Assembly (NCBI GenBank): GCA_018716725.1
Contig: DVJP01000076.1
Location: 17,165 to 81,164 of the forward strand
From: Candidatus Merdivicinus excrementipullorum
Lineage (GTDB): Bacteria > Bacillota > Clostridia > Oscillospirales > Ruminococcaceae
Reading direction: 5' to 3'
Length of the DNA stretch: 64,000 nt
Numbering within the stretch: the stretch's first letter is position 1; every line of letters begins with the position of its first letter. Under the pieces are notes generated by a model. It worked only from the letters and a program-made list of their open reading frames with translations, was not told the DNA's origin and made no database searches. Position numbers and translations under genes: made by a program. Positions 1-64,000 of this stretch are shown here, in pieces.

Positions 1-120
1 TATTGTAAAGTACATCTGCCTTACAGCAAAATTCGTCCATTTAGCTCCTTGAAGATATTATACCATTGAACCGTCTGGTTGGCAAGTGGATTTCATCCGT
101 TTGCGCCGGAAACCGTCACG

Positions 121-3100
121 TTACCGCAAAGCAACGGCATCTTTTCCCAAAAGCCCGGAAAGCTCCTCCAAAAGCTCCTGCTTTCCGCTGACGCAGGGAC
201 GGCCCGGGGGATAATGGTATTTCTTATCTTCATCGAAATAAATCTTCACCGGCGTCTGGCCTGGGTAATCCGCCAGCAGGGTCAGCACCGCCGGAAGGCG
301 GCGGTCGTTTTTGGAATTCATCCGCAAAAACAGGGTCCCGGCAGGCTGGGAATCCCGGAATGCTTCCAGGTCTATGAGCCGGTCAGCCAGCACCTTCGCC
401 GGCTCCTCCTCCCGGAGGGAAATCCGGCCCTCCACCACAAAGGGGGCGTCCTTCTGCAAAACCTGCTGGTAATCCCGGTAAACCGTGGGAAACAGCACCA
501 CCTCAATGGCGCCGCTGCGGTCCTCCAGATTTAAAAAGCACATCATCTGGCCGGACTTGGTGTTCATGGTTTTCTTCCCGGCGGCCATTCCCAAGAGCCG
601 CACCTGCTGGCGGTCCTGGTACCGGCTTTCCTCCGCCGTAATAGCGGCGGCCTCATCCATTTTCCAGCGTTTGGCCAGCAGGCGGTACTCATCCAGGGGA
701 TGCCCAGTCAAATAAAAGCCCAGGGCCTCATACTCCTGGCGGAGCTTTTCTCCAATGGAGGATTCTCCGATCCGGGGGATAGAAAGCTCCGGTTCGGCGA
801 TTTCCGCCGCTGCAAACAGGTTCATTTGGCCCCCGGCATGGCTTCGGGCGTAACCTGCGGCGGAATCCATAGCCGCTTCATGAACTGCCAAAAGTTCTTT
901 GCGGGCATAGCCAAAGCAATCAAAGGCGCCGCACCGGATGAGGTTTTTCAAGGCTTGTTTGTTCAAATCCTTTCCCGCCATCCGTTTGCAAAAGTCCAAA
1001 AGGCCCGTAAAGGGGCCGTTTTTCTTCCGTTCCGCCACAATATTGTCAATAACGGAACGGCCCAATCCCTTGACTGCCAGCAATCCAAAGCGGATGCCTT
1101 CCCCTTCCATCCGGAAGGAACCGGTACTCCGGTTAATGTGGGGCGGCAGGATTTCGATGCCAAGTTCCTTGCATTCCCCCAGATATTCGGTGAGCTTCCC
1201 CGTCCAGTCCAGAATGGAGGTGAGCAGGGCCGCCATATACTGCCGGGGGTAGTGGCATTTCAAATAGGCCGTCTGATAACTGACCACCGAATAAGCGGCG
1301 GCATGGGATTTATTGAAAGCGTATTCCGCGAAGGCGGCCATCTCGTCAAAAATATGGTTGGCCACATCTTCCGGCACCCCGTTGGCCACAGCGCCGACGC
1401 ACTCAAAGGAGCCGTCCTCCCGTTTTTTGCCGTGGATAAAGTTTTCCCGTTCCGCCTGCATCACGTCCACTTTTTTCTTGCCCATAGCCCGGCGCACCAA
1501 ATCTGCCCGGCCGTAGGAGTAGCCTGCCAAAGACCGGCAGACCTGCATCACCTGCTCCTGGTAAAGCAGAACGCCGCAGGTTACCCGCAGAATCGGCTCC
1601 AAAAGGGGCGTTTCATAGCGGATCTGCTCCGGATGGAACCGGTTGCGGATATAAGTGTCAATGGAGGAGCTGGGGCCGGGACGGTAAAGGGAGGTGGCCG
1701 CCGTCAAATCCTCGATACAGTTTGGCTTCATGGCAACCAGCATCCGCCGCATCCCCGCCGACTCAAACTGGAACACCCCTTCCGTTTCCCCCTTGGAAAA
1801 CATGGCGAACACTGCCGGATCCTCCAGGGAAATTTTATCTATGGAAAATTCCGGCTCTGTTTTGCGGACAGCGTGGACCGTGTGGTCAATGACCGAAAGG
1901 TTCCGAAGGCCCAAAAAGTCCATTTTTAACAGACCCAGTTCTTCCAAAGTGGTCATGGGAAACTGAGTCACGATAGATTCGTCACTTTTTGCCAAAGGGA
2001 CGTACTCGTCCACCGGCTTGGCGGTAATGACAACGCCGGCGGCATGGGTGGAAGCGTGCCGGGGCATCCCTTCCACCTTTTTGGCCATATCCAGCAATTC
2101 TTTTACCTGAAGGTCGGTGTCATAGAGGGTTTTTAAAGATTTTTCCTCGGAAAGGGCCGCGTCCAGGGTAATTTTCAGCCGGTTTGGAATGAGCTTTGCC
2201 ACCCGGTCCACAGCCTGGTAGCTCATTCCCAAAGCCCGGCCCACGTCCCGGACCGCCGCTTTGGCCGCCATGGTCCCGAAGGTGGTAATCTGGGCCACAT
2301 GGTCAGCCCCATACCGGCGCACCACATAATCGATGACCTCACCCCGTCGTTCATCGGAAAAGTCCACGTCGAAGTCCGGCATGCTCACCCGTTCCGGATT
2401 GAGGAACCGCTCAAAAATCAGCTGGTATTTAATGGGGTCCACACCGGTAATGCCCATGCAGTATGCCAAAAGGCTCCCGGCCCCGGAGCCCCGCCCCGGC
2501 CCCACCGGGATGTCCCGGCTTTTGGCGTAGCGGATAAAATCGTAGACGATCAGGTAATAATCCACATACCCCATCTTCTTGACCACGCTCATCTCGTAGT
2601 CAAACCGCTCCTGCAATTCCGGCGTGATCGTGCCGTACCGTTTTTTCAATCCACGAGTGCAGAGGTCGGTAAAATATTCCTCGGAAGTCCGGCCGTCCGG
2701 GGTTTCAAAGTGTGGCAGCTGGGTTTTGCCGAAAGTAAATTCTACCTGACACCGGGCGGCAATGGCGGCGGTGTTGTCCAAAGCGTCCTCAAAGCCGGGA
2801 AGGGCCTTTTCCATTTCCTCCCGGCTTTTCAGGTAAAATTCCTCGGTGGGGAATTCCATGTCGTTTTGCTCGTCAACGGTGTGGTTGGTTTGGATGCACA
2901 CCAGCACGTTCTGCATCCGGGCGTCCTCTTTTTTCAGGTAATGGCAGTCGTTGGTGGCGGCCAGGGGGATGCCCGTTTCCTTAGAAAGGCGGCGCAGCAA
3001 GGGCAGAATCCGCCGCTGTTCCTCAATGCCGTGATCCTGCACCTCAAGGAAGTAATTCCCTTCCCCGAAAATATCCCGGTAGCGCAGGGCCGTTTCCTTG

Positions 3101-3564
3101 GCCCCGGAAAAGTCCCCAGTGGACAGCTTCCGTGGGATTTCCCCTGCCAGGCAGGCCGATAAAGCAATAAGCCCTTCATGGTATTTTTCCAGCAGCTCCA
3201 AATCCACCCGGGGCTTGCTGTAAAAGCCCTCGATATACCCGGCGGAAACCAGCTTAATAAGGTTTTGGTAGCCCTGCTGGTTTTCGCAGAGCAAAACCAG
3301 GTGGTAGGGCTTGTTGTCCACCTGGAACACCTTGTCGAACCGGGTCCGGGGGGCCACATAGACCTCGCAGCCGATAATGGGCTTTACCCCCTCTTTTTTG
3401 CAGGCCTTATAAAAATCCACCACGCCGTACATGCAGCCGTGGTCGGTAATGGCGCAGGCCTCCTGACCGGCTTCCTTGACCCGCTTGGGAAGCTCGGAAA
3501 TCCGGCATGCCCCGTCTAACAGGCTGTATTCTGTGTGCAGATGCAGATGGACAAAGGGTTTCAT
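121..3564 (-). CDS. dnaE: DNA polymerase III subunit alpha (PHP-containing, DnaE-type)
   Basis: 1147 aa ORF; N-terminal PHP motif FVHLHLHTEYSLLDG, PDFDVDFSDERR, GPGRGSGAGS, C-terminal OB region. Confidence 0.97.
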   Translation of the reverse strand: MKPFVHLHLHTEYSLLDGACRISELPKRVKEAGQEACAITDHGCMYGVVDFYKACKKEGVKPIIGCEVYVAPRTRFDKVFQVDNKPYHLVLLCENQQGYQNLIKLVSAGYIEGFYSKPRVDLELLEKYHEGLIALSACLAGEIPRKLSTGDFSGAKETALRYRDIFGEGNYFLEVQDHGIEEQRRILPLLRRLSKETGIPLAATNDCHYLKKEDARMQNVLVCIQTNHTVDEQNDMEFPTEEFYLKSREEMEKALPGFEDALDNTAAIAARCQVEFTFGKTQLPHFETPDGRTSEEYFTDLCTRGLKKRYGTITPELQERFDYEMSVVKKMGYVDYYLIVYDFIRYAKSRDIPVGPGRGSGAGSLLAYCMGITGVDPIKYQLIFERFLNPERVSMPDFDVDFSDERRGEVIDYVVRRYGADHVAQITTFGTMAAKAAVRDVGRALGMSYQAVDRVAKLIPNRLKITLDAALSEEKSLKTLYDTDLQVKELLDMAKKVEGMPRHASTHAAGVVITAKPVDEYVPLAKSDESIVTQFPMTTLEELGLLKMDFLGLRNLSVIDHTVHAVRKTEPEFSIDKISLEDPAVFAMFSKGETEGVFQFESAGMRRMLVAMKPNCIEDLTAATSLYRPGPSSSIDTYIRNRFHPEQIRYETPLLEPILRVTCGVLLYQEQVMQVCRSLAGYSYGRADLVRRAMGKKKVDVMQAERENFIHGKKREDGSFECVGAVANGVPEDVANHIFDEMAAFAEYAFNKSHAAAYSVVSYQTAYLKCHYPRQYMAALLTSILDWTGKLTEYLGECKELGIEILPPHINRSTGSFRMEGEGIRFGLLAVKGLGRSVIDNIVAERKKNGPFTGLLDFCKRMAGKDLNKQALKNLIRCGAFDCFGYARKELLAVHEAAMDSAAGYARSHAGGQMNLFAAAEIAEPELSIPRIGESSIGEKLRQEYEALGFYLTGHPLDEYRLLAKRWKMDEAAAITAEESRYQDRQQVRLLGMAAGKKTMNTKSGQMMCFLNLEDRSGAIEVVLFPTVYRDYQQVLQKDAPFVVEGRISLREEEPAKVLADRLIDLEAFRDSQPAGTLFLRMNSKNDRRLPAVLTLLADYPGQTPVKIYFDEDKKYHYPPGRPCVSGKQELLEELSGLLGKDAVALR

Positions 3565-3579
3565 AGCTTCCCTCCTACT

Positions 3580-4149
3580 TCAACATTCCGTTTCTTTCGC
3601 AAATATACCTTGTGAATATGTCCACAAAATTCCCTGGGCGTCCTCAAAATAAAGAATTTTTAAATCCGGGCTGGCGCCGTATAGGAAGAATCCCCGTCCC
3701 AGTTTTTGAAAAGCTGTCCGCTCCTGCTCCGTGGTTTTTGTAAGCAGATGAAACGAGCGTTCACATCGCTCAATCCATCGCTTTTCATAATCCACGGCTG
3801 AAAGGATTCTTTGGGACAAATCGGCCACTGTGCAAAGGCTAAAGCGTTCACACCACCGGATATCCTCCCGGTACAAAGTTGGGCCGGGTTCCTTGATAAT
3901 GATTTCGTCCTCATCGTACAATACGGGAAGTTCCAAAATTCCCATGGAAAATGCCGCAAAAGCCCGGGTGTGCCCGTCCGTTAAGGTATACCGGCCGTTT
4001 CCAAAATCGTGGACCGGCAGAGGCTGGCACCGCGCTATAGTATCAGGCGAAAGCCATGTCCGGACCCGGGCAAGCTTTTCCTCGCTCAAATAAAGCTGGC
4101 TGATTCCCAGCTCCAAAACAGGCATCTGCCGGATCCCATCAAATCTCAT
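3580..4149 (-). CDS. ParB-like N-terminal domain / sulfiredoxin-fold-like hypothetical protein
   Basis: LTDGHTRAFAAF resembles the DGHxR ParB-like motif; likely start is MRFDGIRQ, inside the longer ORF; overlaps the upstream MFS stop. Confidence 0.5.
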   Translation of the reverse strand: MRFDGIRQMPVLELGISQLYLSEEKLARVRTWLSPDTIARCQPLPVHDFGNGRYTLTDGHTRAFAAFSMGILELPVLYDEDEIIIKEPGPTLYREDIRWCERFSLCTVADLSQRILSAVDYEKRWIERCERSFHLLTKTTEQERTAFQKLGRGFFLYGASPDLKILYFEDAQGILWTYSQGIFAKETEC

Positions 4150-5389
4150 GCTTTTTCTCCCGCCGCAGGATCCCTGTGACAAGAATGCCCAGAATCGGGA
4201 AAACCGCGGCAATCAAAAGCCCTGCTTTCATACCGATCTGGTCGGCAGTCAAGCCCATATTGGCGGCCCAATTCACCAGGGATTCGTTTTCCATGGCCGT
4301 ATCTACCACAATCCCCACCAGCTGAGGTCCAACAGAGCCGCCCAGATCGCCGCCTGCCGCCATCAGGGCGAAAACCGCCACTCCGGCCGTGGGAAATTTA
4401 TCCGACGCCACCAGCAGGCTGCCCGGCCAGAGCATGGACACGCAAAAGCCCGTCAATCCGCAGGCAATCAGCCCCACAAGGGCAATATTGGAAAAAGCGG
4501 CGGTGAGATAGCAGACAGCCGCGCCGATTGTCCCGGCAAAAAGCACCCGTCGGATGTGCTTCCCATATTTGGCATATAGAGAACGTCCCAGTCCTAACAT
4601 CACCGCGAACATGGCCACCCCGAAAATATCCCCGTAAACCTTGGGGATGTTTAGGGCTTTTTCCAGGTAGCTGGAACTCCACTGGGACATGGTGCATTCG
4701 CTGGCCCCGCCTAAGAAAATGCACAGAAAGCAGAGGATTAAGGCGGGCTGGCGGATAAGCTTCACCACGCCGCCGCTTTTTTCCGGCGTCTGCATGGGAG
4801 GGACCGGCTGCTTGTGGTACAAAACCGCGCTGGCCGCCGGAATCAGCGTCCAGAGGATAGCCAGCCAGTGCCAGTTTTCCCCGCCGAACACCTTCAAGAA
4901 GAGGGTGCTGACAATGACCACCCCCACCACGCCCCAGGCGTAGATAGAGTGGAGCTTGCTCATTTCCCGTTCCGGGTTTTCCGCCGGGATGGCCGCAATG
5001 ACGGGGCTGATAAGCACCTCTGCAAGCCCTCCGGAGGAGGCGAACACAACGCTCCCCAAAAACAGCCCAAAATACGCCGTTTCCGGGAAAAACAGCGGAT
5101 ATAATGCATAGATCAAAAGCCCGGCCGCAGTAATCACAGGGATGGCCCGCACGGTCTTTTCGATGTTAAACTTATGAGAATAAAAAGAAAAAATCAGGTC
5201 GATGAACAGCTGAGTGCAAAAATTCACCAAAACCAGCGTTCCCAGCAGGGCGTAGGAAATCCCATACAGCTCCCGGAAGGAAACAAACAGCAGAGGCTGC
5301 AAAGAACCAACCACAGACATAGAAAGGTTGGTGGAATAACAGGCGTATTTTAAGCGTCGGTAATCTGGCTGCATGCGAAGTTCCCCCAC
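4139..5389 (-). CDS. MFS transporter
   Basis: 416 aa, multiple hydrophobic helices, MFS-like pattern. Confidence 0.85.
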   Translation of the reverse strand: MGELRMQPDYRRLKYACYSTNLSMSVVGSLQPLLFVSFRELYGISYALLGTLVLVNFCTQLFIDLIFSFYSHKFNIEKTVRAIPVITAAGLLIYALYPLFFPETAYFGLFLGSVVFASSGGLAEVLISPVIAAIPAENPEREMSKLHSIYAWGVVGVVIVSTLFLKVFGGENWHWLAILWTLIPAASAVLYHKQPVPPMQTPEKSGGVVKLIRQPALILCFLCIFLGGASECTMSQWSSSYLEKALNIPKVYGDIFGVAMFAVMLGLGRSLYAKYGKHIRRVLFAGTIGAAVCYLTAAFSNIALVGLIACGLTGFCVSMLWPGSLLVASDKFPTAGVAVFALMAAGGDLGGSVGPQLVGIVVDTAMENESLVNWAANMGLTADQIGMKAGLLIAAVFPILGILVTGILRREKKHEI

Positions 5390-5790
5390 TATTTGGACTG
5401 CACTACGAAGCCTGTCCCCGTCACTTCCGCCACAGGGGCGCCCAGCTCGTCCCGAATAGAAACGGTGTAGTAACCGGTGCTGCGGCCCTGCTTGACCCGT
5501 TTGGCCTCGGCGATAAGGCGGCTGCCCTTGGCCGTACCAAGGTAAGAAATCTGGCTGGTTAAGGTAACCACGCTTTTCTCCCCGCAGTTGGCCGCCACAG
5601 CGAAGGCGAAATCCGCCAGGGTAAAAATAGCCCCGCCCATGACGGCCCCTCTGGCGTTGCGGTGGATGTCCGAAAGTTCCATGGAGCAGCGGGCGAACCC
5701 GTCCTCCGCCTCATCAATAACCGCCCCGGCGGCTTTTGTCGCAAAAAGATCCCCGGAAAAATATTCCCGGATTTCATCCAGTGATTTCAT
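5389..5790 (-). CDS. PaaI-family hotdog thioesterase
   Basis: MKSLDEIREYFSGDLFATKAAG...GAVMGGAIFTLADFAFAVA; start chosen inside the longer ORF. Confidence 0.85.
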   Translation of the reverse strand: MKSLDEIREYFSGDLFATKAAGAVIDEAEDGFARCSMELSDIHRNARGAVMGGAIFTLADFAFAVAANCGEKSVVTLTSQISYLGTAKGSRLIAEAKRVKQGRSTGYYTVSIRDELGAPVAEVTGTGFVVQSK

Positions 5791-6725
5791 CTTGACACAT
5801 CCTTTTCTTCCGTATTGGCCCGCAGTTCCTGGGCAGCCTGCTGAATCCGTTTCAAACGGTGGTTGACCCCGGACCGGCTCAAAGGCGGGTTCAGCATAGC
5901 CGCCAGCTCCCGCAGAGAACATTCCGGGTTTTCCAGCCGCAGTTCCGCCAAAGGCCGCAGTTCCTCGTCTAAATAGGACAACCCGCGCCGTTCCTTAATA
6001 TAAGCAATATCCGCCACCTGGCTCCGGGACGCGCTGACGGTTTTGTCCAGGTTTGCCGTTTCGCAGTTGGTAGCCCGGTTCACCTTGTTGCGCATTCCCT
6101 TGACAATTTTAATGTCCATGAGCTTTAAAGTGGCCTTTGTGGCCCCGATCCAGGTGAGGAAATCCTCGATTTGCTCGCTTTCCTTCATGTACAAAATAAA
6201 ATTCCCTTTGCGGCGGGAGATTTTCCACTGCATCCCGGCGCTTTTTCCCAGCAAAAAGGCCTCCTCCGCCAGATAGGCGCTGGGGGCGGCCAGTTCCAGG
6301 TGGTATTCCCTCTCCGGGTTAGTTACAGAGCCGTAGAGCAGGAAAAGCCCCCGAAAAAACGCCGCCTGGCAGCAGGGGTTTTCCAAAAGCGAAGGGTTAA
6401 GCCCCGGCAGCCGCAGCCCCAGACGCTGGGAAAGCAGCTCCCTTTGGCAGGCGTCCTCTATGAAAACGCTGTACCGCCCGGCGTCCCCGGATTCTTTGTG
6501 CAAATCGGTGCGGACAGTGACAAAAACGCCGGTTAATTCTACGGCAAGCTGGGCAAAATATTCGGCAGTTTGCTTGGAGCCGGTGGTAAACACCTGCCCG
6601 TCGGCGGCAAAGCTGCGGCTGAACAGCAGCATCCCGTAAAGCCCGGCCCAGGCGCAGCATTTCCGCCGGATATCCAGCCGGCATAATTCCCGTTTGACTT
6701 CCTGGCTGAACGTCATCCTTCTCAA
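5787..6725 (-). CDS. whiA: DNA-binding protein WhiA
   Basis: MTFSQEVKRELCRL; KGMRNKVNRATNCETANLDKTVSAS; C-terminal HTH ECSLRELAAMLNPPLSRSGVNHRLKRI. Confidence 0.95.
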   Translation of the reverse strand: MRRMTFSQEVKRELCRLDIRRKCCAWAGLYGMLLFSRSFAADGQVFTTGSKQTAEYFAQLAVELTGVFVTVRTDLHKESGDAGRYSVFIEDACQRELLSQRLGLRLPGLNPSLLENPCCQAAFFRGLFLLYGSVTNPEREYHLELAAPSAYLAEEAFLLGKSAGMQWKISRRKGNFILYMKESEQIEDFLTWIGATKATLKLMDIKIVKGMRNKVNRATNCETANLDKTVSASRSQVADIAYIKERRGLSYLDEELRPLAELRLENPECSLRELAAMLNPPLSRSGVNHRLKRIQQAAQELRANTEEKDVSR

Positions 6726-6732
6726 GCCCCTT

Positions 6733-7590
6733 CTATTTGGCGATGTCCCGGTGCAGTACCCGGACGTTGTGGTTCTGGTCAGACAGATACTGGTAAAGCA
6801 GCTCCGCGAAGGTCACGCTGCGGTGCTTGCCGCCGGTACAGCCGACCCCGATCATCAGCTGGGTCTTCCCCTCCTTTTGATAAAGAGGGATCAGGAAGGA
6901 AATCAGGTCTTTCAATTTTTCCAGCAGTTTTCTGGAATCCTCGGAATCCATAACATAATTCCGCACTTCCTCATCCAGCCCGGTTTTGGGCTTTAAGTCA
7001 TCCACATAAAAGGGGTTGGGCAGGCACCGGACGTCGAATACCAGGTCGGCTTCCGCCGGAACCCCGTATTTAAACCCGAAGGACATGACGTTGACCAGCA
7101 TGCTGTTGCGGATATTGTCTAAGAAAATATTGTTCATCCGCTGTTTTAGCTCGTTGGCGGACAGGTGGGTGGTGTCGATGATGTAATCCGCCCGTTCCCT
7201 GGCCGGCTTCAGCAAAATCCGCTCGTTGCGGATGGCTTCCTCCAAACCGCCCTTCACCAGGTCCGCCAAGGGATGGCGGCGGCGGGTTTCCTTATACCGC
7301 CGGACCAGTTCTTGATTGGAGGCGTCCAGAAACAGGAGCTTATATTCCAAGCCTTTGTCTTTCAGCTCATCCAGCTGTTCAAAAAGCCCGTAAAACATGT
7401 CGCCGCCCCGCAGATCGGTGACAATGGCAATCCGGTTAATCTGGCTGTTCCCGGCCAGGCAGATTTCCGCTACCTTGGAAATCAGCTGGGGGGGCATATT
7501 GTCCACGCAGTAAAAGCCAATATCTTCCAAGGCGTCCACTGCCCGGGATTTTCCCGCGCCGGATAAGCCGGTTACAATCAAAAAGTCCAT
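6733..7590 (-). CDS. rapZ: RNase adapter protein RapZ / nucleotide-binding YvcJ
   Basis: VTGLSGAGKSRAVDALEDIGFYCVDNMPP; IGVGCTGGKHRSV. Confidence 0.96.
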   Translation of the reverse strand: MDFLIVTGLSGAGKSRAVDALEDIGFYCVDNMPPQLISKVAEICLAGNSQINRIAIVTDLRGGDMFYGLFEQLDELKDKGLEYKLLFLDASNQELVRRYKETRRRHPLADLVKGGLEEAIRNERILLKPARERADYIIDTTHLSANELKQRMNNIFLDNIRNSMLVNVMSFGFKYGVPAEADLVFDVRCLPNPFYVDDLKPKTGLDEEVRNYVMDSEDSRKLLEKLKDLISFLIPLYQKEGKTQLMIGVGCTGGKHRSVTFAELLYQYLSDQNHNVRVLHRDIAK

Positions 7591-7611
7591 TTCCTTTTCC
7601 CTCCTGTCAAA

Positions 7612-8514
7612 TCAGCGGAGCAGCTGCACTTCCCGTTCCAGCGTAAAACCGGTCTGCTCCTTCACCACCCGCTGTACATGGGCAGCCAGCTCTAAAACCT
7701 CCCTGCAGGTGGCGTTTCCCGCGTTGATGAGAAAACCGCTGTGTTTTTCACTGACCATGGCGTCCCCGATGCGGAAGCCTTTTAGGCCGCACTGCTCAAT
7801 CAAAGCGGCGGCATAGGCCCCCTCCGGGCGCTTAAAGGTGCTTCCGGCGCTGGGATATTCCAAAGGCTGCTTGGCCTTCCGGCGGCCCAGCAGATCATCC
7901 ATTTTTGCCTGGATTGCCGCAGGGTCGCCATTTTGCAGCTTCAGGGCCACTTTCGTGATGCAGTAATTTTTCCCGCTGTATACGCTGCGGCGGTAACGGT
8001 ATTCCAGTTCTTCCCCGGAAAAGCGGCCGATTGTCCCGTTTTCATCCACATGCTCGCACCAGGCCACCACGTCTTTATATTCCCCGCCGTAGGCCCCGGC
8101 GTTCATGTACGCGCCGCCGCCTACGCTCCCGGGGATCCCCCAGGAAAATTCCAGCCCGGTAAGGCCGTTTTCCAGCGCCGCCTGGCAGGCCTTGGCCATA
8201 GTTGCCCCAGCTTCGCAAATCAGGGTTTCCCCTTCCACAGCAATCCGGGAAAAATCCTGCCCCAGCAGCAGGATCACGCCGTCAAAGCCCTGGTCTGCCG
8301 CCAAAAGGTTGGAGCCTTTCCCCATTACGAACAAACGGCATTGTCCGTGCAGCAGGCGGATTGCCTTTGCAACTTCCTCCGTACTTTTTGGGAAAAGCAT
8401 GACCGCCGCCGGGCCGCCGATGCGGAAGCTGGTATAGTGTTTCAGCGGCTCATTTTCCCGGTACTGGCAGCCGGACTGCCCGCAGAGCCTTAAAATATCC
8501 TCTCGGTTTTCCAT
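7612..8514 (-). CDS. murB: UDP-N-acetylmuramate dehydrogenase
   Basis: YTSFRIGGPAAVMLFP; GIPGSVGGGAYMNAGAYG; AGSTFKRPEG. Confidence 0.96.
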   Translation of the reverse strand: MENREDILRLCGQSGCQYRENEPLKHYTSFRIGGPAAVMLFPKSTEEVAKAIRLLHGQCRLFVMGKGSNLLAADQGFDGVILLLGQDFSRIAVEGETLICEAGATMAKACQAALENGLTGLEFSWGIPGSVGGGAYMNAGAYGGEYKDVVAWCEHVDENGTIGRFSGEELEYRYRRSVYSGKNYCITKVALKLQNGDPAAIQAKMDDLLGRRKAKQPLEYPSAGSTFKRPEGAYAAALIEQCGLKGFRIGDAMVSEKHSGFLINAGNATCREVLELAAHVQRVVKEQTGFTLEREVQLLR

Positions 8515-8630
8515 ATGACCTCCAAAATCAGGGAATCTTTCGCCCCAAATTACCCGGTATCCGGTAATCTTGGGCGAAAGGGCGGCCCGGCTGAACGCCA
8601 GGCCGCCGCTTCCGTCTTATCGTCAATTCC

Positions 8631-9590
8631 TTATGCGTAAATTTTCCACAGGAAAGCTGCGCCGATGGTTCCGGCGTCGTTGCCCAGGGCGCAGGTCTTT
8701 AAAGTCGTGGACTTGACGCCGCTGATGCCGTAGGTTTCCTCTTTGAGGATTTCCCGCAGGGGAGCCAGCAGGGTTTCTCCCTCTTTAGAGATGCCGCCGC
8801 CGATGAGCAGGATCTCCGGCTGGAAGATATTTACAAAGTTCGCCAGGCCGCAGCCCAGGTACTGGATGTACTGGTTCACCACTTCAGCGCCCACAGGGTC
8901 GCCCAGGCGCATGGCGTCGAAAGCAGTTTTGCCGTTGACTTCCTCCAAAGTCTTGGCCACTTCCCACAGCTTGGAATCCTTATTGGCTTCCATGGCCTCC
9001 TGGGTCATTTTGATGAGGGCGGTTGCGGAAGAATAGGCTTCCAGGCAGCCTTTACGGCCGCAGGTGCACTGGCGGCCGCCTTTTACGATAACCGCATGGC
9101 CCAGCTCGCCGCCGAAATGGTTAAAGCCGGAATAGATTTTGCCGTCGATGATGATGCCGCCGCCGACGCCGGTACCCAGGGTAATAACAATAGCGTCATT
9201 ATAGCCCTTTGCCGCGCCGGCCAGCACCTCGCCGTAAGCCGCCACGTTGGCGTCGTTTTCCAGGTAGATTTTTTTGCCGGTGCGGGCTTCCAGGTACTGG
9301 CGCATGGGAGTATTCAGGAAATTAAGGTTGTTGGCATAAATAATCATGCCGGTATTGGGGTCCACAGAACCGGGAGTGCCGATGCCGATGCTTTCCACAT
9401 CGTCCATGGTCAGGTTGGCGTTGGCCAGGGCCTGTCTCGCGCATTCCGCCATGCGGTCCGCTACCTTTTCCGCATCCCCCGCCACATCCGCGGAATCCAC
9501 GCTGGCTTTGGCGACAATATTGCAATTCTCATCCACAACGCCGGCCTTGACAAAAGTGCCGCCCAAATCAATTCCAATGTAATACTTCAT
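8631..9590 (-). CDS. ROK family glucokinase
   Basis: YIGIDLGGTFVKAGVVDE; zinc motif CTCGRKGCLEAYSS. Confidence 0.93.
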   Translation of the reverse strand: MKYYIGIDLGGTFVKAGVVDENCNIVAKASVDSADVAGDAEKVADRMAECARQALANANLTMDDVESIGIGTPGSVDPNTGMIIYANNLNFLNTPMRQYLEARTGKKIYLENDANVAAYGEVLAGAAKGYNDAIVITLGTGVGGGIIIDGKIYSGFNHFGGELGHAVIVKGGRQCTCGRKGCLEAYSSATALIKMTQEAMEANKDSKLWEVAKTLEEVNGKTAFDAMRLGDPVGAEVVNQYIQYLGCGLANFVNIFQPEILLIGGGISKEGETLLAPLREILKEETYGISGVKSTTLKTCALGNDAGTIGAAFLWKIYA

Positions 9591-9656
9591 ACTTGTGACC
9601 TCTCTTTAATTGTTATGATTTTATTTCCCGGAAAATTCCTTTTCCTGAAGGGTCCT

Positions 9657-10616
9657 TTAAAAATCCAGTTCGCTGACAATATCCCGGGACTGGTCCGTGG
9701 GCATTCCCAGTTTCTGCATCAATTCCTTGGCCGCGTTGTAGCCCATTTTCTTCTGGCGGTTGTTCATAGCGGCAACCTCCAGGATAATGGCCAGGTTGCG
9801 CCCGGGCTTCACCGGAATAGTCAAAGACGGGACCAGGTTGCCCAAAATATCCACATACTCATTGTCGATGCCCATGCGGTCATAGGTCTTGTTGGGGTCC
9901 CAATGCTCCAGGTTGACAACCAGGTCGATCTTTTCCGTCATTTTAACAGCGCCCATACCAAACAGGCGGCGGGCATTGATGATGCCAACGCCACGCAGTT
10001 CCACAAAATGCCGGATATTTTCCGGGGAAGACCCCACCAGGCTCTTGTTGGACACCTTGCGGATTTCCACGGCGTCGTCTGCAATCAGGCGGTGGCCCCG
10101 TTTGACCAGTTCAATAGCGTTTTCGCTTTTACCAACGCCGCTGTCGCCCACAATCAGCATCCCTTCGCCGTAAACTTCCACCAGCACCCCATGGCGGGTG
10201 ATGCGGGGGGCAAGCTCCACGCTTAAGAAAGCGATAAGGGCGGCCATAAAGCTGGACGTGGCTTCCTGGGTCCGCAGAAGGGGCAGCTGGTGCGCCCGCG
10301 CGGCGGAAACCAGCTCCGGGAACACTTCCAGGCCCCGGGTCACGATAATGGCCGGGACTTTCTGGTCGCACATCCGGTCCATCCGGTCTGCCAGCACATC
10401 CTTATCCAGATTGCTTAAAAAAGCGGTTTCCATCCGGCCCAGCAGCTGGATCCGGTCCGGATCGAAATAATCATAGAAACCAGTGATAAAAAGCCCCGGA
10501 CGGTTGACATCGCTGGATGCGATCCGGATAGATTCCGGGTCCTCCGGCAGGTAGATGCTTTCCAGGGAAAACTCCCGGATCAGCTTTTCAAGCGTCACGG
10601 TAAACTTGGACGGCAT
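9657..10616 (-). CDS. hprK: HPr kinase/phosphorylase
   Basis: Walker A GDSGVGKSENAIELVKRGHRL; LVNLEHWDPNKTYDRMG. Confidence 0.96.
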   Translation of the reverse strand: MPSKFTVTLEKLIREFSLESIYLPEDPESIRIASSDVNRPGLFITGFYDYFDPDRIQLLGRMETAFLSNLDKDVLADRMDRMCDQKVPAIIVTRGLEVFPELVSAARAHQLPLLRTQEATSSFMAALIAFLSVELAPRITRHGVLVEVYGEGMLIVGDSGVGKSENAIELVKRGHRLIADDAVEIRKVSNKSLVGSSPENIRHFVELRGVGIINARRLFGMGAVKMTEKIDLVVNLEHWDPNKTYDRMGIDNEYVDILGNLVPSLTIPVKPGRNLAIILEVAAMNNRQKKMGYNAAKELMQKLGMPTDQSRDIVSELDF

Positions 10617-10733
10617 AATGAAATATCCTCCTCCCAGGCGGGCTTTCCCGCCAACAACTTTCTTCCATTATAAACAATTATTTCCGGATTTGCAAGGGGA
10701 TAACGGCTTTTTCGGGGACAAGCCGGGAAAAAT

Positions 10734-10946
10734 TCAACCTTTTCGCAGCCTTTTTATTTTGGCGGCGTTCCCAGTGCGGCGCTTGGCGGTTTCTTCCCGG
10801 TCAATCCAAAATCCCTCCGCCCCCTTTTGCAGGACGTCCCCTTCCGAAATCCCGGCGGGCAGATCCTTCAAAGGGACCGGCCGCATCTCCCGCCCGTCCG
10901 TTTCGCAAAGGGCAAATTTCCCTTCGATTCGGTCTACAATCCACAT
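10734..10946 (-). CDS. DUF3006-like protein
   Basis: MWIVDRIEGKFALCETDGREM...; adjacent to ComEC-like MBL protein as commonly seen. Confidence 0.75.
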   Translation of the reverse strand: MWIVDRIEGKFALCETDGREMRPVPLKDLPAGISEGDVLQKGAEGFWIDREETAKRRTGNAAKIKRLRKG

Positions 10947-10955
10947 ACGCTTCTC

Positions 10956-11960
10956 CTATTTTTCTGTCTGGACAGCCCAATTTTGCCCATCCGTTCCAAT
11001 GACGACGCTTCCGTTTAAATCTGTACGGTAAACGGTGCAGCTTTCCGCTGCCAGCCGGTCCATAACCTCCTTGTGGGGATGGTTATAGGAATTGCCCTCC
11101 CCCACTTCTATGACGGCCCCTTCCGGGGAAACCGCGTCCAGAAAGCTCTGGCTGGTGGAAGTGCTGCTGCCATGATGGCCAACCTTCAAAATATCCGCGT
11201 CTAAGGAAGCCCCGGAATCTATTAAATCCGCTTCCGCGTCCGATTCCATGTCCCCGGTGAACAGGAAGGAAATCTCCCCGTAATCCAGGCGGCAGACTAT
11301 GGAAAAGTCGTTCAAATTATCATAGCTGTCCGTCACCGGCCCCAAAATTTCCAGTTTCCCTTCCCCAAAGGTATAAACGTCCCCGGGGTTTGCGTCGGTA
11401 ATGGACAGGCCCTGGGCGTCGATGGCGTCCAGCACATCTTCATAAGTCCGGGTGGTGGGGGTCTGGCTGTCCGGGATCACAGGCAGGATCACCTGCTTTA
11501 CCGTATGCTCCGAAAGGACGGTGTCCAGGCCGCCGATGTGGTCGGAATGGGGATGGGTGCCGATGACCAAATCCAAATCCTCCACGCCCATTTTGTCCAA
11601 ATAAGCGTTGACCGCCGCCCCCTGGTCGTTTTCCCCGGCGTCGATAAGAATATCATACCCATCGCAGCGGAGAAGCATACTATCTCCCTGGCCCACGTCA
11701 ATATAATGAACGGTAAGCCCCGGCTCCCCGGAAAGGGAGTCTGAAAAGGCGGGCTGCTGATGCTGGCTGGTTAATTCCTTCCAAATTTCCTGGAACACGG
11801 CGGTAACCTGGTCCAATTTGGGAAGGTACTGGCGCAGGTCTGAGCCAAGGGTGAGATAAGCCAGGAATGCCGCGCTGGCCAAAATGGCGGCGGAAATAAT
11901 GAGTCCCCAGTTTAACGGCTTTTTTCTGCGTTTCCGGGAATAGTTTCTGCGTTTTGCCAA
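10956..11960 (-). CDS. ComEC/Rec2-like metallo-beta-lactamase fold protein
   Basis: VHYIDVGQGDSMLLRCDGYDILIDAG; THPHSDHIGGL; GHHGSSTSTS. Confidence 0.9.
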   Translation of the reverse strand: MAKRRNYSRKRRKKPLNWGLIISAAILASAAFLAYLTLGSDLRQYLPKLDQVTAVFQEIWKELTSQHQQPAFSDSLSGEPGLTVHYIDVGQGDSMLLRCDGYDILIDAGENDQGAAVNAYLDKMGVEDLDLVIGTHPHSDHIGGLDTVLSEHTVKQVILPVIPDSQTPTTRTYEDVLDAIDAQGLSITDANPGDVYTFGEGKLEILGPVTDSYDNLNDFSIVCRLDYGEISFLFTGDMESDAEADLIDSGASLDADILKVGHHGSSTSTSQSFLDAVSPEGAVIEVGEGNSYNHPHKEVMDRLAAESCTVYRTDLNGSVVIGTDGQNWAVQTEK

Positions 11961-11980
11961 AGAGTATCCTCCTTTTTCCT

Positions 11981-13903
11981 TTAAGGACGGCGCTTATTTT
12001 TCCCGGGCTGCTTTCCCTTTGGCCCCAGGGATGTCTTTTGCCGGGGATTGCTGCGGGTTCCATTTTTCGGGACAGTTTTTAAGCCCTTTTGTCCCCGAAC
12101 CTGTCCTTCCCCGGCGGGCGGGGCCACCAGGCAGTTGGGGCCTGTGCCAATCAGGTCATAGCGTCCGGCTTTCCGCAGGGCTTTCAAGACCAAATCCCGG
12201 TTTTTGGGCATGAAATACTGGAGCAAAGCCCTTTGCATGGCCTTTTCCTCGGATGTTTTGGGGACAAACACGGGCTTTAGGGTGTAGGGATCCAAACCCG
12301 TATGGAACATGCAGGTGGAAACGGTGCCCGGCGTGGGGTAAAAGTCCTGGACCTGCTCGGGATGGATGTGGTTTTCCTTTAAAAACAGAGCCAGTTCAAT
12401 GGCGTCTTTCAAGGTGCTGCCCGGGTGGGAAGACATGAGATAGGGCACCAAAAACTGCTTTTTGCCCAGTTTTTTGGTGATACGGTAAAATTTCTCCGCA
12501 AAGGCCTTGTACACCTCGATGTGGGGCTTGCCCATGGCGTCCAGCACGTCACTGGCGCAGTGCTCCGGGGCCACCTTCAGCTGGCCGGAAACGTGGTATT
12601 CCACCAATTCGTTGAAAAAGGTGTCGTCCGGGTCGTTCATCATATAGTCGTACCGGATGCCGGAACGGATAAACACCCGTTTGACGCCGGGAATGGCCCG
12701 GATTTTCCGCAGCATCTCCAAATATTCCTGATGATCCGTTTCCAAAGCCGGGCAGGGCGTAGGGGCCAGGCACTTTTTCCCCTTGCAGAGGCCCTGGGTC
12801 AGCTGCTTTTTACAGGAGGGATGCCGGAAATTGGCGGTGGGGCCGCCCACATCGTGGATATACCCTTTAAAATTGGGCAGAGTGGTCAGCAGCCTGGCCT
12901 CTGCCAGCACCGATTCCTCGCTTCTGACGGCGATTTTCCGGCCCTGATGGAAGGCGATGGAACAGAAATTGCAGTTGCCGAAGCAGCCCCGGTTGTGGGC
13001 GATGGAAAATTCCACCTCCTCAATGCCGGGGACGCCCCCGGCCGCGTCGTACATGGGGTGCCAGGTGCGGGCATAGGGTAAAGCGTACACCCGGTCCAGT
13101 TCCTCGGTGGTCAGGACCCGCATAGGAGGATTCTGCACAAACATTTGGTTCCCGTGGCGCTGGAGGATAATTTTGCCGTAAATCTCGTCCTGCTGGTCCA
13201 TCTGGATTTTGGTAGCCTTGCAGTAGGCGATTTTATCGGAGGAAACCTGGGCGAAATCCGGGCACTGGGCGCCGCCGTAAGGGGTTTCCGCCGGGGCGCA
13301 GAGGTAGCAGGTGCCCCGGATGTCCCGCAGGGTATGGATATCCTCCCCCTTGGCCAGGCGGTTGACGATTTCCATGGTTTGCAGCTCTCCCATGCCGTAG
13401 GAAAGCAGGTCGGCCCCGGAATCCACCAGAATGGAGGGCCGGACGGTGTCGTCCCAATAATCGTAATGGGCAAACCGCCGGAGAGACGCTTCCAGCCCGC
13501 CGATAATCAGGGGGACGTCCCCGTAAATTTCCCGGAGCTTTTGGCAGTAAACGATCACGGCCCGGTCGGGGCGTTTGCCCATGACGCCGCCGGGGGTGTA
13601 AGCGTCCTGGGAACGCCGCCGCTTGGCCACGGTGTAATGGGCCACCATGGAGTCGATGTTCCCGGAATTGACAAAAAATCCGTATTTGGGGCGGCCCAGG
13701 CGGGTAAAGTCCCGGTCGGAACGCCAATCCGGCTGGGAAATGACGCCGATGGTGTAGCCCTCCGCCTCAATGACCCGGGAAATAATGGCAGTGCCGAAGC
13801 TGGGGTGGTCCACATAGGCGTCGCCGGTGACGATGATAAAATCCAGCTGCTTAATGCCCCGGGCGTCCATATCCTCCCGGCAAACAGGCAAAAATTGATT
13901 CAT
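11981..13903 (-). CDS. YgiQ family radical SAM protein
   Basis: AHNRGCFGNCNFCSIAFHQGR CxxxCxxC; YPTPGTVSTCMFHTG. Confidence 0.94.
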   Translation of the reverse strand: MNQFLPVCREDMDARGIKQLDFIIVTGDAYVDHPSFGTAIISRVIEAEGYTIGVISQPDWRSDRDFTRLGRPKYGFFVNSGNIDSMVAHYTVAKRRRSQDAYTPGGVMGKRPDRAVIVYCQKLREIYGDVPLIIGGLEASLRRFAHYDYWDDTVRPSILVDSGADLLSYGMGELQTMEIVNRLAKGEDIHTLRDIRGTCYLCAPAETPYGGAQCPDFAQVSSDKIAYCKATKIQMDQQDEIYGKIILQRHGNQMFVQNPPMRVLTTEELDRVYALPYARTWHPMYDAAGGVPGIEEVEFSIAHNRGCFGNCNFCSIAFHQGRKIAVRSEESVLAEARLLTTLPNFKGYIHDVGGPTANFRHPSCKKQLTQGLCKGKKCLAPTPCPALETDHQEYLEMLRKIRAIPGVKRVFIRSGIRYDYMMNDPDDTFFNELVEYHVSGQLKVAPEHCASDVLDAMGKPHIEVYKAFAEKFYRITKKLGKKQFLVPYLMSSHPGSTLKDAIELALFLKENHIHPEQVQDFYPTPGTVSTCMFHTGLDPYTLKPVFVPKTSEEKAMQRALLQYFMPKNRDLVLKALRKAGRYDLIGTGPNCLVAPPAGEGQVRGQKGLKTVPKNGTRSNPRQKTSLGPKGKQPGKNKRRP

Positions 13904-13915
13904 AAATTCCTCCGT

Positions 13916-14365
13916 TTATTCGATTTTCAGGCAGTATCCAGTTTTGATGGTGTTGGAATACCCGGCTTTCTGATAAAATTGATGGGTGCTTTCTTTTTTC
14001 GAGCCGGTCAGGAGCATGATCTTATAGCACCCTTCCTTTGCTGCAATTTCCTTTGCCGCATGAAGCACCGCCGTTCCAAGCCCCCTGCCCCGGAAATCCG
14101 GGTGGGTCACCACATTTTCCACCAGCGCATAGGGCCTCTGCCCATGGGTGAGATTGGGCACGATGATAAGTGTACAGCTGGACGCCAGACAGCCCTCTTT
14201 TTCCGCGGCCAAAATGTGATACCGCGGATTTTGAAGGATTTCGCGCCAAACCGGCATGACGTCCTCCAAGTTATCAGGCAGGGGATTTTCGCCCAAATAT
14301 GTGTACAGCTTCAAAAGTTCCGGCAGGTCGTTTTCCCCCACTTCCCGGATACAGTATTCATCCAT
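13916..14365 (-). CDS. GNAT family N-acetyltransferase
   Basis: VVTHPDFRGRGLGTAVLHAAKEIA; start MDEYCIREVG. Confidence 0.88.
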   Translation of the reverse strand: MDEYCIREVGENDLPELLKLYTYLGENPLPDNLEDVMPVWREILQNPRYHILAAEKEGCLASSCTLIIVPNLTHGQRPYALVENVVTHPDFRGRGLGTAVLHAAKEIAAKEGCYKIMLLTGSKKESTHQFYQKAGYSNTIKTGYCLKIE

Positions 14366-14379
14366 AAACTGTCCCTTTC

Positions 14380-17304
14380 CTAATTGTCCATATTGTTCCG
14401 CAGCTGGAACTCCGCCCACTGTGCCTTGGTAATTAAGACCTCCCGGGGTTTGGAACCGTCCGGCGGCCCCACAATGCCCCGGTTTTCCAGGTCGTCCACC
14501 AATCGGGCGGCCCGGGCGTAGCCCACCTTCAGCCGCCGCTGGAGGTAAGATGTGGAACACTGTCCCGCATCCAGAATGCACTGCACTGCGTCCTCAAAAA
14601 GCTCGTCCGCCCCGTCGTCCGAATCAGCGGCAGCACCCTTCTTTTTCCCTTCGGAAGCGGCCTGGCGCTCGATTTCGTCCAGGATTCCGGAATCGTATTC
14701 CACCGGCTCCCGGCCGTTTTTCAGAAATTCCGTCACAGCTTCAATCTCCGAGTCGCTGACATAACAGCCCTGCACCCGGACCGGCTTGGGGAAGCCCATA
14801 GGCGCATAGAGCATATCGCCCCGGCCCAGGAGCTTTTCCGCGCCGCCGGTATCCAAAATCGTCCGGGAGTCCACCTGGGAGGACACAGAAAGGGCGATAC
14901 GGGAGGGGATATTGGCCTTGATAAGGCCTGTTACCACGTCCACAGACGGCCGCTGGGTGGCAATAATCAGGTGCATTCCGGCAGCACGGGCCATTTGGGC
15001 CAGGCGGCAGATGGCGTCCTCCACCTCGTTGGGGGCCGCCATCATCAAGTCCGCCAGCTCGTCGATAATAATAACCACATGGGGCATATGGGGCAGCTCC
15101 GCGTTACTCTCCGCCAGGCGGTTGTAGCCCTTAATGTCCCGGACGGAATTTTCCGCAAAAGCAGAGTACCGCTTCATCATCTCCGTTACCGCCCAGTTTA
15201 AGGCTCCCGCCGCCTTTTTGGGGTCGGTAACAACGGGGATCAGCAGATGCGGAATGCCGTTATAAATGCCCAGCTCCACCACTTTAGGGTCGATCATAAT
15301 AAATCGGACGTCCTTGGGAGAGGACTTATAGATCATGGAAATAATCATGGAGTTAATGCAGACGGATTTACCGCTGCCGGTGGTGCCCGCCACCAGAAGA
15401 TGGGGCATGGTTGCCACGTCCCCAACGGCCACATTGCCGGCAATATCCTTCCCCAGGGCGATAGACAGGCCGCTTTGGGCTGCCCGGAACTCGTCGGAAT
15501 CGATAATTTCCCGGATGGAAACCGACTCGGTTTTCTGGTTGGGCACCTCGATGCCCACCGCCGGTTTGTTGGGGATAGGCGCTTCGATGCGGACGCCGGC
15601 GGTTGCCAGGTTCAAGGCAATGTCATCCGCCAGGCCGGTGATTTTGGAGATTTTCACGCCGGCTAAGGGCTGAAGCTCATACCGGGTGACTGTGGGGCCG
15701 CGGCTGTAAGCGATAATCCGGGTCTGGACGCCGAAGCTCTTTAAGGTTTCCACCAGCTTTTCGGCGGTGGCGTGAAGCTCCATGCTGATATCCTCATTCC
15801 CGGTGTTTTTGGGCATTTTCAAAAGGGTTACCGGCGGAGCCTGATACACTTCCTCCTCCACCGGCTGGGCCAGGCGGCTTTCCGGCGTTTTTTCCGGCTG
15901 GACGGAAGCGCCGTTTTCCAGGTCGCTGATTGCCTTTTCCAAGCGGTCGGCCGGATCGGATCCTTCGGTTTTTGCCGCCCCGAAGGCATCGTCGCTGGGC
16001 TTCGCACCGTCCAGGACGGAGCCTTTCACTTCATCAAAAACCGCAGTATTCACATGGGATTCTTCCTCCGGCTCCCCGCCGTCCAGCTCCCGGATCTGGG
16101 AGGGGGAAAGGGGCGCAGACCAAAGAGAATCCGGGTTTGTTTCCTTGGAAACCGCCGGTTTTACGGGGTTTTCCGGCTGTAAAGCATTTCCGCTTTCCAG
16201 GGTAAAAACCGGTTTTTCCGGCTCCTGCGCAACATTTTCCGGCTCTTTTGGAAATGTTTCCGCTTCCGTTCCCTCCGGCGGCCCGGGAGGCGCGCCCCAA
16301 AGGGTGCGGGCGTCCAAATGCTGCTCCGGCCGGAAAGGATTCCGGGGCTGTTCCGGCTGAGGCTCCGGTTCCGGAGAGGCGGCAGGCTGCCTGGTCCCCT
16401 CCTCCAACACTTCGCCGGTGAGAGGATCCACTTTTAAGCCCAGCTTCTCCGCCTCTTTTTTCCGGCGGCGCAGTTCTTTGGGGTCGATGCGGAAGTTCTC
16501 CAAAGCCCGGTCAAAATTGGCGTTGGGGGACATAACCGGGTGGGCCGGCATATCCGGGCTTTCCCCGCCCATGGGGATGTCAATGTTGGACGGCCGGGAC
16601 TGATGCTCTTCCTCCGCCGCCCGCTCCCGCCGGGCAACGTAGCCTTTTTCCAGGTGTTTTACCGGTTTGGCGCAGGTTTTGAAAAAACCAAGCAGAGTGC
16701 TCCCGGACATGAGCATTAAAAAGACAAATACCAAAAGGATCTGGATAATCCCTGCTCCCAAAGTACCTCCGGCAAACTTCATCAGCGGCCAGCCCAGCAG
16801 CGCCGCTAAAAGGCCGCCGCTTTTGAGGGTGATGCCTTTCACGAAAAAGCTCAACAGCTGTTCGATGAAATTGTCCCCTTCCGGTAGGCCGAAAAACAGC
16901 TGGGAAATGCCGCACAGCAAAACCAGCAGGAACAAAAGCTGCCACACCTTGCTTCCCGCGGACAGGGTTTCCCGGCCCAGGGTTATAATCACAGCCAGGT
17001 AAATGGTCACCGGCCCCACGGCGTAGCTGATAGGCCCAAACAGCCCCCGCAGCAGGTTATGTAAAAACAGCCAGCCCGATCCGCCGGGGATCAGGGCCAA
17101 GGCCGTCAGCAGGATTCCCACGGCAAAAAGCACCACCGCCCACATCTGGTTGCGGTGTTCCCGTTCTTCCGCCGCCAGCTCCGCCACGGTTTTCTTTTTC
17201 CGGGGAGCGGACTGGGAACGGGAGGCGGGCTTTTTGCCGGAAGCCTGCTTGGTTTTTCGTGTTGTGCCGGATGTCTTTCGTTCTGCCATTTTCTCACCTT
17301 TCAT
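14380..17304 (-). CDS. DNA translocase FtsK/SpoIIIE
   Basis: Four N-terminal TM segments, Walker A LLVAGTTGSGKSVCINSMI, C-terminal gamma domain TSYLQRRLKVGYARAARLVDDLE. Confidence 0.96.
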   Translation of the reverse strand: MKGEKMAERKTSGTTRKTKQASGKKPASRSQSAPRKKKTVAELAAEEREHRNQMWAVVLFAVGILLTALALIPGGSGWLFLHNLLRGLFGPISYAVGPVTIYLAVIITLGRETLSAGSKVWQLLFLLVLLCGISQLFFGLPEGDNFIEQLLSFFVKGITLKSGGLLAALLGWPLMKFAGGTLGAGIIQILLVFVFLMLMSGSTLLGFFKTCAKPVKHLEKGYVARRERAAEEEHQSRPSNIDIPMGGESPDMPAHPVMSPNANFDRALENFRIDPKELRRRKKEAEKLGLKVDPLTGEVLEEGTRQPAASPEPEPQPEQPRNPFRPEQHLDARTLWGAPPGPPEGTEAETFPKEPENVAQEPEKPVFTLESGNALQPENPVKPAVSKETNPDSLWSAPLSPSQIRELDGGEPEEESHVNTAVFDEVKGSVLDGAKPSDDAFGAAKTEGSDPADRLEKAISDLENGASVQPEKTPESRLAQPVEEEVYQAPPVTLLKMPKNTGNEDISMELHATAEKLVETLKSFGVQTRIIAYSRGPTVTRYELQPLAGVKISKITGLADDIALNLATAGVRIEAPIPNKPAVGIEVPNQKTESVSIREIIDSDEFRAAQSGLSIALGKDIAGNVAVGDVATMPHLLVAGTTGSGKSVCINSMIISMIYKSSPKDVRFIMIDPKVVELGIYNGIPHLLIPVVTDPKKAAGALNWAVTEMMKRYSAFAENSVRDIKGYNRLAESNAELPHMPHVVIIIDELADLMMAAPNEVEDAICRLAQMARAAGMHLIIATQRPSVDVVTGLIKANIPSRIALSVSSQVDSRTILDTGGAEKLLGRGDMLYAPMGFPKPVRVQGCYVSDSEIEAVTEFLKNGREPVEYDSGILDEIERQAASEGKKKGAAADSDDGADELFEDAVQCILDAGQCSTSYLQRRLKVGYARAARLVDDLENRGIVGPPDGSKPREVLITKAQWAEFQLRNNMDN

Positions 17305-17524
17305 GTCGAAATTCTTTCATTCTGTCCAAAACCAGCCGTCCCGGGGCAAAGGCCGGGTTCAAGTAATCCATAGGGTCTGTGGAGATCAAACGGTTCACCG
17401 TGGCCCCTTCCCTGCCGGGGATACATTCGCACAGGCGGCCGTCCACCATGCGCAGCTCCGTTTCAGGCGCCTGCATGGGGTACACCGGCTCCCCCGGCAT
17501 CCTTTGGTAATAAAACACCGCCAT
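17294..17524 (-). CDS. YlzJ-like protein
   Basis: [16 protein letters not shown]...[15 protein letters not shown]; location between tepA and spoIIIE homologues. Confidence 0.75.
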
Positions 17525-18233
17525 TTCCCCCTTCCTGTTCCTCGATAAGCTGGTATAAGCAGTCGATGGCGTCGGCAAGGCCGCCCAGCCGGTCGATAAG
17601 CCCTTCCCGGACGGCTGTTTCCCCGTCAATAGAGGTGCCCACGTCCATAGCCAGTTCCCCGGTTTCCATCATCAGTTCCCGGAAGCGTTTTTCGGTAATG
17701 CGGGAATTTTCCGTGACGAAATTTACAATGCGGTCCTGCATCTTGTCAAAATAGGAAAAGCTCTGAGGCACCCCTAAAACCAAGCCGTTCATCCGCACCG
17801 GATGGATGGTCATGGTGGCGGAGGGCACGATGAAGGAACGGCTGGCGGAAACTGCCAGCGGCACGCCGATAGAATGGCCGCCCCCTAACACCAAAGAAAC
17901 GGTGGGGGTTTTCATGCCGGCAATCAGCTCCGCAATGGCCAGGCCCGCCTCCACGTCCCCGCCTACGGTGTTAAGGATAACCAAAAGTCCCTTGATATCC
18001 GGATTTTCCTCAATGGCAACCAGCTGGGGAATGACGTGCTCGTATTTGGTGGATTTATTCTGGGGCGGCAGGATATAATGCCCCTCCACCTGGCCGATAA
18101 TGGTCAGGCAGTGGATCAGATGTTTTCCGCCGGTAGTGACGGAACCGGCGGCGGGGATATCCTTAGATGGATCGCTGTAAGGAATTTCCTCGTTTTCCTG
18201 CTCTTCGCCAGTGTCTTGTTTCAAAAGCTGCAA
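17463..18233 (-). CDS. ClpP-family translocation-enhancing protein (TepA-like)
   Basis: ClpP/crotonase-fold motifs [36 protein letters not shown]; tepA-ylzJ-spoIIIE synteny. Confidence 0.88.
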
Positions 18234-18352
18234 ACAAAACCCTCCTTTTTTCGTTTGGGTTTAGTTTGCACTCTCCTACTTATTATATACGTCCGGCGGG
18301 CTGCTGTCAAACATTTTAGAAAATTTGTTCCAGACGTTTGACCAACCCGGCG

Positions 18353-19051
18353 TTATTCCCGAAAATCCACACCGGTCAACAGGCGGATAGCCCGTTCAAT
18401 GGAATCCCTAGAATTGCCCCAGTCAGCCCCTTCCCCGGCATTGCGGTAATCGAACATTTTGCAGAAATGGGACACATCCTCCCCCACTTCTTTTAGCGGC
18501 TTCCGGGCAAGTTCCAAAGCGGCCTCTTTAAACTGAAGCCACACTTTTTTGGGCAGATGGTCGGCTCCGGCGCAGAGGACCCGCTCTAAATGAGGCAGGC
18601 AGAGGAACTCCTGCTCCGAAAAAAGCCGGCGGAACTCCTCGTCCTTGGCGTACTGGTCCGCTACTGTAATTAACATCCGGGAAAGGCCCCATTCGATTTT
18701 TTCGCAGACAAAACAGGTGTGGTTGATGGTGGGAACCCCTTCCCGCTTTTTGGCTTTGGTTTCCGCACGGGTTTTGATGTCCTTGAAATCGGCGGCGGCA
18801 AGCTCTTTCAGCTGGCTTTCCAGCATCAGGGCCAGGGAAAGGCGGTTTTTCTGGTGGAGCATCTGGTCAAAATGCTTTACGCAGAAACCCAGGCGGTTGG
18901 TTTCAATGCGGACGTCCGGCTCCATCATGGCGGCGCCCATAATATATTCCACGCACCGCTGTTCCAGGGTCCGCTCCATAGAGCAGATGGGGCAGCCGCA
19001 TTTTGGCTCGAAAACTTCGCTGACTGGGATGGTGTAAATACTGTCGCGCAT
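18353..19051 (-). CDS. DUF6062-like cysteine-rich protein
   Basis: MRDSIYTIPVSEVFEPKCGCPICSMER; THxCFVCEKI. Confidence 0.7.
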   Translation of the reverse strand: MRDSIYTIPVSEVFEPKCGCPICSMERTLEQRCVEYIMGAAMMEPDVRIETNRLGFCVKHFDQMLHQKNRLSLALMLESQLKELAAADFKDIKTRAETKAKKREGVPTINHTCFVCEKIEWGLSRMLITVADQYAKDEEFRRLFSEQEFLCLPHLERVLCAGADHLPKKVWLQFKEAALELARKPLKEVGEDVSHFCKMFDYRNAGEGADWGNSRDSIERAIRLLTGVDFRE

Positions 19052-19218
19052 GGCAAATTCCTCCGGTTGATTCGTTATTTCCAGTATACCACATTTGACT
19101 GGTTCTGAAAAGATTTTTCCGGCAAAAAAGGGCGGTTTTCCGGAAGGCCGCCTTCATTCGCAGCCCATTGCCAAAAACGGCCGTTTCCATTATAATGGAA
19201 GAATGAAAGGATGATTTT

Positions 19219-20055
19219 ATGCCAGCGCATTTTGTAGAAATTACCCTTCCCGGCTTCTCCTTAGCGGACACTTTAGACTGCGGCCAGGCTTTCCGCTGGA
19301 AGCAAATTGGGGAAAATACCTTTTCGGGCATCCACCAGGGGCATTCTCTGATGGTTTCCCAGCAGGGGGACCGGATCCGGTTCGACGGGGTGACGGAGGA
19401 AGAATTTTCCCATATTTGGGCCGTATACTTCGACTTGGACACGGATTATGATTCCATGAAAGCCGTTTTTTCCGCCGACCCGGTACTAAAGGAAGCCTGC
19501 GGCTTTTGCGGGGGCATCCGGCTTCTGCGGCAGGACCCTTGGGAGGCCCTATGTTCTTTTATCATCAGCCAAAACAACAACATTCCCCGGATTAAAGGGA
19601 TTATCGACCGGCTCTGCCGCCAGTTTGGAGAACCCTGCGGGGAGGATTTTGCCTTTCCTTCCCCGGAACGGCTGGCGGCCTGTTCCCTGGAGGATTTGGC
19701 TCCCCTGCGGGCCGGATTCCGGGCAAAGTACATTCTGGACGCCGCCCAAAAGGTGGAAGACGGAATGGTAGATTTGACAGAAATCCCTGCGCTGCCTATG
19801 GCGGAGGCACGGGAAACGTTAATGCAAATCAAAGGCGTTGGGGTCAAGGTGGCGGAATGCGCCCTGCTTTACGGGTTCCACCGGCTGGACGCTTTCCCGG
19901 TGGACACCTGGATTAGAAAGGCGTTGGCGGAATATTACCCGGACGGGTTCCCGGCTTTCGCCGAACCGAGGGGCGTGGCCCAGCAATACCTGTTCCACTA
20001 CATCCGCCAGGTCAGACCTGGAGCAAATTCGCCGCGGCAGGATACCTCGCGATAA
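19219..20055 (+). CDS. 8-oxoguanine DNA glycosylase (Ogg family)
   Basis: LDCGQAFRWKQIG; IISQNNNIPRIKGIIDRLC; QIKGVGVKVAECALLYGFHRLDAFPVDTWIRKAL; last about 10 codons derive from the 108-bp repeat. Confidence 0.9.
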   Translation: MPAHFVEITLPGFSLADTLDCGQAFRWKQIGENTFSGIHQGHSLMVSQQGDRIRFDGVTEEEFSHIWAVYFDLDTDYDSMKAVFSADPVLKEACGFCGGIRLLRQDPWEALCSFIISQNNNIPRIKGIIDRLCRQFGEPCGEDFAFPSPERLAACSLEDLAPLRAGFRAKYILDAAQKVEDGMVDLTEIPALPMAEARETLMQIKGVGVKVAECALLYGFHRLDAFPVDTWIRKALAEYYPDGFPAFAEPRGVAQQYLFHYIRQVRPGANSPRQDTSR

Positions 20056-20352
20056 GCTTTGGCTGGCGCAGACAAGCTGTGCCTCCGGCAGAAGTTCCCC
20101 GAAATAAGGCACACGCGGCGAATCGCCGCTGATAAGTCGCCGCGGCAGGATACCTCGCGATAAGCTTTGGCTGGCGCAGACAAGCTGCGCCTCTGGCAGG
20201 AGTTTCCCGAAATAAGTCACACGCGGCGAATCGCCGCTGATAAGTCGCCGCAGCAGGATACCTCGCGATAAGCTTTGGCTGGCGCAGACAAGCTGCGCCT
20301 CTGGCAGGAGTTTCCCGATATAAGGAATATATGGCGAATCTCCGGTTGTAGG
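20029..20352. repeat. 108-bp tandem repeat, three copies
   Basis: tcgccgcggcaggatacctcgcgataagctttggctggcgcagacaagctg... starts at 20029, 20137 and 20245; third copy diverges at its end. Confidence 0.95.
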
Positions 20353-27762: not shown

Positions 27763-29139
27763 ATGCTGGATCATGAAAAACATTTTGTCCTCTCCGCTCC
27801 GGAAGCGGAGGGGATTGACCCGGAGGGCATCCGGAAATTTATAGAGGGCTGCCTGGACAAAGGCAGCGACCTGCACGCGGTGTTGCTGATCCGCCATGGA
27901 AAACAGGCGTTTTCCGCCTTTTTTGACCCCTATCAGCCGGAGGACAAACGGCATGTTTACTCCGTCAGCAAAAGCTGGACTGCGACGGCGGTTGGCTTGG
28001 CGGTTTCTGAAGGGCTGCTCTCCCTGTCGGACAAGGTGATTTCCTTTTTCCCGGAGGAGCTGCCAAAGGAAGTCAGCGAAAATCTGGCGGCTATGGAGGT
28101 GCGGCACCTTCTCATTATGGGCTGCGGCCACGAAACGGAACCCTCTGCCCCGGAGGACGGCGCAACCTGGGCGGAAGCCTTCCTGCGGCACCCGGTCCCT
28201 TATAAGCCTGGCTCCCATTTCCTCTACAATTCCATGGGGACCTATATGCTGTCGGCCATTCTGCAAAAAGTCACCGGCCAGAAAATCGTGGATTACCTAA
28301 AGCCCCGGCTTTTCGAGCCTTTGGGCATTTCCGGCGTCACCTGGGACTGCTCTCCTGAGGATATTTGCTGCGGGGGCTGGGGTATTCACGTTTCGGCGGA
28401 GGATATTGCCAAACTGGGGATGGTTTACTTAAACGGCGGTCTTTTTGAGGGCAAACGAATCCTCCCGGAAAGCTGGGTCAAGGAGGCTACGGCTGCTCAG
28501 ATTGACAATGCGCCCAATGTGCAGAAAGACTGGGAGCAGGGCTACTGCTACCAAATCTGGCGGTGCCAGCACGACTGTTTCCGGTTTGACGGGGCTTTCG
28601 GCCAATATATGGTGGCCATGCCTCAAAAGGACGCGGTGCTGGTGGTCCTCAGCAACACATCCAATATGCAGGTAGTGCTGGACAGTTTGTGGGAAAACCT
28701 GCTGCCTGCTATGGGGGACGCTCCCCTGCCGGAAACCCTGGCGGCCCGGCCGGAATACCGCTGTCCCCTGCCCAAGCTGGAAGGCCGGGACTTTGCGGCG
28801 GACTATGCCTGCGGGGAGAATTCTCAGGGATATAAGCGCCTGGAAATCCGCACCGGCCAAAACGGCGGCGAAATCCGGTTTTTTGCGGGAACAGAAGAGC
28901 TTTGCCTCCCCTTTGGGCTGGAACGCTGGCAGCGGGCGCATTTGCAGAGCAAAGCGCATTTCCCGGAAATGCTTATTGGCGCGGCCGGCGGCTGGGAAGG
29001 CAATACCTTGGCGGTCACTGTCCGGCATCGGAATATGCCCCACCTGAATTTCATCCGCCTGGAAACCGGGACCCAGCCGGTCCTCCGCATTTTTTCGGAA
29101 AGAATGGAGGAAATCTTTTGCTGCACCCTTCTTTCCTAA
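27763..29139 (+). CDS. Serine hydrolase (beta-lactamase/class C family)
   Basis: SVSKSWTA SxxK motif; FLYNSMGTYMLSAIL. Confidence 0.9.
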   Translation: MLDHEKHFVLSAPEAEGIDPEGIRKFIEGCLDKGSDLHAVLLIRHGKQAFSAFFDPYQPEDKRHVYSVSKSWTATAVGLAVSEGLLSLSDKVISFFPEELPKEVSENLAAMEVRHLLIMGCGHETEPSAPEDGATWAEAFLRHPVPYKPGSHFLYNSMGTYMLSAILQKVTGQKIVDYLKPRLFEPLGISGVTWDCSPEDICCGGWGIHVSAEDIAKLGMVYLNGGLFEGKRILPESWVKEATAAQIDNAPNVQKDWEQGYCYQIWRCQHDCFRFDGAFGQYMVAMPQKDAVLVVLSNTSNMQVVLDSLWENLLPAMGDAPLPETLAARPEYRCPLPKLEGRDFAADYACGENSQGYKRLEIRTGQNGGEIRFFAGTEELCLPFGLERWQRAHLQSKAHFPEMLIGAAGGWEGNTLAVTVRHRNMPHLNFIRLETGTQPVLRIFSERMEEIFCCTLLS

Positions 29140-29179
29140 CCCATATAACCGTATCTTTTAGAAAGGAATATTGACTCCA

Positions 29180-30574
29180 ATGGCAAAAAGAACTTATGAA
29201 ATCGACATGTGCAACGGCCCCTTGCTGGGGAAAATCCTCCGGTTTTCCATCCCGCTGATGCTCTCCGGCATTTTACAGCTGCTTTTCAACGCGGCTGATA
29301 TTGTGGTTGTGGGACAGTTTACCGGCAAGGAAGCGCTGGCGGCCGTTGGCTCCACCGGCTCCCTAATCAACCTGCTCATTAACCTGTTTATCGGGCTTTC
29401 CATCGGAACCAACGTCCTGGTGGCCCAATATATCGGCGCGCGGGACGTCCGAAATGTCAGCGAAACCATCCACACTTCCATTCTGTTAAGCGTTATCTGC
29501 GGGACAGTCATGATCTTTGTAGGCATTGCACTGGCTGAGCCGCTTTTAACTCTTATGGGGACTCCGGACGACGTCTTGAGCCAAGCAACGCTGTATATGC
29601 GCATCTACTTTGTGGGGATGCCGGTTATCATGCTTTATAACTTTGGCTCCGCCATCCTCCGGGCTATGGGCGACACTCAGCGGCCGCTGATTTTCCTGCT
29701 GATTGCAGGTGTGGTAAACGTCATATTCAATTTGATTTTTGTCATTGTGTTCCATATGGGCGTTGCCGGCGTGGCTATTGCTACGGTCATTTCCCAGGCA
29801 ATCTCCGCCGGGCTTATCGTCCTGTGCCTCATCCGTTCCGACGGCATGTTTAAGCTTCATCTGAAAAAGCTCCATGTCCACCGGGAAAAGCTGTTCGCCA
29901 TGATGCGCATCGGCCTGCCCGCCGGGATGCAGGGCGCGATTTTTTCCATTTCCAACGTGCTGATTCAGTCCTCCATCAACTCTTTCGGCTCGGTGGCTAT
30001 GGCCGGCAGCACCGCCGCTTCCAATCTGGAAGGCTTTGTTTACAACTCCATGAACGCCGTATATCAGGCGAACCTGAGCTTTACCAGCCAGAATATGGGG
30101 GCTAAAAAATACAGCCGCATCAATCATATCCTGCTGGTCTGCCTTGGGGTGGTCACAGTTATCGGCCTGGTTATGGGCGTGGGGGCTACCCTTCTTGGGG
30201 ATACGCTGTTAAAAATTTACAACACCGACCCTCAGGTCATCAGCTTCGGATTGGAAAGGATGTACTTAGTCTGCATGCCTTATTTCCTCTGCGGGATCAT
30301 GGACGTTATGGTGGGAAGCATGCGGGGCATGGGCTATTCCATCCTGCCCATGATCGTCTCCCTGACCGGCGCCTGCGGCCTGCGGATTCTCTGGATTTTC
30401 ACGGTCTTTGCCGCCGACCACACTTTGTCCACCCTGTTCTGGTCCTATCCGGTTTCCTGGGCTGTCACCTTCTTGGCGCATCTTGTATGCTTCATGGTAA
30501 TCCGGCGGAAATTCCCCAAGGTGGACGAAGCGGTTTCCCAGGAGGCTCCCGCCCCTTCTGAAAGCAGCATATAA
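29180..30574 (+). CDS. MATE family efflux transporter
   Basis: MAKRTYEIDMCNGPLLGKILRFSIPLMLSGILQLLFNAADIVVVGQF. Confidence 0.95.
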   Translation: MAKRTYEIDMCNGPLLGKILRFSIPLMLSGILQLLFNAADIVVVGQFTGKEALAAVGSTGSLINLLINLFIGLSIGTNVLVAQYIGARDVRNVSETIHTSILLSVICGTVMIFVGIALAEPLLTLMGTPDDVLSQATLYMRIYFVGMPVIMLYNFGSAILRAMGDTQRPLIFLLIAGVVNVIFNLIFVIVFHMGVAGVAIATVISQAISAGLIVLCLIRSDGMFKLHLKKLHVHREKLFAMMRIGLPAGMQGAIFSISNVLIQSSINSFGSVAMAGSTAASNLEGFVYNSMNAVYQANLSFTSQNMGAKKYSRINHILLVCLGVVTVIGLVMGVGATLLGDTLLKIYNTDPQVISFGLERMYLVCMPYFLCGIMDVMVGSMRGMGYSILPMIVSLTGACGLRILWIFTVFAADHTLSTLFWSYPVSWAVTFLAHLVCFMVIRRKFPKVDEAVSQEAPAPSESSI

Positions 30575-30589
30575 GGAGGCGGCGCTTTC

Positions 30590-30937
30590 TTGGGAACCAA
30601 ATTGGGCACAGCCAACTTAGAGGCCGGTTATCCCACTGTGGCGGAGGCCTTAAAACACCTGAATTTTGAAATCCGCCACGCCAAAGCCGCCGGATGCCCT
30701 GTCTTAAAGATCATCCACGGCTACGGCTCCACAGGGACCGGCGGGAAAATCCGGCCCGCCGTCCGGAAACGCCTTTGGGAAATGCAGGCCAAAAGCCAGG
30801 TGAAAGCGGTGATTCTGGGGGAGGATTTTTCCATTTTCAACGACAGCACCCGGCTGGCCTTCCAGCTTTGCGGCGCCCTCCGCCGGGACCCGGATTTGGA
30901 ACGCCGCAACCAGGGCATTACCCTGGTGATTTTGTAG
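30590..30937 (+). CDS. Smr/MutS2-type domain protein
   Basis: LKIIHGYGSTGTGGKIRPAVRKRLWEM; TTG start; stop TAG lies in a repeat unit. Confidence 0.8.
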   Translation: MGTKLGTANLEAGYPTVAEALKHLNFEIRHAKAAGCPVLKIIHGYGSTGTGGKIRPAVRKRLWEMQAKSQVKAVILGEDFSIFNDSTRLAFQLCGALRRDPDLERRNQGITLVIL

Positions 30938-31005
30938 AGGCGGATACCTACCATCCGCCCACAGAATATCAGGTATTGGGGACGATGTGGGCATCGTCCC
31001 CTACA
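30933..31005. repeat. MITE-like TGTAGAGG...CCCCTACA unit (73 bp)
   Basis: Inner GGCGGAT..ATCCGCC and GGGGACGATGtgggCATCGTCCCC hairpins. Confidence 0.85.
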
Positions 31006-31032
31006 TTTTTATTGAAACGTCCCGGATAAATT

Positions 31033-31112
31033 TGTAGGGGCGGGGTTTCCCCGCCCGCTGGTAAATCGTGACGTTTCTCCAAAACCGCGGGCCGGGCGAC
31101 CCGGCCCCTACA
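31033..31112. repeat. MITE-like TGTAGGGG...CCCCTACA unit (80 bp)
   Basis: Inner GGCGGGGTTTCCCCGCC and GGGCCGGGCGACCCGGCCC hairpins. Confidence 0.85.
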
Positions 31113-31138
31113 ATTTTTCGGAAGAATTACAAAACCTC

Positions 31139-31180
31139 TTGACAAATGTATCCACTAACGATAGGATATAAGTGGATACA
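31139..31180 (+). promoter_or_regulatory. Promoter plus inverted-repeat operator, RHH cassette B
   Basis: TTGACA (31139)-17-TAGGAT (31162); TGTATCCACT (31147-31156) / AGTGGATACA (31171-31180). Confidence 0.85.
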
Positions 31181-31196
31181 GAAAGGAGGGAATGGA

Positions 31197-31367
31197 GTGT
31201 CCCCAAAAGGCAGGCCGACCAATGACCCGAAAACCCTGAGCACACGAATCCGTCTTTCGGAGGAAGATGTCAAAAGGTTGCAGTTCTGTGCAGAAAAGAC
31301 CGGGATGACCAAAGCCGAAGTAATTCGTTCCGGGATTCGGGAAATGTACGACCGGTTAAAAAAATAG
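31197..31367 (+). CDS. Ribbon-helix-helix protein, cassette B (56 aa, GTG start)
   Basis: (M)SPKGRPTNDPKTLSTRIRLSEEDVKRLQFCAEKTGMTKAEVIRSGIREMYDRLKK; RBS aaggaggg. Confidence 0.85.
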   Translation: MSPKGRPTNDPKTLSTRIRLSEEDVKRLQFCAEKTGMTKAEVIRSGIREMYDRLKK

Positions 31368-31428
31368 ATGTAAGCCGCACCCTTGCAAAACCGCAGCCTA
31401 CATCTATACCCGACGAGAAACCCCGTCT
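31359..31428 (-). ncRNA. Predicted convergent small RNA, cassette B
   Basis: Minus-strand TTGACA (31458-31463)-17-TAAAAT (31435-31440); 12-bp terminator stem 31367-31404 then TATTTTTTT. Confidence 0.6.
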
Positions 31429-31479
31429 GAAATTATTTTACATCAGATGGGCCTTCTTGTCAACCGGTGAGCCGCCGGT

Positions 31480-31974
31480 TCAATGCTCGATGGTCTGGGA
31501 CAGCGCCTCGCTCATGTCCACATAATACTTCTGGAAAGAATCATCCTCCACGTACACCTTCACCGTTCTGCCGATCAGCGAAGGGTCCAGGTATTGATAA
31601 ATATTCCGGCTTCTAAACACATGGACGACGCCGTTTATGTCCGCATACCGGACAACAGCAATCATGGGATGCCGGTTATTGAGGGAAACATTGTAATTGA
31701 TCTGGAAATCCGCAATCTCCCCCTCAATGTACCGGCCGCCTTCCAGCAGCCGCAATGCCTGACGGTTCTTCCTGCGTTCCACCAGCAGGAATATAATCCC
31801 CAACAGGGCGAATATCCCGCCGATACCGGCAAAAATCCCGCCAATCATCCTCCCGTCGCCAGGGACTGCCAGGAGTAAGCTAAGTCCCAGTACTAGGAAA
31901 ACGCTGCCTAAAATCAGGTAAATAATCCCGATAACCGCCAAAGCGCTTTTTCCGAACTTCCTACGGTTTTCCAT
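31480..31974 (-). CDS. Small membrane protein with two N-terminal TM helices (DUF3592-like)
   Basis: IIYLILGSVFLVLGLSLLLAV, IFAGIGGIFALLGIIFLLVE then soluble domain. Confidence 0.5.
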   Translation of the reverse strand: MENRRKFGKSALAVIGIIYLILGSVFLVLGLSLLLAVPGDGRMIGGIFAGIGGIFALLGIIFLLVERRKNRQALRLLEGGRYIEGEIADFQINYNVSLNNRHPMIAVVRYADINGVVHVFRSRNIYQYLDPSLIGRTVKVYVEDDSFQKYYVDMSEALSQTIEH

Positions 31975-31992
31975 GCCATTTTCCCCCCAGCA

Positions 31993-33018
31993 TTATTTCA
32001 CTGGAAGGGTTGTCCCTTCCCGGAGGGCTTTCCAGCCCAGCAAGGCGATTTGGAACGCCTTGTAGGCATCATCCAGCGTCGGAGAGCCTTCGCTGCGGCC
32101 TTCAATCATGTCAATGAGACACTGGAGCTGCGCCCACATGTTTTTGTAAACGCTGGGGCTGTTAATGGTGTGATAGACCTTATTCACCGCGTCGTAATAC
32201 TGGATCAGGTCCCCTTCCTCCTGATCCTCCTTGCGGAATTCCTTTAAGACGATGCGGATGCGGCCTTTATTCCCGATAAATTCCTTCAGGTTTTCCGCCG
32301 CCAGGCTTTCGGTCCAGCCGGCTTCATAATACACAGAAGCCCCGTTTTCCAGCCGCATAGTCAGGACGCCGTGGTCAAACTCCCCGGGCGCCGCCAGCTC
32401 CCCTACCCTGCTGCCGATTCCGCCGATGGAGGTCACCTCCAGGCCGGTGAACCAGCGGGCCACGTCGATGTAATGGACGCCGCAGTCCACGAAGGGCGGG
32501 CAGTCCCGCAGAAGCCGGGCGTAACGGTCCGGATTCATCACATGGTGGTTCTGCACCATGCGGATCAGGCGCACCTCCCCAATCTTCCCCTCCTGGATCA
32601 TCTTCCGAGCCAGCTTATAAGTGTCGTTATGACGCAGGATATGGGCGATGAGCACCTTGCTGGAAGAATTTTTGGCCAGCCGGTAAAATTCCTCCGCGTC
32701 TTCCTCGCTGCACTCCGTCATAGGCTTTTCACAGAGGACGTGCTTTCCGGCGGCAATGCAGTCCCGCAGAATAGGCAGGTGGGAATCCGCGTAAGTAGCG
32801 ACAATTACGATGTCCACATCCTTCCGGTCCAGATAGGGATGATAGTCCGTATCCCAAGATTCCGCCCCGTATTTTTTGGCAAACAGCCGGGCGTTTTCCT
32901 CCAGGGTGTCTACAACGCCGACAATCCGCACCCCGTCCCGGTAATAAATTTCCTCTATATGCGACCGGCCGATATGCCCGCAGCCGATCAAAACGACCCC
33001 ATAGGTCTTGTTTTCCAT
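31993..33018 (-). CDS. Gfo/Idh/MocA family oxidoreductase
   Basis: GVVLIGCGHIGRSHIEEI; CEKPMTECSEEDAEEF; start MENKTYG. Confidence 0.92.
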   Translation of the reverse strand: MENKTYGVVLIGCGHIGRSHIEEIYYRDGVRIVGVVDTLEENARLFAKKYGAESWDTDYHPYLDRKDVDIVIVATYADSHLPILRDCIAAGKHVLCEKPMTECSEEDAEEFYRLAKNSSSKVLIAHILRHNDTYKLARKMIQEGKIGEVRLIRMVQNHHVMNPDRYARLLRDCPPFVDCGVHYIDVARWFTGLEVTSIGGIGSRVGELAAPGEFDHGVLTMRLENGASVYYEAGWTESLAAENLKEFIGNKGRIRIVLKEFRKEDQEEGDLIQYYDAVNKVYHTINSPSVYKNMWAQLQCLIDMIEGRSEGSPTLDDAYKAFQIALLGWKALREGTTLPVK

Positions 33019-33042
33019 GCCAAAGTCCCCCTTGAACCGATA

Positions 33043-33058
33043 ATGCAAACGATTACAT
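33043..33058. promoter_or_regulatory. cre-like / LacI-family operator
   Basis: ATGCAAACGATTACAT fits the WTGNAARCGNWWNCAW cre consensus. Confidence 0.6.
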
Positions 33059-33251
33059 AACCAGGTTTATTTTACATGATTCCAAATGAAATTGCAACAC
33101 TTTCTTGACATTTTTCGCGATTCTCCTAATCTTTTCTACAAATCGCTTAATTTTTAAAAAAAACTTTTCCCTTTCGTGAAAGTATGTTATAATATCTACA
33201 GAAAATACCGGGCATCCGAAGGGGGATGCCCGCGGTTATGGAGGGAATTTT

Positions 33252-33950
33252 ATGTTGGAAAAAACGATTCTTGTTGATGACACCCCGGATATCCCCCTTT
33301 CCAGCCTGCTGAAGGCCGTGCGGATGGACGAGGATTCCGACCCGGAGGACCTGGCGGAAATTTCCCAGATGCTGGATGAAGCTTTGGCCCTTGCCAAGCC
33401 CAAGGCGGTTTTCGGACTGGCCCAGGTGGAAAGCCGGGATGAAAACGGCGTCATTGTCGACGGCGTGCGGTTCCATTCCCCGCTTGTCAGCAAAAACCTG
33501 GCCAATACCAACCGGATTGTCCCTTTTGTAGTGACCTGCGGAATGGAGGCGGAGGAATGGTCCCTGCAGTACAAGGACGACCCTTTAAAAGAATTCTGGG
33601 CTGACTCGATCAAACTCCAGCTTTTGGGCTGTATCCGGCCCAAGGTTCAAAAAGAAGTCCGCCGCCGCTTTTTCCCCACAGGGGATATTTCCGCCATGAG
33701 CCCCGGCTCCCTGGCGGCCTGGCCCTTAAAGGAGCAGCGGCCCCTGTTTGCCCTGCTGGGAGGCGTAACGCCGGACATCGGCGCCCGCCTTACAGATTCC
33801 TGCCTGATTCTGCCGTCAAAATCCGGCTCCGGATTTTTCTTCTCCCCGGAAAGCCACTACGAAAACTGCCGTTACTGCCCCCTGATAAAATGCCCTAACC
33901 GCCGGGCGCCGTTTGAACACGAACTGGAAGGAGTACCCCAAGATGAATGA
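33252..33950 (+). CDS. Vitamin B12-dependent methionine synthase activation-domain-like protein
   Basis: MSPGSLAAWPLKEQRPLFALLGGVTPDIGARLTDSCLILPSKSGSGFFF; C-terminal NCRYCPLIKCPNRRAPFE. Confidence 0.7.
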   Translation: MLEKTILVDDTPDIPLSSLLKAVRMDEDSDPEDLAEISQMLDEALALAKPKAVFGLAQVESRDENGVIVDGVRFHSPLVSKNLANTNRIVPFVVTCGMEAEEWSLQYKDDPLKEFWADSIKLQLLGCIRPKVQKEVRRRFFPTGDISAMSPGSLAAWPLKEQRPLFALLGGVTPDIGARLTDSCLILPSKSGSGFFFSPESHYENCRYCPLIKCPNRRAPFEHELEGVPQDE

Positions 33951-34428
33951 AGCCTCCCGCCCCGCAAAAACTGTGGCGGAATCCAAAACTGAACAGTGCC
34001 ACCTGCTGATGCCCCGGGACGCCAACAGCTATAACCGCTTGTTCGGCGGACAGCTGATGGAGTGGATCGATCTTGTTGCCGGGATTGTAGCCCGCCGCCA
34101 CTGCGAATGCAATATTACCACCGCTTCCATTGACAATTTGCAGTTCAAGGCGCCCGCCCATGTAGGCGATTTGGTGGTGCTTATGGGGCAGGTGACTTAC
34201 ACCGGCAATACCTCTATGGAGGTGCGGGTTCAAACCTTCGTAGAGGACCTGCACGGGATGCGCAAGCTCATAAACCGGGCTTATCTGGTTATGGTGGCTT
34301 TGGACGATGAGGAAAAGCCGATCCAGGTGCCCCGGATCATCCCGGAAACTATGGAGGAACAATATGAGTATGAGTGCGCCGTTAAGCGCAACGCCTTTCG
34401 CAAACAGCGCCGGAAGGAATCTTTCTAG
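33943..34428 (+). CDS. Acyl-CoA thioesterase (hotdog)
   Basis: NRLFGGQLMEWIDLVAGIVARRHC...DNLQFKAPAHVGDLV. Confidence 0.87.
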   Translation: MNEASRPAKTVAESKTEQCHLLMPRDANSYNRLFGGQLMEWIDLVAGIVARRHCECNITTASIDNLQFKAPAHVGDLVVLMGQVTYTGNTSMEVRVQTFVEDLHGMRKLINRAYLVMVALDDEEKPIQVPRIIPETMEEQYEYECAVKRNAFRKQRRKESF

Positions 34429-34518
34429 CAAAAAATTCTCATGCTGGAAAAGGCCGGGTTTTGGGATGTCCAGTCGTTTTTTTCAGCATTATCTCTTGAT
34501 TTCTCCTTTTTTCCTTCC

Positions 34519-34548
34519 TTGACAAACTGTGAAAAAACGTGTTATAAT
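34519..34548 (+). promoter_or_regulatory. Predicted promoter of nrdD
   Basis: TTGACA-18-TATAAT; leader contains GGCAGAT...ATCTGCC hairpin (34586-34614). Confidence 0.65.
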
Positions 34549-34656
34549 AAGAACCATATTCAACAAATTGTCGCACAGAGTAATTGGCAGATTTTATTTT
34601 TTGTAAGATCTGCCAAAATTTATGTGTTTGACGCCATTGGGGAAGGGGAACGCTGC

Positions 34657-36963
34657 ATGATTACCAAAATTAGGAAACGCGACGGCCGGGAAGTCCCGTT
34701 CAACATCGAAAAAATTGCCAACGCAATTTTCAAGGCAGCCCAAAGCTGCGGCGGGCGGGACTATGCCACTGCTTTTGAACTGGCCCAGCAGGTGGCCCAG
34801 TATCTGGACAGTCAGCAGCTTTCAGAAACCCCCACAGTGGAATCCATACAGGACGCAGTAGAGAAAATCCTGGTAAAAAACGGCCATGCCCGCACTGCCA
34901 AGGAATATATCCTCTATCGGGCGGAACGCAACCGGGTTCGGGAAATGGACACAAGGCTCATGCAGCTTTACGAAAACATGACCTTCCATTCCGCTGCGGA
35001 AAACGACATCAAGCGGGAAAACGCCAATATTGACGGCGACACTGCCATGAGCGCCATGTTCCGCTACGGCTCCGAGGGGGCCAAACGCTTCAACGAGCTG
35101 TTCATCCTCTCCCCGGACCACGCCAGAGCCCATATTAACGGGGATATTCACATCCATGACATGGATTTCCTGACCCTCACCACCACCTGCTGCCAGATTG
35201 ACCTGAAAAAGCTCTTTGCCGGCGGTTTTTCCAATGCCCACGGCCAGGTGCGGGAGCCGGAAACCATTACCAGCTACGCAGCCCTGGCTCAGATTGCCAT
35301 TGAATGCAACCAGAACGATCAGCACGGCGGCCAGAGCGTCCCGAATTTCGACTACTACATGGCCGAAGGCGTTGCCAAAAGCTTTGCCCGGCATTATCAG
35401 GAGAATTTGCAGAAGGCGCTTGAGCTTCTGGGCGGCGCTGAGGGCGCAATCGGCATCATCAGCTCCCAGCCACTTTCCATGCAGAACCTCCCCGCCTATC
35501 AGGACAGCGAACGGAAAGCCCTGCTTTCCATAGGGCTTTCCCCAGAGCAGGCCGCGCGCGTGCAGGCATTCGCCGCCGCTCATGCCCAGGACGAAACCGG
35601 CAAGGAAACCTACCAAGCTATGGAAGCCTTCCTCCACAATATGAACCTGATTAACTCCCGGGCCGGCGCCCAGGTGCCCTTTTCCTCCATCAATTACGGG
35701 ACGGACGTTTCCCCGGAGGGGCGGCTGGTGACGGCGTGCCTTCTGAAAGCCACGGAAGCCGGCATCGGCCAGGGCAAAACCGCCATTTTCCCGGTGCAGA
35801 TTTTCAAAGTCAAGGAAGGCGTCAACTACAATCCCGGCGACCCTAACTACGACCTGTTCCAGCTGGCCATGGCGGTTTCGGCGAAACGGCTGTTCCCCAA
35901 TTTCAGCTTCCTGGACGCCCCCTTTAACCTGCAATACTACAAGCCCGGCAATCCGGACACCGAATGCGCTTATATGGGCTGCCGCACTAGAGTTATCGGC
36001 AACACCTATGACCCGGAACACGAAATCGTCACCGGCCGGGGCAATCTGAGCTTTACCTCCATTAACCTTCCCCGCCTGGCCATTAAAGCCGCCGGGAATG
36101 TGGACGCTTTCTTTGAATCCCTGGACAAGATGATAGATCTGGTCATGGAACAGCTGCTGGAACGCTTTAAAATTCAGTCGGAAAAACTGGCACGGAATTA
36201 TCCCTTCCTTATGGGACAGGGCGTTTGGCTGGGTTCCGAAAAGCTGGGGCCGGATGACCCAGTGGGAGAAGCGCTGAAACAGGGCACCTTATCCGTTGGA
36301 TTCATCGGCCTGGCGGAAACCCTGAAAGCCCTCATTGGCAAGCATCACGGGGAAAGCCAGGAGGCCCAGAATTTGGGCCTGGAAATTATCGGCTTTATGC
36401 GGAACCGGGTGGATGAGGCCGCCCAGCGAACGGGTTTAAACTTCTCCCTCATCGGCACCCCTGCGGAAGGGCTGTCGGGGCGGTTTGTAAAAATCGACCG
36501 GAAAAAATTTGGGGTCATCCCCGGCGTCACCGACCGGGAATATTACACCAACGCTTTCCATGTGCCGGTGTATTATGAGATTTCCGCTTTTGATAAAATC
36601 CGGCGGGAGGCCCCTTACCACGCCCTGACCAACGGCGGGCATATTACTTATATCGAACTGGACGGCGACCCCTGCGAAAATCTGGACGCTTTTGAGCAGG
36701 TCATCCGCTGTATGAAGGAATCCGGCATCGGCTATGGCTCGGTGAACCACCCGGTGGACCGGGATCCGGTCTGCGGCTTTAACGGCATTATCGGAGAGGA
36801 ATGCCCCCAATGCCACCGGAAGGAAACCCCGGAGGCTCCCTTTGAGCGCATCCGCCGTATCACCGGATACCTGGTGGGCACTTTGGACCGCTTCAATGAC
36901 GCCAAACGGGCGGAGGTTGAGGACCGGGTGAAGCACAGCGTGGGGCAGATGGAACAACTTTAA
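34657..36963 (+). CDS. nrdD: Anaerobic ribonucleoside-triphosphate reductase
   Basis: ATP-cone MITKIRKRDGREVPFNIEKIANAI; C-terminal VCGFNGIIGEECPQCHRKE glycyl radical region; start inside longer ORF. Confidence 0.93.
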   Translation: MITKIRKRDGREVPFNIEKIANAIFKAAQSCGGRDYATAFELAQQVAQYLDSQQLSETPTVESIQDAVEKILVKNGHARTAKEYILYRAERNRVREMDTRLMQLYENMTFHSAAENDIKRENANIDGDTAMSAMFRYGSEGAKRFNELFILSPDHARAHINGDIHIHDMDFLTLTTTCCQIDLKKLFAGGFSNAHGQVREPETITSYAALAQIAIECNQNDQHGGQSVPNFDYYMAEGVAKSFARHYQENLQKALELLGGAEGAIGIISSQPLSMQNLPAYQDSERKALLSIGLSPEQAARVQAFAAAHAQDETGKETYQAMEAFLHNMNLINSRAGAQVPFSSINYGTDVSPEGRLVTACLLKATEAGIGQGKTAIFPVQIFKVKEGVNYNPGDPNYDLFQLAMAVSAKRLFPNFSFLDAPFNLQYYKPGNPDTECAYMGCRTRVIGNTYDPEHEIVTGRGNLSFTSINLPRLAIKAAGNVDAFFESLDKMIDLVMEQLLERFKIQSEKLARNYPFLMGQGVWLGSEKLGPDDPVGEALKQGTLSVGFIGLAETLKALIGKHHGESQEAQNLGLEIIGFMRNRVDEAAQRTGLNFSLIGTPAEGLSGRFVKIDRKKFGVIPGVTDREYYTNAFHVPVYYEISAFDKIRREAPYHALTNGGHITYIELDGDPCENLDAFEQVIRCMKESGIGYGSVNHPVDRDPVCGFNGIIGEECPQCHRKETPEAPFERIRRITGYLVGTLDRFNDAKRAEVEDRVKHSVGQMEQL

Positions 36964-36979
36964 AGAAAGGCTGAGGCTT

Positions 36980-37519
36980 ATGACGGACAAAATCCGCATT
37001 GCCGGGATTATCCGGGAATCTATTGTGGACGGCAAGGGGCTGCGTTTTGTGGTGTTCGGCCAGGGCTGCCCCCATCGGTGCCCCGGCTGCCACAACCCCC
37101 AGACCCACGATTTTTCCGGCGGGAAGCTGATTCCCATTGCAAGCCTTACACAGGAAATCCGGAAAAACCCCCTCTTGCAGGGCGTCACTTTTTCCGGCGG
37201 GGAGCCTTTTGCCCAGCCGGAAGCCTTCTCCGCTTTGGCTAGGGAAATCAAGGCTTTTTCCCGGAAGCTGGACTTGACGGTTTATTCCGGCTATACCTAT
37301 GAGCAGCTTTTGGATCTGCCCGGCGCGACGGAGCTGCTAAATCTCTGCGATTACCTGATTGACGGGCCGTTTATCCTGGAGGAACGGGATATTTCCTTAA
37401 AATTCCGGGGCAGCCGCAACCAGCGGTACATCGACCTGAACCGCACCCGTCTGGCGGGCAAGGTGGTTTTGGCGGCGGAATCCATCGTTCCCGCCAGGAA
37501 ACGCTACCAGACGGCATAA
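36980..37519 (+). CDS. nrdG: Anaerobic ribonucleotide reductase activating protein (radical SAM)
   Basis: FVVFGQGCPHRCPGCHNPQTHDFSGG; downstream of nrdD. Confidence 0.94.
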   Translation: MTDKIRIAGIIRESIVDGKGLRFVVFGQGCPHRCPGCHNPQTHDFSGGKLIPIASLTQEIRKNPLLQGVTFSGGEPFAQPEAFSALAREIKAFSRKLDLTVYSGYTYEQLLDLPGATELLNLCDYLIDGPFILEERDISLKFRGSRNQRYIDLNRTRLAGKVVLAAESIVPARKRYQTA

Positions 37520-37715
37520 CGCGGGCGGCGGGGAGGCCCCGCTGCCAATTCGGCGCGGACCCGGTAACCGGGCCGTTAATTCGACGCGGCCGTACAGCCT
37601 CACACCAACCGCTGGAACGGCTCGATAAACTCGCCGTTATGAGAAGATTTTAATTTTCTATCGTCCGAAAAAAGAAAAGTTTTACTCGATTTTTTTCAAA
37701 AAATCGCGGGGTTGA

Positions 37716-37838
37716 GGGGCAGAGCCCCCACCGCTTTCCGCAGAAAGCGGAATCTCTATGATCAGAAAAGATCAGGAGGGGAGGTTAAACAGTCCGGTGG
37801 ACTGTTTAACCGTGGGGAACCCTATCAAGGGGTTCCCC
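37716..37838. repeat. Cluster of four strong palindromes
   Basis: GGGGCagaGCCCC; CCGCTTTCcgcaGAAAGCGG; GGTTAAACAGTCCggtGGACTGTTTAACC; GGGGAACCC...GGGTTCCCC. Confidence 0.9.
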
Positions 37839-37876
37839 GCTGCATTTTCCGACCCGACGAAGCATTCCGAATAAAT

Positions 37877-37948
37877 TGTAGGGGCGGTTGTCACCACCCG
37901 CCCGCAGAATACGAAATATAGGGGACGATGTGGGCATCGTCCCCTACA
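37877..37948. repeat. MITE-like TGTAGGGG...CCCCTACA unit (72 bp)
   Basis: Terminal repeats plus GGGGACGATGtgggCATCGTCCCC. Confidence 0.85.
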
Positions 37949-37977
37949 ATTTTTTTCGGGAGATTTTGAAAAACCTC

Positions 37978-38020
37978 TTGACTTTTTGTGTAACAAAAAT
38001 TATAATATTATTGTGGCACA
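37978..38020 (+). promoter_or_regulatory. Promoter plus operator-like dyad, RHH cassette C
   Basis: TTGACT (37978)-17-TATAAT (38001); TGTGTAACAA (37987) / TTGTGGCACA (38011), 8/10 inverted. Confidence 0.7.
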
Positions 38021-38036
38021 GAAAGGGGGAGGGAAA

Positions 38037-38210
38037 TTGAGTCCACGTACTGGCCGGCCAAAATCAGAAAACCCTAAATCCTTCGAAATTAAAGCCCGAA
38101 TTGACGCGGAAACAAACCAACGATTGCAAAAATTCTGTGACAAAACAGGAAAAACGAGGACACAGGTTGTTAGAGAAGGAATAGAACTGATTTTGGCTGA
38201 AAAAAAGTAG
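38037..38210 (+). CDS. Ribbon-helix-helix protein, cassette C (57 aa, TTG start)
   Basis: (M)SPRTGRPKSENPKSFEIKARIDAETNQRLQKFCDKTGKTRTQVVREGIELILAEKK. Confidence 0.83.
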   Translation: MSPRTGRPKSENPKSFEIKARIDAETNQRLQKFCDKTGKTRTQVVREGIELILAEKK

Positions 38211-38285
38211 AGCTTCGGCCCACCTTGCAAATGAAACCGAAACTCTATGCCAGACGAGCAACCCTTATACAAGAACTCCCGTCTG
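38201..38285 (-). ncRNA. Predicted convergent small RNA, cassette C
   Basis: Minus-strand TTGACA (38315-38320)-17-TATACT (38292-38297); terminator stem 38209-38246 then ACTTTTTTTC. Confidence 0.6.
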
Positions 38286-38451
38286 AAATTTAGTATACAT
38301 CAGATGGGCCTTCTTGTCAACCGGCGAGCCGCCGGTCGCAATTCGCCGCGGCGTTTCAATTCCTATCCAACCGCCGGGCGGCGAAATAAATTCGCCGATT
38401 CGATGGGTTTCATCTTCTAGCGTTTTGGTAGAACGAAACAGGTAACAAATT

Positions 38452-38532
38452 TGTAGGGGCGGATGCCCACATCCGCCCGGTTTTTCAAACATTTCCGAAA
38501 ATCGCGGGACGATGTGGGCATCGTCCCCTACA
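38452..38532. repeat. MITE-like TGTAGGGG...CCCCTACA unit (81 bp)
   Basis: Inner GGCGGATGcccaCATCCGCC and GGGACGATGtgggCATCGTCCC. Confidence 0.85.
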
Positions 38533-38558
38533 TTTTTTCGGAAGATTTGCAAAACCCC

Positions 38559-38602
38559 TTGACATTTGTGTTCTCAAATGATAGGATATATGTGTGCTCG
38601 AA
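38559..38602 (+). promoter_or_regulatory. Promoter plus direct-repeat half-sites, RHH cassette D
   Basis: TTGACA (38559)-17-TAGGAT (38582); TGTGTTCTCAAA (38567) and TGTGTGCTCGAA (38591) in direct orientation, 24 bp apart. Confidence 0.65.
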
Positions 38603-38616
38603 AGTGAGGTGATCCA

Positions 38617-38790
38617 ATGAGCGCAAAAATGGGCAGACCTACGGATAATCCCAAAACAGAAGTCATTAAAATCAGAGCAACCAAAGACGACAGAGAAAAG
38701 TTGTTATTTTGCTGTGAAAAACTGGGCAAAACCCAGTATGAAGTCGTGATGGAAGGAATCAATAAGGTCTACCAAAAAGCCAAAAAATAA
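38617..38790 (+). CDS. Ribbon-helix-helix protein, cassette D (57 aa; absent from the ORF track)
   Basis: MSAKMGRPTDNPKTEVIKIRATKDDREKLLFCCEKLGKTQYEVVMEGINKVYQKAKK; RBS gtgaggtg. Confidence 0.83.
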   Translation: MSAKMGRPTDNPKTEVIKIRATKDDREKLLFCCEKLGKTQYEVVMEGINKVYQKAKK

Positions 38791-38853
38791 GATGTAAGCC
38801 GCACACTTGCAAATCCGCAGCCTACATCTTGTATACGACGAGAAATCCCGTCT
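38782..38853 (-). ncRNA. Predicted convergent small RNA, cassette D
   Basis: Minus-strand TTGACA (38883-38888)-17-TAAAAT (38860-38865); terminator stem 38791-38828 then TTATTTTTTGG. Confidence 0.6.
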
Positions 38854-38908
38854 GAAATTATTTTACATCAGATGGGCCTTCTTGTCAACCAAAAAAGGAG
38901 GAACAACG

Positions 38909-39135
38909 ATGTACACAATGGAAGATTTATGGTTTCATGTATGGAAAATGAACAGGATATGCCGGAAACCAAGCTGGCCCGGCTTAAGTTTCAGGAACAG
39001 ATGGAAAAGCTCCTAAGTTCTGCCGATTGGCGGGAAGCCGAACCTTTGTGGAGCCAGTGCGCCAGCGCCTTTGAGTGCCAGGGCTTTCTCATGGGCTTCC
39101 GCACGGCGCTGAGGCTCCTGTTTCAAAACGTTTGA
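38909..39135 (+). pseudogene. Possibly frameshifted small DUF6809-like gene
   Basis: RBS aaaggagg + MYTMEDLWFHV in one frame; MENEQDMPETKLARLKFQEQMEKLL...FECQGFLMGFRTALRLLFQNV in the -1 frame. Confidence 0.4.
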
Positions 39136-39158
39136 AAACCTAACAGAAACCGCAGCAT

Positions 39159-39225
39159 TGTAGGGGCGAACTGTGTTCGCCCAACATTTCTTAGAACCGC
39201 GGGCGGGGTTTTCCCCGTCCCTACA
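39159..39225. repeat. MITE-like TGTAGGGG...CCCTACA unit (67 bp)
   Basis: GGGGCGAActgtgTTCGCCC and GGGCGGGGTTTTCCCCGTCCC hairpins. Confidence 0.8.
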
Positions 39226-39763
39226 ATCGATTCGCCGGGTTGGGGATTTTGGACACCAGCCATCCGGCTAAAAAAGCGGATATCACGCCCAGAGCCGCAC
39301 CGGCCAGCACGTCGCTGGGATAATGGACATACAAGTAAAGCCGGGAAAAAGCGATTAAGACTGCCAGCGCCAGAGCCGGTATCCCCAGCCGTTTGTCCCG
39401 CCGCAGCAGCACCACTGCGGCAGCCACTGAGGAGGACGTATGCCCCGACGGAAAAGAAAAATCCGTTGGCGGGGTAATGAGCAGGCCTGCAAAATCGTTG
39501 GCGTTGAAGGGCCGTTCCCGCCCGACCAGCGGTTTTAAGATCAGGCTGCCGATGACAGCGGCAATGGCTAGGGCGACAAGCATTTCCACCCCGGTTTTCC
39601 GCCATTTTTTCATGCAGAGAAGAATGGCCGCCGCGATAATCCACACTGCCCCGGCGTTTCCCAGGGCCGTAATCAGCGGCATCAGCCAATCCCCCGCCGG
39701 GCCTGCCAAATACTGCTGAATCCAGCCCAAAACTGCGTTATCCGCCCCTTGAATCCACTCCAT
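39221..39763 (-). CDS. PAP2-family phosphatase
   Basis: KPLVGRERPFNA; SFPSGHTSSSVAAAVVLL; SRLYLYVHYPSDVLAGAALG. Confidence 0.9.
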   Translation of the reverse strand: MEWIQGADNAVLGWIQQYLAGPAGDWLMPLITALGNAGAVWIIAAAILLCMKKWRKTGVEMLVALAIAAVIGSLILKPLVGRERPFNANDFAGLLITPPTDFSFPSGHTSSSVAAAVVLLRRDKRLGIPALALAVLIAFSRLYLYVHYPSDVLAGAALGVISAFLAGWLVSKIPNPANRL

Positions 39764-39855
39764 GCCATTCCGCCTTTCTTTTGTACCAGTATACCCCGTT
39801 TCCAAATATTTTGCAAGGGATTTTCGTTTTGTTTAAAAAGATTTCAGAAACGCCC

Positions 39856-39893
39856 TTGACTTTTTTGTGTATTTATTCTATAATATAAATACA
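39856..39893 (+). promoter_or_regulatory. Promoter with inverted repeat upstream of cytidylate kinase-like gene
   Basis: TTGACT-17-TATAAT; TGTATTTAT (39868) / ATAAATACA (39885) flanks the -10. Confidence 0.6.
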
Positions 39894-39936
39894 AAAACAC
39901 AGTTTTTGTAATACCTTAACGAACGGAGTGATCCAA

Positions 39937-40575
39937 ATGGCAGATACCCGTACAATTATTACAATCAGCAGACAATATGGCAGCGGCGGCCGTTACATTG
40001 GCCGGAAACTTGCGGAGGCTCTGGACATTCCTTTCTATGACAAAGAAATTATCCTGCGTTCTGCCGAGGAAAGCGGAATCAGCCGGGAAATTTTTGAACA
40101 GCTGGAAGAAAAACCCACAAACAGCCTGCTTTACAGCCTTTCCCTGAACGCCGGGCTGCTGCGGGGCGGCACGGTTTCTCCGGAGCTGCCTTTAAGCGAC
40201 CAGGTTTTCCTGATCCAGTCGGAGATTATCCGGAAAATGGCGAACCAAGGGCCATGCGTCATTGTCGGGCGGTGCTCGGAATATGTCCTGCGGGACCGGA
40301 CGGACTGCATCAACGTCTTTCTTTACTCCACCATGGAGGACCGCATTGCCCGGGCAACCACTTATTACGGCCTTCCCCTGGAAAAAGCCAAAGAGAAGCT
40401 GGCAAAAATGGATAAGAAAAGAGCTTCCTACTATAATTTCTACACCAACTTAAAATGGGGACAAGCGGAAAATTACGACTTGTGCGTCAATACCGCTTCC
40501 TTAGGTGTGGAAGGAACCGTGGAATTGCTGCAAAAATTTATTGAAACCGAAAGCCGCCATCCGAAAAAAGCATAG
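39937..40575 (+). CDS. Cytidylate kinase-like family protein
   Basis: ITISRQYGSGGRYIGRKLAEALDIPFYDKEII; CVIVGRCSEYVL. Confidence 0.88.
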   Translation: MADTRTIITISRQYGSGGRYIGRKLAEALDIPFYDKEIILRSAEESGISREIFEQLEEKPTNSLLYSLSLNAGLLRGGTVSPELPLSDQVFLIQSEIIRKMANQGPCVIVGRCSEYVLRDRTDCINVFLYSTMEDRIARATTYYGLPLEKAKEKLAKMDKKRASYYNFYTNLKWGQAENYDLCVNTASLGVEGTVELLQKFIETESRHPKKA

Positions 40576-40587
40576 CCCCCATACCGA

Positions 40588-40629
40588 AACCCCCCGTGTT
40601 TTGAAGCAGCAGGACACGGGGGTTTTATT
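40588..40629. terminator. Bidirectional intrinsic terminator
   Basis: AAACCCCCCGTGT...ACACGGGGGTTTTATT. Confidence 0.85.
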
Positions 40630-41362
40630 CGTGAAACAATTCTTCCAGCGCCTTGGGATAATTATTTAAAAAATCCCGGGTAATCCGGAATTGCTCCGTT
40701 TCCTCATACTCTACCCGCCGGATGCCCTTTTGGGAAAATTCATAAATCCAGCAGTCGGGATACGCCAGCAGGATGGGCGAATGGGTGGCGATAATCAGTT
40801 GGGAGCCGTTTTCCGCTAGTTCCCGCATCCGGCGGAGCATGGCCAGCTGCCGCAGGGGCGACAATGCCGCTTCCGGCTCATCGAACAGATAAAGCCCATG
40901 CCCGCCCAGCCGGTTTTGCAGCAGGGCGAAAAAGCTCTCCCCGTGGGAGCGGTTGTGGAGGTTCCCGCCATAACTTTCCCGTATGGGGCGGCCCATCCCC
41001 TCCTCCGACAGATTTTCAATTTCCGTAGCAACGTTATAAAAGCTCTCCGCCCGGAAGAAAAAGCCGTCCTTGGGCCGGGAAATCCCCTTGGTAAGCCGTA
41101 AATGCCGCCAAAGCTCCGAATGGGAAGCATAAGTGGAAAAGTTGAAGTTCCGGGTGCCCCCTTCCGGGTTAAAGCCGAACTGAACGGCAATGCCTTCCAG
41201 AAGGGTGGATTTTCCGGAGCCGTTTTCCCCGATGAAAAATGTCGCCTGGGGGTGGAACTCCACCTCTCCCATTTTCCGGATAGCCGGTATGGAAAAGGGA
41301 TAACTTCTGCTTTGCAGCAGGGATTTGTCCCGAATCTCAGCTTTTTGCAGGAAACGCTCCAT
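40625..41362 (-). CDS. AAA family ATPase (ABC/SMC-like)
   Basis: ATFFIGENGSGKSTLLEGIAV; LYLFDEPEAALSPLRQLAML; QLIIATHSPILLAYP. Confidence 0.9.
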   Translation of the reverse strand: MERFLQKAEIRDKSLLQSRSYPFSIPAIRKMGEVEFHPQATFFIGENGSGKSTLLEGIAVQFGFNPEGGTRNFNFSTYASHSELWRHLRLTKGISRPKDGFFFRAESFYNVATEIENLSEEGMGRPIRESYGGNLHNRSHGESFFALLQNRLGGHGLYLFDEPEAALSPLRQLAMLRRMRELAENGSQLIIATHSPILLAYPDCWIYEFSQKGIRRVEYEETEQFRITRDFLNNYPKALEELFHE

Positions 41363-41841
41363 TAAAATTCCATCTCCAATTTTTTCCCGGTGGGCTGGTA
41401 TGCCCGGCAGGTAACGCCCGCCATTTCAAACATCCGCTTGGAAGCGATGACCGCGTCTGTTTCGGCGTATTTGTCGTCCCAGTAAACCACTTCCCGGATG
41501 CCGCTTTGGATAATGGCCTTGGCGCACTCGTTGCAGGGGAACAAGGTCACATAAATCGTCGTCCCCTTTAAGGAGCCGCTGTCGTTGTTCAGAATGGCGT
41601 TCAGCTCGGCGTGACAGACATACAGGTACTTGGTATCCAGGGGCGCGCCTTCCCGTTCCCAGGCCATCAGGTCATCGTGGCAGCCGGTGGGCATCCCGTT
41701 GTATCCCACCGAAAGGATTTTGTGGTCATGGTTGGCGATGCAGGCCCCCACCTGGGTGGATGGGTCCTTGCTGCGCTGTGCCGAAAGCATGGCCACCCCC
41801 ATAAAATATTCGTCCCATGAAAGGTAATCGGTGCGTTTCAT
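41362..41841 (-). CDS. dCMP deaminase (ComEB-like)
   Basis: CHAELNAILNN; TLFPCNECAKAIIQSGI. Confidence 0.92.
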   Translation of the reverse strand: MKRTDYLSWDEYFMGVAMLSAQRSKDPSTQVGACIANHDHKILSVGYNGMPTGCHDDLMAWEREGAPLDTKYLYVCHAELNAILNNDSGSLKGTTIYVTLFPCNECAKAIIQSGIREVVYWDDKYAETDAVIASKRMFEMAGVTCRAYQPTGKKLEMEF

Positions 41842-42821
41842 GAAAAATTCTCCTTTCCCGGCTGGCTTTGGCGGTATTCCCGGGGCGTCAGCCCAAATTC
41901 CTCCCGGAACACCCGGTAAAAATAGCTGGTATTATCGTACCCCACCAGGGTAATCACATCCGAAACCGGAAGATCCGTTTCCCGGATCAGCCGGGCGGCC
42001 TGGTGCAGGCGTTTTTGCTGAAGCAGTTCCTTGAAGGTCGAGCCGGTCTCTGTTTTAATCAGTTTGCTTAAGGCGTAATCCGGCAGGTTCATCTGATTGG
42101 CAAGAGCGGTTAGGCTTGCCGTGCGGTAATTGCTCTGGATATACGCCAAAGCCTCCATCACCGCCTGGTCCCGTCCGCCGGAAGGCCCGCCTGCTTCTAA
42201 CGTTTCCCCATGGTTCACCAGTTCCAAAAACAAAAGGCCCATAGTAAACTGGTTGGTGCGCCGCCGGTCAGGCTGGCGTTTTAACAAAGACCAGATCATG
42301 TTTTCCGCTAGGTTCTGCACCGGCAGCAGAGGCGCCGCCTTAAAATGGAGATACTGCCCTTCCCCGCCTTCCCGCCGCATGGCGCTGAGCAAAAACTGGG
42401 AGATCACATTCCCCTTGTCCAGCATCTCCTGGGCGGTATCGAAAAATTCCGGCAAAACCATGAAATTTACTGCAATGTCCTCCATTCCGGCGGGCAGGAT
42501 TTCATGGGAGGAAAACTGGTTTAAAAAGAGCAGGTCCCCTTCCTCCAATTCCACCCGGTTGACCCGGTCAATGACATGGGTCAAATGGCCCTGGCACATG
42601 AACACAATCTCCACATAGTTGTGCCGGTGTTCCGGAAAATGAACAAACCGGGTATGGGGCCGGATGTCAATGAGCTTCCCGTCCCGCAGCATCTGGCGGC
42701 TGTCGATGGTAAAGTCCCGGGTATGGGTATACAGGGCCTTGTCCACCCCGGACCGGCCGTCCAAAATCTGCTGTTCTTCCGCGGTGATCCTCCGCAGTTC
42801 ATCCATGAGCTGGCGGTTCAC
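41838..42821 (-). CDS. AraC family transcriptional regulator
   Basis: Cupin-like N-terminus; C-terminal VSDVITLVGYDNTSYFYRVFREEFGLTPREYRQ. Confidence 0.92.
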   Translation of the reverse strand: MNRQLMDELRRITAEEQQILDGRSGVDKALYTHTRDFTIDSRQMLRDGKLIDIRPHTRFVHFPEHRHNYVEIVFMCQGHLTHVIDRVNRVELEEGDLLFLNQFSSHEILPAGMEDIAVNFMVLPEFFDTAQEMLDKGNVISQFLLSAMRREGGEGQYLHFKAAPLLPVQNLAENMIWSLLKRQPDRRRTNQFTMGLLFLELVNHGETLEAGGPSGGRDQAVMEALAYIQSNYRTASLTALANQMNLPDYALSKLIKTETGSTFKELLQQKRLHQAARLIRETDLPVSDVITLVGYDNTSYFYRVFREEFGLTPREYRQSQPGKENFS

Positions 42822-42900
42822 GAAACCCCTCCTTACGCTAATATTAGCGTAACAGAAAAAAGCGGAGTTGTCAACCTGGCCCGGAAACCGGGCTTAATGA

Positions 42901-42934
42901 AAAAGGGCAGGTAATCACCCGCCCTTTCGTTTTA
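42901..42934 (-). terminator. Intrinsic terminator of RNHCP gene
   Basis: Minus: AAAGGGCGGGTgattACCTGCCCTTTTTCATT. Confidence 0.75.
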
Positions 42935-42943
42935 TCCAAAAGC

Positions 42944-43372
42944 CTACCACTTCAGTTCCCCGTCCCCGGCCATAAGCTTAGTCATTTCCTCGATCCGCTC
43001 CAGAGGGAACGGCGGGAATGCCGCCGGTTTCATGGCAATGGACATAAGCTTCATGGGATTGTCGTCCGCCGCAATCCGGTTGGACGACAGCGCGCCGCAT
43101 CTCCGGCACCGGTGGATAATGGCCCACTCGCCGCTTTTGCGCACCCAAACCGCCACCGGCTCCATAATGCCGCCGCAGTCAGCGGCCCGGTCGCCAGGCT
43201 CAATGTCCACATGCAGGCTGCAAAGGCAGTTGGGACAGTGGTTGCGGTGGTCGCTGCCGGCGCCTTCCGGAACAACCGGCCGTCCGCACACCTTACAAGT
43301 GAAGGCGTCGTTGCACGCGTGAGTTTTGTAGTAGCCTTTTTCGTATTTTTTTCGTTTATTTTCTCGATTCAC
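42944..43372 (-). CDS. RNHCP-domain protein
   Basis: CNDAFTCKVCGRPVVPEGAGSDHRNHCPNCLCSLHVD; GTG start, SD aggagg. Confidence 0.85.
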   Translation of the reverse strand: MNRENKRKKYEKGYYKTHACNDAFTCKVCGRPVVPEGAGSDHRNHCPNCLCSLHVDIEPGDRAADCGGIMEPVAVWVRKSGEWAIIHRCRRCGALSSNRIAADDNPMKLMSIAMKPAAFPPFPLERIEEMTKLMAGDGELKW

Positions 43373-43379
43373 GGGAATT

Positions 43380-43605
43380 CCTCCTAAAGAACGTTGATTT
43401 TTCGTCCTATGGGAGGCTTGCCCTCATCTGATTGTACGCAAACCTCCCGGTCAGCGCACTACCGAATCACAACACTTCATCATAAAAACATGTCTCCAGT
43501 CTTTTATCAAATTGAAATTGGTTGCCGCCGGACTCCCTTCGGCGGTTTTCCGCAGTCCAATGCACTGAAAGCGGACACCCCTCCCGTATTCAACACATGA
43601 ACTAA
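43380..43605 (-). ncRNA. Candidate structured 5' leader RNA of the RNHCP gene
   Basis: Minus promoter TTGCAA-17-TATCCT; hairpins CCGCCG..CGGCGG and GGGAGGTTTGC..GCAAGCCTCCC; two GGGAGG and the SD AGGAGG could compete for one CCTCCC. Confidence 0.45.
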
Positions 43606-43644
43606 TCTTAGGATAACATATCCACATAAAAATTGCAAGTACTT

Positions 43645-44262
43645 TTACGATTTTGCCGGCTCCTCCGATTCCCAAAGGTTCCGGAGCGTTGCCGCCGTCA
43701 CTAAAAGCCGGTACGGGTCCTCCCCTTTTGCTAACTTTGCCACAACCGATACCGGCAGCGCAGTTTTCTCGCAGAAATATTCCATATCCTCCGCCAGCAT
43801 CTTTTCCGGGGAAATCGTTTCCTCCGGCAGGGATGCCCTTGCAAACGATTCCGGATGTTCCTGCAAAAAGGAAGAAAGCTCCCAGTTTTGCAGGTTATGT
43901 TCTTTCCGAAGGGCCGGAAAGACTGTAAAGGTAAAATACCTGACAGCCGTTGTTTTAGCCGCAAAGAGACGGCATTTCGCCTCTTTCTCCATTTCCCCGC
44001 CCCGGTCAAAGGCCCGGATTTCCTCCGCTGTCAGGCCGGAATGGTCGGCAAGCCACTTTTCCGGCACAAGCAGGCCGCCGGTCAGATTGCGGCAGCGTTC
44101 ATCCGGAGAAATGGCGTCAAATGAATTCAGCATAAAAAGCCGGGCGTCATTGCTTCCCACCAGTAAGTACAGCTCCCTTTGGGTCAGGCCAAACTTCTCC
44201 TGGATTTTCTCCCGGGTGATTTCTTTCGGCAATGGCATAGGGCCGCTTTTCAAGATTTCCAT
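43645..44262 (-). CDS. Hypothetical protein
   Basis: 205 aa ORF with good coding character; no family recognised. Confidence 0.6.
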   Translation of the reverse strand: MEILKSGPMPLPKEITREKIQEKFGLTQRELYLLVGSNDARLFMLNSFDAISPDERCRNLTGGLLVPEKWLADHSGLTAEEIRAFDRGGEMEKEAKCRLFAAKTTAVRYFTFTVFPALRKEHNLQNWELSSFLQEHPESFARASLPEETISPEKMLAEDMEYFCEKTALPVSVVAKLAKGEDPYRLLVTAATLRNLWESEEPAKS

Positions 44263-44284
44263 GAAACTTCCTCCCTATAACAGC

Positions 44285-44310
44285 AAACCCCGCGCAAGGC
44301 GGGGTAATAT
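44285..44310 (-). terminator. Terminator of V-type ATPase operon
   Basis: Minus: ACCCCGCcttgcGCGGGGTTTGCTGTT. Confidence 0.6.
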
Positions 44311-44311
44311 A

Positions 44312-44941
44312 TCAGGCTTCTTTTTCCTTTTTCTTCTCCTTGGTGCTGCGGATAACCTTCAGGCGGGAAAATTCCTCCCGCTCCTTTTCCTCCAAGGCGT
44401 TGGAAATAAAATGGATGTTTTCCTCGAAGCCGGGGATAATGATATTTTTTAGGGCGTTGGCCCGGCGCTGGGTCTTTTTAATGGACACTGCCAGCCGGTA
44501 GATGCTGTTTTCCACCTCAGCCAGCTTCACCGTCAGCTCCTTGCATTTGACAAAACAGACGAAAGCCTGGTCCAGCTGGGAGTTGGTTCCGTGAAGGCCG
44601 TAGTGGGACTGCTCATCACGGGATTCCATGGTAATATGGGGCAGTTCTACGCCCATGACGCTGCGGTAGGTGATGTCAATGTCAGAAGACAGCGGCGTGG
44701 TTTCCGCCAAATCGCCGCAGATACCCAAGGCCACGTTGGCCCGCTGGAGGGCCCGGTAAGCCCGGCAGTAGGTTTCGTCAATCTGATCCCGCACTTCCTT
44801 GGCGGTATCAATAAGGGTCATCATCTCCCGGATCAGGATATTCCGTTTGCGGTCCATCAGGTCAAAACCCAATGACGCCAGGGACAGGGATTTTTTGATA
44901 TTCAGCAGGTTGCCTTTGGTTGGAAAAACCTGATTTGCCAA
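44312..44941 (-). CDS. V-type ATP synthase subunit D
   Basis: VFPTKGNLLNIKKSLSLASLGFDLMDRKRNILIREMM. Confidence 0.95.
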   Translation of the reverse strand: MANQVFPTKGNLLNIKKSLSLASLGFDLMDRKRNILIREMMTLIDTAKEVRDQIDETYCRAYRALQRANVALGICGDLAETTPLSSDIDITYRSVMGVELPHITMESRDEQSHYGLHGTNSQLDQAFVCFVKCKELTVKLAEVENSIYRLAVSIKKTQRRANALKNIIIPGFEENIHFISNALEEKEREEFSRLKVIRSTKEKKKEKEA

Positions 44942-44968
44942 AAGGACTCCTCCTTTCTCACGGGAACT

Positions 44969-46369
44969 TTATTTCTGGCGGAAGCGTTCCGCCCGACGGG
45001 GATCGTAATGGGCCTCGATGAGCTTGCTGTCCATCCGGTCCAGCTCCTCTTTTTTCAGCAGACAGAGGAGGTCCCACCCAAGGTCGATGGTTTCGTCAAT
45101 GGTGCGGTTGTCGTTGAAGCCCTGGTCCAGGAAATACTTCTCAAACATCCGGCCGAATTCCAAGTAGGATTTGTCTGCGTCGGAAAGCTCTTCCTCGCCG
45201 ATAACGGAGGCCAAAGCCCGGGCGTCCTGTACTTTGGCGTAAGCCGAGAACAGCTGGTTTGCCACATCCGGATGGTCGGCCCGGGTGTAGCCCTCGCCGA
45301 TGCCGTCCTTCATCAGACGGGAAAGGCTGGGCAGCACGGAAACCGGCGGGTAAACGCCGGACTGGTCCAAAGCCCGGTCCAGAACGATCTGCCCTTCGGT
45401 GATATAGCCGGTCAGGTCCGGAACCGGGTGAGTGATATCGTCGTTGGGCATGGTGAGGATAGGAATCTGGGTCACAGAACCTTTGGCTCCCTTGACAATG
45501 CCGGCCCGTTCATACATGGAGGCCAAATCCGAATACAGGTAGCCGGGATAACCTTTCCGGCTGGGGATTTCGCCCTTGGAGGAGGAGAATTCCCGCAGGG
45601 CCTCGGCGTAGGAGGTCATATCCGTCAGGATAACCAGGATGTGCATATCCTTTTCATAGGCCAGATATTCCGCCACAGTCAGGGCGCAGCGGGGGGTCAG
45701 GATACGTTCGATAATGGGGTCGCTGGACAGGTTTAGGAACATAACCACCCGTTCCAGAACGCCGGATTCCTCAAACTGGCGTTTGAAGTAGTCGGCAACG
45801 TCGTTTTTAACGCCCATAGCGGCGAACACCACGGCGAATTTCTCGTTTTTGTCGCCGCTGATCTGGGCCTGCTTTACAATCTGGGCCGCCAGTTTATCGT
45901 GGCTCATGCCGGAACCGGAGAAAATGGGCAGCTTCTGGCCCCGAATCAGGGTCATCAAAGCGTCGATGGAGGAAATGCCGGTGCGGATATAGTTGACCGG
46001 GTATTCCCGGGACACCGGATTCAAGGGCTGGCCGTTGATGTCCGCCTTTTTATCGGCAAAAACCGGGCCAAGGCCGTCGATGGGGTCCCCTGCCCCGTTG
46101 AAGATACGGCCCAGCAGTTCCGTGGTCAGGGGCATTTCCATGGGATGGCCCCGGAAGCTGGTCCGGGTGTTGTTCAAGGCCAGGGAGCTGGTCCCCTCAA
46201 ACACCTGCAAAACCACCCGTTCCCCGTCAATCTGCACCACGCGGCCGGTGCGGCGGGTCCCGTTGTCCAGGACAAGCTCCGCCATTTCGTCGTAGCCCAC
46301 GTCCTTGACGCCGTCCAAAACCACCAGAGGACCGTTGATTTCCTTCAGGCCTAAAATCTGTACGCTCAT
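44969..46369 (-). CDS. V-type ATP synthase subunit B
   Basis: [22 protein letters not shown]; 466 aa. Confidence 0.97.
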
Positions 46370-48121
46370 TTATTTCACCTCCGCCAGTTTCTGGTCAATC
46401 AGCGGATAGTATTCCTTGAGCTTTTCCAACTGACTGTTGGGCACGTTGTATTTGATTTTGATAATGTCGTCGGGCAGGCCGGTCTTGGAAATCAAGGAAA
46501 CCGGGATGCCGTTTTTGGCCATTTTCAGGGCGCTGTCGTAGAAATACAGGATAATCTGCATCATGCCCAGCTGTTTTTCCAGGGGGACATAAGTGTCCTC
46601 CGCATGGAAGGCGTTCTGCTGCAAGAATCCGACCCGGATCAAGCGGGCGGTTTCGATAATCAGCTTCTGGTCCTCAGGCAGGACGTCCGCGCCGATGAGC
46701 TTGACGATTTCCATGAGCCGGGCTTCTTCCGCCAGGATATTGGAAATCCGCTGGCGGCACTGCAAAAACTCGTCCCCGTAATTTTTGTTGTAGAAAGGGG
46801 CCAGCTCGTCTACGTATTCGCTGTAACTGGTGGTCCAGTTGATAGCCGGATAGTGGCGGGCGTAGGCCAGATTTTTGTCCAGCGCCCAGAAGGCCCGGAC
46901 AAACCGCTTGGTATTCTGGGTAACCGGTTCGGAGAAATCGGAACCCTGGGGGGAAACGGCCCCAATGATGGTGACGGAGCCTTCGGTGCCGTTTAAGTTG
47001 ACCATGTAGCCGGCGCGCTCATAGAACTCCGCCAAACGGGAAGGCAGATAAGCCGGGAAACCTTCCTCAGCGGGCATTTCCTCCAAACGGCCGGAAATTT
47101 CCCGCAGCGCCTCCGCCCAGCGGGAGGTAGAGTCCGCCATAATGGCCACATGGTAGCCCATATCCCGGTAATATTCCGCCAAGGTGATGCCGGTGTAAAT
47201 AGACGCCTCACGGGCAGCCACCGGCATATTGGAGGTGTTGGCGATCAAAATGGTGCGGTCGGTCATAGCCCGGCCGGATTTGGGGTCGATCAGTTCTGAG
47301 AATTCCTCCAGAACCTGGGTCATCTCGTTGCCCCGCTCGCCGCATCCGATATAGACAATGATGTCCGCGTCGCACCATTTGGCCAGCTGGTGCTGGGTCA
47401 TGGTCTTGCCGGTGCCGAACCCCCCGGGGATAGCCGCCGCGCCGCCCTTGGCAATGGGGATCAGGGTGTCGATGACACGCTGGCCGGTAATCAAGGGCCG
47501 GTCGATGGGCAGGCGCTTATTTACCGGGCGGGGCGTCCGGATGGGCCATTTCTGGGTCAAAGTCAGGGGCACTTCCTTGCCGTCCTTTGTCCGGAGCACC
47601 GCTACGGTGTCATTGACGGTGTACTCCCCATTAGGGGACACCCGGACGATTTCGCCGGAAAGGTTGGGGGCCAGCATGCATTTGTGCAGGATAGCCGGAG
47701 TTTCCGGGCAGGTGGCGTAAACATCGCCGCCCTTGACCTGGTCCCCTTCTTTGACAGTTAAAGTGACGGGATAGGTTTTCTTTTCATCCACCGGGGAAAC
47801 GCTGATGCCCTCGGCAATGAAAGCGCCGCCGGAAATGGCGGCAATATCCTTCAAAGGGCGCTCAATGCCGTCAAAAATATTGGACAGCAACCCTGGCCCC
47901 AGGGTTACGGAAAGGGGCGCGCCAGTCGGGTAAACCGGTTCGCCGGGCTTTAAGCCGGTGGTGGATTCGTACACCTGGATGGTAGTATAAGCCTCGGTAA
48001 TGCCGATAACCTCCCCTACCAGGCGTTTTTCGCCCACATATACCATTTCCATCATGGAAAAGTCGTTTGTATCCCGGACCTTGACAACCGGCCCATTGAT
48101 GGAATAAACGGTATTACGCAA
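46370..48121 (-). CDS. V-type ATP synthase subunit A
   Basis: Walker A GGFGTGKTMTQHQLAKW; MADSTSRWAEALREISGRLEEMPAEEGFPAYL. Confidence 0.97.
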   Translation of the reverse strand: MRNTVYSINGPVVKVRDTNDFSMMEMVYVGEKRLVGEVIGITEAYTTIQVYESTTGLKPGEPVYPTGAPLSVTLGPGLLSNIFDGIERPLKDIAAISGGAFIAEGISVSPVDEKKTYPVTLTVKEGDQVKGGDVYATCPETPAILHKCMLAPNLSGEIVRVSPNGEYTVNDTVAVLRTKDGKEVPLTLTQKWPIRTPRPVNKRLPIDRPLITGQRVIDTLIPIAKGGAAAIPGGFGTGKTMTQHQLAKWCDADIIVYIGCGERGNEMTQVLEEFSELIDPKSGRAMTDRTILIANTSNMPVAAREASIYTGITLAEYYRDMGYHVAIMADSTSRWAEALREISGRLEEMPAEEGFPAYLPSRLAEFYERAGYMVNLNGTEGSVTIIGAVSPQGSDFSEPVTQNTKRFVRAFWALDKNLAYARHYPAINWTTSYSEYVDELAPFYNKNYGDEFLQCRQRISNILAEEARLMEIVKLIGADVLPEDQKLIIETARLIRVGFLQQNAFHAEDTYVPLEKQLGMMQIILYFYDSALKMAKNGIPVSLISKTGLPDDIIKIKYNVPNSQLEKLKEYYPLIDQKLAEVK

Positions 48122-48713
48122 AATCCCCCACTCCTTCCAACTTACTTAAATCCGCCCGTCCGGAATTGTAAAACTCCTCCTGGGCATTTTTCAACATAGC
48201 GTCGTATGTCTCATCCTGGTACAAGCCGGCGCTTTCGCTGTAAAAAACAATTCCGCCCAGCTTAATTTCCGGCGAAACCCTTACGGTTACGCCATCCCCG
48301 GCCAGGGAACGCACCAGTTCTTCATCTTCCGCCCGGACTAAAACGCTCCAGCCCTCCTGCCGGCCTTCCAGCATAGACTTAAGCTTCTCCCGGTACGCCT
48401 GGTTTTTTGTAAATTCCTTGACTTTTTCCGCCGCTTTGCAAAACAGCTCCTCAGTCAACTCGCTGCGGCGGCGCAGGAGCCGCTGGCGGGCCGCCACCTT
48501 TTCCTTGGTGACGTCCCGTGCAAAGGACGCGCGGATCTCCGCCGCCTTGCGCTGGATCGTGTCATAAGCGCGCTGGATTTCCACTTCCTTGACATCCACT
48601 AGCTTTTCTTCTTTATAACTGTCTACTTCCGCCAAAATCTCTGTGGTTTTGGTTTCTACCTCGGAAGAAACCGCCTTTTCAAAGCGGGCCAGCTTTTCGG
48701 TTTCATTGGGCAT
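48114..48713 (-). CDS. V-type ATP synthase subunit E
   Basis: Coiled-coil stalk protein, operon position. Confidence 0.85.
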   Translation of the reverse strand: MPNETEKLARFEKAVSSEVETKTTEILAEVDSYKEEKLVDVKEVEIQRAYDTIQRKAAEIRASFARDVTKEKVAARQRLLRRRSELTEELFCKAAEKVKEFTKNQAYREKLKSMLEGRQEGWSVLVRAEDEELVRSLAGDGVTVRVSPEIKLGGIVFYSESAGLYQDETYDAMLKNAQEEFYNSGRADLSKLEGVGDFA

Positions 48714-48751
48714 GCAGACCCCTCCTTGCTTTCAAATATACGGCGATGCCG

Positions 48752-49060
48752 TCAAATACGGATTCCCACCGCCTCCTGGATATAGCTGGTGATGGAGTCG
48801 CCGATAGAAGAATCGCCGTGCCGGTCAGGGATTTCCACAATCAGCGGCCGCTGGCGGTTCAGTTTCACATCGTAAACCAGGTCCCGGCAGAGGGTAATAA
48901 GCTTTTTGGTCATTAAAACGATGCCGATACTTTCATCCTCCATGACCTTTTGAAGCTCTTCCGCTACCTCCTGGTATTCGTGAACCACCACCCCTTCAAT
49001 CCCGGCCAGGCGCATCCCCACCTGAGTATCCACATTGTCGCTGATGACAAACATCCGCAT
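48752..49060 (-). CDS. V-type ATP synthase subunit F
   Basis: MRMFVISDNVDTQVGMRLAGIEGVVVHEYQEV. Confidence 0.9.
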   Translation of the reverse strand: MRMFVISDNVDTQVGMRLAGIEGVVVHEYQEVAEELQKVMEDESIGIVLMTKKLITLCRDLVYDVKLNRQRPLIVEIPDRHGDSSIGDSITSYIQEAVGIRI

Positions 49061-49090
49061 TCGGCAATCCTCCCTTGCAAAAAGTGACTC

Positions 49091-49525
49091 TTACAGACTG
49101 TTGAGGATCAAGATGGAGATCAGCAGGCCGTAAATGGCGATACCTTCGCCCAATACAACGAAAATCAGGGCTTTTGCGAATACTTTGGGATCTTCGCTGA
49201 CGGCGCCGATGGCGGCAGGCGCGCCGGCTGCAACTGCAATACCTGCGCCGATGCAGGCGAGGCCCGTTACCAAAGCGGCGGCAATGTAACCCAATCCGGA
49301 AGCGCCGGAAGCAGCAGCCGCAGCGTCAGCGGCGGAAACCAGGCCGCCCATGGGGACGATAACCGCAATCAGGCAAAGGCCAAAGAAAGCGCAGAGGTTG
49401 CCGATGATATTCCGTTTTGCCTTCTTCCCCGTAACCGCGCCGCGGAACACTGGGAACAGAGGGGCCGCAACCAGCAGCAGTGCCACCAAAGGCAGAATCA
49501 GCATCATAAAAGTTTTCATTGTCAA
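49091..49525 (-). CDS. V-type ATP synthase subunit K (proteolipid)
   Basis: GAPAAIGAVSEDPKVFAKALIFVVLGEGIAIYGLLISILI; four predicted TM segments. Confidence 0.93.
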   Translation of the reverse strand: MTMKTFMMLILPLVALLLVAAPLFPVFRGAVTGKKAKRNIIGNLCAFFGLCLIAVIVPMGGLVSAADAAAAASGASGLGYIAAALVTGLACIGAGIAVAAGAPAAIGAVSEDPKVFAKALIFVVLGEGIAIYGLLISILILNSL

Positions 49526-49571
49526 TTCCTCCTAAAGAATATTGTCTAAAGAATATTGCTTGCGCCGGCAG

Positions 49572-51554
49572 TCAGCGTTCCGGCCGGTAAGAAATTTTTG
49601 CCGGCTCGTAAGGCTTTCCGTCGCCGCTGTAAAAACGGCTGAAAATCTCGTAAAACTCCAAACGGAGCACCTGTATGCCCACAATCAGGCCCTCCAGGCA
49701 CATAACAAACAGGTTGCCGAAAATCAGGACAACCACACTTCCCGCCCCGCTCATCATTTCGCTTAAGGACAGCACAACGGCCATCATGCCCGCGTGGGAA
49801 AGGATGAAACCGCCTACACGCAGAAAGCTCATGGTGTTGGAAACGTAGCTTAGGAGATACTCAAACATTTCAAAGAAATTCTCCATCAAAAAGGTGCCCA
49901 CGCCGTCCTCCGGCTTTAAATTCTTCTTCCGGGCGCACAGCTTGGCCAGCGGCTCCTTGAAATAGATGCAGAGCAGCGGGATCACAATGATAAAGATGAT
50001 GAAGAAGGGGTTTAACACGTTGATGTTAAAGAGCATCAGCAGGGCGGCCGCCCCAATGGCCCCCAGGTAAACCAGCATACCGGCGATACCGTTTTGACTG
50101 AAAACGGCCTTTTCCAGGTTGTGGTATTTAAAGCCCAGGTAAATATTGACTCCCATGGCAATGGCGATGGAGCAGACGCCCACGCCGATAGCGCCGATAA
50201 GCAGCATGTTGGTTGTAGCCCCGTCAAAAACCTCAATGGGTTTTTCCGCAAAGCCCAGGGCATGGAACATGGGGTCCAACACATGCTCCAATCCGAACAC
50301 CGACCCGTAGATCGTGCCGAAAATCATGCTGGAGACGCCCAGCCGCAGCATAATCCGGCCGAAATCCATCTTTTTCCACAAGGCCAGCACCAGGCCGATA
50401 ACGGCAATGACAAATCCCTGACCCAAATCGCCGAACATAATGCCGAACATCAGGGAATAGGTAATGGACACCAGCAGAGTCGGGTCAAAATCATGGTATC
50501 CCGGCGTGCCGTACATTTCCACAAACATCTGAAAAGGCTTGGCGAACCGGCAGTTTTTCAGACGGGTAGGCGGCGTTAAGGTGGGGTTTGTGTCATCCGG
50601 CTGGCAGACGCAGGAAACCGTTTCTATTTCCGACATGACTGCGGAAAACCGTTTCCACTCCGACACCGGCACAAACCCTTCCAGGTAAAAGCGGTTGTTG
50701 ATGACCGCCACATATTTCCGCAGGCCGAAAACATCCGACGCTGCCTTTAAGGCGGTAAAGGCCTGGTTTAATGTGGAAGCTTCTTTTTCCCGGATTTCCT
50801 GGAGACTCTTGCGCACCTCCGCAAGCCGGGCGCGGCGTTCCTCCAGAGCCTTCTGCAAGTTGACAATAGCCTCCTCCGGCGCTTTGTGGATATAATCCGG
50901 CACCCGGATACGTTCGAAATACAGGGACTTGAAAATGTCGTCCACTACGGCAATCTGAGTTGCCGGCGCGAAATAAACGCCCCAGTAATAGGAATCGTCA
51001 TGGTCAAAATCAAAAAAGAAAAACGTGCGGTCATCGTAAAAGGCCAGTTTGGGGTAGCTGTCCGCAGGCAGCCGGCCGAACCGAACTTTCACATAGCTCA
51101 TGGAGAACACATCGTCAAAGGGAACACCCAGGCCATGTAGGTGCTGGATTTGGATCAGCGCCTGCTCTAATTGGTTAATCCGCTCCTTTAATTCCCTCTT
51201 TTCCTTGGCAAGGGAGGAAACCGTATCTTGGACCCGGACGATCTCCGCCTGGGCCTTCTCGCAAGTAAAATCCTCCGGGGGGTCCTCCCGGGACAGCTTC
51301 GCGTGAATATCCTCCGCCAAATCATATAATTTTTTCAGATGCGGCGTATAAGGGTTTTCTCCCGGAAGCGGTGAGAACCCATTGGTTTTATCCAGAGTAT
51401 TGATGGCCATTTCCGGTGCGAACACGCCGCTTTTGACACACCGCAGCAGCGTTTCCTCCAAATCCGGGAGGTTTCCCACCAAATTGACCAAATGCATTTT
51501 TTCGATGGACATAATCTGAACTGCACCCACCTTCGCAACTATTCTGAACGGCAT
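49572..51554 (-). CDS. V-type ATP synthase subunit I
   Basis: SIEKMHLVNLVGNLPDLEETL; C-terminal multi-TM, SYVSNTMSFLRVGGFILSHAGMM. Confidence 0.95.
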   Translation of the reverse strand: MPFRIVAKVGAVQIMSIEKMHLVNLVGNLPDLEETLLRCVKSGVFAPEMAINTLDKTNGFSPLPGENPYTPHLKKLYDLAEDIHAKLSREDPPEDFTCEKAQAEIVRVQDTVSSLAKEKRELKERINQLEQALIQIQHLHGLGVPFDDVFSMSYVKVRFGRLPADSYPKLAFYDDRTFFFFDFDHDDSYYWGVYFAPATQIAVVDDIFKSLYFERIRVPDYIHKAPEEAIVNLQKALEERRARLAEVRKSLQEIREKEASTLNQAFTALKAASDVFGLRKYVAVINNRFYLEGFVPVSEWKRFSAVMSEIETVSCVCQPDDTNPTLTPPTRLKNCRFAKPFQMFVEMYGTPGYHDFDPTLLVSITYSLMFGIMFGDLGQGFVIAVIGLVLALWKKMDFGRIMLRLGVSSMIFGTIYGSVFGLEHVLDPMFHALGFAEKPIEVFDGATTNMLLIGAIGVGVCSIAIAMGVNIYLGFKYHNLEKAVFSQNGIAGMLVYLGAIGAAALLMLFNINVLNPFFIIFIIVIPLLCIYFKEPLAKLCARKKNLKPEDGVGTFLMENFFEMFEYLLSYVSNTMSFLRVGGFILSHAGMMAVVLSLSEMMSGAGSVVVLIFGNLFVMCLEGLIVGIQVLRLEFYEIFSRFYSGDGKPYEPAKISYRPER

Positions 51555-51560
51555 CCGCCG

Positions 51561-52616
51561 TTAAAGGATCAGCATTTTCAGGATCTCATCCTGGGGCATT
51601 TGATACCGGACGCCCTCGATTACCATAATAATATTCTGCACCTCAATGCGCCGCAGAGTCAGAAAAGTAAACATGGCTACCGGCGCTTTGGTAGTAAACC
51701 GCAGAAGCCTGCGCTCCAGCTGGTAACAGAGGCGGTTCGTATACGGCTCAATCCCATCTTCTTCTAAGACATGCGCATCCTCATTCTCCTCCGGGGCCAG
51801 GATCTGAAACATTTGCGCAAAATCCTCCGCTCTTATCAGAGCGTCTATCTGCGCTTTATGGTACCGGTGGGAATAGGGATACAGGTACTGGCGGATCCGC
51901 GGTTCATCATAATGGAAATACAGCTTCAGCCGGAAAATATTCTGAATATTTTGAAGTTCGATTTCCGAATCCGCTGCCTCCAGGAGCTGCTGCCGGGTTT
52001 CCCCGTAGAACTGCTTTTGTATCGCTTCATGCAGCGTCTTATAATAATAGCTGTACAGAGCATGTTCGCAGTTCATGACATTTAGGCTCTGGATGTCCTT
52101 AGGCCCCAGCCCTTTCAAGATTCCCTGGTACGGCGTATGGGCCACGCATTCCAAAAGCTCCTCAAAATTCCTTGCCCGGGCCAGGTCCATCAGGGGGAAG
52201 GACGTGTGCCCCAGCATATAGGAGGGAAGGTCTACGACAAAGTCTGTATTTTCATCCGCCTGCAAAAGCACAATCCGACGGATAATTTCGTCAATTTCCC
52301 TTTGCATAATGGGGAAATCATAAAAAGTACCGCCGGAAAAATCATACCGGCGCAGGGCGGAATATTTATAAAATAAATCCTTTTTCAGCAATTCTTCCAG
52401 CTGCCCCCGGTGGACGTTCCCTTCGTCAATATTCCGCAGTGCAATGGCGTAGGATGGGTTTTCCTTTAACAGGGCCGCAACCTCCCCCACATCACGTTTC
52501 CGAGCCATTTGGGCGTAATCCGCATAAGTCAGCCTTTTGCCTAAAATCGCCCGGATCTTTGTTAGGATCGCATTGCTGGAGCAGGAGTTCAGCATATCCA
52601 TCCTCCCTTTCTCCAA
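51561..52616 (-). CDS. V-type ATP synthase subunit C
   Basis: V-ATPase C/d-type helical protein (YADYAQMARKRDVGEVAALLKENPSY), operon context. Confidence 0.88.
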   Translation of the reverse strand: MEKGRMDMLNSCSSNAILTKIRAILGKRLTYADYAQMARKRDVGEVAALLKENPSYAIALRNIDEGNVHRGQLEELLKKDLFYKYSALRRYDFSGGTFYDFPIMQREIDEIIRRIVLLQADENTDFVVDLPSYMLGHTSFPLMDLARARNFEELLECVAHTPYQGILKGLGPKDIQSLNVMNCEHALYSYYYKTLHEAIQKQFYGETRQQLLEAADSEIELQNIQNIFRLKLYFHYDEPRIRQYLYPYSHRYHKAQIDALIRAEDFAQMFQILAPEENEDAHVLEEDGIEPYTNRLCYQLERRLLRFTTKAPVAMFTFLTLRRIEVQNIIMVIEGVRYQMPQDEILKMLIL

Positions 52617-52620
52617 ATAA

Positions 52621-52929
52621 TCATCCGATCATGCTCTGCACAATCTCATCTAGCCATTCCGGCTCCATTGCTGCGAATTCCTTTTCCAGGGCAACTACCT
52701 GCCTGTCCGCGTTTTCCCGGATCTGCTGGATTTCGTCCTCAGCTGTCCGCTGCTCTGTGGCACGGATCGCTTCGATTTTTTCCTCGCAGTGCCGCCGCAG
52801 TTTTTCCGCTTCTTCCGCCGCCTCTTTATCGGCCTGAGAAATCAGTTCTTCCCGCCGCCGGTAAGCGTCCTGGAGTTTTTGCTGTGCGTCTGCATCAATT
52901 TGTAGGATCTGCCGGATAATGCGGTCCAT
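52621..52929 (-). CDS. V-type ATP synthase subunit G/H-like coiled coil
   Basis: MDRIIRQILQIDADAQQKLQDAYRRREELISQADKEAAEEAEKLRR; first gene of operon. Confidence 0.7.
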   Translation of the reverse strand: MDRIIRQILQIDADAQQKLQDAYRRREELISQADKEAAEEAEKLRRHCEEKIEAIRATEQRTAEDEIQQIRENADRQVVALEKEFAAMEPEWLDEIVQSMIG

Positions 52930-53114
52930 GTACTGCACCTCCTGTTTTCTTGGAATATACATTATCATATACCAAAAGCAGCAATTTTTCAATGGGCGTT
53001 TTGTGAAACAACTTGCACTTTTTTATCGATTTTTGTATAAGATAAACACATTGCAATTTACATATTATATCCATAAACTTTCTTGTATAACAAAAATTAT
53101 TTGATGTTTTCCCC

Positions 53115-53164
53115 TTGACAAAATAACTTTTGTAGCATATAATCTAAACATGAACAATTGCTCA
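53115..53164 (+). promoter_or_regulatory. Promoter and ArsR-type operator
   Basis: TTGACA (53115)-17-TATAAT (53138); near-palindrome TGAACAATTGCTCA (53151-53164). Confidence 0.8.
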
Positions 53165-53196
53165 TATGTTTTTATTTTACGGAAAGGATGCTGCCA

Positions 53197-53574
53197 ATGG
53201 AACATATTCTCTCAAAAAACCTACCGGACATTTCCTGTGAGGAACCGCATCTGCACCCTGACGCTGTAGAAGAAGCGGAAAGCCAGATGCCGGACGACGA
53301 CACATTAATGGAAGTCAGCGATTTCTTTAAAGCCCTGTCCGATTCCAGCCGCTTGAAGATTATCGCCGCATTAATCAGCCGGGAGCTTTGTGTCTGCGAC
53401 ATCAGCGAAATCGCAGGGCAAAGCCAGTCGGCGGTATCCCATCAGCTGCGGGTGCTCCGGGCAGCCCGGATTGTCAAATACCGGCGGGATGGGAAACAGG
53501 TTTTTTACTCCATTGACGACGCGCACATTGCGGAAATTATCCAGACCACCATCCGCCACTTGAACGAGGAATAA
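53197..53574 (+). CDS. ArsR/SmtB family metalloregulator
   Basis: ELCVCDISEIAGQSQSAVSHQLRVLRAARIVKYRRDGKQVFYSI. Confidence 0.93.
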   Translation: MEHILSKNLPDISCEEPHLHPDAVEEAESQMPDDDTLMEVSDFFKALSDSSRLKIIAALISRELCVCDISEIAGQSQSAVSHQLRVLRAARIVKYRRDGKQVFYSIDDAHIAEIIQTTIRHLNEE

Positions 53575-53589
53575 AAGGAGGATATTGCC

Positions 53590-55569
53590 ATGGACAAAAA
53601 CAAGAACGCCTGCTCCTGCGGACACTGCGGCCACAACCACGAAGAACACCATCACGATCATAGCCATGACCATGACCATAGCCACGGCCATCAGCACAGC
53701 CATGAACACGCCTGCTCCTGCGGCGCGTGCAGCACGGAAAGAAAAAGCCTGGGCTGGAAGGAACTGGTCCCCATTATCGGCGCGGTCGTCCTCACCGGCC
53801 TATCCCTGCTGATTCCCGACGGCATCTGGCGGACCCTGGTGCTGATTGCCGCAACCCTTTGGGTAGGCTGGGAAATGATTCTGGAAGGGCTGAAAGGCTT
53901 TAAGCGGTTTTCCCTGGACGAAATGACCCTGATGACCATTGCCGTTGTGGCCGCCTTTGCCATCGGCGAAGGGTTTGAAGGGGCAATGGTGACGATTTTA
54001 TTCCACATTGGGGAATTAATTGAAAACCGGGCGGTGCAAAAGGGCCGCCAGCGCATCGACGCCCTGCTGTCCATTGTACCGGAAAATGCCAACCTTTGTC
54101 TGGCGGATGGTTCTGTGGAAACGCGCCCCGCCGCTTCTATTAAAGTAAATGAAACCATTCTCATCCGAGCCGGGGAGCGGGTGCCCCTGGACTGCGCCGT
54201 CCTGGAAGGAAACAGCGAAGCGGACACCTCCGCTGTCACCGGCGAAAGCCAGCCTGTTGCCGTGGAACCGGGCAGTTCTCTCCTTTCTGGCATGATTAAC
54301 TTAAGCGGCGTTTTGAAGTGCCGGGTGGAACGGGATTTCTCCAATTCCACCGCCAGCAAAATCGCCCAGATGGTGGAGGAAGCCACGGAAAAGAAGGGCA
54401 AAACCGAAAAATTCATCACCCGGTTTGCAAAAGTATATACGCCGGTGGTGGTGGCGCTGGCATTGCTGCTGGCAGTTGTCCCCTCTTTGGTAACGGGGAA
54501 CTGGACGGAATGGGTACACAGGGCCTTGATTTTCCTGGTTGCCTCCTGCCCCTGCGCCCTGGTGATTTCCGTGCCCCTGGCATTTTACAGCATTATCGGC
54601 GCATCCTCCCGGTATGGAGCGCTGATTAAAGGTTCCCAGCACATTGAAACCTTAGCCGCTGTGCGCCAGGTGGTCTTTGACAAAACCGGCACGTTGACCA
54701 CCGGAAAGCTCTCGGTTACGGAAATTCTCCCTGTAGGCGGCGTTTCCCAGGAAGATGTCCTGAATCTGGCGGCGGCCTGCGAATCCGCTTCCGTCCATCC
54801 CATCGCCCAGGCGGTGCGGCAGAAGGCCGGGAATGCTCCGCAGCCGGATTCCGCGGAAGATATTCCCGGCAAGGGCGTCAAGGCTGTTATTCAAGGAAAA
54901 ACTTATCTGTGCGGTTCCATTAAGCTCCTTGCGGAACACGGTTTTTCCACAGAAAACCTCCCGGAAGCCGCCCTTTATTTAGCCGATGAATCCCAGGTTC
55001 TGGGGGCCATCCGCACCGGCGACACTATCCGGCCGGAAGCGGAAGAAGCCATTCAGCGCCTTCATGGAATGGGCATTTCCCGCACCGTAATGCTCACCGG
55101 CGACCGGGAGGCCGCCGCAAACCGGGTCCGGCAGCAGCTGGGGCTTACAGAAGCCCGGGCAGAGCTGCTGCCCCAGGATAAGGTTTCGGCCATGGAGGAC
55201 ATCCGCAAAACCGGCGTTTCCGCTTTTGTGGGGGACGGCATCAACGACGGGCCGGTACTGGCTGCGGCGGACGCAGGCTTTGCCATGGGGATGGGCAGCG
55301 ACCTGGCCGCCCAGGCAGCAGACGTGGTCCTTATGAACGACAAGCTCACTGCCCTGCCCCAGACGCTGGCTGTCTGCCGGAAAGGGATGCGGGTTATCCG
55401 GCAAAATATAACCGGGATTCTGGTTATCAAAGCGGCGGTTCTGATTTTAGGCGCTTTGGGCTACGCGCCCATGTGGGCGGCGGTGTTTGCCGATGTTGGC
55501 GTGACGCTGCTGGCGGTCCTCAGCACCATGCGCATCGTTATAACAGGCCCGGCGAATCGCCGGTTGTAG
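53590..55569 (+). CDS. Heavy-metal P1B-type ATPase (Cd/Zn/Pb type)
   Basis: CPC motif SCPCALVISVPLAF; FDKTGTLTTGKL; VGDGINDGPVLAAADAGFAMG; His/Cys-rich N-terminus. Confidence 0.95.
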   Translation: MDKNKNACSCGHCGHNHEEHHHDHSHDHDHSHGHQHSHEHACSCGACSTERKSLGWKELVPIIGAVVLTGLSLLIPDGIWRTLVLIAATLWVGWEMILEGLKGFKRFSLDEMTLMTIAVVAAFAIGEGFEGAMVTILFHIGELIENRAVQKGRQRIDALLSIVPENANLCLADGSVETRPAASIKVNETILIRAGERVPLDCAVLEGNSEADTSAVTGESQPVAVEPGSSLLSGMINLSGVLKCRVERDFSNSTASKIAQMVEEATEKKGKTEKFITRFAKVYTPVVVALALLLAVVPSLVTGNWTEWVHRALIFLVASCPCALVISVPLAFYSIIGASSRYGALIKGSQHIETLAAVRQVVFDKTGTLTTGKLSVTEILPVGGVSQEDVLNLAAACESASVHPIAQAVRQKAGNAPQPDSAEDIPGKGVKAVIQGKTYLCGSIKLLAEHGFSTENLPEAALYLADESQVLGAIRTGDTIRPEAEEAIQRLHGMGISRTVMLTGDREAAANRVRQQLGLTEARAELLPQDKVSAMEDIRKTGVSAFVGDGINDGPVLAAADAGFAMGMGSDLAAQAADVVLMNDKLTALPQTLAVCRKGMRVIRQNITGILVIKAAVLILGALGYAPMWAAVFADVGVTLLAVLSTMRIVITGPANRRL

Positions 55570-55646
55570 GGGTGGGATTTCCCCACCTGCGTAAAATGGA
55601 AAAATGTTTTGGGAAATTCGGCGGGCCGGGCGACCCGGCCCCTACA
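55565..55646. repeat. MITE-like TGTAGGGG...CCCCTACA unit (82 bp)
   Basis: GGGGTGGGatttCCCCACC and GGGCCGGGCGACCCGGCCC hairpins. Confidence 0.85.
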
Positions 55647-55672
55647 TTCCTCCCGAAACATCCCGAATAAAT

Positions 55673-55753
55673 TGTAGGGGACGGGTTTCCCGTCCCGCAG
55701 TTTTGCAAAAAATTTCAGAAAATCGTGGGACGATGCGGGCGTCGTCCCCTACA
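55673..55753. repeat. MITE-like TGTAGGGG...CCCCTACA unit (81 bp)
   Basis: GGGGACGGGTTTCCCGTCCC and GGGACGATGCGGGCGTCGTCCC hairpins. Confidence 0.85.
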
Positions 55754-55803
55754 ACCGGCGAGCCGCCGGTCTTAATTCACCGCGGGGCCTCCCCCGCAAA
55801 GTA

Positions 55804-55838
55804 AAACACCCCTCTCCGGTTGGAGAAGGGTGTTTCTT
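55804..55838. terminator. Bidirectional terminator between metal ATPase and cysteine synthase
   Basis: AAACACCCCTCTCCggttGGAGAAGGGTGTTTCTTCTT. Confidence 0.75.
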
Positions 55839-55841
55839 CTT

Positions 55842-56774
55842 CTATTCTTCAAAAAGCGGGGTGCTGAAATACCGCTCCGCAGTATCCGGCAGGATGGTCA
55901 CCACAGTTTTCCCTTTTCCCAGCTTTTTGGCCAGGCGTTTTGCGGCGGCCACATTGGTGCCGCTGGAAATCCCGCACATGAGCCCTTCCAGCCGGGCCAG
56001 CTCTCTCGCCGTCCGGATGGCCTCCTCGTCGGAAATGATGCAGATTTCGCTGTAAATCCCCTGGTTCAAAATCCCTGGGATCAGCCCGTCGCCGATTCCC
56101 ATCTGCAAATGGGTCCCCACGTTCCCGCCGGCTAAAATGGCGGCGTTTTCCGGCTCTACAGCCCAAATTTCAATCTGCGGGTTCTTTTCCTTCAGCACTT
56201 CCCCGATGCCTGTAATGGTGCCGCCGGTTCCCACGCCGGAACAGAAACCGTCGATGGGGCGGGCTGCCTGCTCTAAGATCTCCATCGCCGTCTGCCGCCG
56301 GTGGACCGCCGGATTGGCCGGGTTTTCAAACTGCTGGGGCACATACACCCGGGGGTCCTGCTCCGCCATCCGCACGGCGGTGCGCTGGCACTCCTCAATA
56401 CATTCGCCGATATTCCCCGCATCGTGGATTAAAACCACCTGCGCCCCATAATGGGCCGCCAGCTTTCTCCGCTCCGCGCTGACGGAATCCGGCATGATGA
56501 TGACTGTTTCATATCCCTTGACAGCCCCGATCAAAGCCAGGCCGATGCCCTGATTCCCGCTGGTAGGCTCCACAATGATATTTTTTCCAGGCGCGATCCT
56601 TCCCGCCTTTTCCGCCTCTTCGATCATGTTCAGCGCCGTGCGGGTTTTAATGGAGCCGCCCACATTGAGGCCCTCGTATTTCACAAGGATTTCCGCCCCA
56701 TCCGGATCCGCCATCCGGTTTAAACGGATCAGCGGCGTGCCGCCTACCGCTTCCAATACATTTTGATAAATCAT
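55842..56774 (-). CDS. cysK: Cysteine synthase (PLP-dependent)
   Basis: VGGTPLIRLNRM; PTSGNQGIGLALIGA; VGTGGTITGIGEVLKEKN. Confidence 0.94.
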   Translation of the reverse strand: MIYQNVLEAVGGTPLIRLNRMADPDGAEILVKYEGLNVGGSIKTRTALNMIEEAEKAGRIAPGKNIIVEPTSGNQGIGLALIGAVKGYETVIIMPDSVSAERRKLAAHYGAQVVLIHDAGNIGECIEECQRTAVRMAEQDPRVYVPQQFENPANPAVHRRQTAMEILEQAARPIDGFCSGVGTGGTITGIGEVLKEKNPQIEIWAVEPENAAILAGGNVGTHLQMGIGDGLIPGILNQGIYSEICIISDEEAIRTARELARLEGLMCGISSGTNVAAAKRLAKKLGKGKTVVTILPDTAERYFSTPLFEE

Positions 56775-57056
56775 GCCGTCCCTGCTTTCTGCCGCAAATT
56801 CTATCCTTTTATCCTATGCGGAAAACCTTCGTTTTGTGCCGCCAATTTCCCGCAAGAACCTGCACTTAGCGTCATTCGCCGTCCGTTCCCTGGAAACAGG
56901 GAATTTTTATCCTGCAATAAGCGTCCGAAAGCAGTTTTTCCCATGGGAAGGAAATTTTATCCACAGAGCGGCAGCTTGAAAAAGCTGCCGAAACTGGCGC
57001 AGCTTTCTGTCCGGCCTGTTGCATTCCAATTTCTCCTGCCGTACAGGCCCTATAAT

Positions 57057-57545
57057 TTATTTGCCTTTTTTCTCTGAAACTTCCACCGGGATTGCCGTGG
57101 TGCGCTTGTCGACGCCCAATACAACCAATGTTTCCACTGTATCCACCGCGGCGTTGGAAGTCAGGGAGTTGATGACAAAATCCCGGTAGGTCTGGGTATC
57201 CCGGGCCACAATCTTCATCAAATAGTCGTGGCTTCCCGTCAGTGTGTAGCACTCTTGGATCTGGGGAAACTTCTGTACGTCCTTCAGAAAAGCCTCGATG
57301 GTTTCCTGTTTCATATTCACAAGGTTTACCAAAGCAAACGCCTGCATTTCCATTCCCAGTTTTTTCTCATCCACAAGAATGGTGAACTGCTTAATCATGC
57401 CGGATTCCCGCAGGTTTTTGGTGCGGGTCAGGCAGGCGGAAGGAGACAGGCCGATCTTTTTGGAAAGCTCCAAGTTGGAAATTGAAGCATCCTTTTGTAA
57501 TTCCCGTAAAATCGCCTTATCGCTGTTGTCAATGGATACGTCCAT
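57057..57545 (-). CDS. Lrp/AsnC family transcriptional regulator
   Basis: DNSDKAILRELQKDASISNLELSKKIGLSPSACLTRTKNLRESGMI; RAM domain. Confidence 0.95.
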   Translation of the reverse strand: MDVSIDNSDKAILRELQKDASISNLELSKKIGLSPSACLTRTKNLRESGMIKQFTILVDEKKLGMEMQAFALVNLVNMKQETIEAFLKDVQKFPQIQECYTLTGSHDYLMKIVARDTQTYRDFVINSLTSNAAVDTVETLVVLGVDKRTTAIPVEVSEKKGK

Positions 57546-57694
57546 GATATGAACCCTCGCTTTCCATACATTATTTCATGTAGAAACTATTATACAATAC
57601 TTTATTTCAAAAAGCAATGGATTTTTGGGAATTTGGTTGTTTTTTCCTAGGAAAATCTCACTTTCTCCATCAGAATTACATAAGACGTATGGGA

Positions 57695-57735
57695 AAACAG
57701 GCCGCCGTAGGATTCCGCGGCAGCCTGTTTTCGGT
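57695..57735 (-). terminator. Terminator downstream of GH78 gene
   Basis: Minus: AACAGGCTGCCG...CGGCGGCCTGTTTTCCC. Confidence 0.7.
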
Positions 57736-57744
57736 TTGGCATGA

Positions 57745-60324
57745 TTATTTGGAAACTGCGGTATGGCGTCCGGCTTTTAGCAGGAGGGTTTCCCCTGCTG
57801 CAAGGGGCGTCCCATCCACTGTGGCTTCCTTAGGAAGGGTGAGCTTCGCCAGGCATCCGAAGGGGATGGTAAAGGTATAGGAAACGCTGCCGTCCGCAGC
57901 TTTTTCCCAGCGGGTTTCATAGCGGCCCGCAGCGGATTCGTAGGCCACCTCTGCCCAATCCAAGCCGGTTCCGGGCTGGGGCGTCAGTTCCACTGCGGCA
58001 AAGCCGGGAGCCTCTTCAATGGGGTTAAAACCGCCCAGATACCGGTACATCCACTCGGCGATGGAGCCGTAGGTATAATGGTTTAAGCTGTTCATGCCGG
58101 TATCGCTGATGCTGCCGTCGGGCAGGACGGAGTTCCAGCGTTCCCAGATGGTGGTCGCGCCCATATTGACCTCGTAAAGCCAGCTGGGATAATCCTCATT
58201 AAAGAGCAGCCGGTAGGCTTCCTCAGACTGGCCGCAGGCGGACAGCACCTTGCACAGATAGGCCGTGCCTACAAATCCGGTGGTCAGGTGATGGTTGTTT
58301 TCTTCCAGCAGGCGCATCAGCTCTTTCAGCAGCCTGGGGCGCATTTCCCGGGGAACTAAGTCCATATAAAGTGCCACCACATAAGCGGTCTGGGTATTCA
58401 TGGCGCAGCGGCCGGTTGGGGTGAAGAACTCCTTCACGAAAGCCTCCTGCACTTCTTCGGAACGGCGGCCATAGAAGGCGGCCTCTTCCTCATAGCCCAG
58501 CACGGCGGCGGCTTTGGCGGTCAGCCGGGTGGAATAGGCGTAAAAGGCGGAGGCAATGTAATAGCGGTCGGTGCCGCCGCAGCAGTCTTTGGGGTCTTTA
58601 TAGTTATCCAGGGAAAGCCAGTCGGCAAAATGGAACCCGGTGAGCCACAGGCGCTTGCTTCCGTTTTTCTCATCTTCCCGGCAGAGCCAGTCAGCCCACA
58701 TCTTCATGGCAGGATATTCCTTCCGCAGCAGCTCCTTGTCGCCGGAATACACATAGGAAGTCCAGGGGATAATAGCCGCCGCATCCGCCCAGGCGCAGGA
58801 AGCGCTGCCCAGCAGGGGCTGGCCGTCCTTTTTAATCACCGGGACCACATGGGGAACCGCGCCGTCCTGAGCTTTCTGCTCCAAAATCATATCGTGGATG
58901 TATTTGGCGTAAAAGGCTGCGGTGTCCATATTGAAGGCCGCAGTTCCGCAGAATGCCTGGGCGTCGCCGGTCCAGCCCATGCGCTCGTCGCGCTGGGGGC
59001 AGTCGGTGGGGACATCCAGGAAATTGCCCTTCTGGCCCCACAGGGCGTTCAAGAAAAGACGGTTAATTTTTTCATTGGAGGTTTTCACAGAACCGGTGCG
59101 CTCCAGGTCCGAATGGATAACTCGGGCGGTAAAGTCCGCGGGATCGGGGTTTTCAAATCCCTCTACCTTAATATAACGGAAGCCGAAATAAGTGGTATAG
59201 GGGCGGACGGTTTCCTCTTTTCCGGAGGAAATATAGGTGTAGGTGGCCTTGGCGGAGCGGAGGTTTTCCGTGTAGAAATTCCCCTTCTGCAAAATCTCCC
59301 CGTGGCGGATGGTCAATTTCGCGCCCTTGGGAGCGCGGTTTACAAATTCCACCCAGCCGGTGACTTCCTGGCCGAAATCAAACACCGTTTCCCCGGCGGG
59401 AGTGTGGATGACTTCCGCCACCGGGAAGGTTTCCTGCCCGGTAATGGGCGGGCTTAAACGGGGAGAAAGCCGTTCCTTCCCTTCCCCGGCCAATACGGCG
59501 TCCTCCCAGCCGGATTCCCCGTTTTTCTCGTTCCAGCCGGGGATTTCCAGAGAACCGTCGTAAAACTCGCCGTCGTAAATGTTGTTTTCCCCCAAGGGGC
59601 CAACTGTGCATTTCCAGGCGGAATCCGTAGCCGTCAGGATTTTTCCAGCTTCTTCCAGCTGGGCAATCAGCAGGAAACGGCTGCCGTAACGCTCGCCTTC
59701 ATTGCCCTCAAAGCCGAAACGGCCCTTATACCAGCCGTTGCCCAGCAGAACGGAGAGAACGTTTTCCCCGGGCTGCAGCAGGCCGTCCAGGTCGAAGGTC
59801 TGGTACTGCTGCCAGAAATCATAGGCATGGAAGCCGGGCAGCAGGTATTCCTCCCCCAGCTTTTTCCCGTTTAAGTAGGCTTCATAAACGCCCAAGCCGC
59901 AGATGGTAAGCCGGGCCGGTTTCGCTCCGTCCGCAGTGAATGTTTTCTGGAAAACGGGGCATTTCTCCTTGTCAAAAGGAGGGGTAATCCACTCCCCTTT
60001 CCAGCCGTCCGGAGCCATCGCCGTTTCAAACCAGGCCGCCTCGCTGACGCCGCAGTCCCCGTTATCGGCTTTGACCGACACCCGCCAGAAATACCGGGTT
60101 TTGGCTTCCGGGGTAAAATCCGGGGTATACCCCAAGCCCGAAATCTCCGCTTTTTCGCCGCTGTCAAAGAGGATATGGGAAAAATCCGCGTCCGCCGCGA
60201 TTTCCACCCGTGCCGAAACCGGCGTCCGGCCGGTGCTCTGGGCCACCCAGCTGAAGGTGGGACGGTCCATTAAATATCCCATGGGATTCGTCAGGTGGTT
60301 TACTTTCATGCGGGTGATGTTCAT
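57745..60324 (-). CDS. Alpha-L-rhamnosidase (GH78)
   Basis: DCPQRDERMGWTGDAQAF; ATTIWERWNSVLPDGSISDTGMNSLNHYTYGSIAEWMYRYLGG; start MNITRMKVNHLTNPMG. Confidence 0.94.
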   Translation of the reverse strand: MNITRMKVNHLTNPMGYLMDRPTFSWVAQSTGRTPVSARVEIAADADFSHILFDSGEKAEISGLGYTPDFTPEAKTRYFWRVSVKADNGDCGVSEAAWFETAMAPDGWKGEWITPPFDKEKCPVFQKTFTADGAKPARLTICGLGVYEAYLNGKKLGEEYLLPGFHAYDFWQQYQTFDLDGLLQPGENVLSVLLGNGWYKGRFGFEGNEGERYGSRFLLIAQLEEAGKILTATDSAWKCTVGPLGENNIYDGEFYDGSLEIPGWNEKNGESGWEDAVLAGEGKERLSPRLSPPITGQETFPVAEVIHTPAGETVFDFGQEVTGWVEFVNRAPKGAKLTIRHGEILQKGNFYTENLRSAKATYTYISSGKEETVRPYTTYFGFRYIKVEGFENPDPADFTARVIHSDLERTGSVKTSNEKINRLFLNALWGQKGNFLDVPTDCPQRDERMGWTGDAQAFCGTAAFNMDTAAFYAKYIHDMILEQKAQDGAVPHVVPVIKKDGQPLLGSASCAWADAAAIIPWTSYVYSGDKELLRKEYPAMKMWADWLCREDEKNGSKRLWLTGFHFADWLSLDNYKDPKDCCGGTDRYYIASAFYAYSTRLTAKAAAVLGYEEEAAFYGRRSEEVQEAFVKEFFTPTGRCAMNTQTAYVVALYMDLVPREMRPRLLKELMRLLEENNHHLTTGFVGTAYLCKVLSACGQSEEAYRLLFNEDYPSWLYEVNMGATTIWERWNSVLPDGSISDTGMNSLNHYTYGSIAEWMYRYLGGFNPIEEAPGFAAVELTPQPGTGLDWAEVAYESAAGRYETRWEKAADGSVSYTFTIPFGCLAKLTLPKEATVDGTPLAAGETLLLKAGRHTAVSK

Positions 60325-60449
60325 GCTGCAAAACCTCACTTTACAGGTATTTTTAGAGGGCCGCGGCCCTTTTCTTTCATTATACCTGCTTTTCCAAAAA
60401 ATGCAAGGCTTGTTTTTGTATAAATCACCGACCTGATTTGCAGCCGCGG

Positions 60450-61154
60450 TTAATCCCGCCCGCAGGTTTTGGAAAACCGCCAGGAAGCTATTGTCAAAAC
60501 AACCGCCGCCAGCACCGTAACGGCCAAATATGCCCCCAACGCCCACATTCCCGGGAGAAACAGGCAGAAAACCAGGCTGAGGACGCCGCCGCCCACCATG
60601 AGGAACCCGCCAAGCCGGTGGGTTTTGTACCAAACCTCCTCGCTTTCCAGGGTCCAGGGAGTGCGGACGCCCATCATGGAATTTTGGCGGCATTTGGGCA
60701 GGATGTTGCCCAGCAGGATGTCCATAACCCCTAACAGCGCCGCTGTGAGCCGCAGAGCATCCAAGGTCATTTTTCCGGAATCTGCCTGGCTGTCTTTCCA
60801 GGCTGTCACCAGAAAGAAAATGGTCAGAACGTTGAACACTCCCAGGAATACCAGCCGGGAAATGGAAATAGCCTTCTGATTCCGGGCCTTTTGCTCCTCC
60901 CGGGACAGTTTTTCCGGCCCTATAGATTTTTTTGCAAGGCTTGTAAGGATCCAGAAAACCGGCCCAAGGGTCAGTACAATCAGCGGCAGGATAAACAGCT
61001 CGATTTTTCCGCCGTACCGGTCCACAACCCCTTCTATATTATAGTGAACCGGGATCACGTCCGGGTAAGCCGGATACACCGCCGCTGTAAGCAGCAGGGG
61101 CAGGACTGCCAGAATCCAATAACAGACGCTTGCTATGGAAAAACCGCGTTTCAT
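60450..61154 (-). CDS. SdpI family immunity-like membrane protein (DUF1648)
   Basis: PVHYNIEGVVDRYGGKIELFILPL; NSMMGVRTPWTLESEEVWYKTHRLGG. Confidence 0.9.
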   Translation of the reverse strand: MKRGFSIASVCYWILAVLPLLLTAAVYPAYPDVIPVHYNIEGVVDRYGGKIELFILPLIVLTLGPVFWILTSLAKKSIGPEKLSREEQKARNQKAISISRLVFLGVFNVLTIFFLVTAWKDSQADSGKMTLDALRLTAALLGVMDILLGNILPKCRQNSMMGVRTPWTLESEEVWYKTHRLGGFLMVGGGVLSLVFCLFLPGMWALGAYLAVTVLAAVVLTIASWRFSKTCGRD

Positions 61155-61423
61155 TTTTCTTCCTCCTTGGAGAATTGTTGGAACCACAGCAGAATCTCCT
61201 CAAACACCGAGGTATTCAGCTGGTAATCGATAAAATTTTTCCGGCGGCTTTCCGTAATCAGCTCGGCTTTTTTCAGCTTTGCCAGATGGTAGGAAGCCGC
61301 CGCGGGCGTCACCCCCAGGTGGGCGGCGATTTCCCCGGCTGTCCGGGGCTTTTCCCGCAAAAAAACAAGGATTTCCCGCCGGGCCGGGTCCGACAGCGCC
61401 TGGAAGGTTTCCCCGAAACCCAT
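61151..61423 (-). CDS. SdpR-like ArsR family autorepressor
   Basis: ALSDPARREILVFLREKPRTAGEIAAHLGVTPAAASYHLAKLKKAELI; overlaps the SdpI-like start. Confidence 0.88.
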   Translation of the reverse strand: MGFGETFQALSDPARREILVFLREKPRTAGEIAAHLGVTPAAASYHLAKLKKAELITESRRKNFIDYQLNTSVFEEILLWFQQFSKEEEK

Positions 61424-61530
61424 TTTCCTCCCTCCAACCTATTTCAAAAATTCTTTAAATAGAGTATAGTCCCGCTTCTCCAAAAAGTCAAGAGGTATTT
61501 CAAAATATTTTGAAATACTTGCCCATAAAA

Positions 61531-61560
61531 AAGCCCTGCGGTCATTCCCGCAGGGCTTCT
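61531..61560 (-). terminator. Terminator downstream of BlaR1-like gene
   Basis: Minus: AAGCCCTGCGGgaatgaCCGCAGGGCTTTTTTAT. Confidence 0.8.
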
Positions 61561-61636
61561 TCCTTATTTCAATGGAATTAAATACTGGAGAGGGTCTGCC
61601 GCCGGTATTCCCATATTGGTTGCCTGGGTCCCTTCC

Positions 61637-62989
61637 TCAGTTATTCTTTTTTTCAATGACATATGAGATTTCCGAGCCGTTTTCATGCTGGATGCGCAGG
61701 CGGGTCCCCTCCTCGGAGTCAAGATCGGTTGTCACTTCCCCGGTAACTGTCCAGTCGAGGTCAAGAGCCGGCGCTTCAGCCAGTTTGGGGTACTCGGAAT
61801 CGCTGCTGTCTGGGGCTTTCTCTTGTTCGGAGGCCGCTTGCACGCTGTCCGGCGAATCGGAGGCCGGCGCTTCAACCAGTTTGGGGTCCCCGAAACCGCC
61901 GTTGTCCGGAACTTTTTCTGGTTCGGAGGCCGCTTCCACAACCTCCGGCGAACCGGACTCCGCTTCAACCAGTTTGGGTTCCTCGGGGCTGGCGTTTGCC
62001 GATTTTTTCTCCTGAACCATCGTCTTTTCGGGAGCCGGTTCCTCAGGAACCAGGCTGGCCGCCAAAACCGTGCCGCCGCATCCAAGGGCCAGCGCCGCTA
62101 AGATTGCGGCAGCCAGAATCGATTTTTTCGTTGCTTTTCCATTCATCATTTGTTTCAGCCTTCTTTCCAAATTTTTTCCGCCGCCGGAAAGGGCCGCTGT
62201 CCCGGGAAAATTTTTCCCCAGCAGGTTTAGGATTGCCAAACCGTACAGCCGCCGTTCCTCCCGGCTCATGGTTCCCGTTACCCGCTGGTCGCAGGCTTCT
62301 TCGCAGAGCCGCTCCCCTTCCCGGACTAATATCCAGCCCAAGGGGTTCCACCATTGGATGCAGGCGGCCCCAAACAGGAACCCTTTTACCCACAAATCCC
62401 GACAGCGGCAGTGCTGCCATTCATGCAGCAGGGCATATTCCATATCCTTTTCGTCTATCTCTCTGTCCGGCAGAAGAATCACCGGCCGGAACAGCCCCAT
62501 GGTCAGCGGGGTGGCGATTTTATCGGAGCAGAGCACCGGCGTCCGGCATTTTTCTCCTGCAATTCTCCGCAAAGCGGCCCCCCCTTCCGGAGAAGACCTG
62601 GCAGTGCGCCGAAGCCAACGGCTTAGCCACACCACCTTTCCCAGCCGGAAAAGGAACAGCCCCAATGCCGCCGACATCCACAGGATTTCCGCAGCAGGCA
62701 GGAACACATCCAGGGAAAATCCCCCTTCCGCCATTCCCGGCGCCAAAGCATTTCCCCCAAGTGGAATCCCCGCCGCCGGAAGGGCCGTCCCCGTAATTAC
62801 CGTGGGAAGCGGCTGGATTTGCAGCAGGTTCACCGGCAGCACCAGCAAAATCCCCGGCAAAAGCAAGGCGTAAAACCGAACAACCGGGGAAATCCGGCCT
62901 TTTGCCGCCGCCTCAAAGCCCTTCCACAACGCCCAGACAAGGGCGGCAGCCAGCCCCAAAGCAGGGAGCGTGCAAAAATATTCCGTCAT
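61637..62989 (-). CDS. M56 family metallopeptidase (BlaR1-like)
   Basis: ALLHEWQHCRCRDLWVKG HExxH; WNPLGWILVREGERLCEEACDQRV. Confidence 0.92.
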   Translation of the reverse strand: MTEYFCTLPALGLAAALVWALWKGFEAAAKGRISPVVRFYALLLPGILLVLPVNLLQIQPLPTVITGTALPAAGIPLGGNALAPGMAEGGFSLDVFLPAAEILWMSAALGLFLFRLGKVVWLSRWLRRTARSSPEGGAALRRIAGEKCRTPVLCSDKIATPLTMGLFRPVILLPDREIDEKDMEYALLHEWQHCRCRDLWVKGFLFGAACIQWWNPLGWILVREGERLCEEACDQRVTGTMSREERRLYGLAILNLLGKNFPGTAALSGGGKNLERRLKQMMNGKATKKSILAAAILAALALGCGGTVLAASLVPEEPAPEKTMVQEKKSANASPEEPKLVEAESGSPEVVEAASEPEKVPDNGGFGDPKLVEAPASDSPDSVQAASEQEKAPDSSDSEYPKLAEAPALDLDWTVTGEVTTDLDSEEGTRLRIQHENGSEISYVIEKKNN

Positions 62990-62998
62990 ACTCCCCTC

Positions 62999-64000: not shown

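Follow-up and report, generated by a model that had tools for sequence, protein, structure and literature searches.

A multicopy RHH repressor and antisense RNA cassette in Candidatus Merdivicinus excrementipullorum resembles a phage antirepressor control module

The 64,000-nucleotide stretch of the Candidatus Merdivicinus excrementipullorum genome analysed here (the window) carries four cassettes, A to D, each containing a gene for an RHH protein and a convergent antisense RNA (sRNA). Cassette B as a whole runs from about 31139 to 31463. Its RHH (CopG/Arc-type) repressor gene (31197..31367, plus strand) has a GTG start and encodes 56 amino acids, with a match to Pfam RHH_1 above the cut-off (E=1e-4). 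A promoter scan placed the promoter of this gene at 31139..31179 on the plus strand (TTGACA at 31139-31144 and TAGGAT at 31162-31167), and an operator scan found a perfect dyad within it, GTATCCAC..GTGGATAC (31148-31179, plus strand). The dyad is presumed to be the operator of the cassette B RHH protein itself, an inference for which there are no binding data.

On the minus strand lies an antisense RNA of ~72 nt (31358..31429), the 5' end of which (31429) is an estimate from the -10 element. It comprises a 6-bp hairpin 1 (31412-31427), a long terminator hairpin (about 31364-31407) and a U-run down to 31358, for which the final Lys codons of the convergent RHH gene serve as template. Its promoter (31435..31463, minus strand) consists of TTGACA (31463-31458), a 17-nt spacer and TAAAAT (31440-31435), and agrees with the sigma-70 consensus at 11 of 12 positions, where chance alone would give 0.4 promoters for the region. 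Reading the minus strand from 31463 to 31358, the -10 is followed by CAGACGGGGUUUCUCGUC, then AUAGAUGUAGGCUGC..GCGGCUUACAUCUAU and then the U-run. The plus-strand copy of this promoter, P+ (31441-31463), corresponds to the anti-Shine-Dalgarno (anti-SD) segment of intact modules. The minus strand of cassette B folds at -32.3 kcal/mol (z -7.5), compared with -18.2 for the plus strand. A simple terminator scan did not call the terminator hairpin, probably because it permits only limited stem and loop geometry, and an Rfam scan of the whole window matched no family.

An earlier note, made from the sequence alone, had proposed a convergent minus-strand RNA with its promoter at 31359-31463, a stem fully paired on the minus strand with two G.U pairs, and a -10 of TAAAAT rather than TATACT behind the same spacer as in cassette A. 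All of this held: the element spans 31358-31463, the stem has 12 bp, and the 23 nt of -35 and spacer are identical in all four cassettes, whereas the -10 is TAAAAT for B and C but TATACT for A and D.

The other three cassettes share this arrangement. Cassette D (about 20640-20977) has an RHH gene at 20698..20880 (plus strand), matching Pfam RHH_3 and RHH_1 above the cut-off, and an antisense RNA with promoter at 20873..20977 (minus strand). Cassette A (about 37980-38320) has an RHH gene with a TTG start (38037..38210, plus strand) and an antisense RNA with promoter at 38201..38320 (minus strand); neither A nor D has a downstream ORF. In cassette C (about 38557-38888), the RHH gene (38617..38790, plus strand) and the antisense RNA with promoter (38783..38888, minus strand) are followed by a small DUF6809-like ORF (38909..39135, plus strand) that is broken by a frameshift; intact paralogues of it occur elsewhere in the genome (L007, L009 and L011). 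Thus, none of the four cassettes has an intact version of this downstream gene (ORF2), and as cassette B lacks one its cis target is absent. We also observed a decayed cassette at 25250-25420 (minus strand), in which a C-terminal piece of an Arc-type RHH protein (KTKAEWLNAKIDEELSK) and a terminator of the ACAG..CUGU type remain, whereas the TTGACA sRNA promoter is missing. Palindromic GC-rich repeats (GTAGGGGCGG..CCCCTAC) lie around the cassettes, at 25037-25495, 30940-31110, 37870-37960 and 38440-38545, and may mediate cassette rearrangement.

Within the genus, nine copies were found in the source genome and thirteen in the genome of a sister species, Candidatus Merdivicinus intestinigallinarum (DVOW01 contigs), with none in the five other genomes examined. 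The module has been multiplied to at least nine chromosomal sites in the source genome, mostly without the gene it formerly controlled; cassette B and several others have kept just the RHH gene and the sRNA. The backbone around the window is syntenic with the sister species, in which cassettes B and C occupy different positions, indicating that cassettes move or recombine. In the comparison of 30935-31465 and 38534-39116 with the sister contig (G004:C61; L111-L113), B was also inverted relative to the shared backbone. The RHH proteins diverge widely between cassettes, and the genes are under purifying selection (pN/pS 0.08 across ten homologous pairs from the two genomes). The sRNAs of the genome fall into three terminator-stem classes, with hairpins and terminators shared within a class. 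ORF2 in the genus bears only a weak likeness to DUF6809, under the Pfam cut-off, and searches of the source genome found no Bro-N or Rha antirepressor.

Both hairpins covary strongly, whether the sequences were aligned without a structure, fitted to one or held out from model building. Across 31 sequences, 98.8% of cells were paired and 15 of 16 pairs showed two-sided changes, giving a covariation score of 0.911 compared with 0.257 in shuffles (0/500). For 22 relatives outside model building, the score was 1.052 versus 0.236. Both of these alignments were fitted to the model structure; when the genus copies were aligned with MAFFT without such fitting, hairpin 1 was paired in 100% of cells and included a G-C to A-U double change. 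The strand is also indicated by G.U pairs, of which folds of the 53 copies contain 227 on the sRNA strand and 23 on the plus strand; for 51 of these copies, folding is more stable on the sRNA strand. The earlier note had taken the minus-strand RNA to be the functional one and had named a lack of covariation across many copies as what would refute this; covariation was found, supporting the claim. Its statement that the stem pairs only on the minus strand held in part: the asymmetry is real, but the wording is slightly too strong because the plus strand retains a weaker hairpin. The note had not identified the parent system, an RHH-sRNA-antirepressor control module. Spacing is constrained as well. 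The promoter spacer is 17 nt in nearly all copies, the RHH stop lies 91-110 nt from the outer edge of the -35, and ORF2 starts 110-138 nt after the RHH stop in 40 of 41 copies. A YUNR (U-turn) motif in the terminator loop (34 of 53 copies, about 24 expected) is suggestive only.

With covariance models, relatives emerged in further families of the class, and also in annotated phages of Streptococcus and Fusobacterium. Model R1 recovered one or a few copies in further genera and families of the order, and R2 recovered further copies within the class once false ones had been removed; a search of 300 genomes across the phylum added a single weak match (L114). When the RHH protein was compared with phage records by tblastn, Streptococcus, Fusobacterium and Clostridioides difficile phages were found. 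In Javan166, Javan362, phiJH1301-1, Funu2 and Javan119, an RHH gene is followed, across a gap of ~110-122 nt and an optional small ORF, by an annotated antirepressor or Rha, and R2 recognised the RNA in all five regions. The C. difficile phage phiCDIF1296T has this gene layout, but its intergenic RNA was not recognised by R2, and Javan129 has the RNA without an antirepressor directly downstream. Most relatives share the order RHH, antisense RNA, an optional small ORF and a Bro-N or Rha antirepressor. Pfam searches of ten proteins from relatives identified nine downstream proteins as Bro-N or Rha; only the small ORF of L058 gave no match at E 0.001. In L066, L085 and L096, ORF2 is the antirepressor itself. 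In the annotated phages examined, the RHH gene is either recorded as a hypothetical protein or left out of the annotation, and the RNA is unannotated. A scan of IMG/VR with the genus-type promoter found no phage contig, and a PDB sequence search with the RHH protein returned designed repeat proteins only.

Several candidates were discarded for want of an RHH gene, namely L055 and the weak R2 matches L097, L098, L100, L101, L103, L105, L107, L108 and L109. Two of these, L097 and L109 (G093), encode a small hydrophobic peptide, MDY[LF]TLILIIIILYYID, alongside a convergent RNA, an arrangement reminiscent of type I toxin-antitoxin loci; L105 has a near-identical RNA, with no peptide ORF found there. 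Separately, locus L088 (phage contig MT835941) carries a skipping-rope RNA (RF02924) at its positions 966-1045, 5' of its RHH gene.

Operator dyads or repeats overlap the RHH promoter and track the sequence class of the RHH protein. TRIR-type proteins accompany GTATCCAC in six members, each from a different genome or phage, and this operator is common to distant relatives with similar RHH beta-strands; QLKIRAD-type proteins accompany GTGTACAC in three. That the two classes change together supports RHH autoregulation. This covariation of beta-strand sequence and promoter operator across members also suggests natural orthogonal repressor-operator pairs.

In the leader of intact modules, P+ can pair with the SD of ORF2: CCUUCUU with AAGGAGG in the genus, UUUUCUGUCAA with UUGACAGGAGA in L064 and ACACUUCUUUU with AAAAGGAGUGU in L083. 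It can also pair with S', the complement of sRNA hairpin 1. Both pairings are locus-specific across 28 loci, some of which are related to one another: the mean for P+:SD was -13.05 kcal/mol for own partners and -8.94 for permuted ones (0/5000), and that for S':P+ was -20.6 versus -12.4 kcal/mol (0/5000). S':SD, the negative control in the same test, was not significant. Among the 27 loci from outside the genus, blocking the sRNA footprint lowered predicted SD accessibility in 26, and the mean went from 0.28 to 0.09. As blocking can only favour P+:SD, this drop shows consistency rather than proof, and as the free leader is already predicted to be mostly closed in several loci, the switch is not equally clear everywhere. 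Direct binding of the sRNA to the SD, which we had considered first, was rejected: S:SD improved only marginally on permuted partners (-9.3 versus -8.0) and was much weaker than P+:SD; moreover, the estimated 5' end of the sRNA lies >50 nt upstream of the ORF2 start, so the sRNA would not cover the SD directly.

These computations establish the anatomy, the covariation and the two competing pairings; in the absence of expression data, transcription, binding, repression and RHH operator binding are all inferred. In the mechanism we propose, the RHH protein would repress its own promoter. The antisense RNA, whose own promoter lies between the two genes and directs transcription towards the RHH gene, would pair with the RHH-ORF2 mRNA. 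Without the sRNA, S' would pair with P+ and leave the ORF2 ribosome-binding site free; with the sRNA on S', P+ would pair with that site and translation would stop. The locus-specific pairings lead to the prediction that the antisense RNA shuts translation as a pre-emptor, like that of pSK41 or pT181, and mutually exclusive leader pairings of which one closes the SD meet, computationally only, the criterion for control of this type. To our reading, the new element, again computational, is that the mRNA-strand copy of the sRNA promoter spacer constitutes an anti-SD segment.

A less likely alternative is a conventional antisense RNA that merely forms a duplex with the mRNA, leading to RNase III cleavage or to transcriptional interference with the RHH transcript and leaving P+ and SD without a role. 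It remains possible: the RHH-ORF2 intergenic mRNA and the sRNA are fully complementary, the sRNA is transcribed convergently with the RHH gene, and solo cassettes retain the sRNA without any SD. However, duplex formation alone does not require locus-specific P+:SD and S':P+ pairing, and the distance from the estimated sRNA 5' end to ORF2 excludes direct cover of the SD. A second possibility, also less likely, is action in trans, in which sRNAs from the multicopy solo cassettes of this genome would shut down the mRNA for ORF2 or an antirepressor encoded by another cassette or an incoming phage. The sharing of hairpins and terminators within classes, the retention of RHH genes and hairpins without ORF2, and the failure to find a Bro-N or Rha antirepressor in the genome favour it; against it, the IMG/VR scan gave no phage contig bearing the genus-type promoter, and recent duplication could also explain the identity of copies. 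A type II toxin-antitoxin-like pair, with an RHH antitoxin, an ORF2 toxin and an extra RNA, is very improbable: the RHH protein is weakly similar to RelB-type antitoxins, but every toxin-antitoxin match fell under curated cut-offs, ORF2 is a DUF6809-like protein or an antirepressor, and RHH persists without ORF2. That the hairpins are DNA features, such as a recombination or transposition end, could be invoked for the differing positions of B and C in the sister species but is extremely improbable, since the strand skew in G.U pairs, the constantly spaced sigma-70 promoter and the U-run all fit RNA.

We therefore regard the cassette B site as very likely the cis-antisense RNA of a phage-derived control module for an RHH repressor-antisense RNA-antirepressor operon, without expression data to confirm it. 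For the orphan cassettes, silencing in trans is the most interesting of the possibilities, and decay after duplication cannot be excluded, although the RHH genes are conserved. A bolder reading, in which the orphan cassettes are a domesticated, multi-class set of RNAs acting in trans to shut off the antirepressor operons of related incoming phages or prophages, we consider unlikely; if true, it would represent RNA-based superinfection immunity built from copied phage control modules. The multicopy orphans raise the question of trans-acting immunity. If the main reading is correct, many temperate phages of Gram-positive bacteria and Fusobacterium share a two-level lock on antirepressor expression that includes an RNA switch whose anti-SD and sRNA promoter are one and the same DNA segment. 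The covariance model and pairing rules make this switch directly testable.

Antisense control of an antirepressor is already known from the sar RNA of P22, and the open-access literature we searched yielded P22 sar, pMV158 and pSK41 but no account of this RHH-sRNA family, an absence that is not proof. In pMV158/pLS1 (copG-RNAII-repB), an RHH repressor is likewise combined with a counter-transcribed intergenic antisense RNA that acts on a second gene (PMC5703833, PMC4485353). However, RNAII has 48 nt and one hairpin, and its complement lies immediately upstream of the ribosome-binding site; our module has no Rep gene, its downstream proteins being DUF6809-like, Bro-N or Rha rather than a rolling-circle initiator. 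P22 immunity I (arc-sar-ant; RF00262) is closer, with the same gene order and orientation, a small RHH repressor gene directly 5' of a convergent antisense RNA of ~70 nt with two hairpins, a terminator abutting the repressor stop codon, and an antirepressor downstream in the same operon, as in the phages and most distant relatives of the module though not in the window. The Rfam sar model, which finds P22, did not match this RHH-sRNA family. The module also differs from P22 in often having a small ORF before the antirepressor, in its orphan chromosomal copies and in its Gram-positive and Fusobacterium hosts. Its sRNA promoter lies upstream of the downstream ribosome-binding site and not inside ant; the estimated sRNA 5' end is too far upstream for the sRNA to cover the antirepressor site as in P22, and control must therefore be indirect. 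Such control is described for pSK41 RNAI and pT181, in which the antisense RNA pairs with the leader and frees a segment that sequesters the ribosome-binding site (pSK41) or forms a terminator (pT181) (PMC5703833). Those systems act on plasmid rep genes and have no RHH gene in the described module, whereas in our module the sRNA promoter also serves as the anti-SD segment. In our best explanation, the module is the Gram-positive counterpart of P22 arc-sar-ant, combining pSK41/pT181 logic (PMC5703833) with the arc-sar-ant gene layout (PMC2629481).
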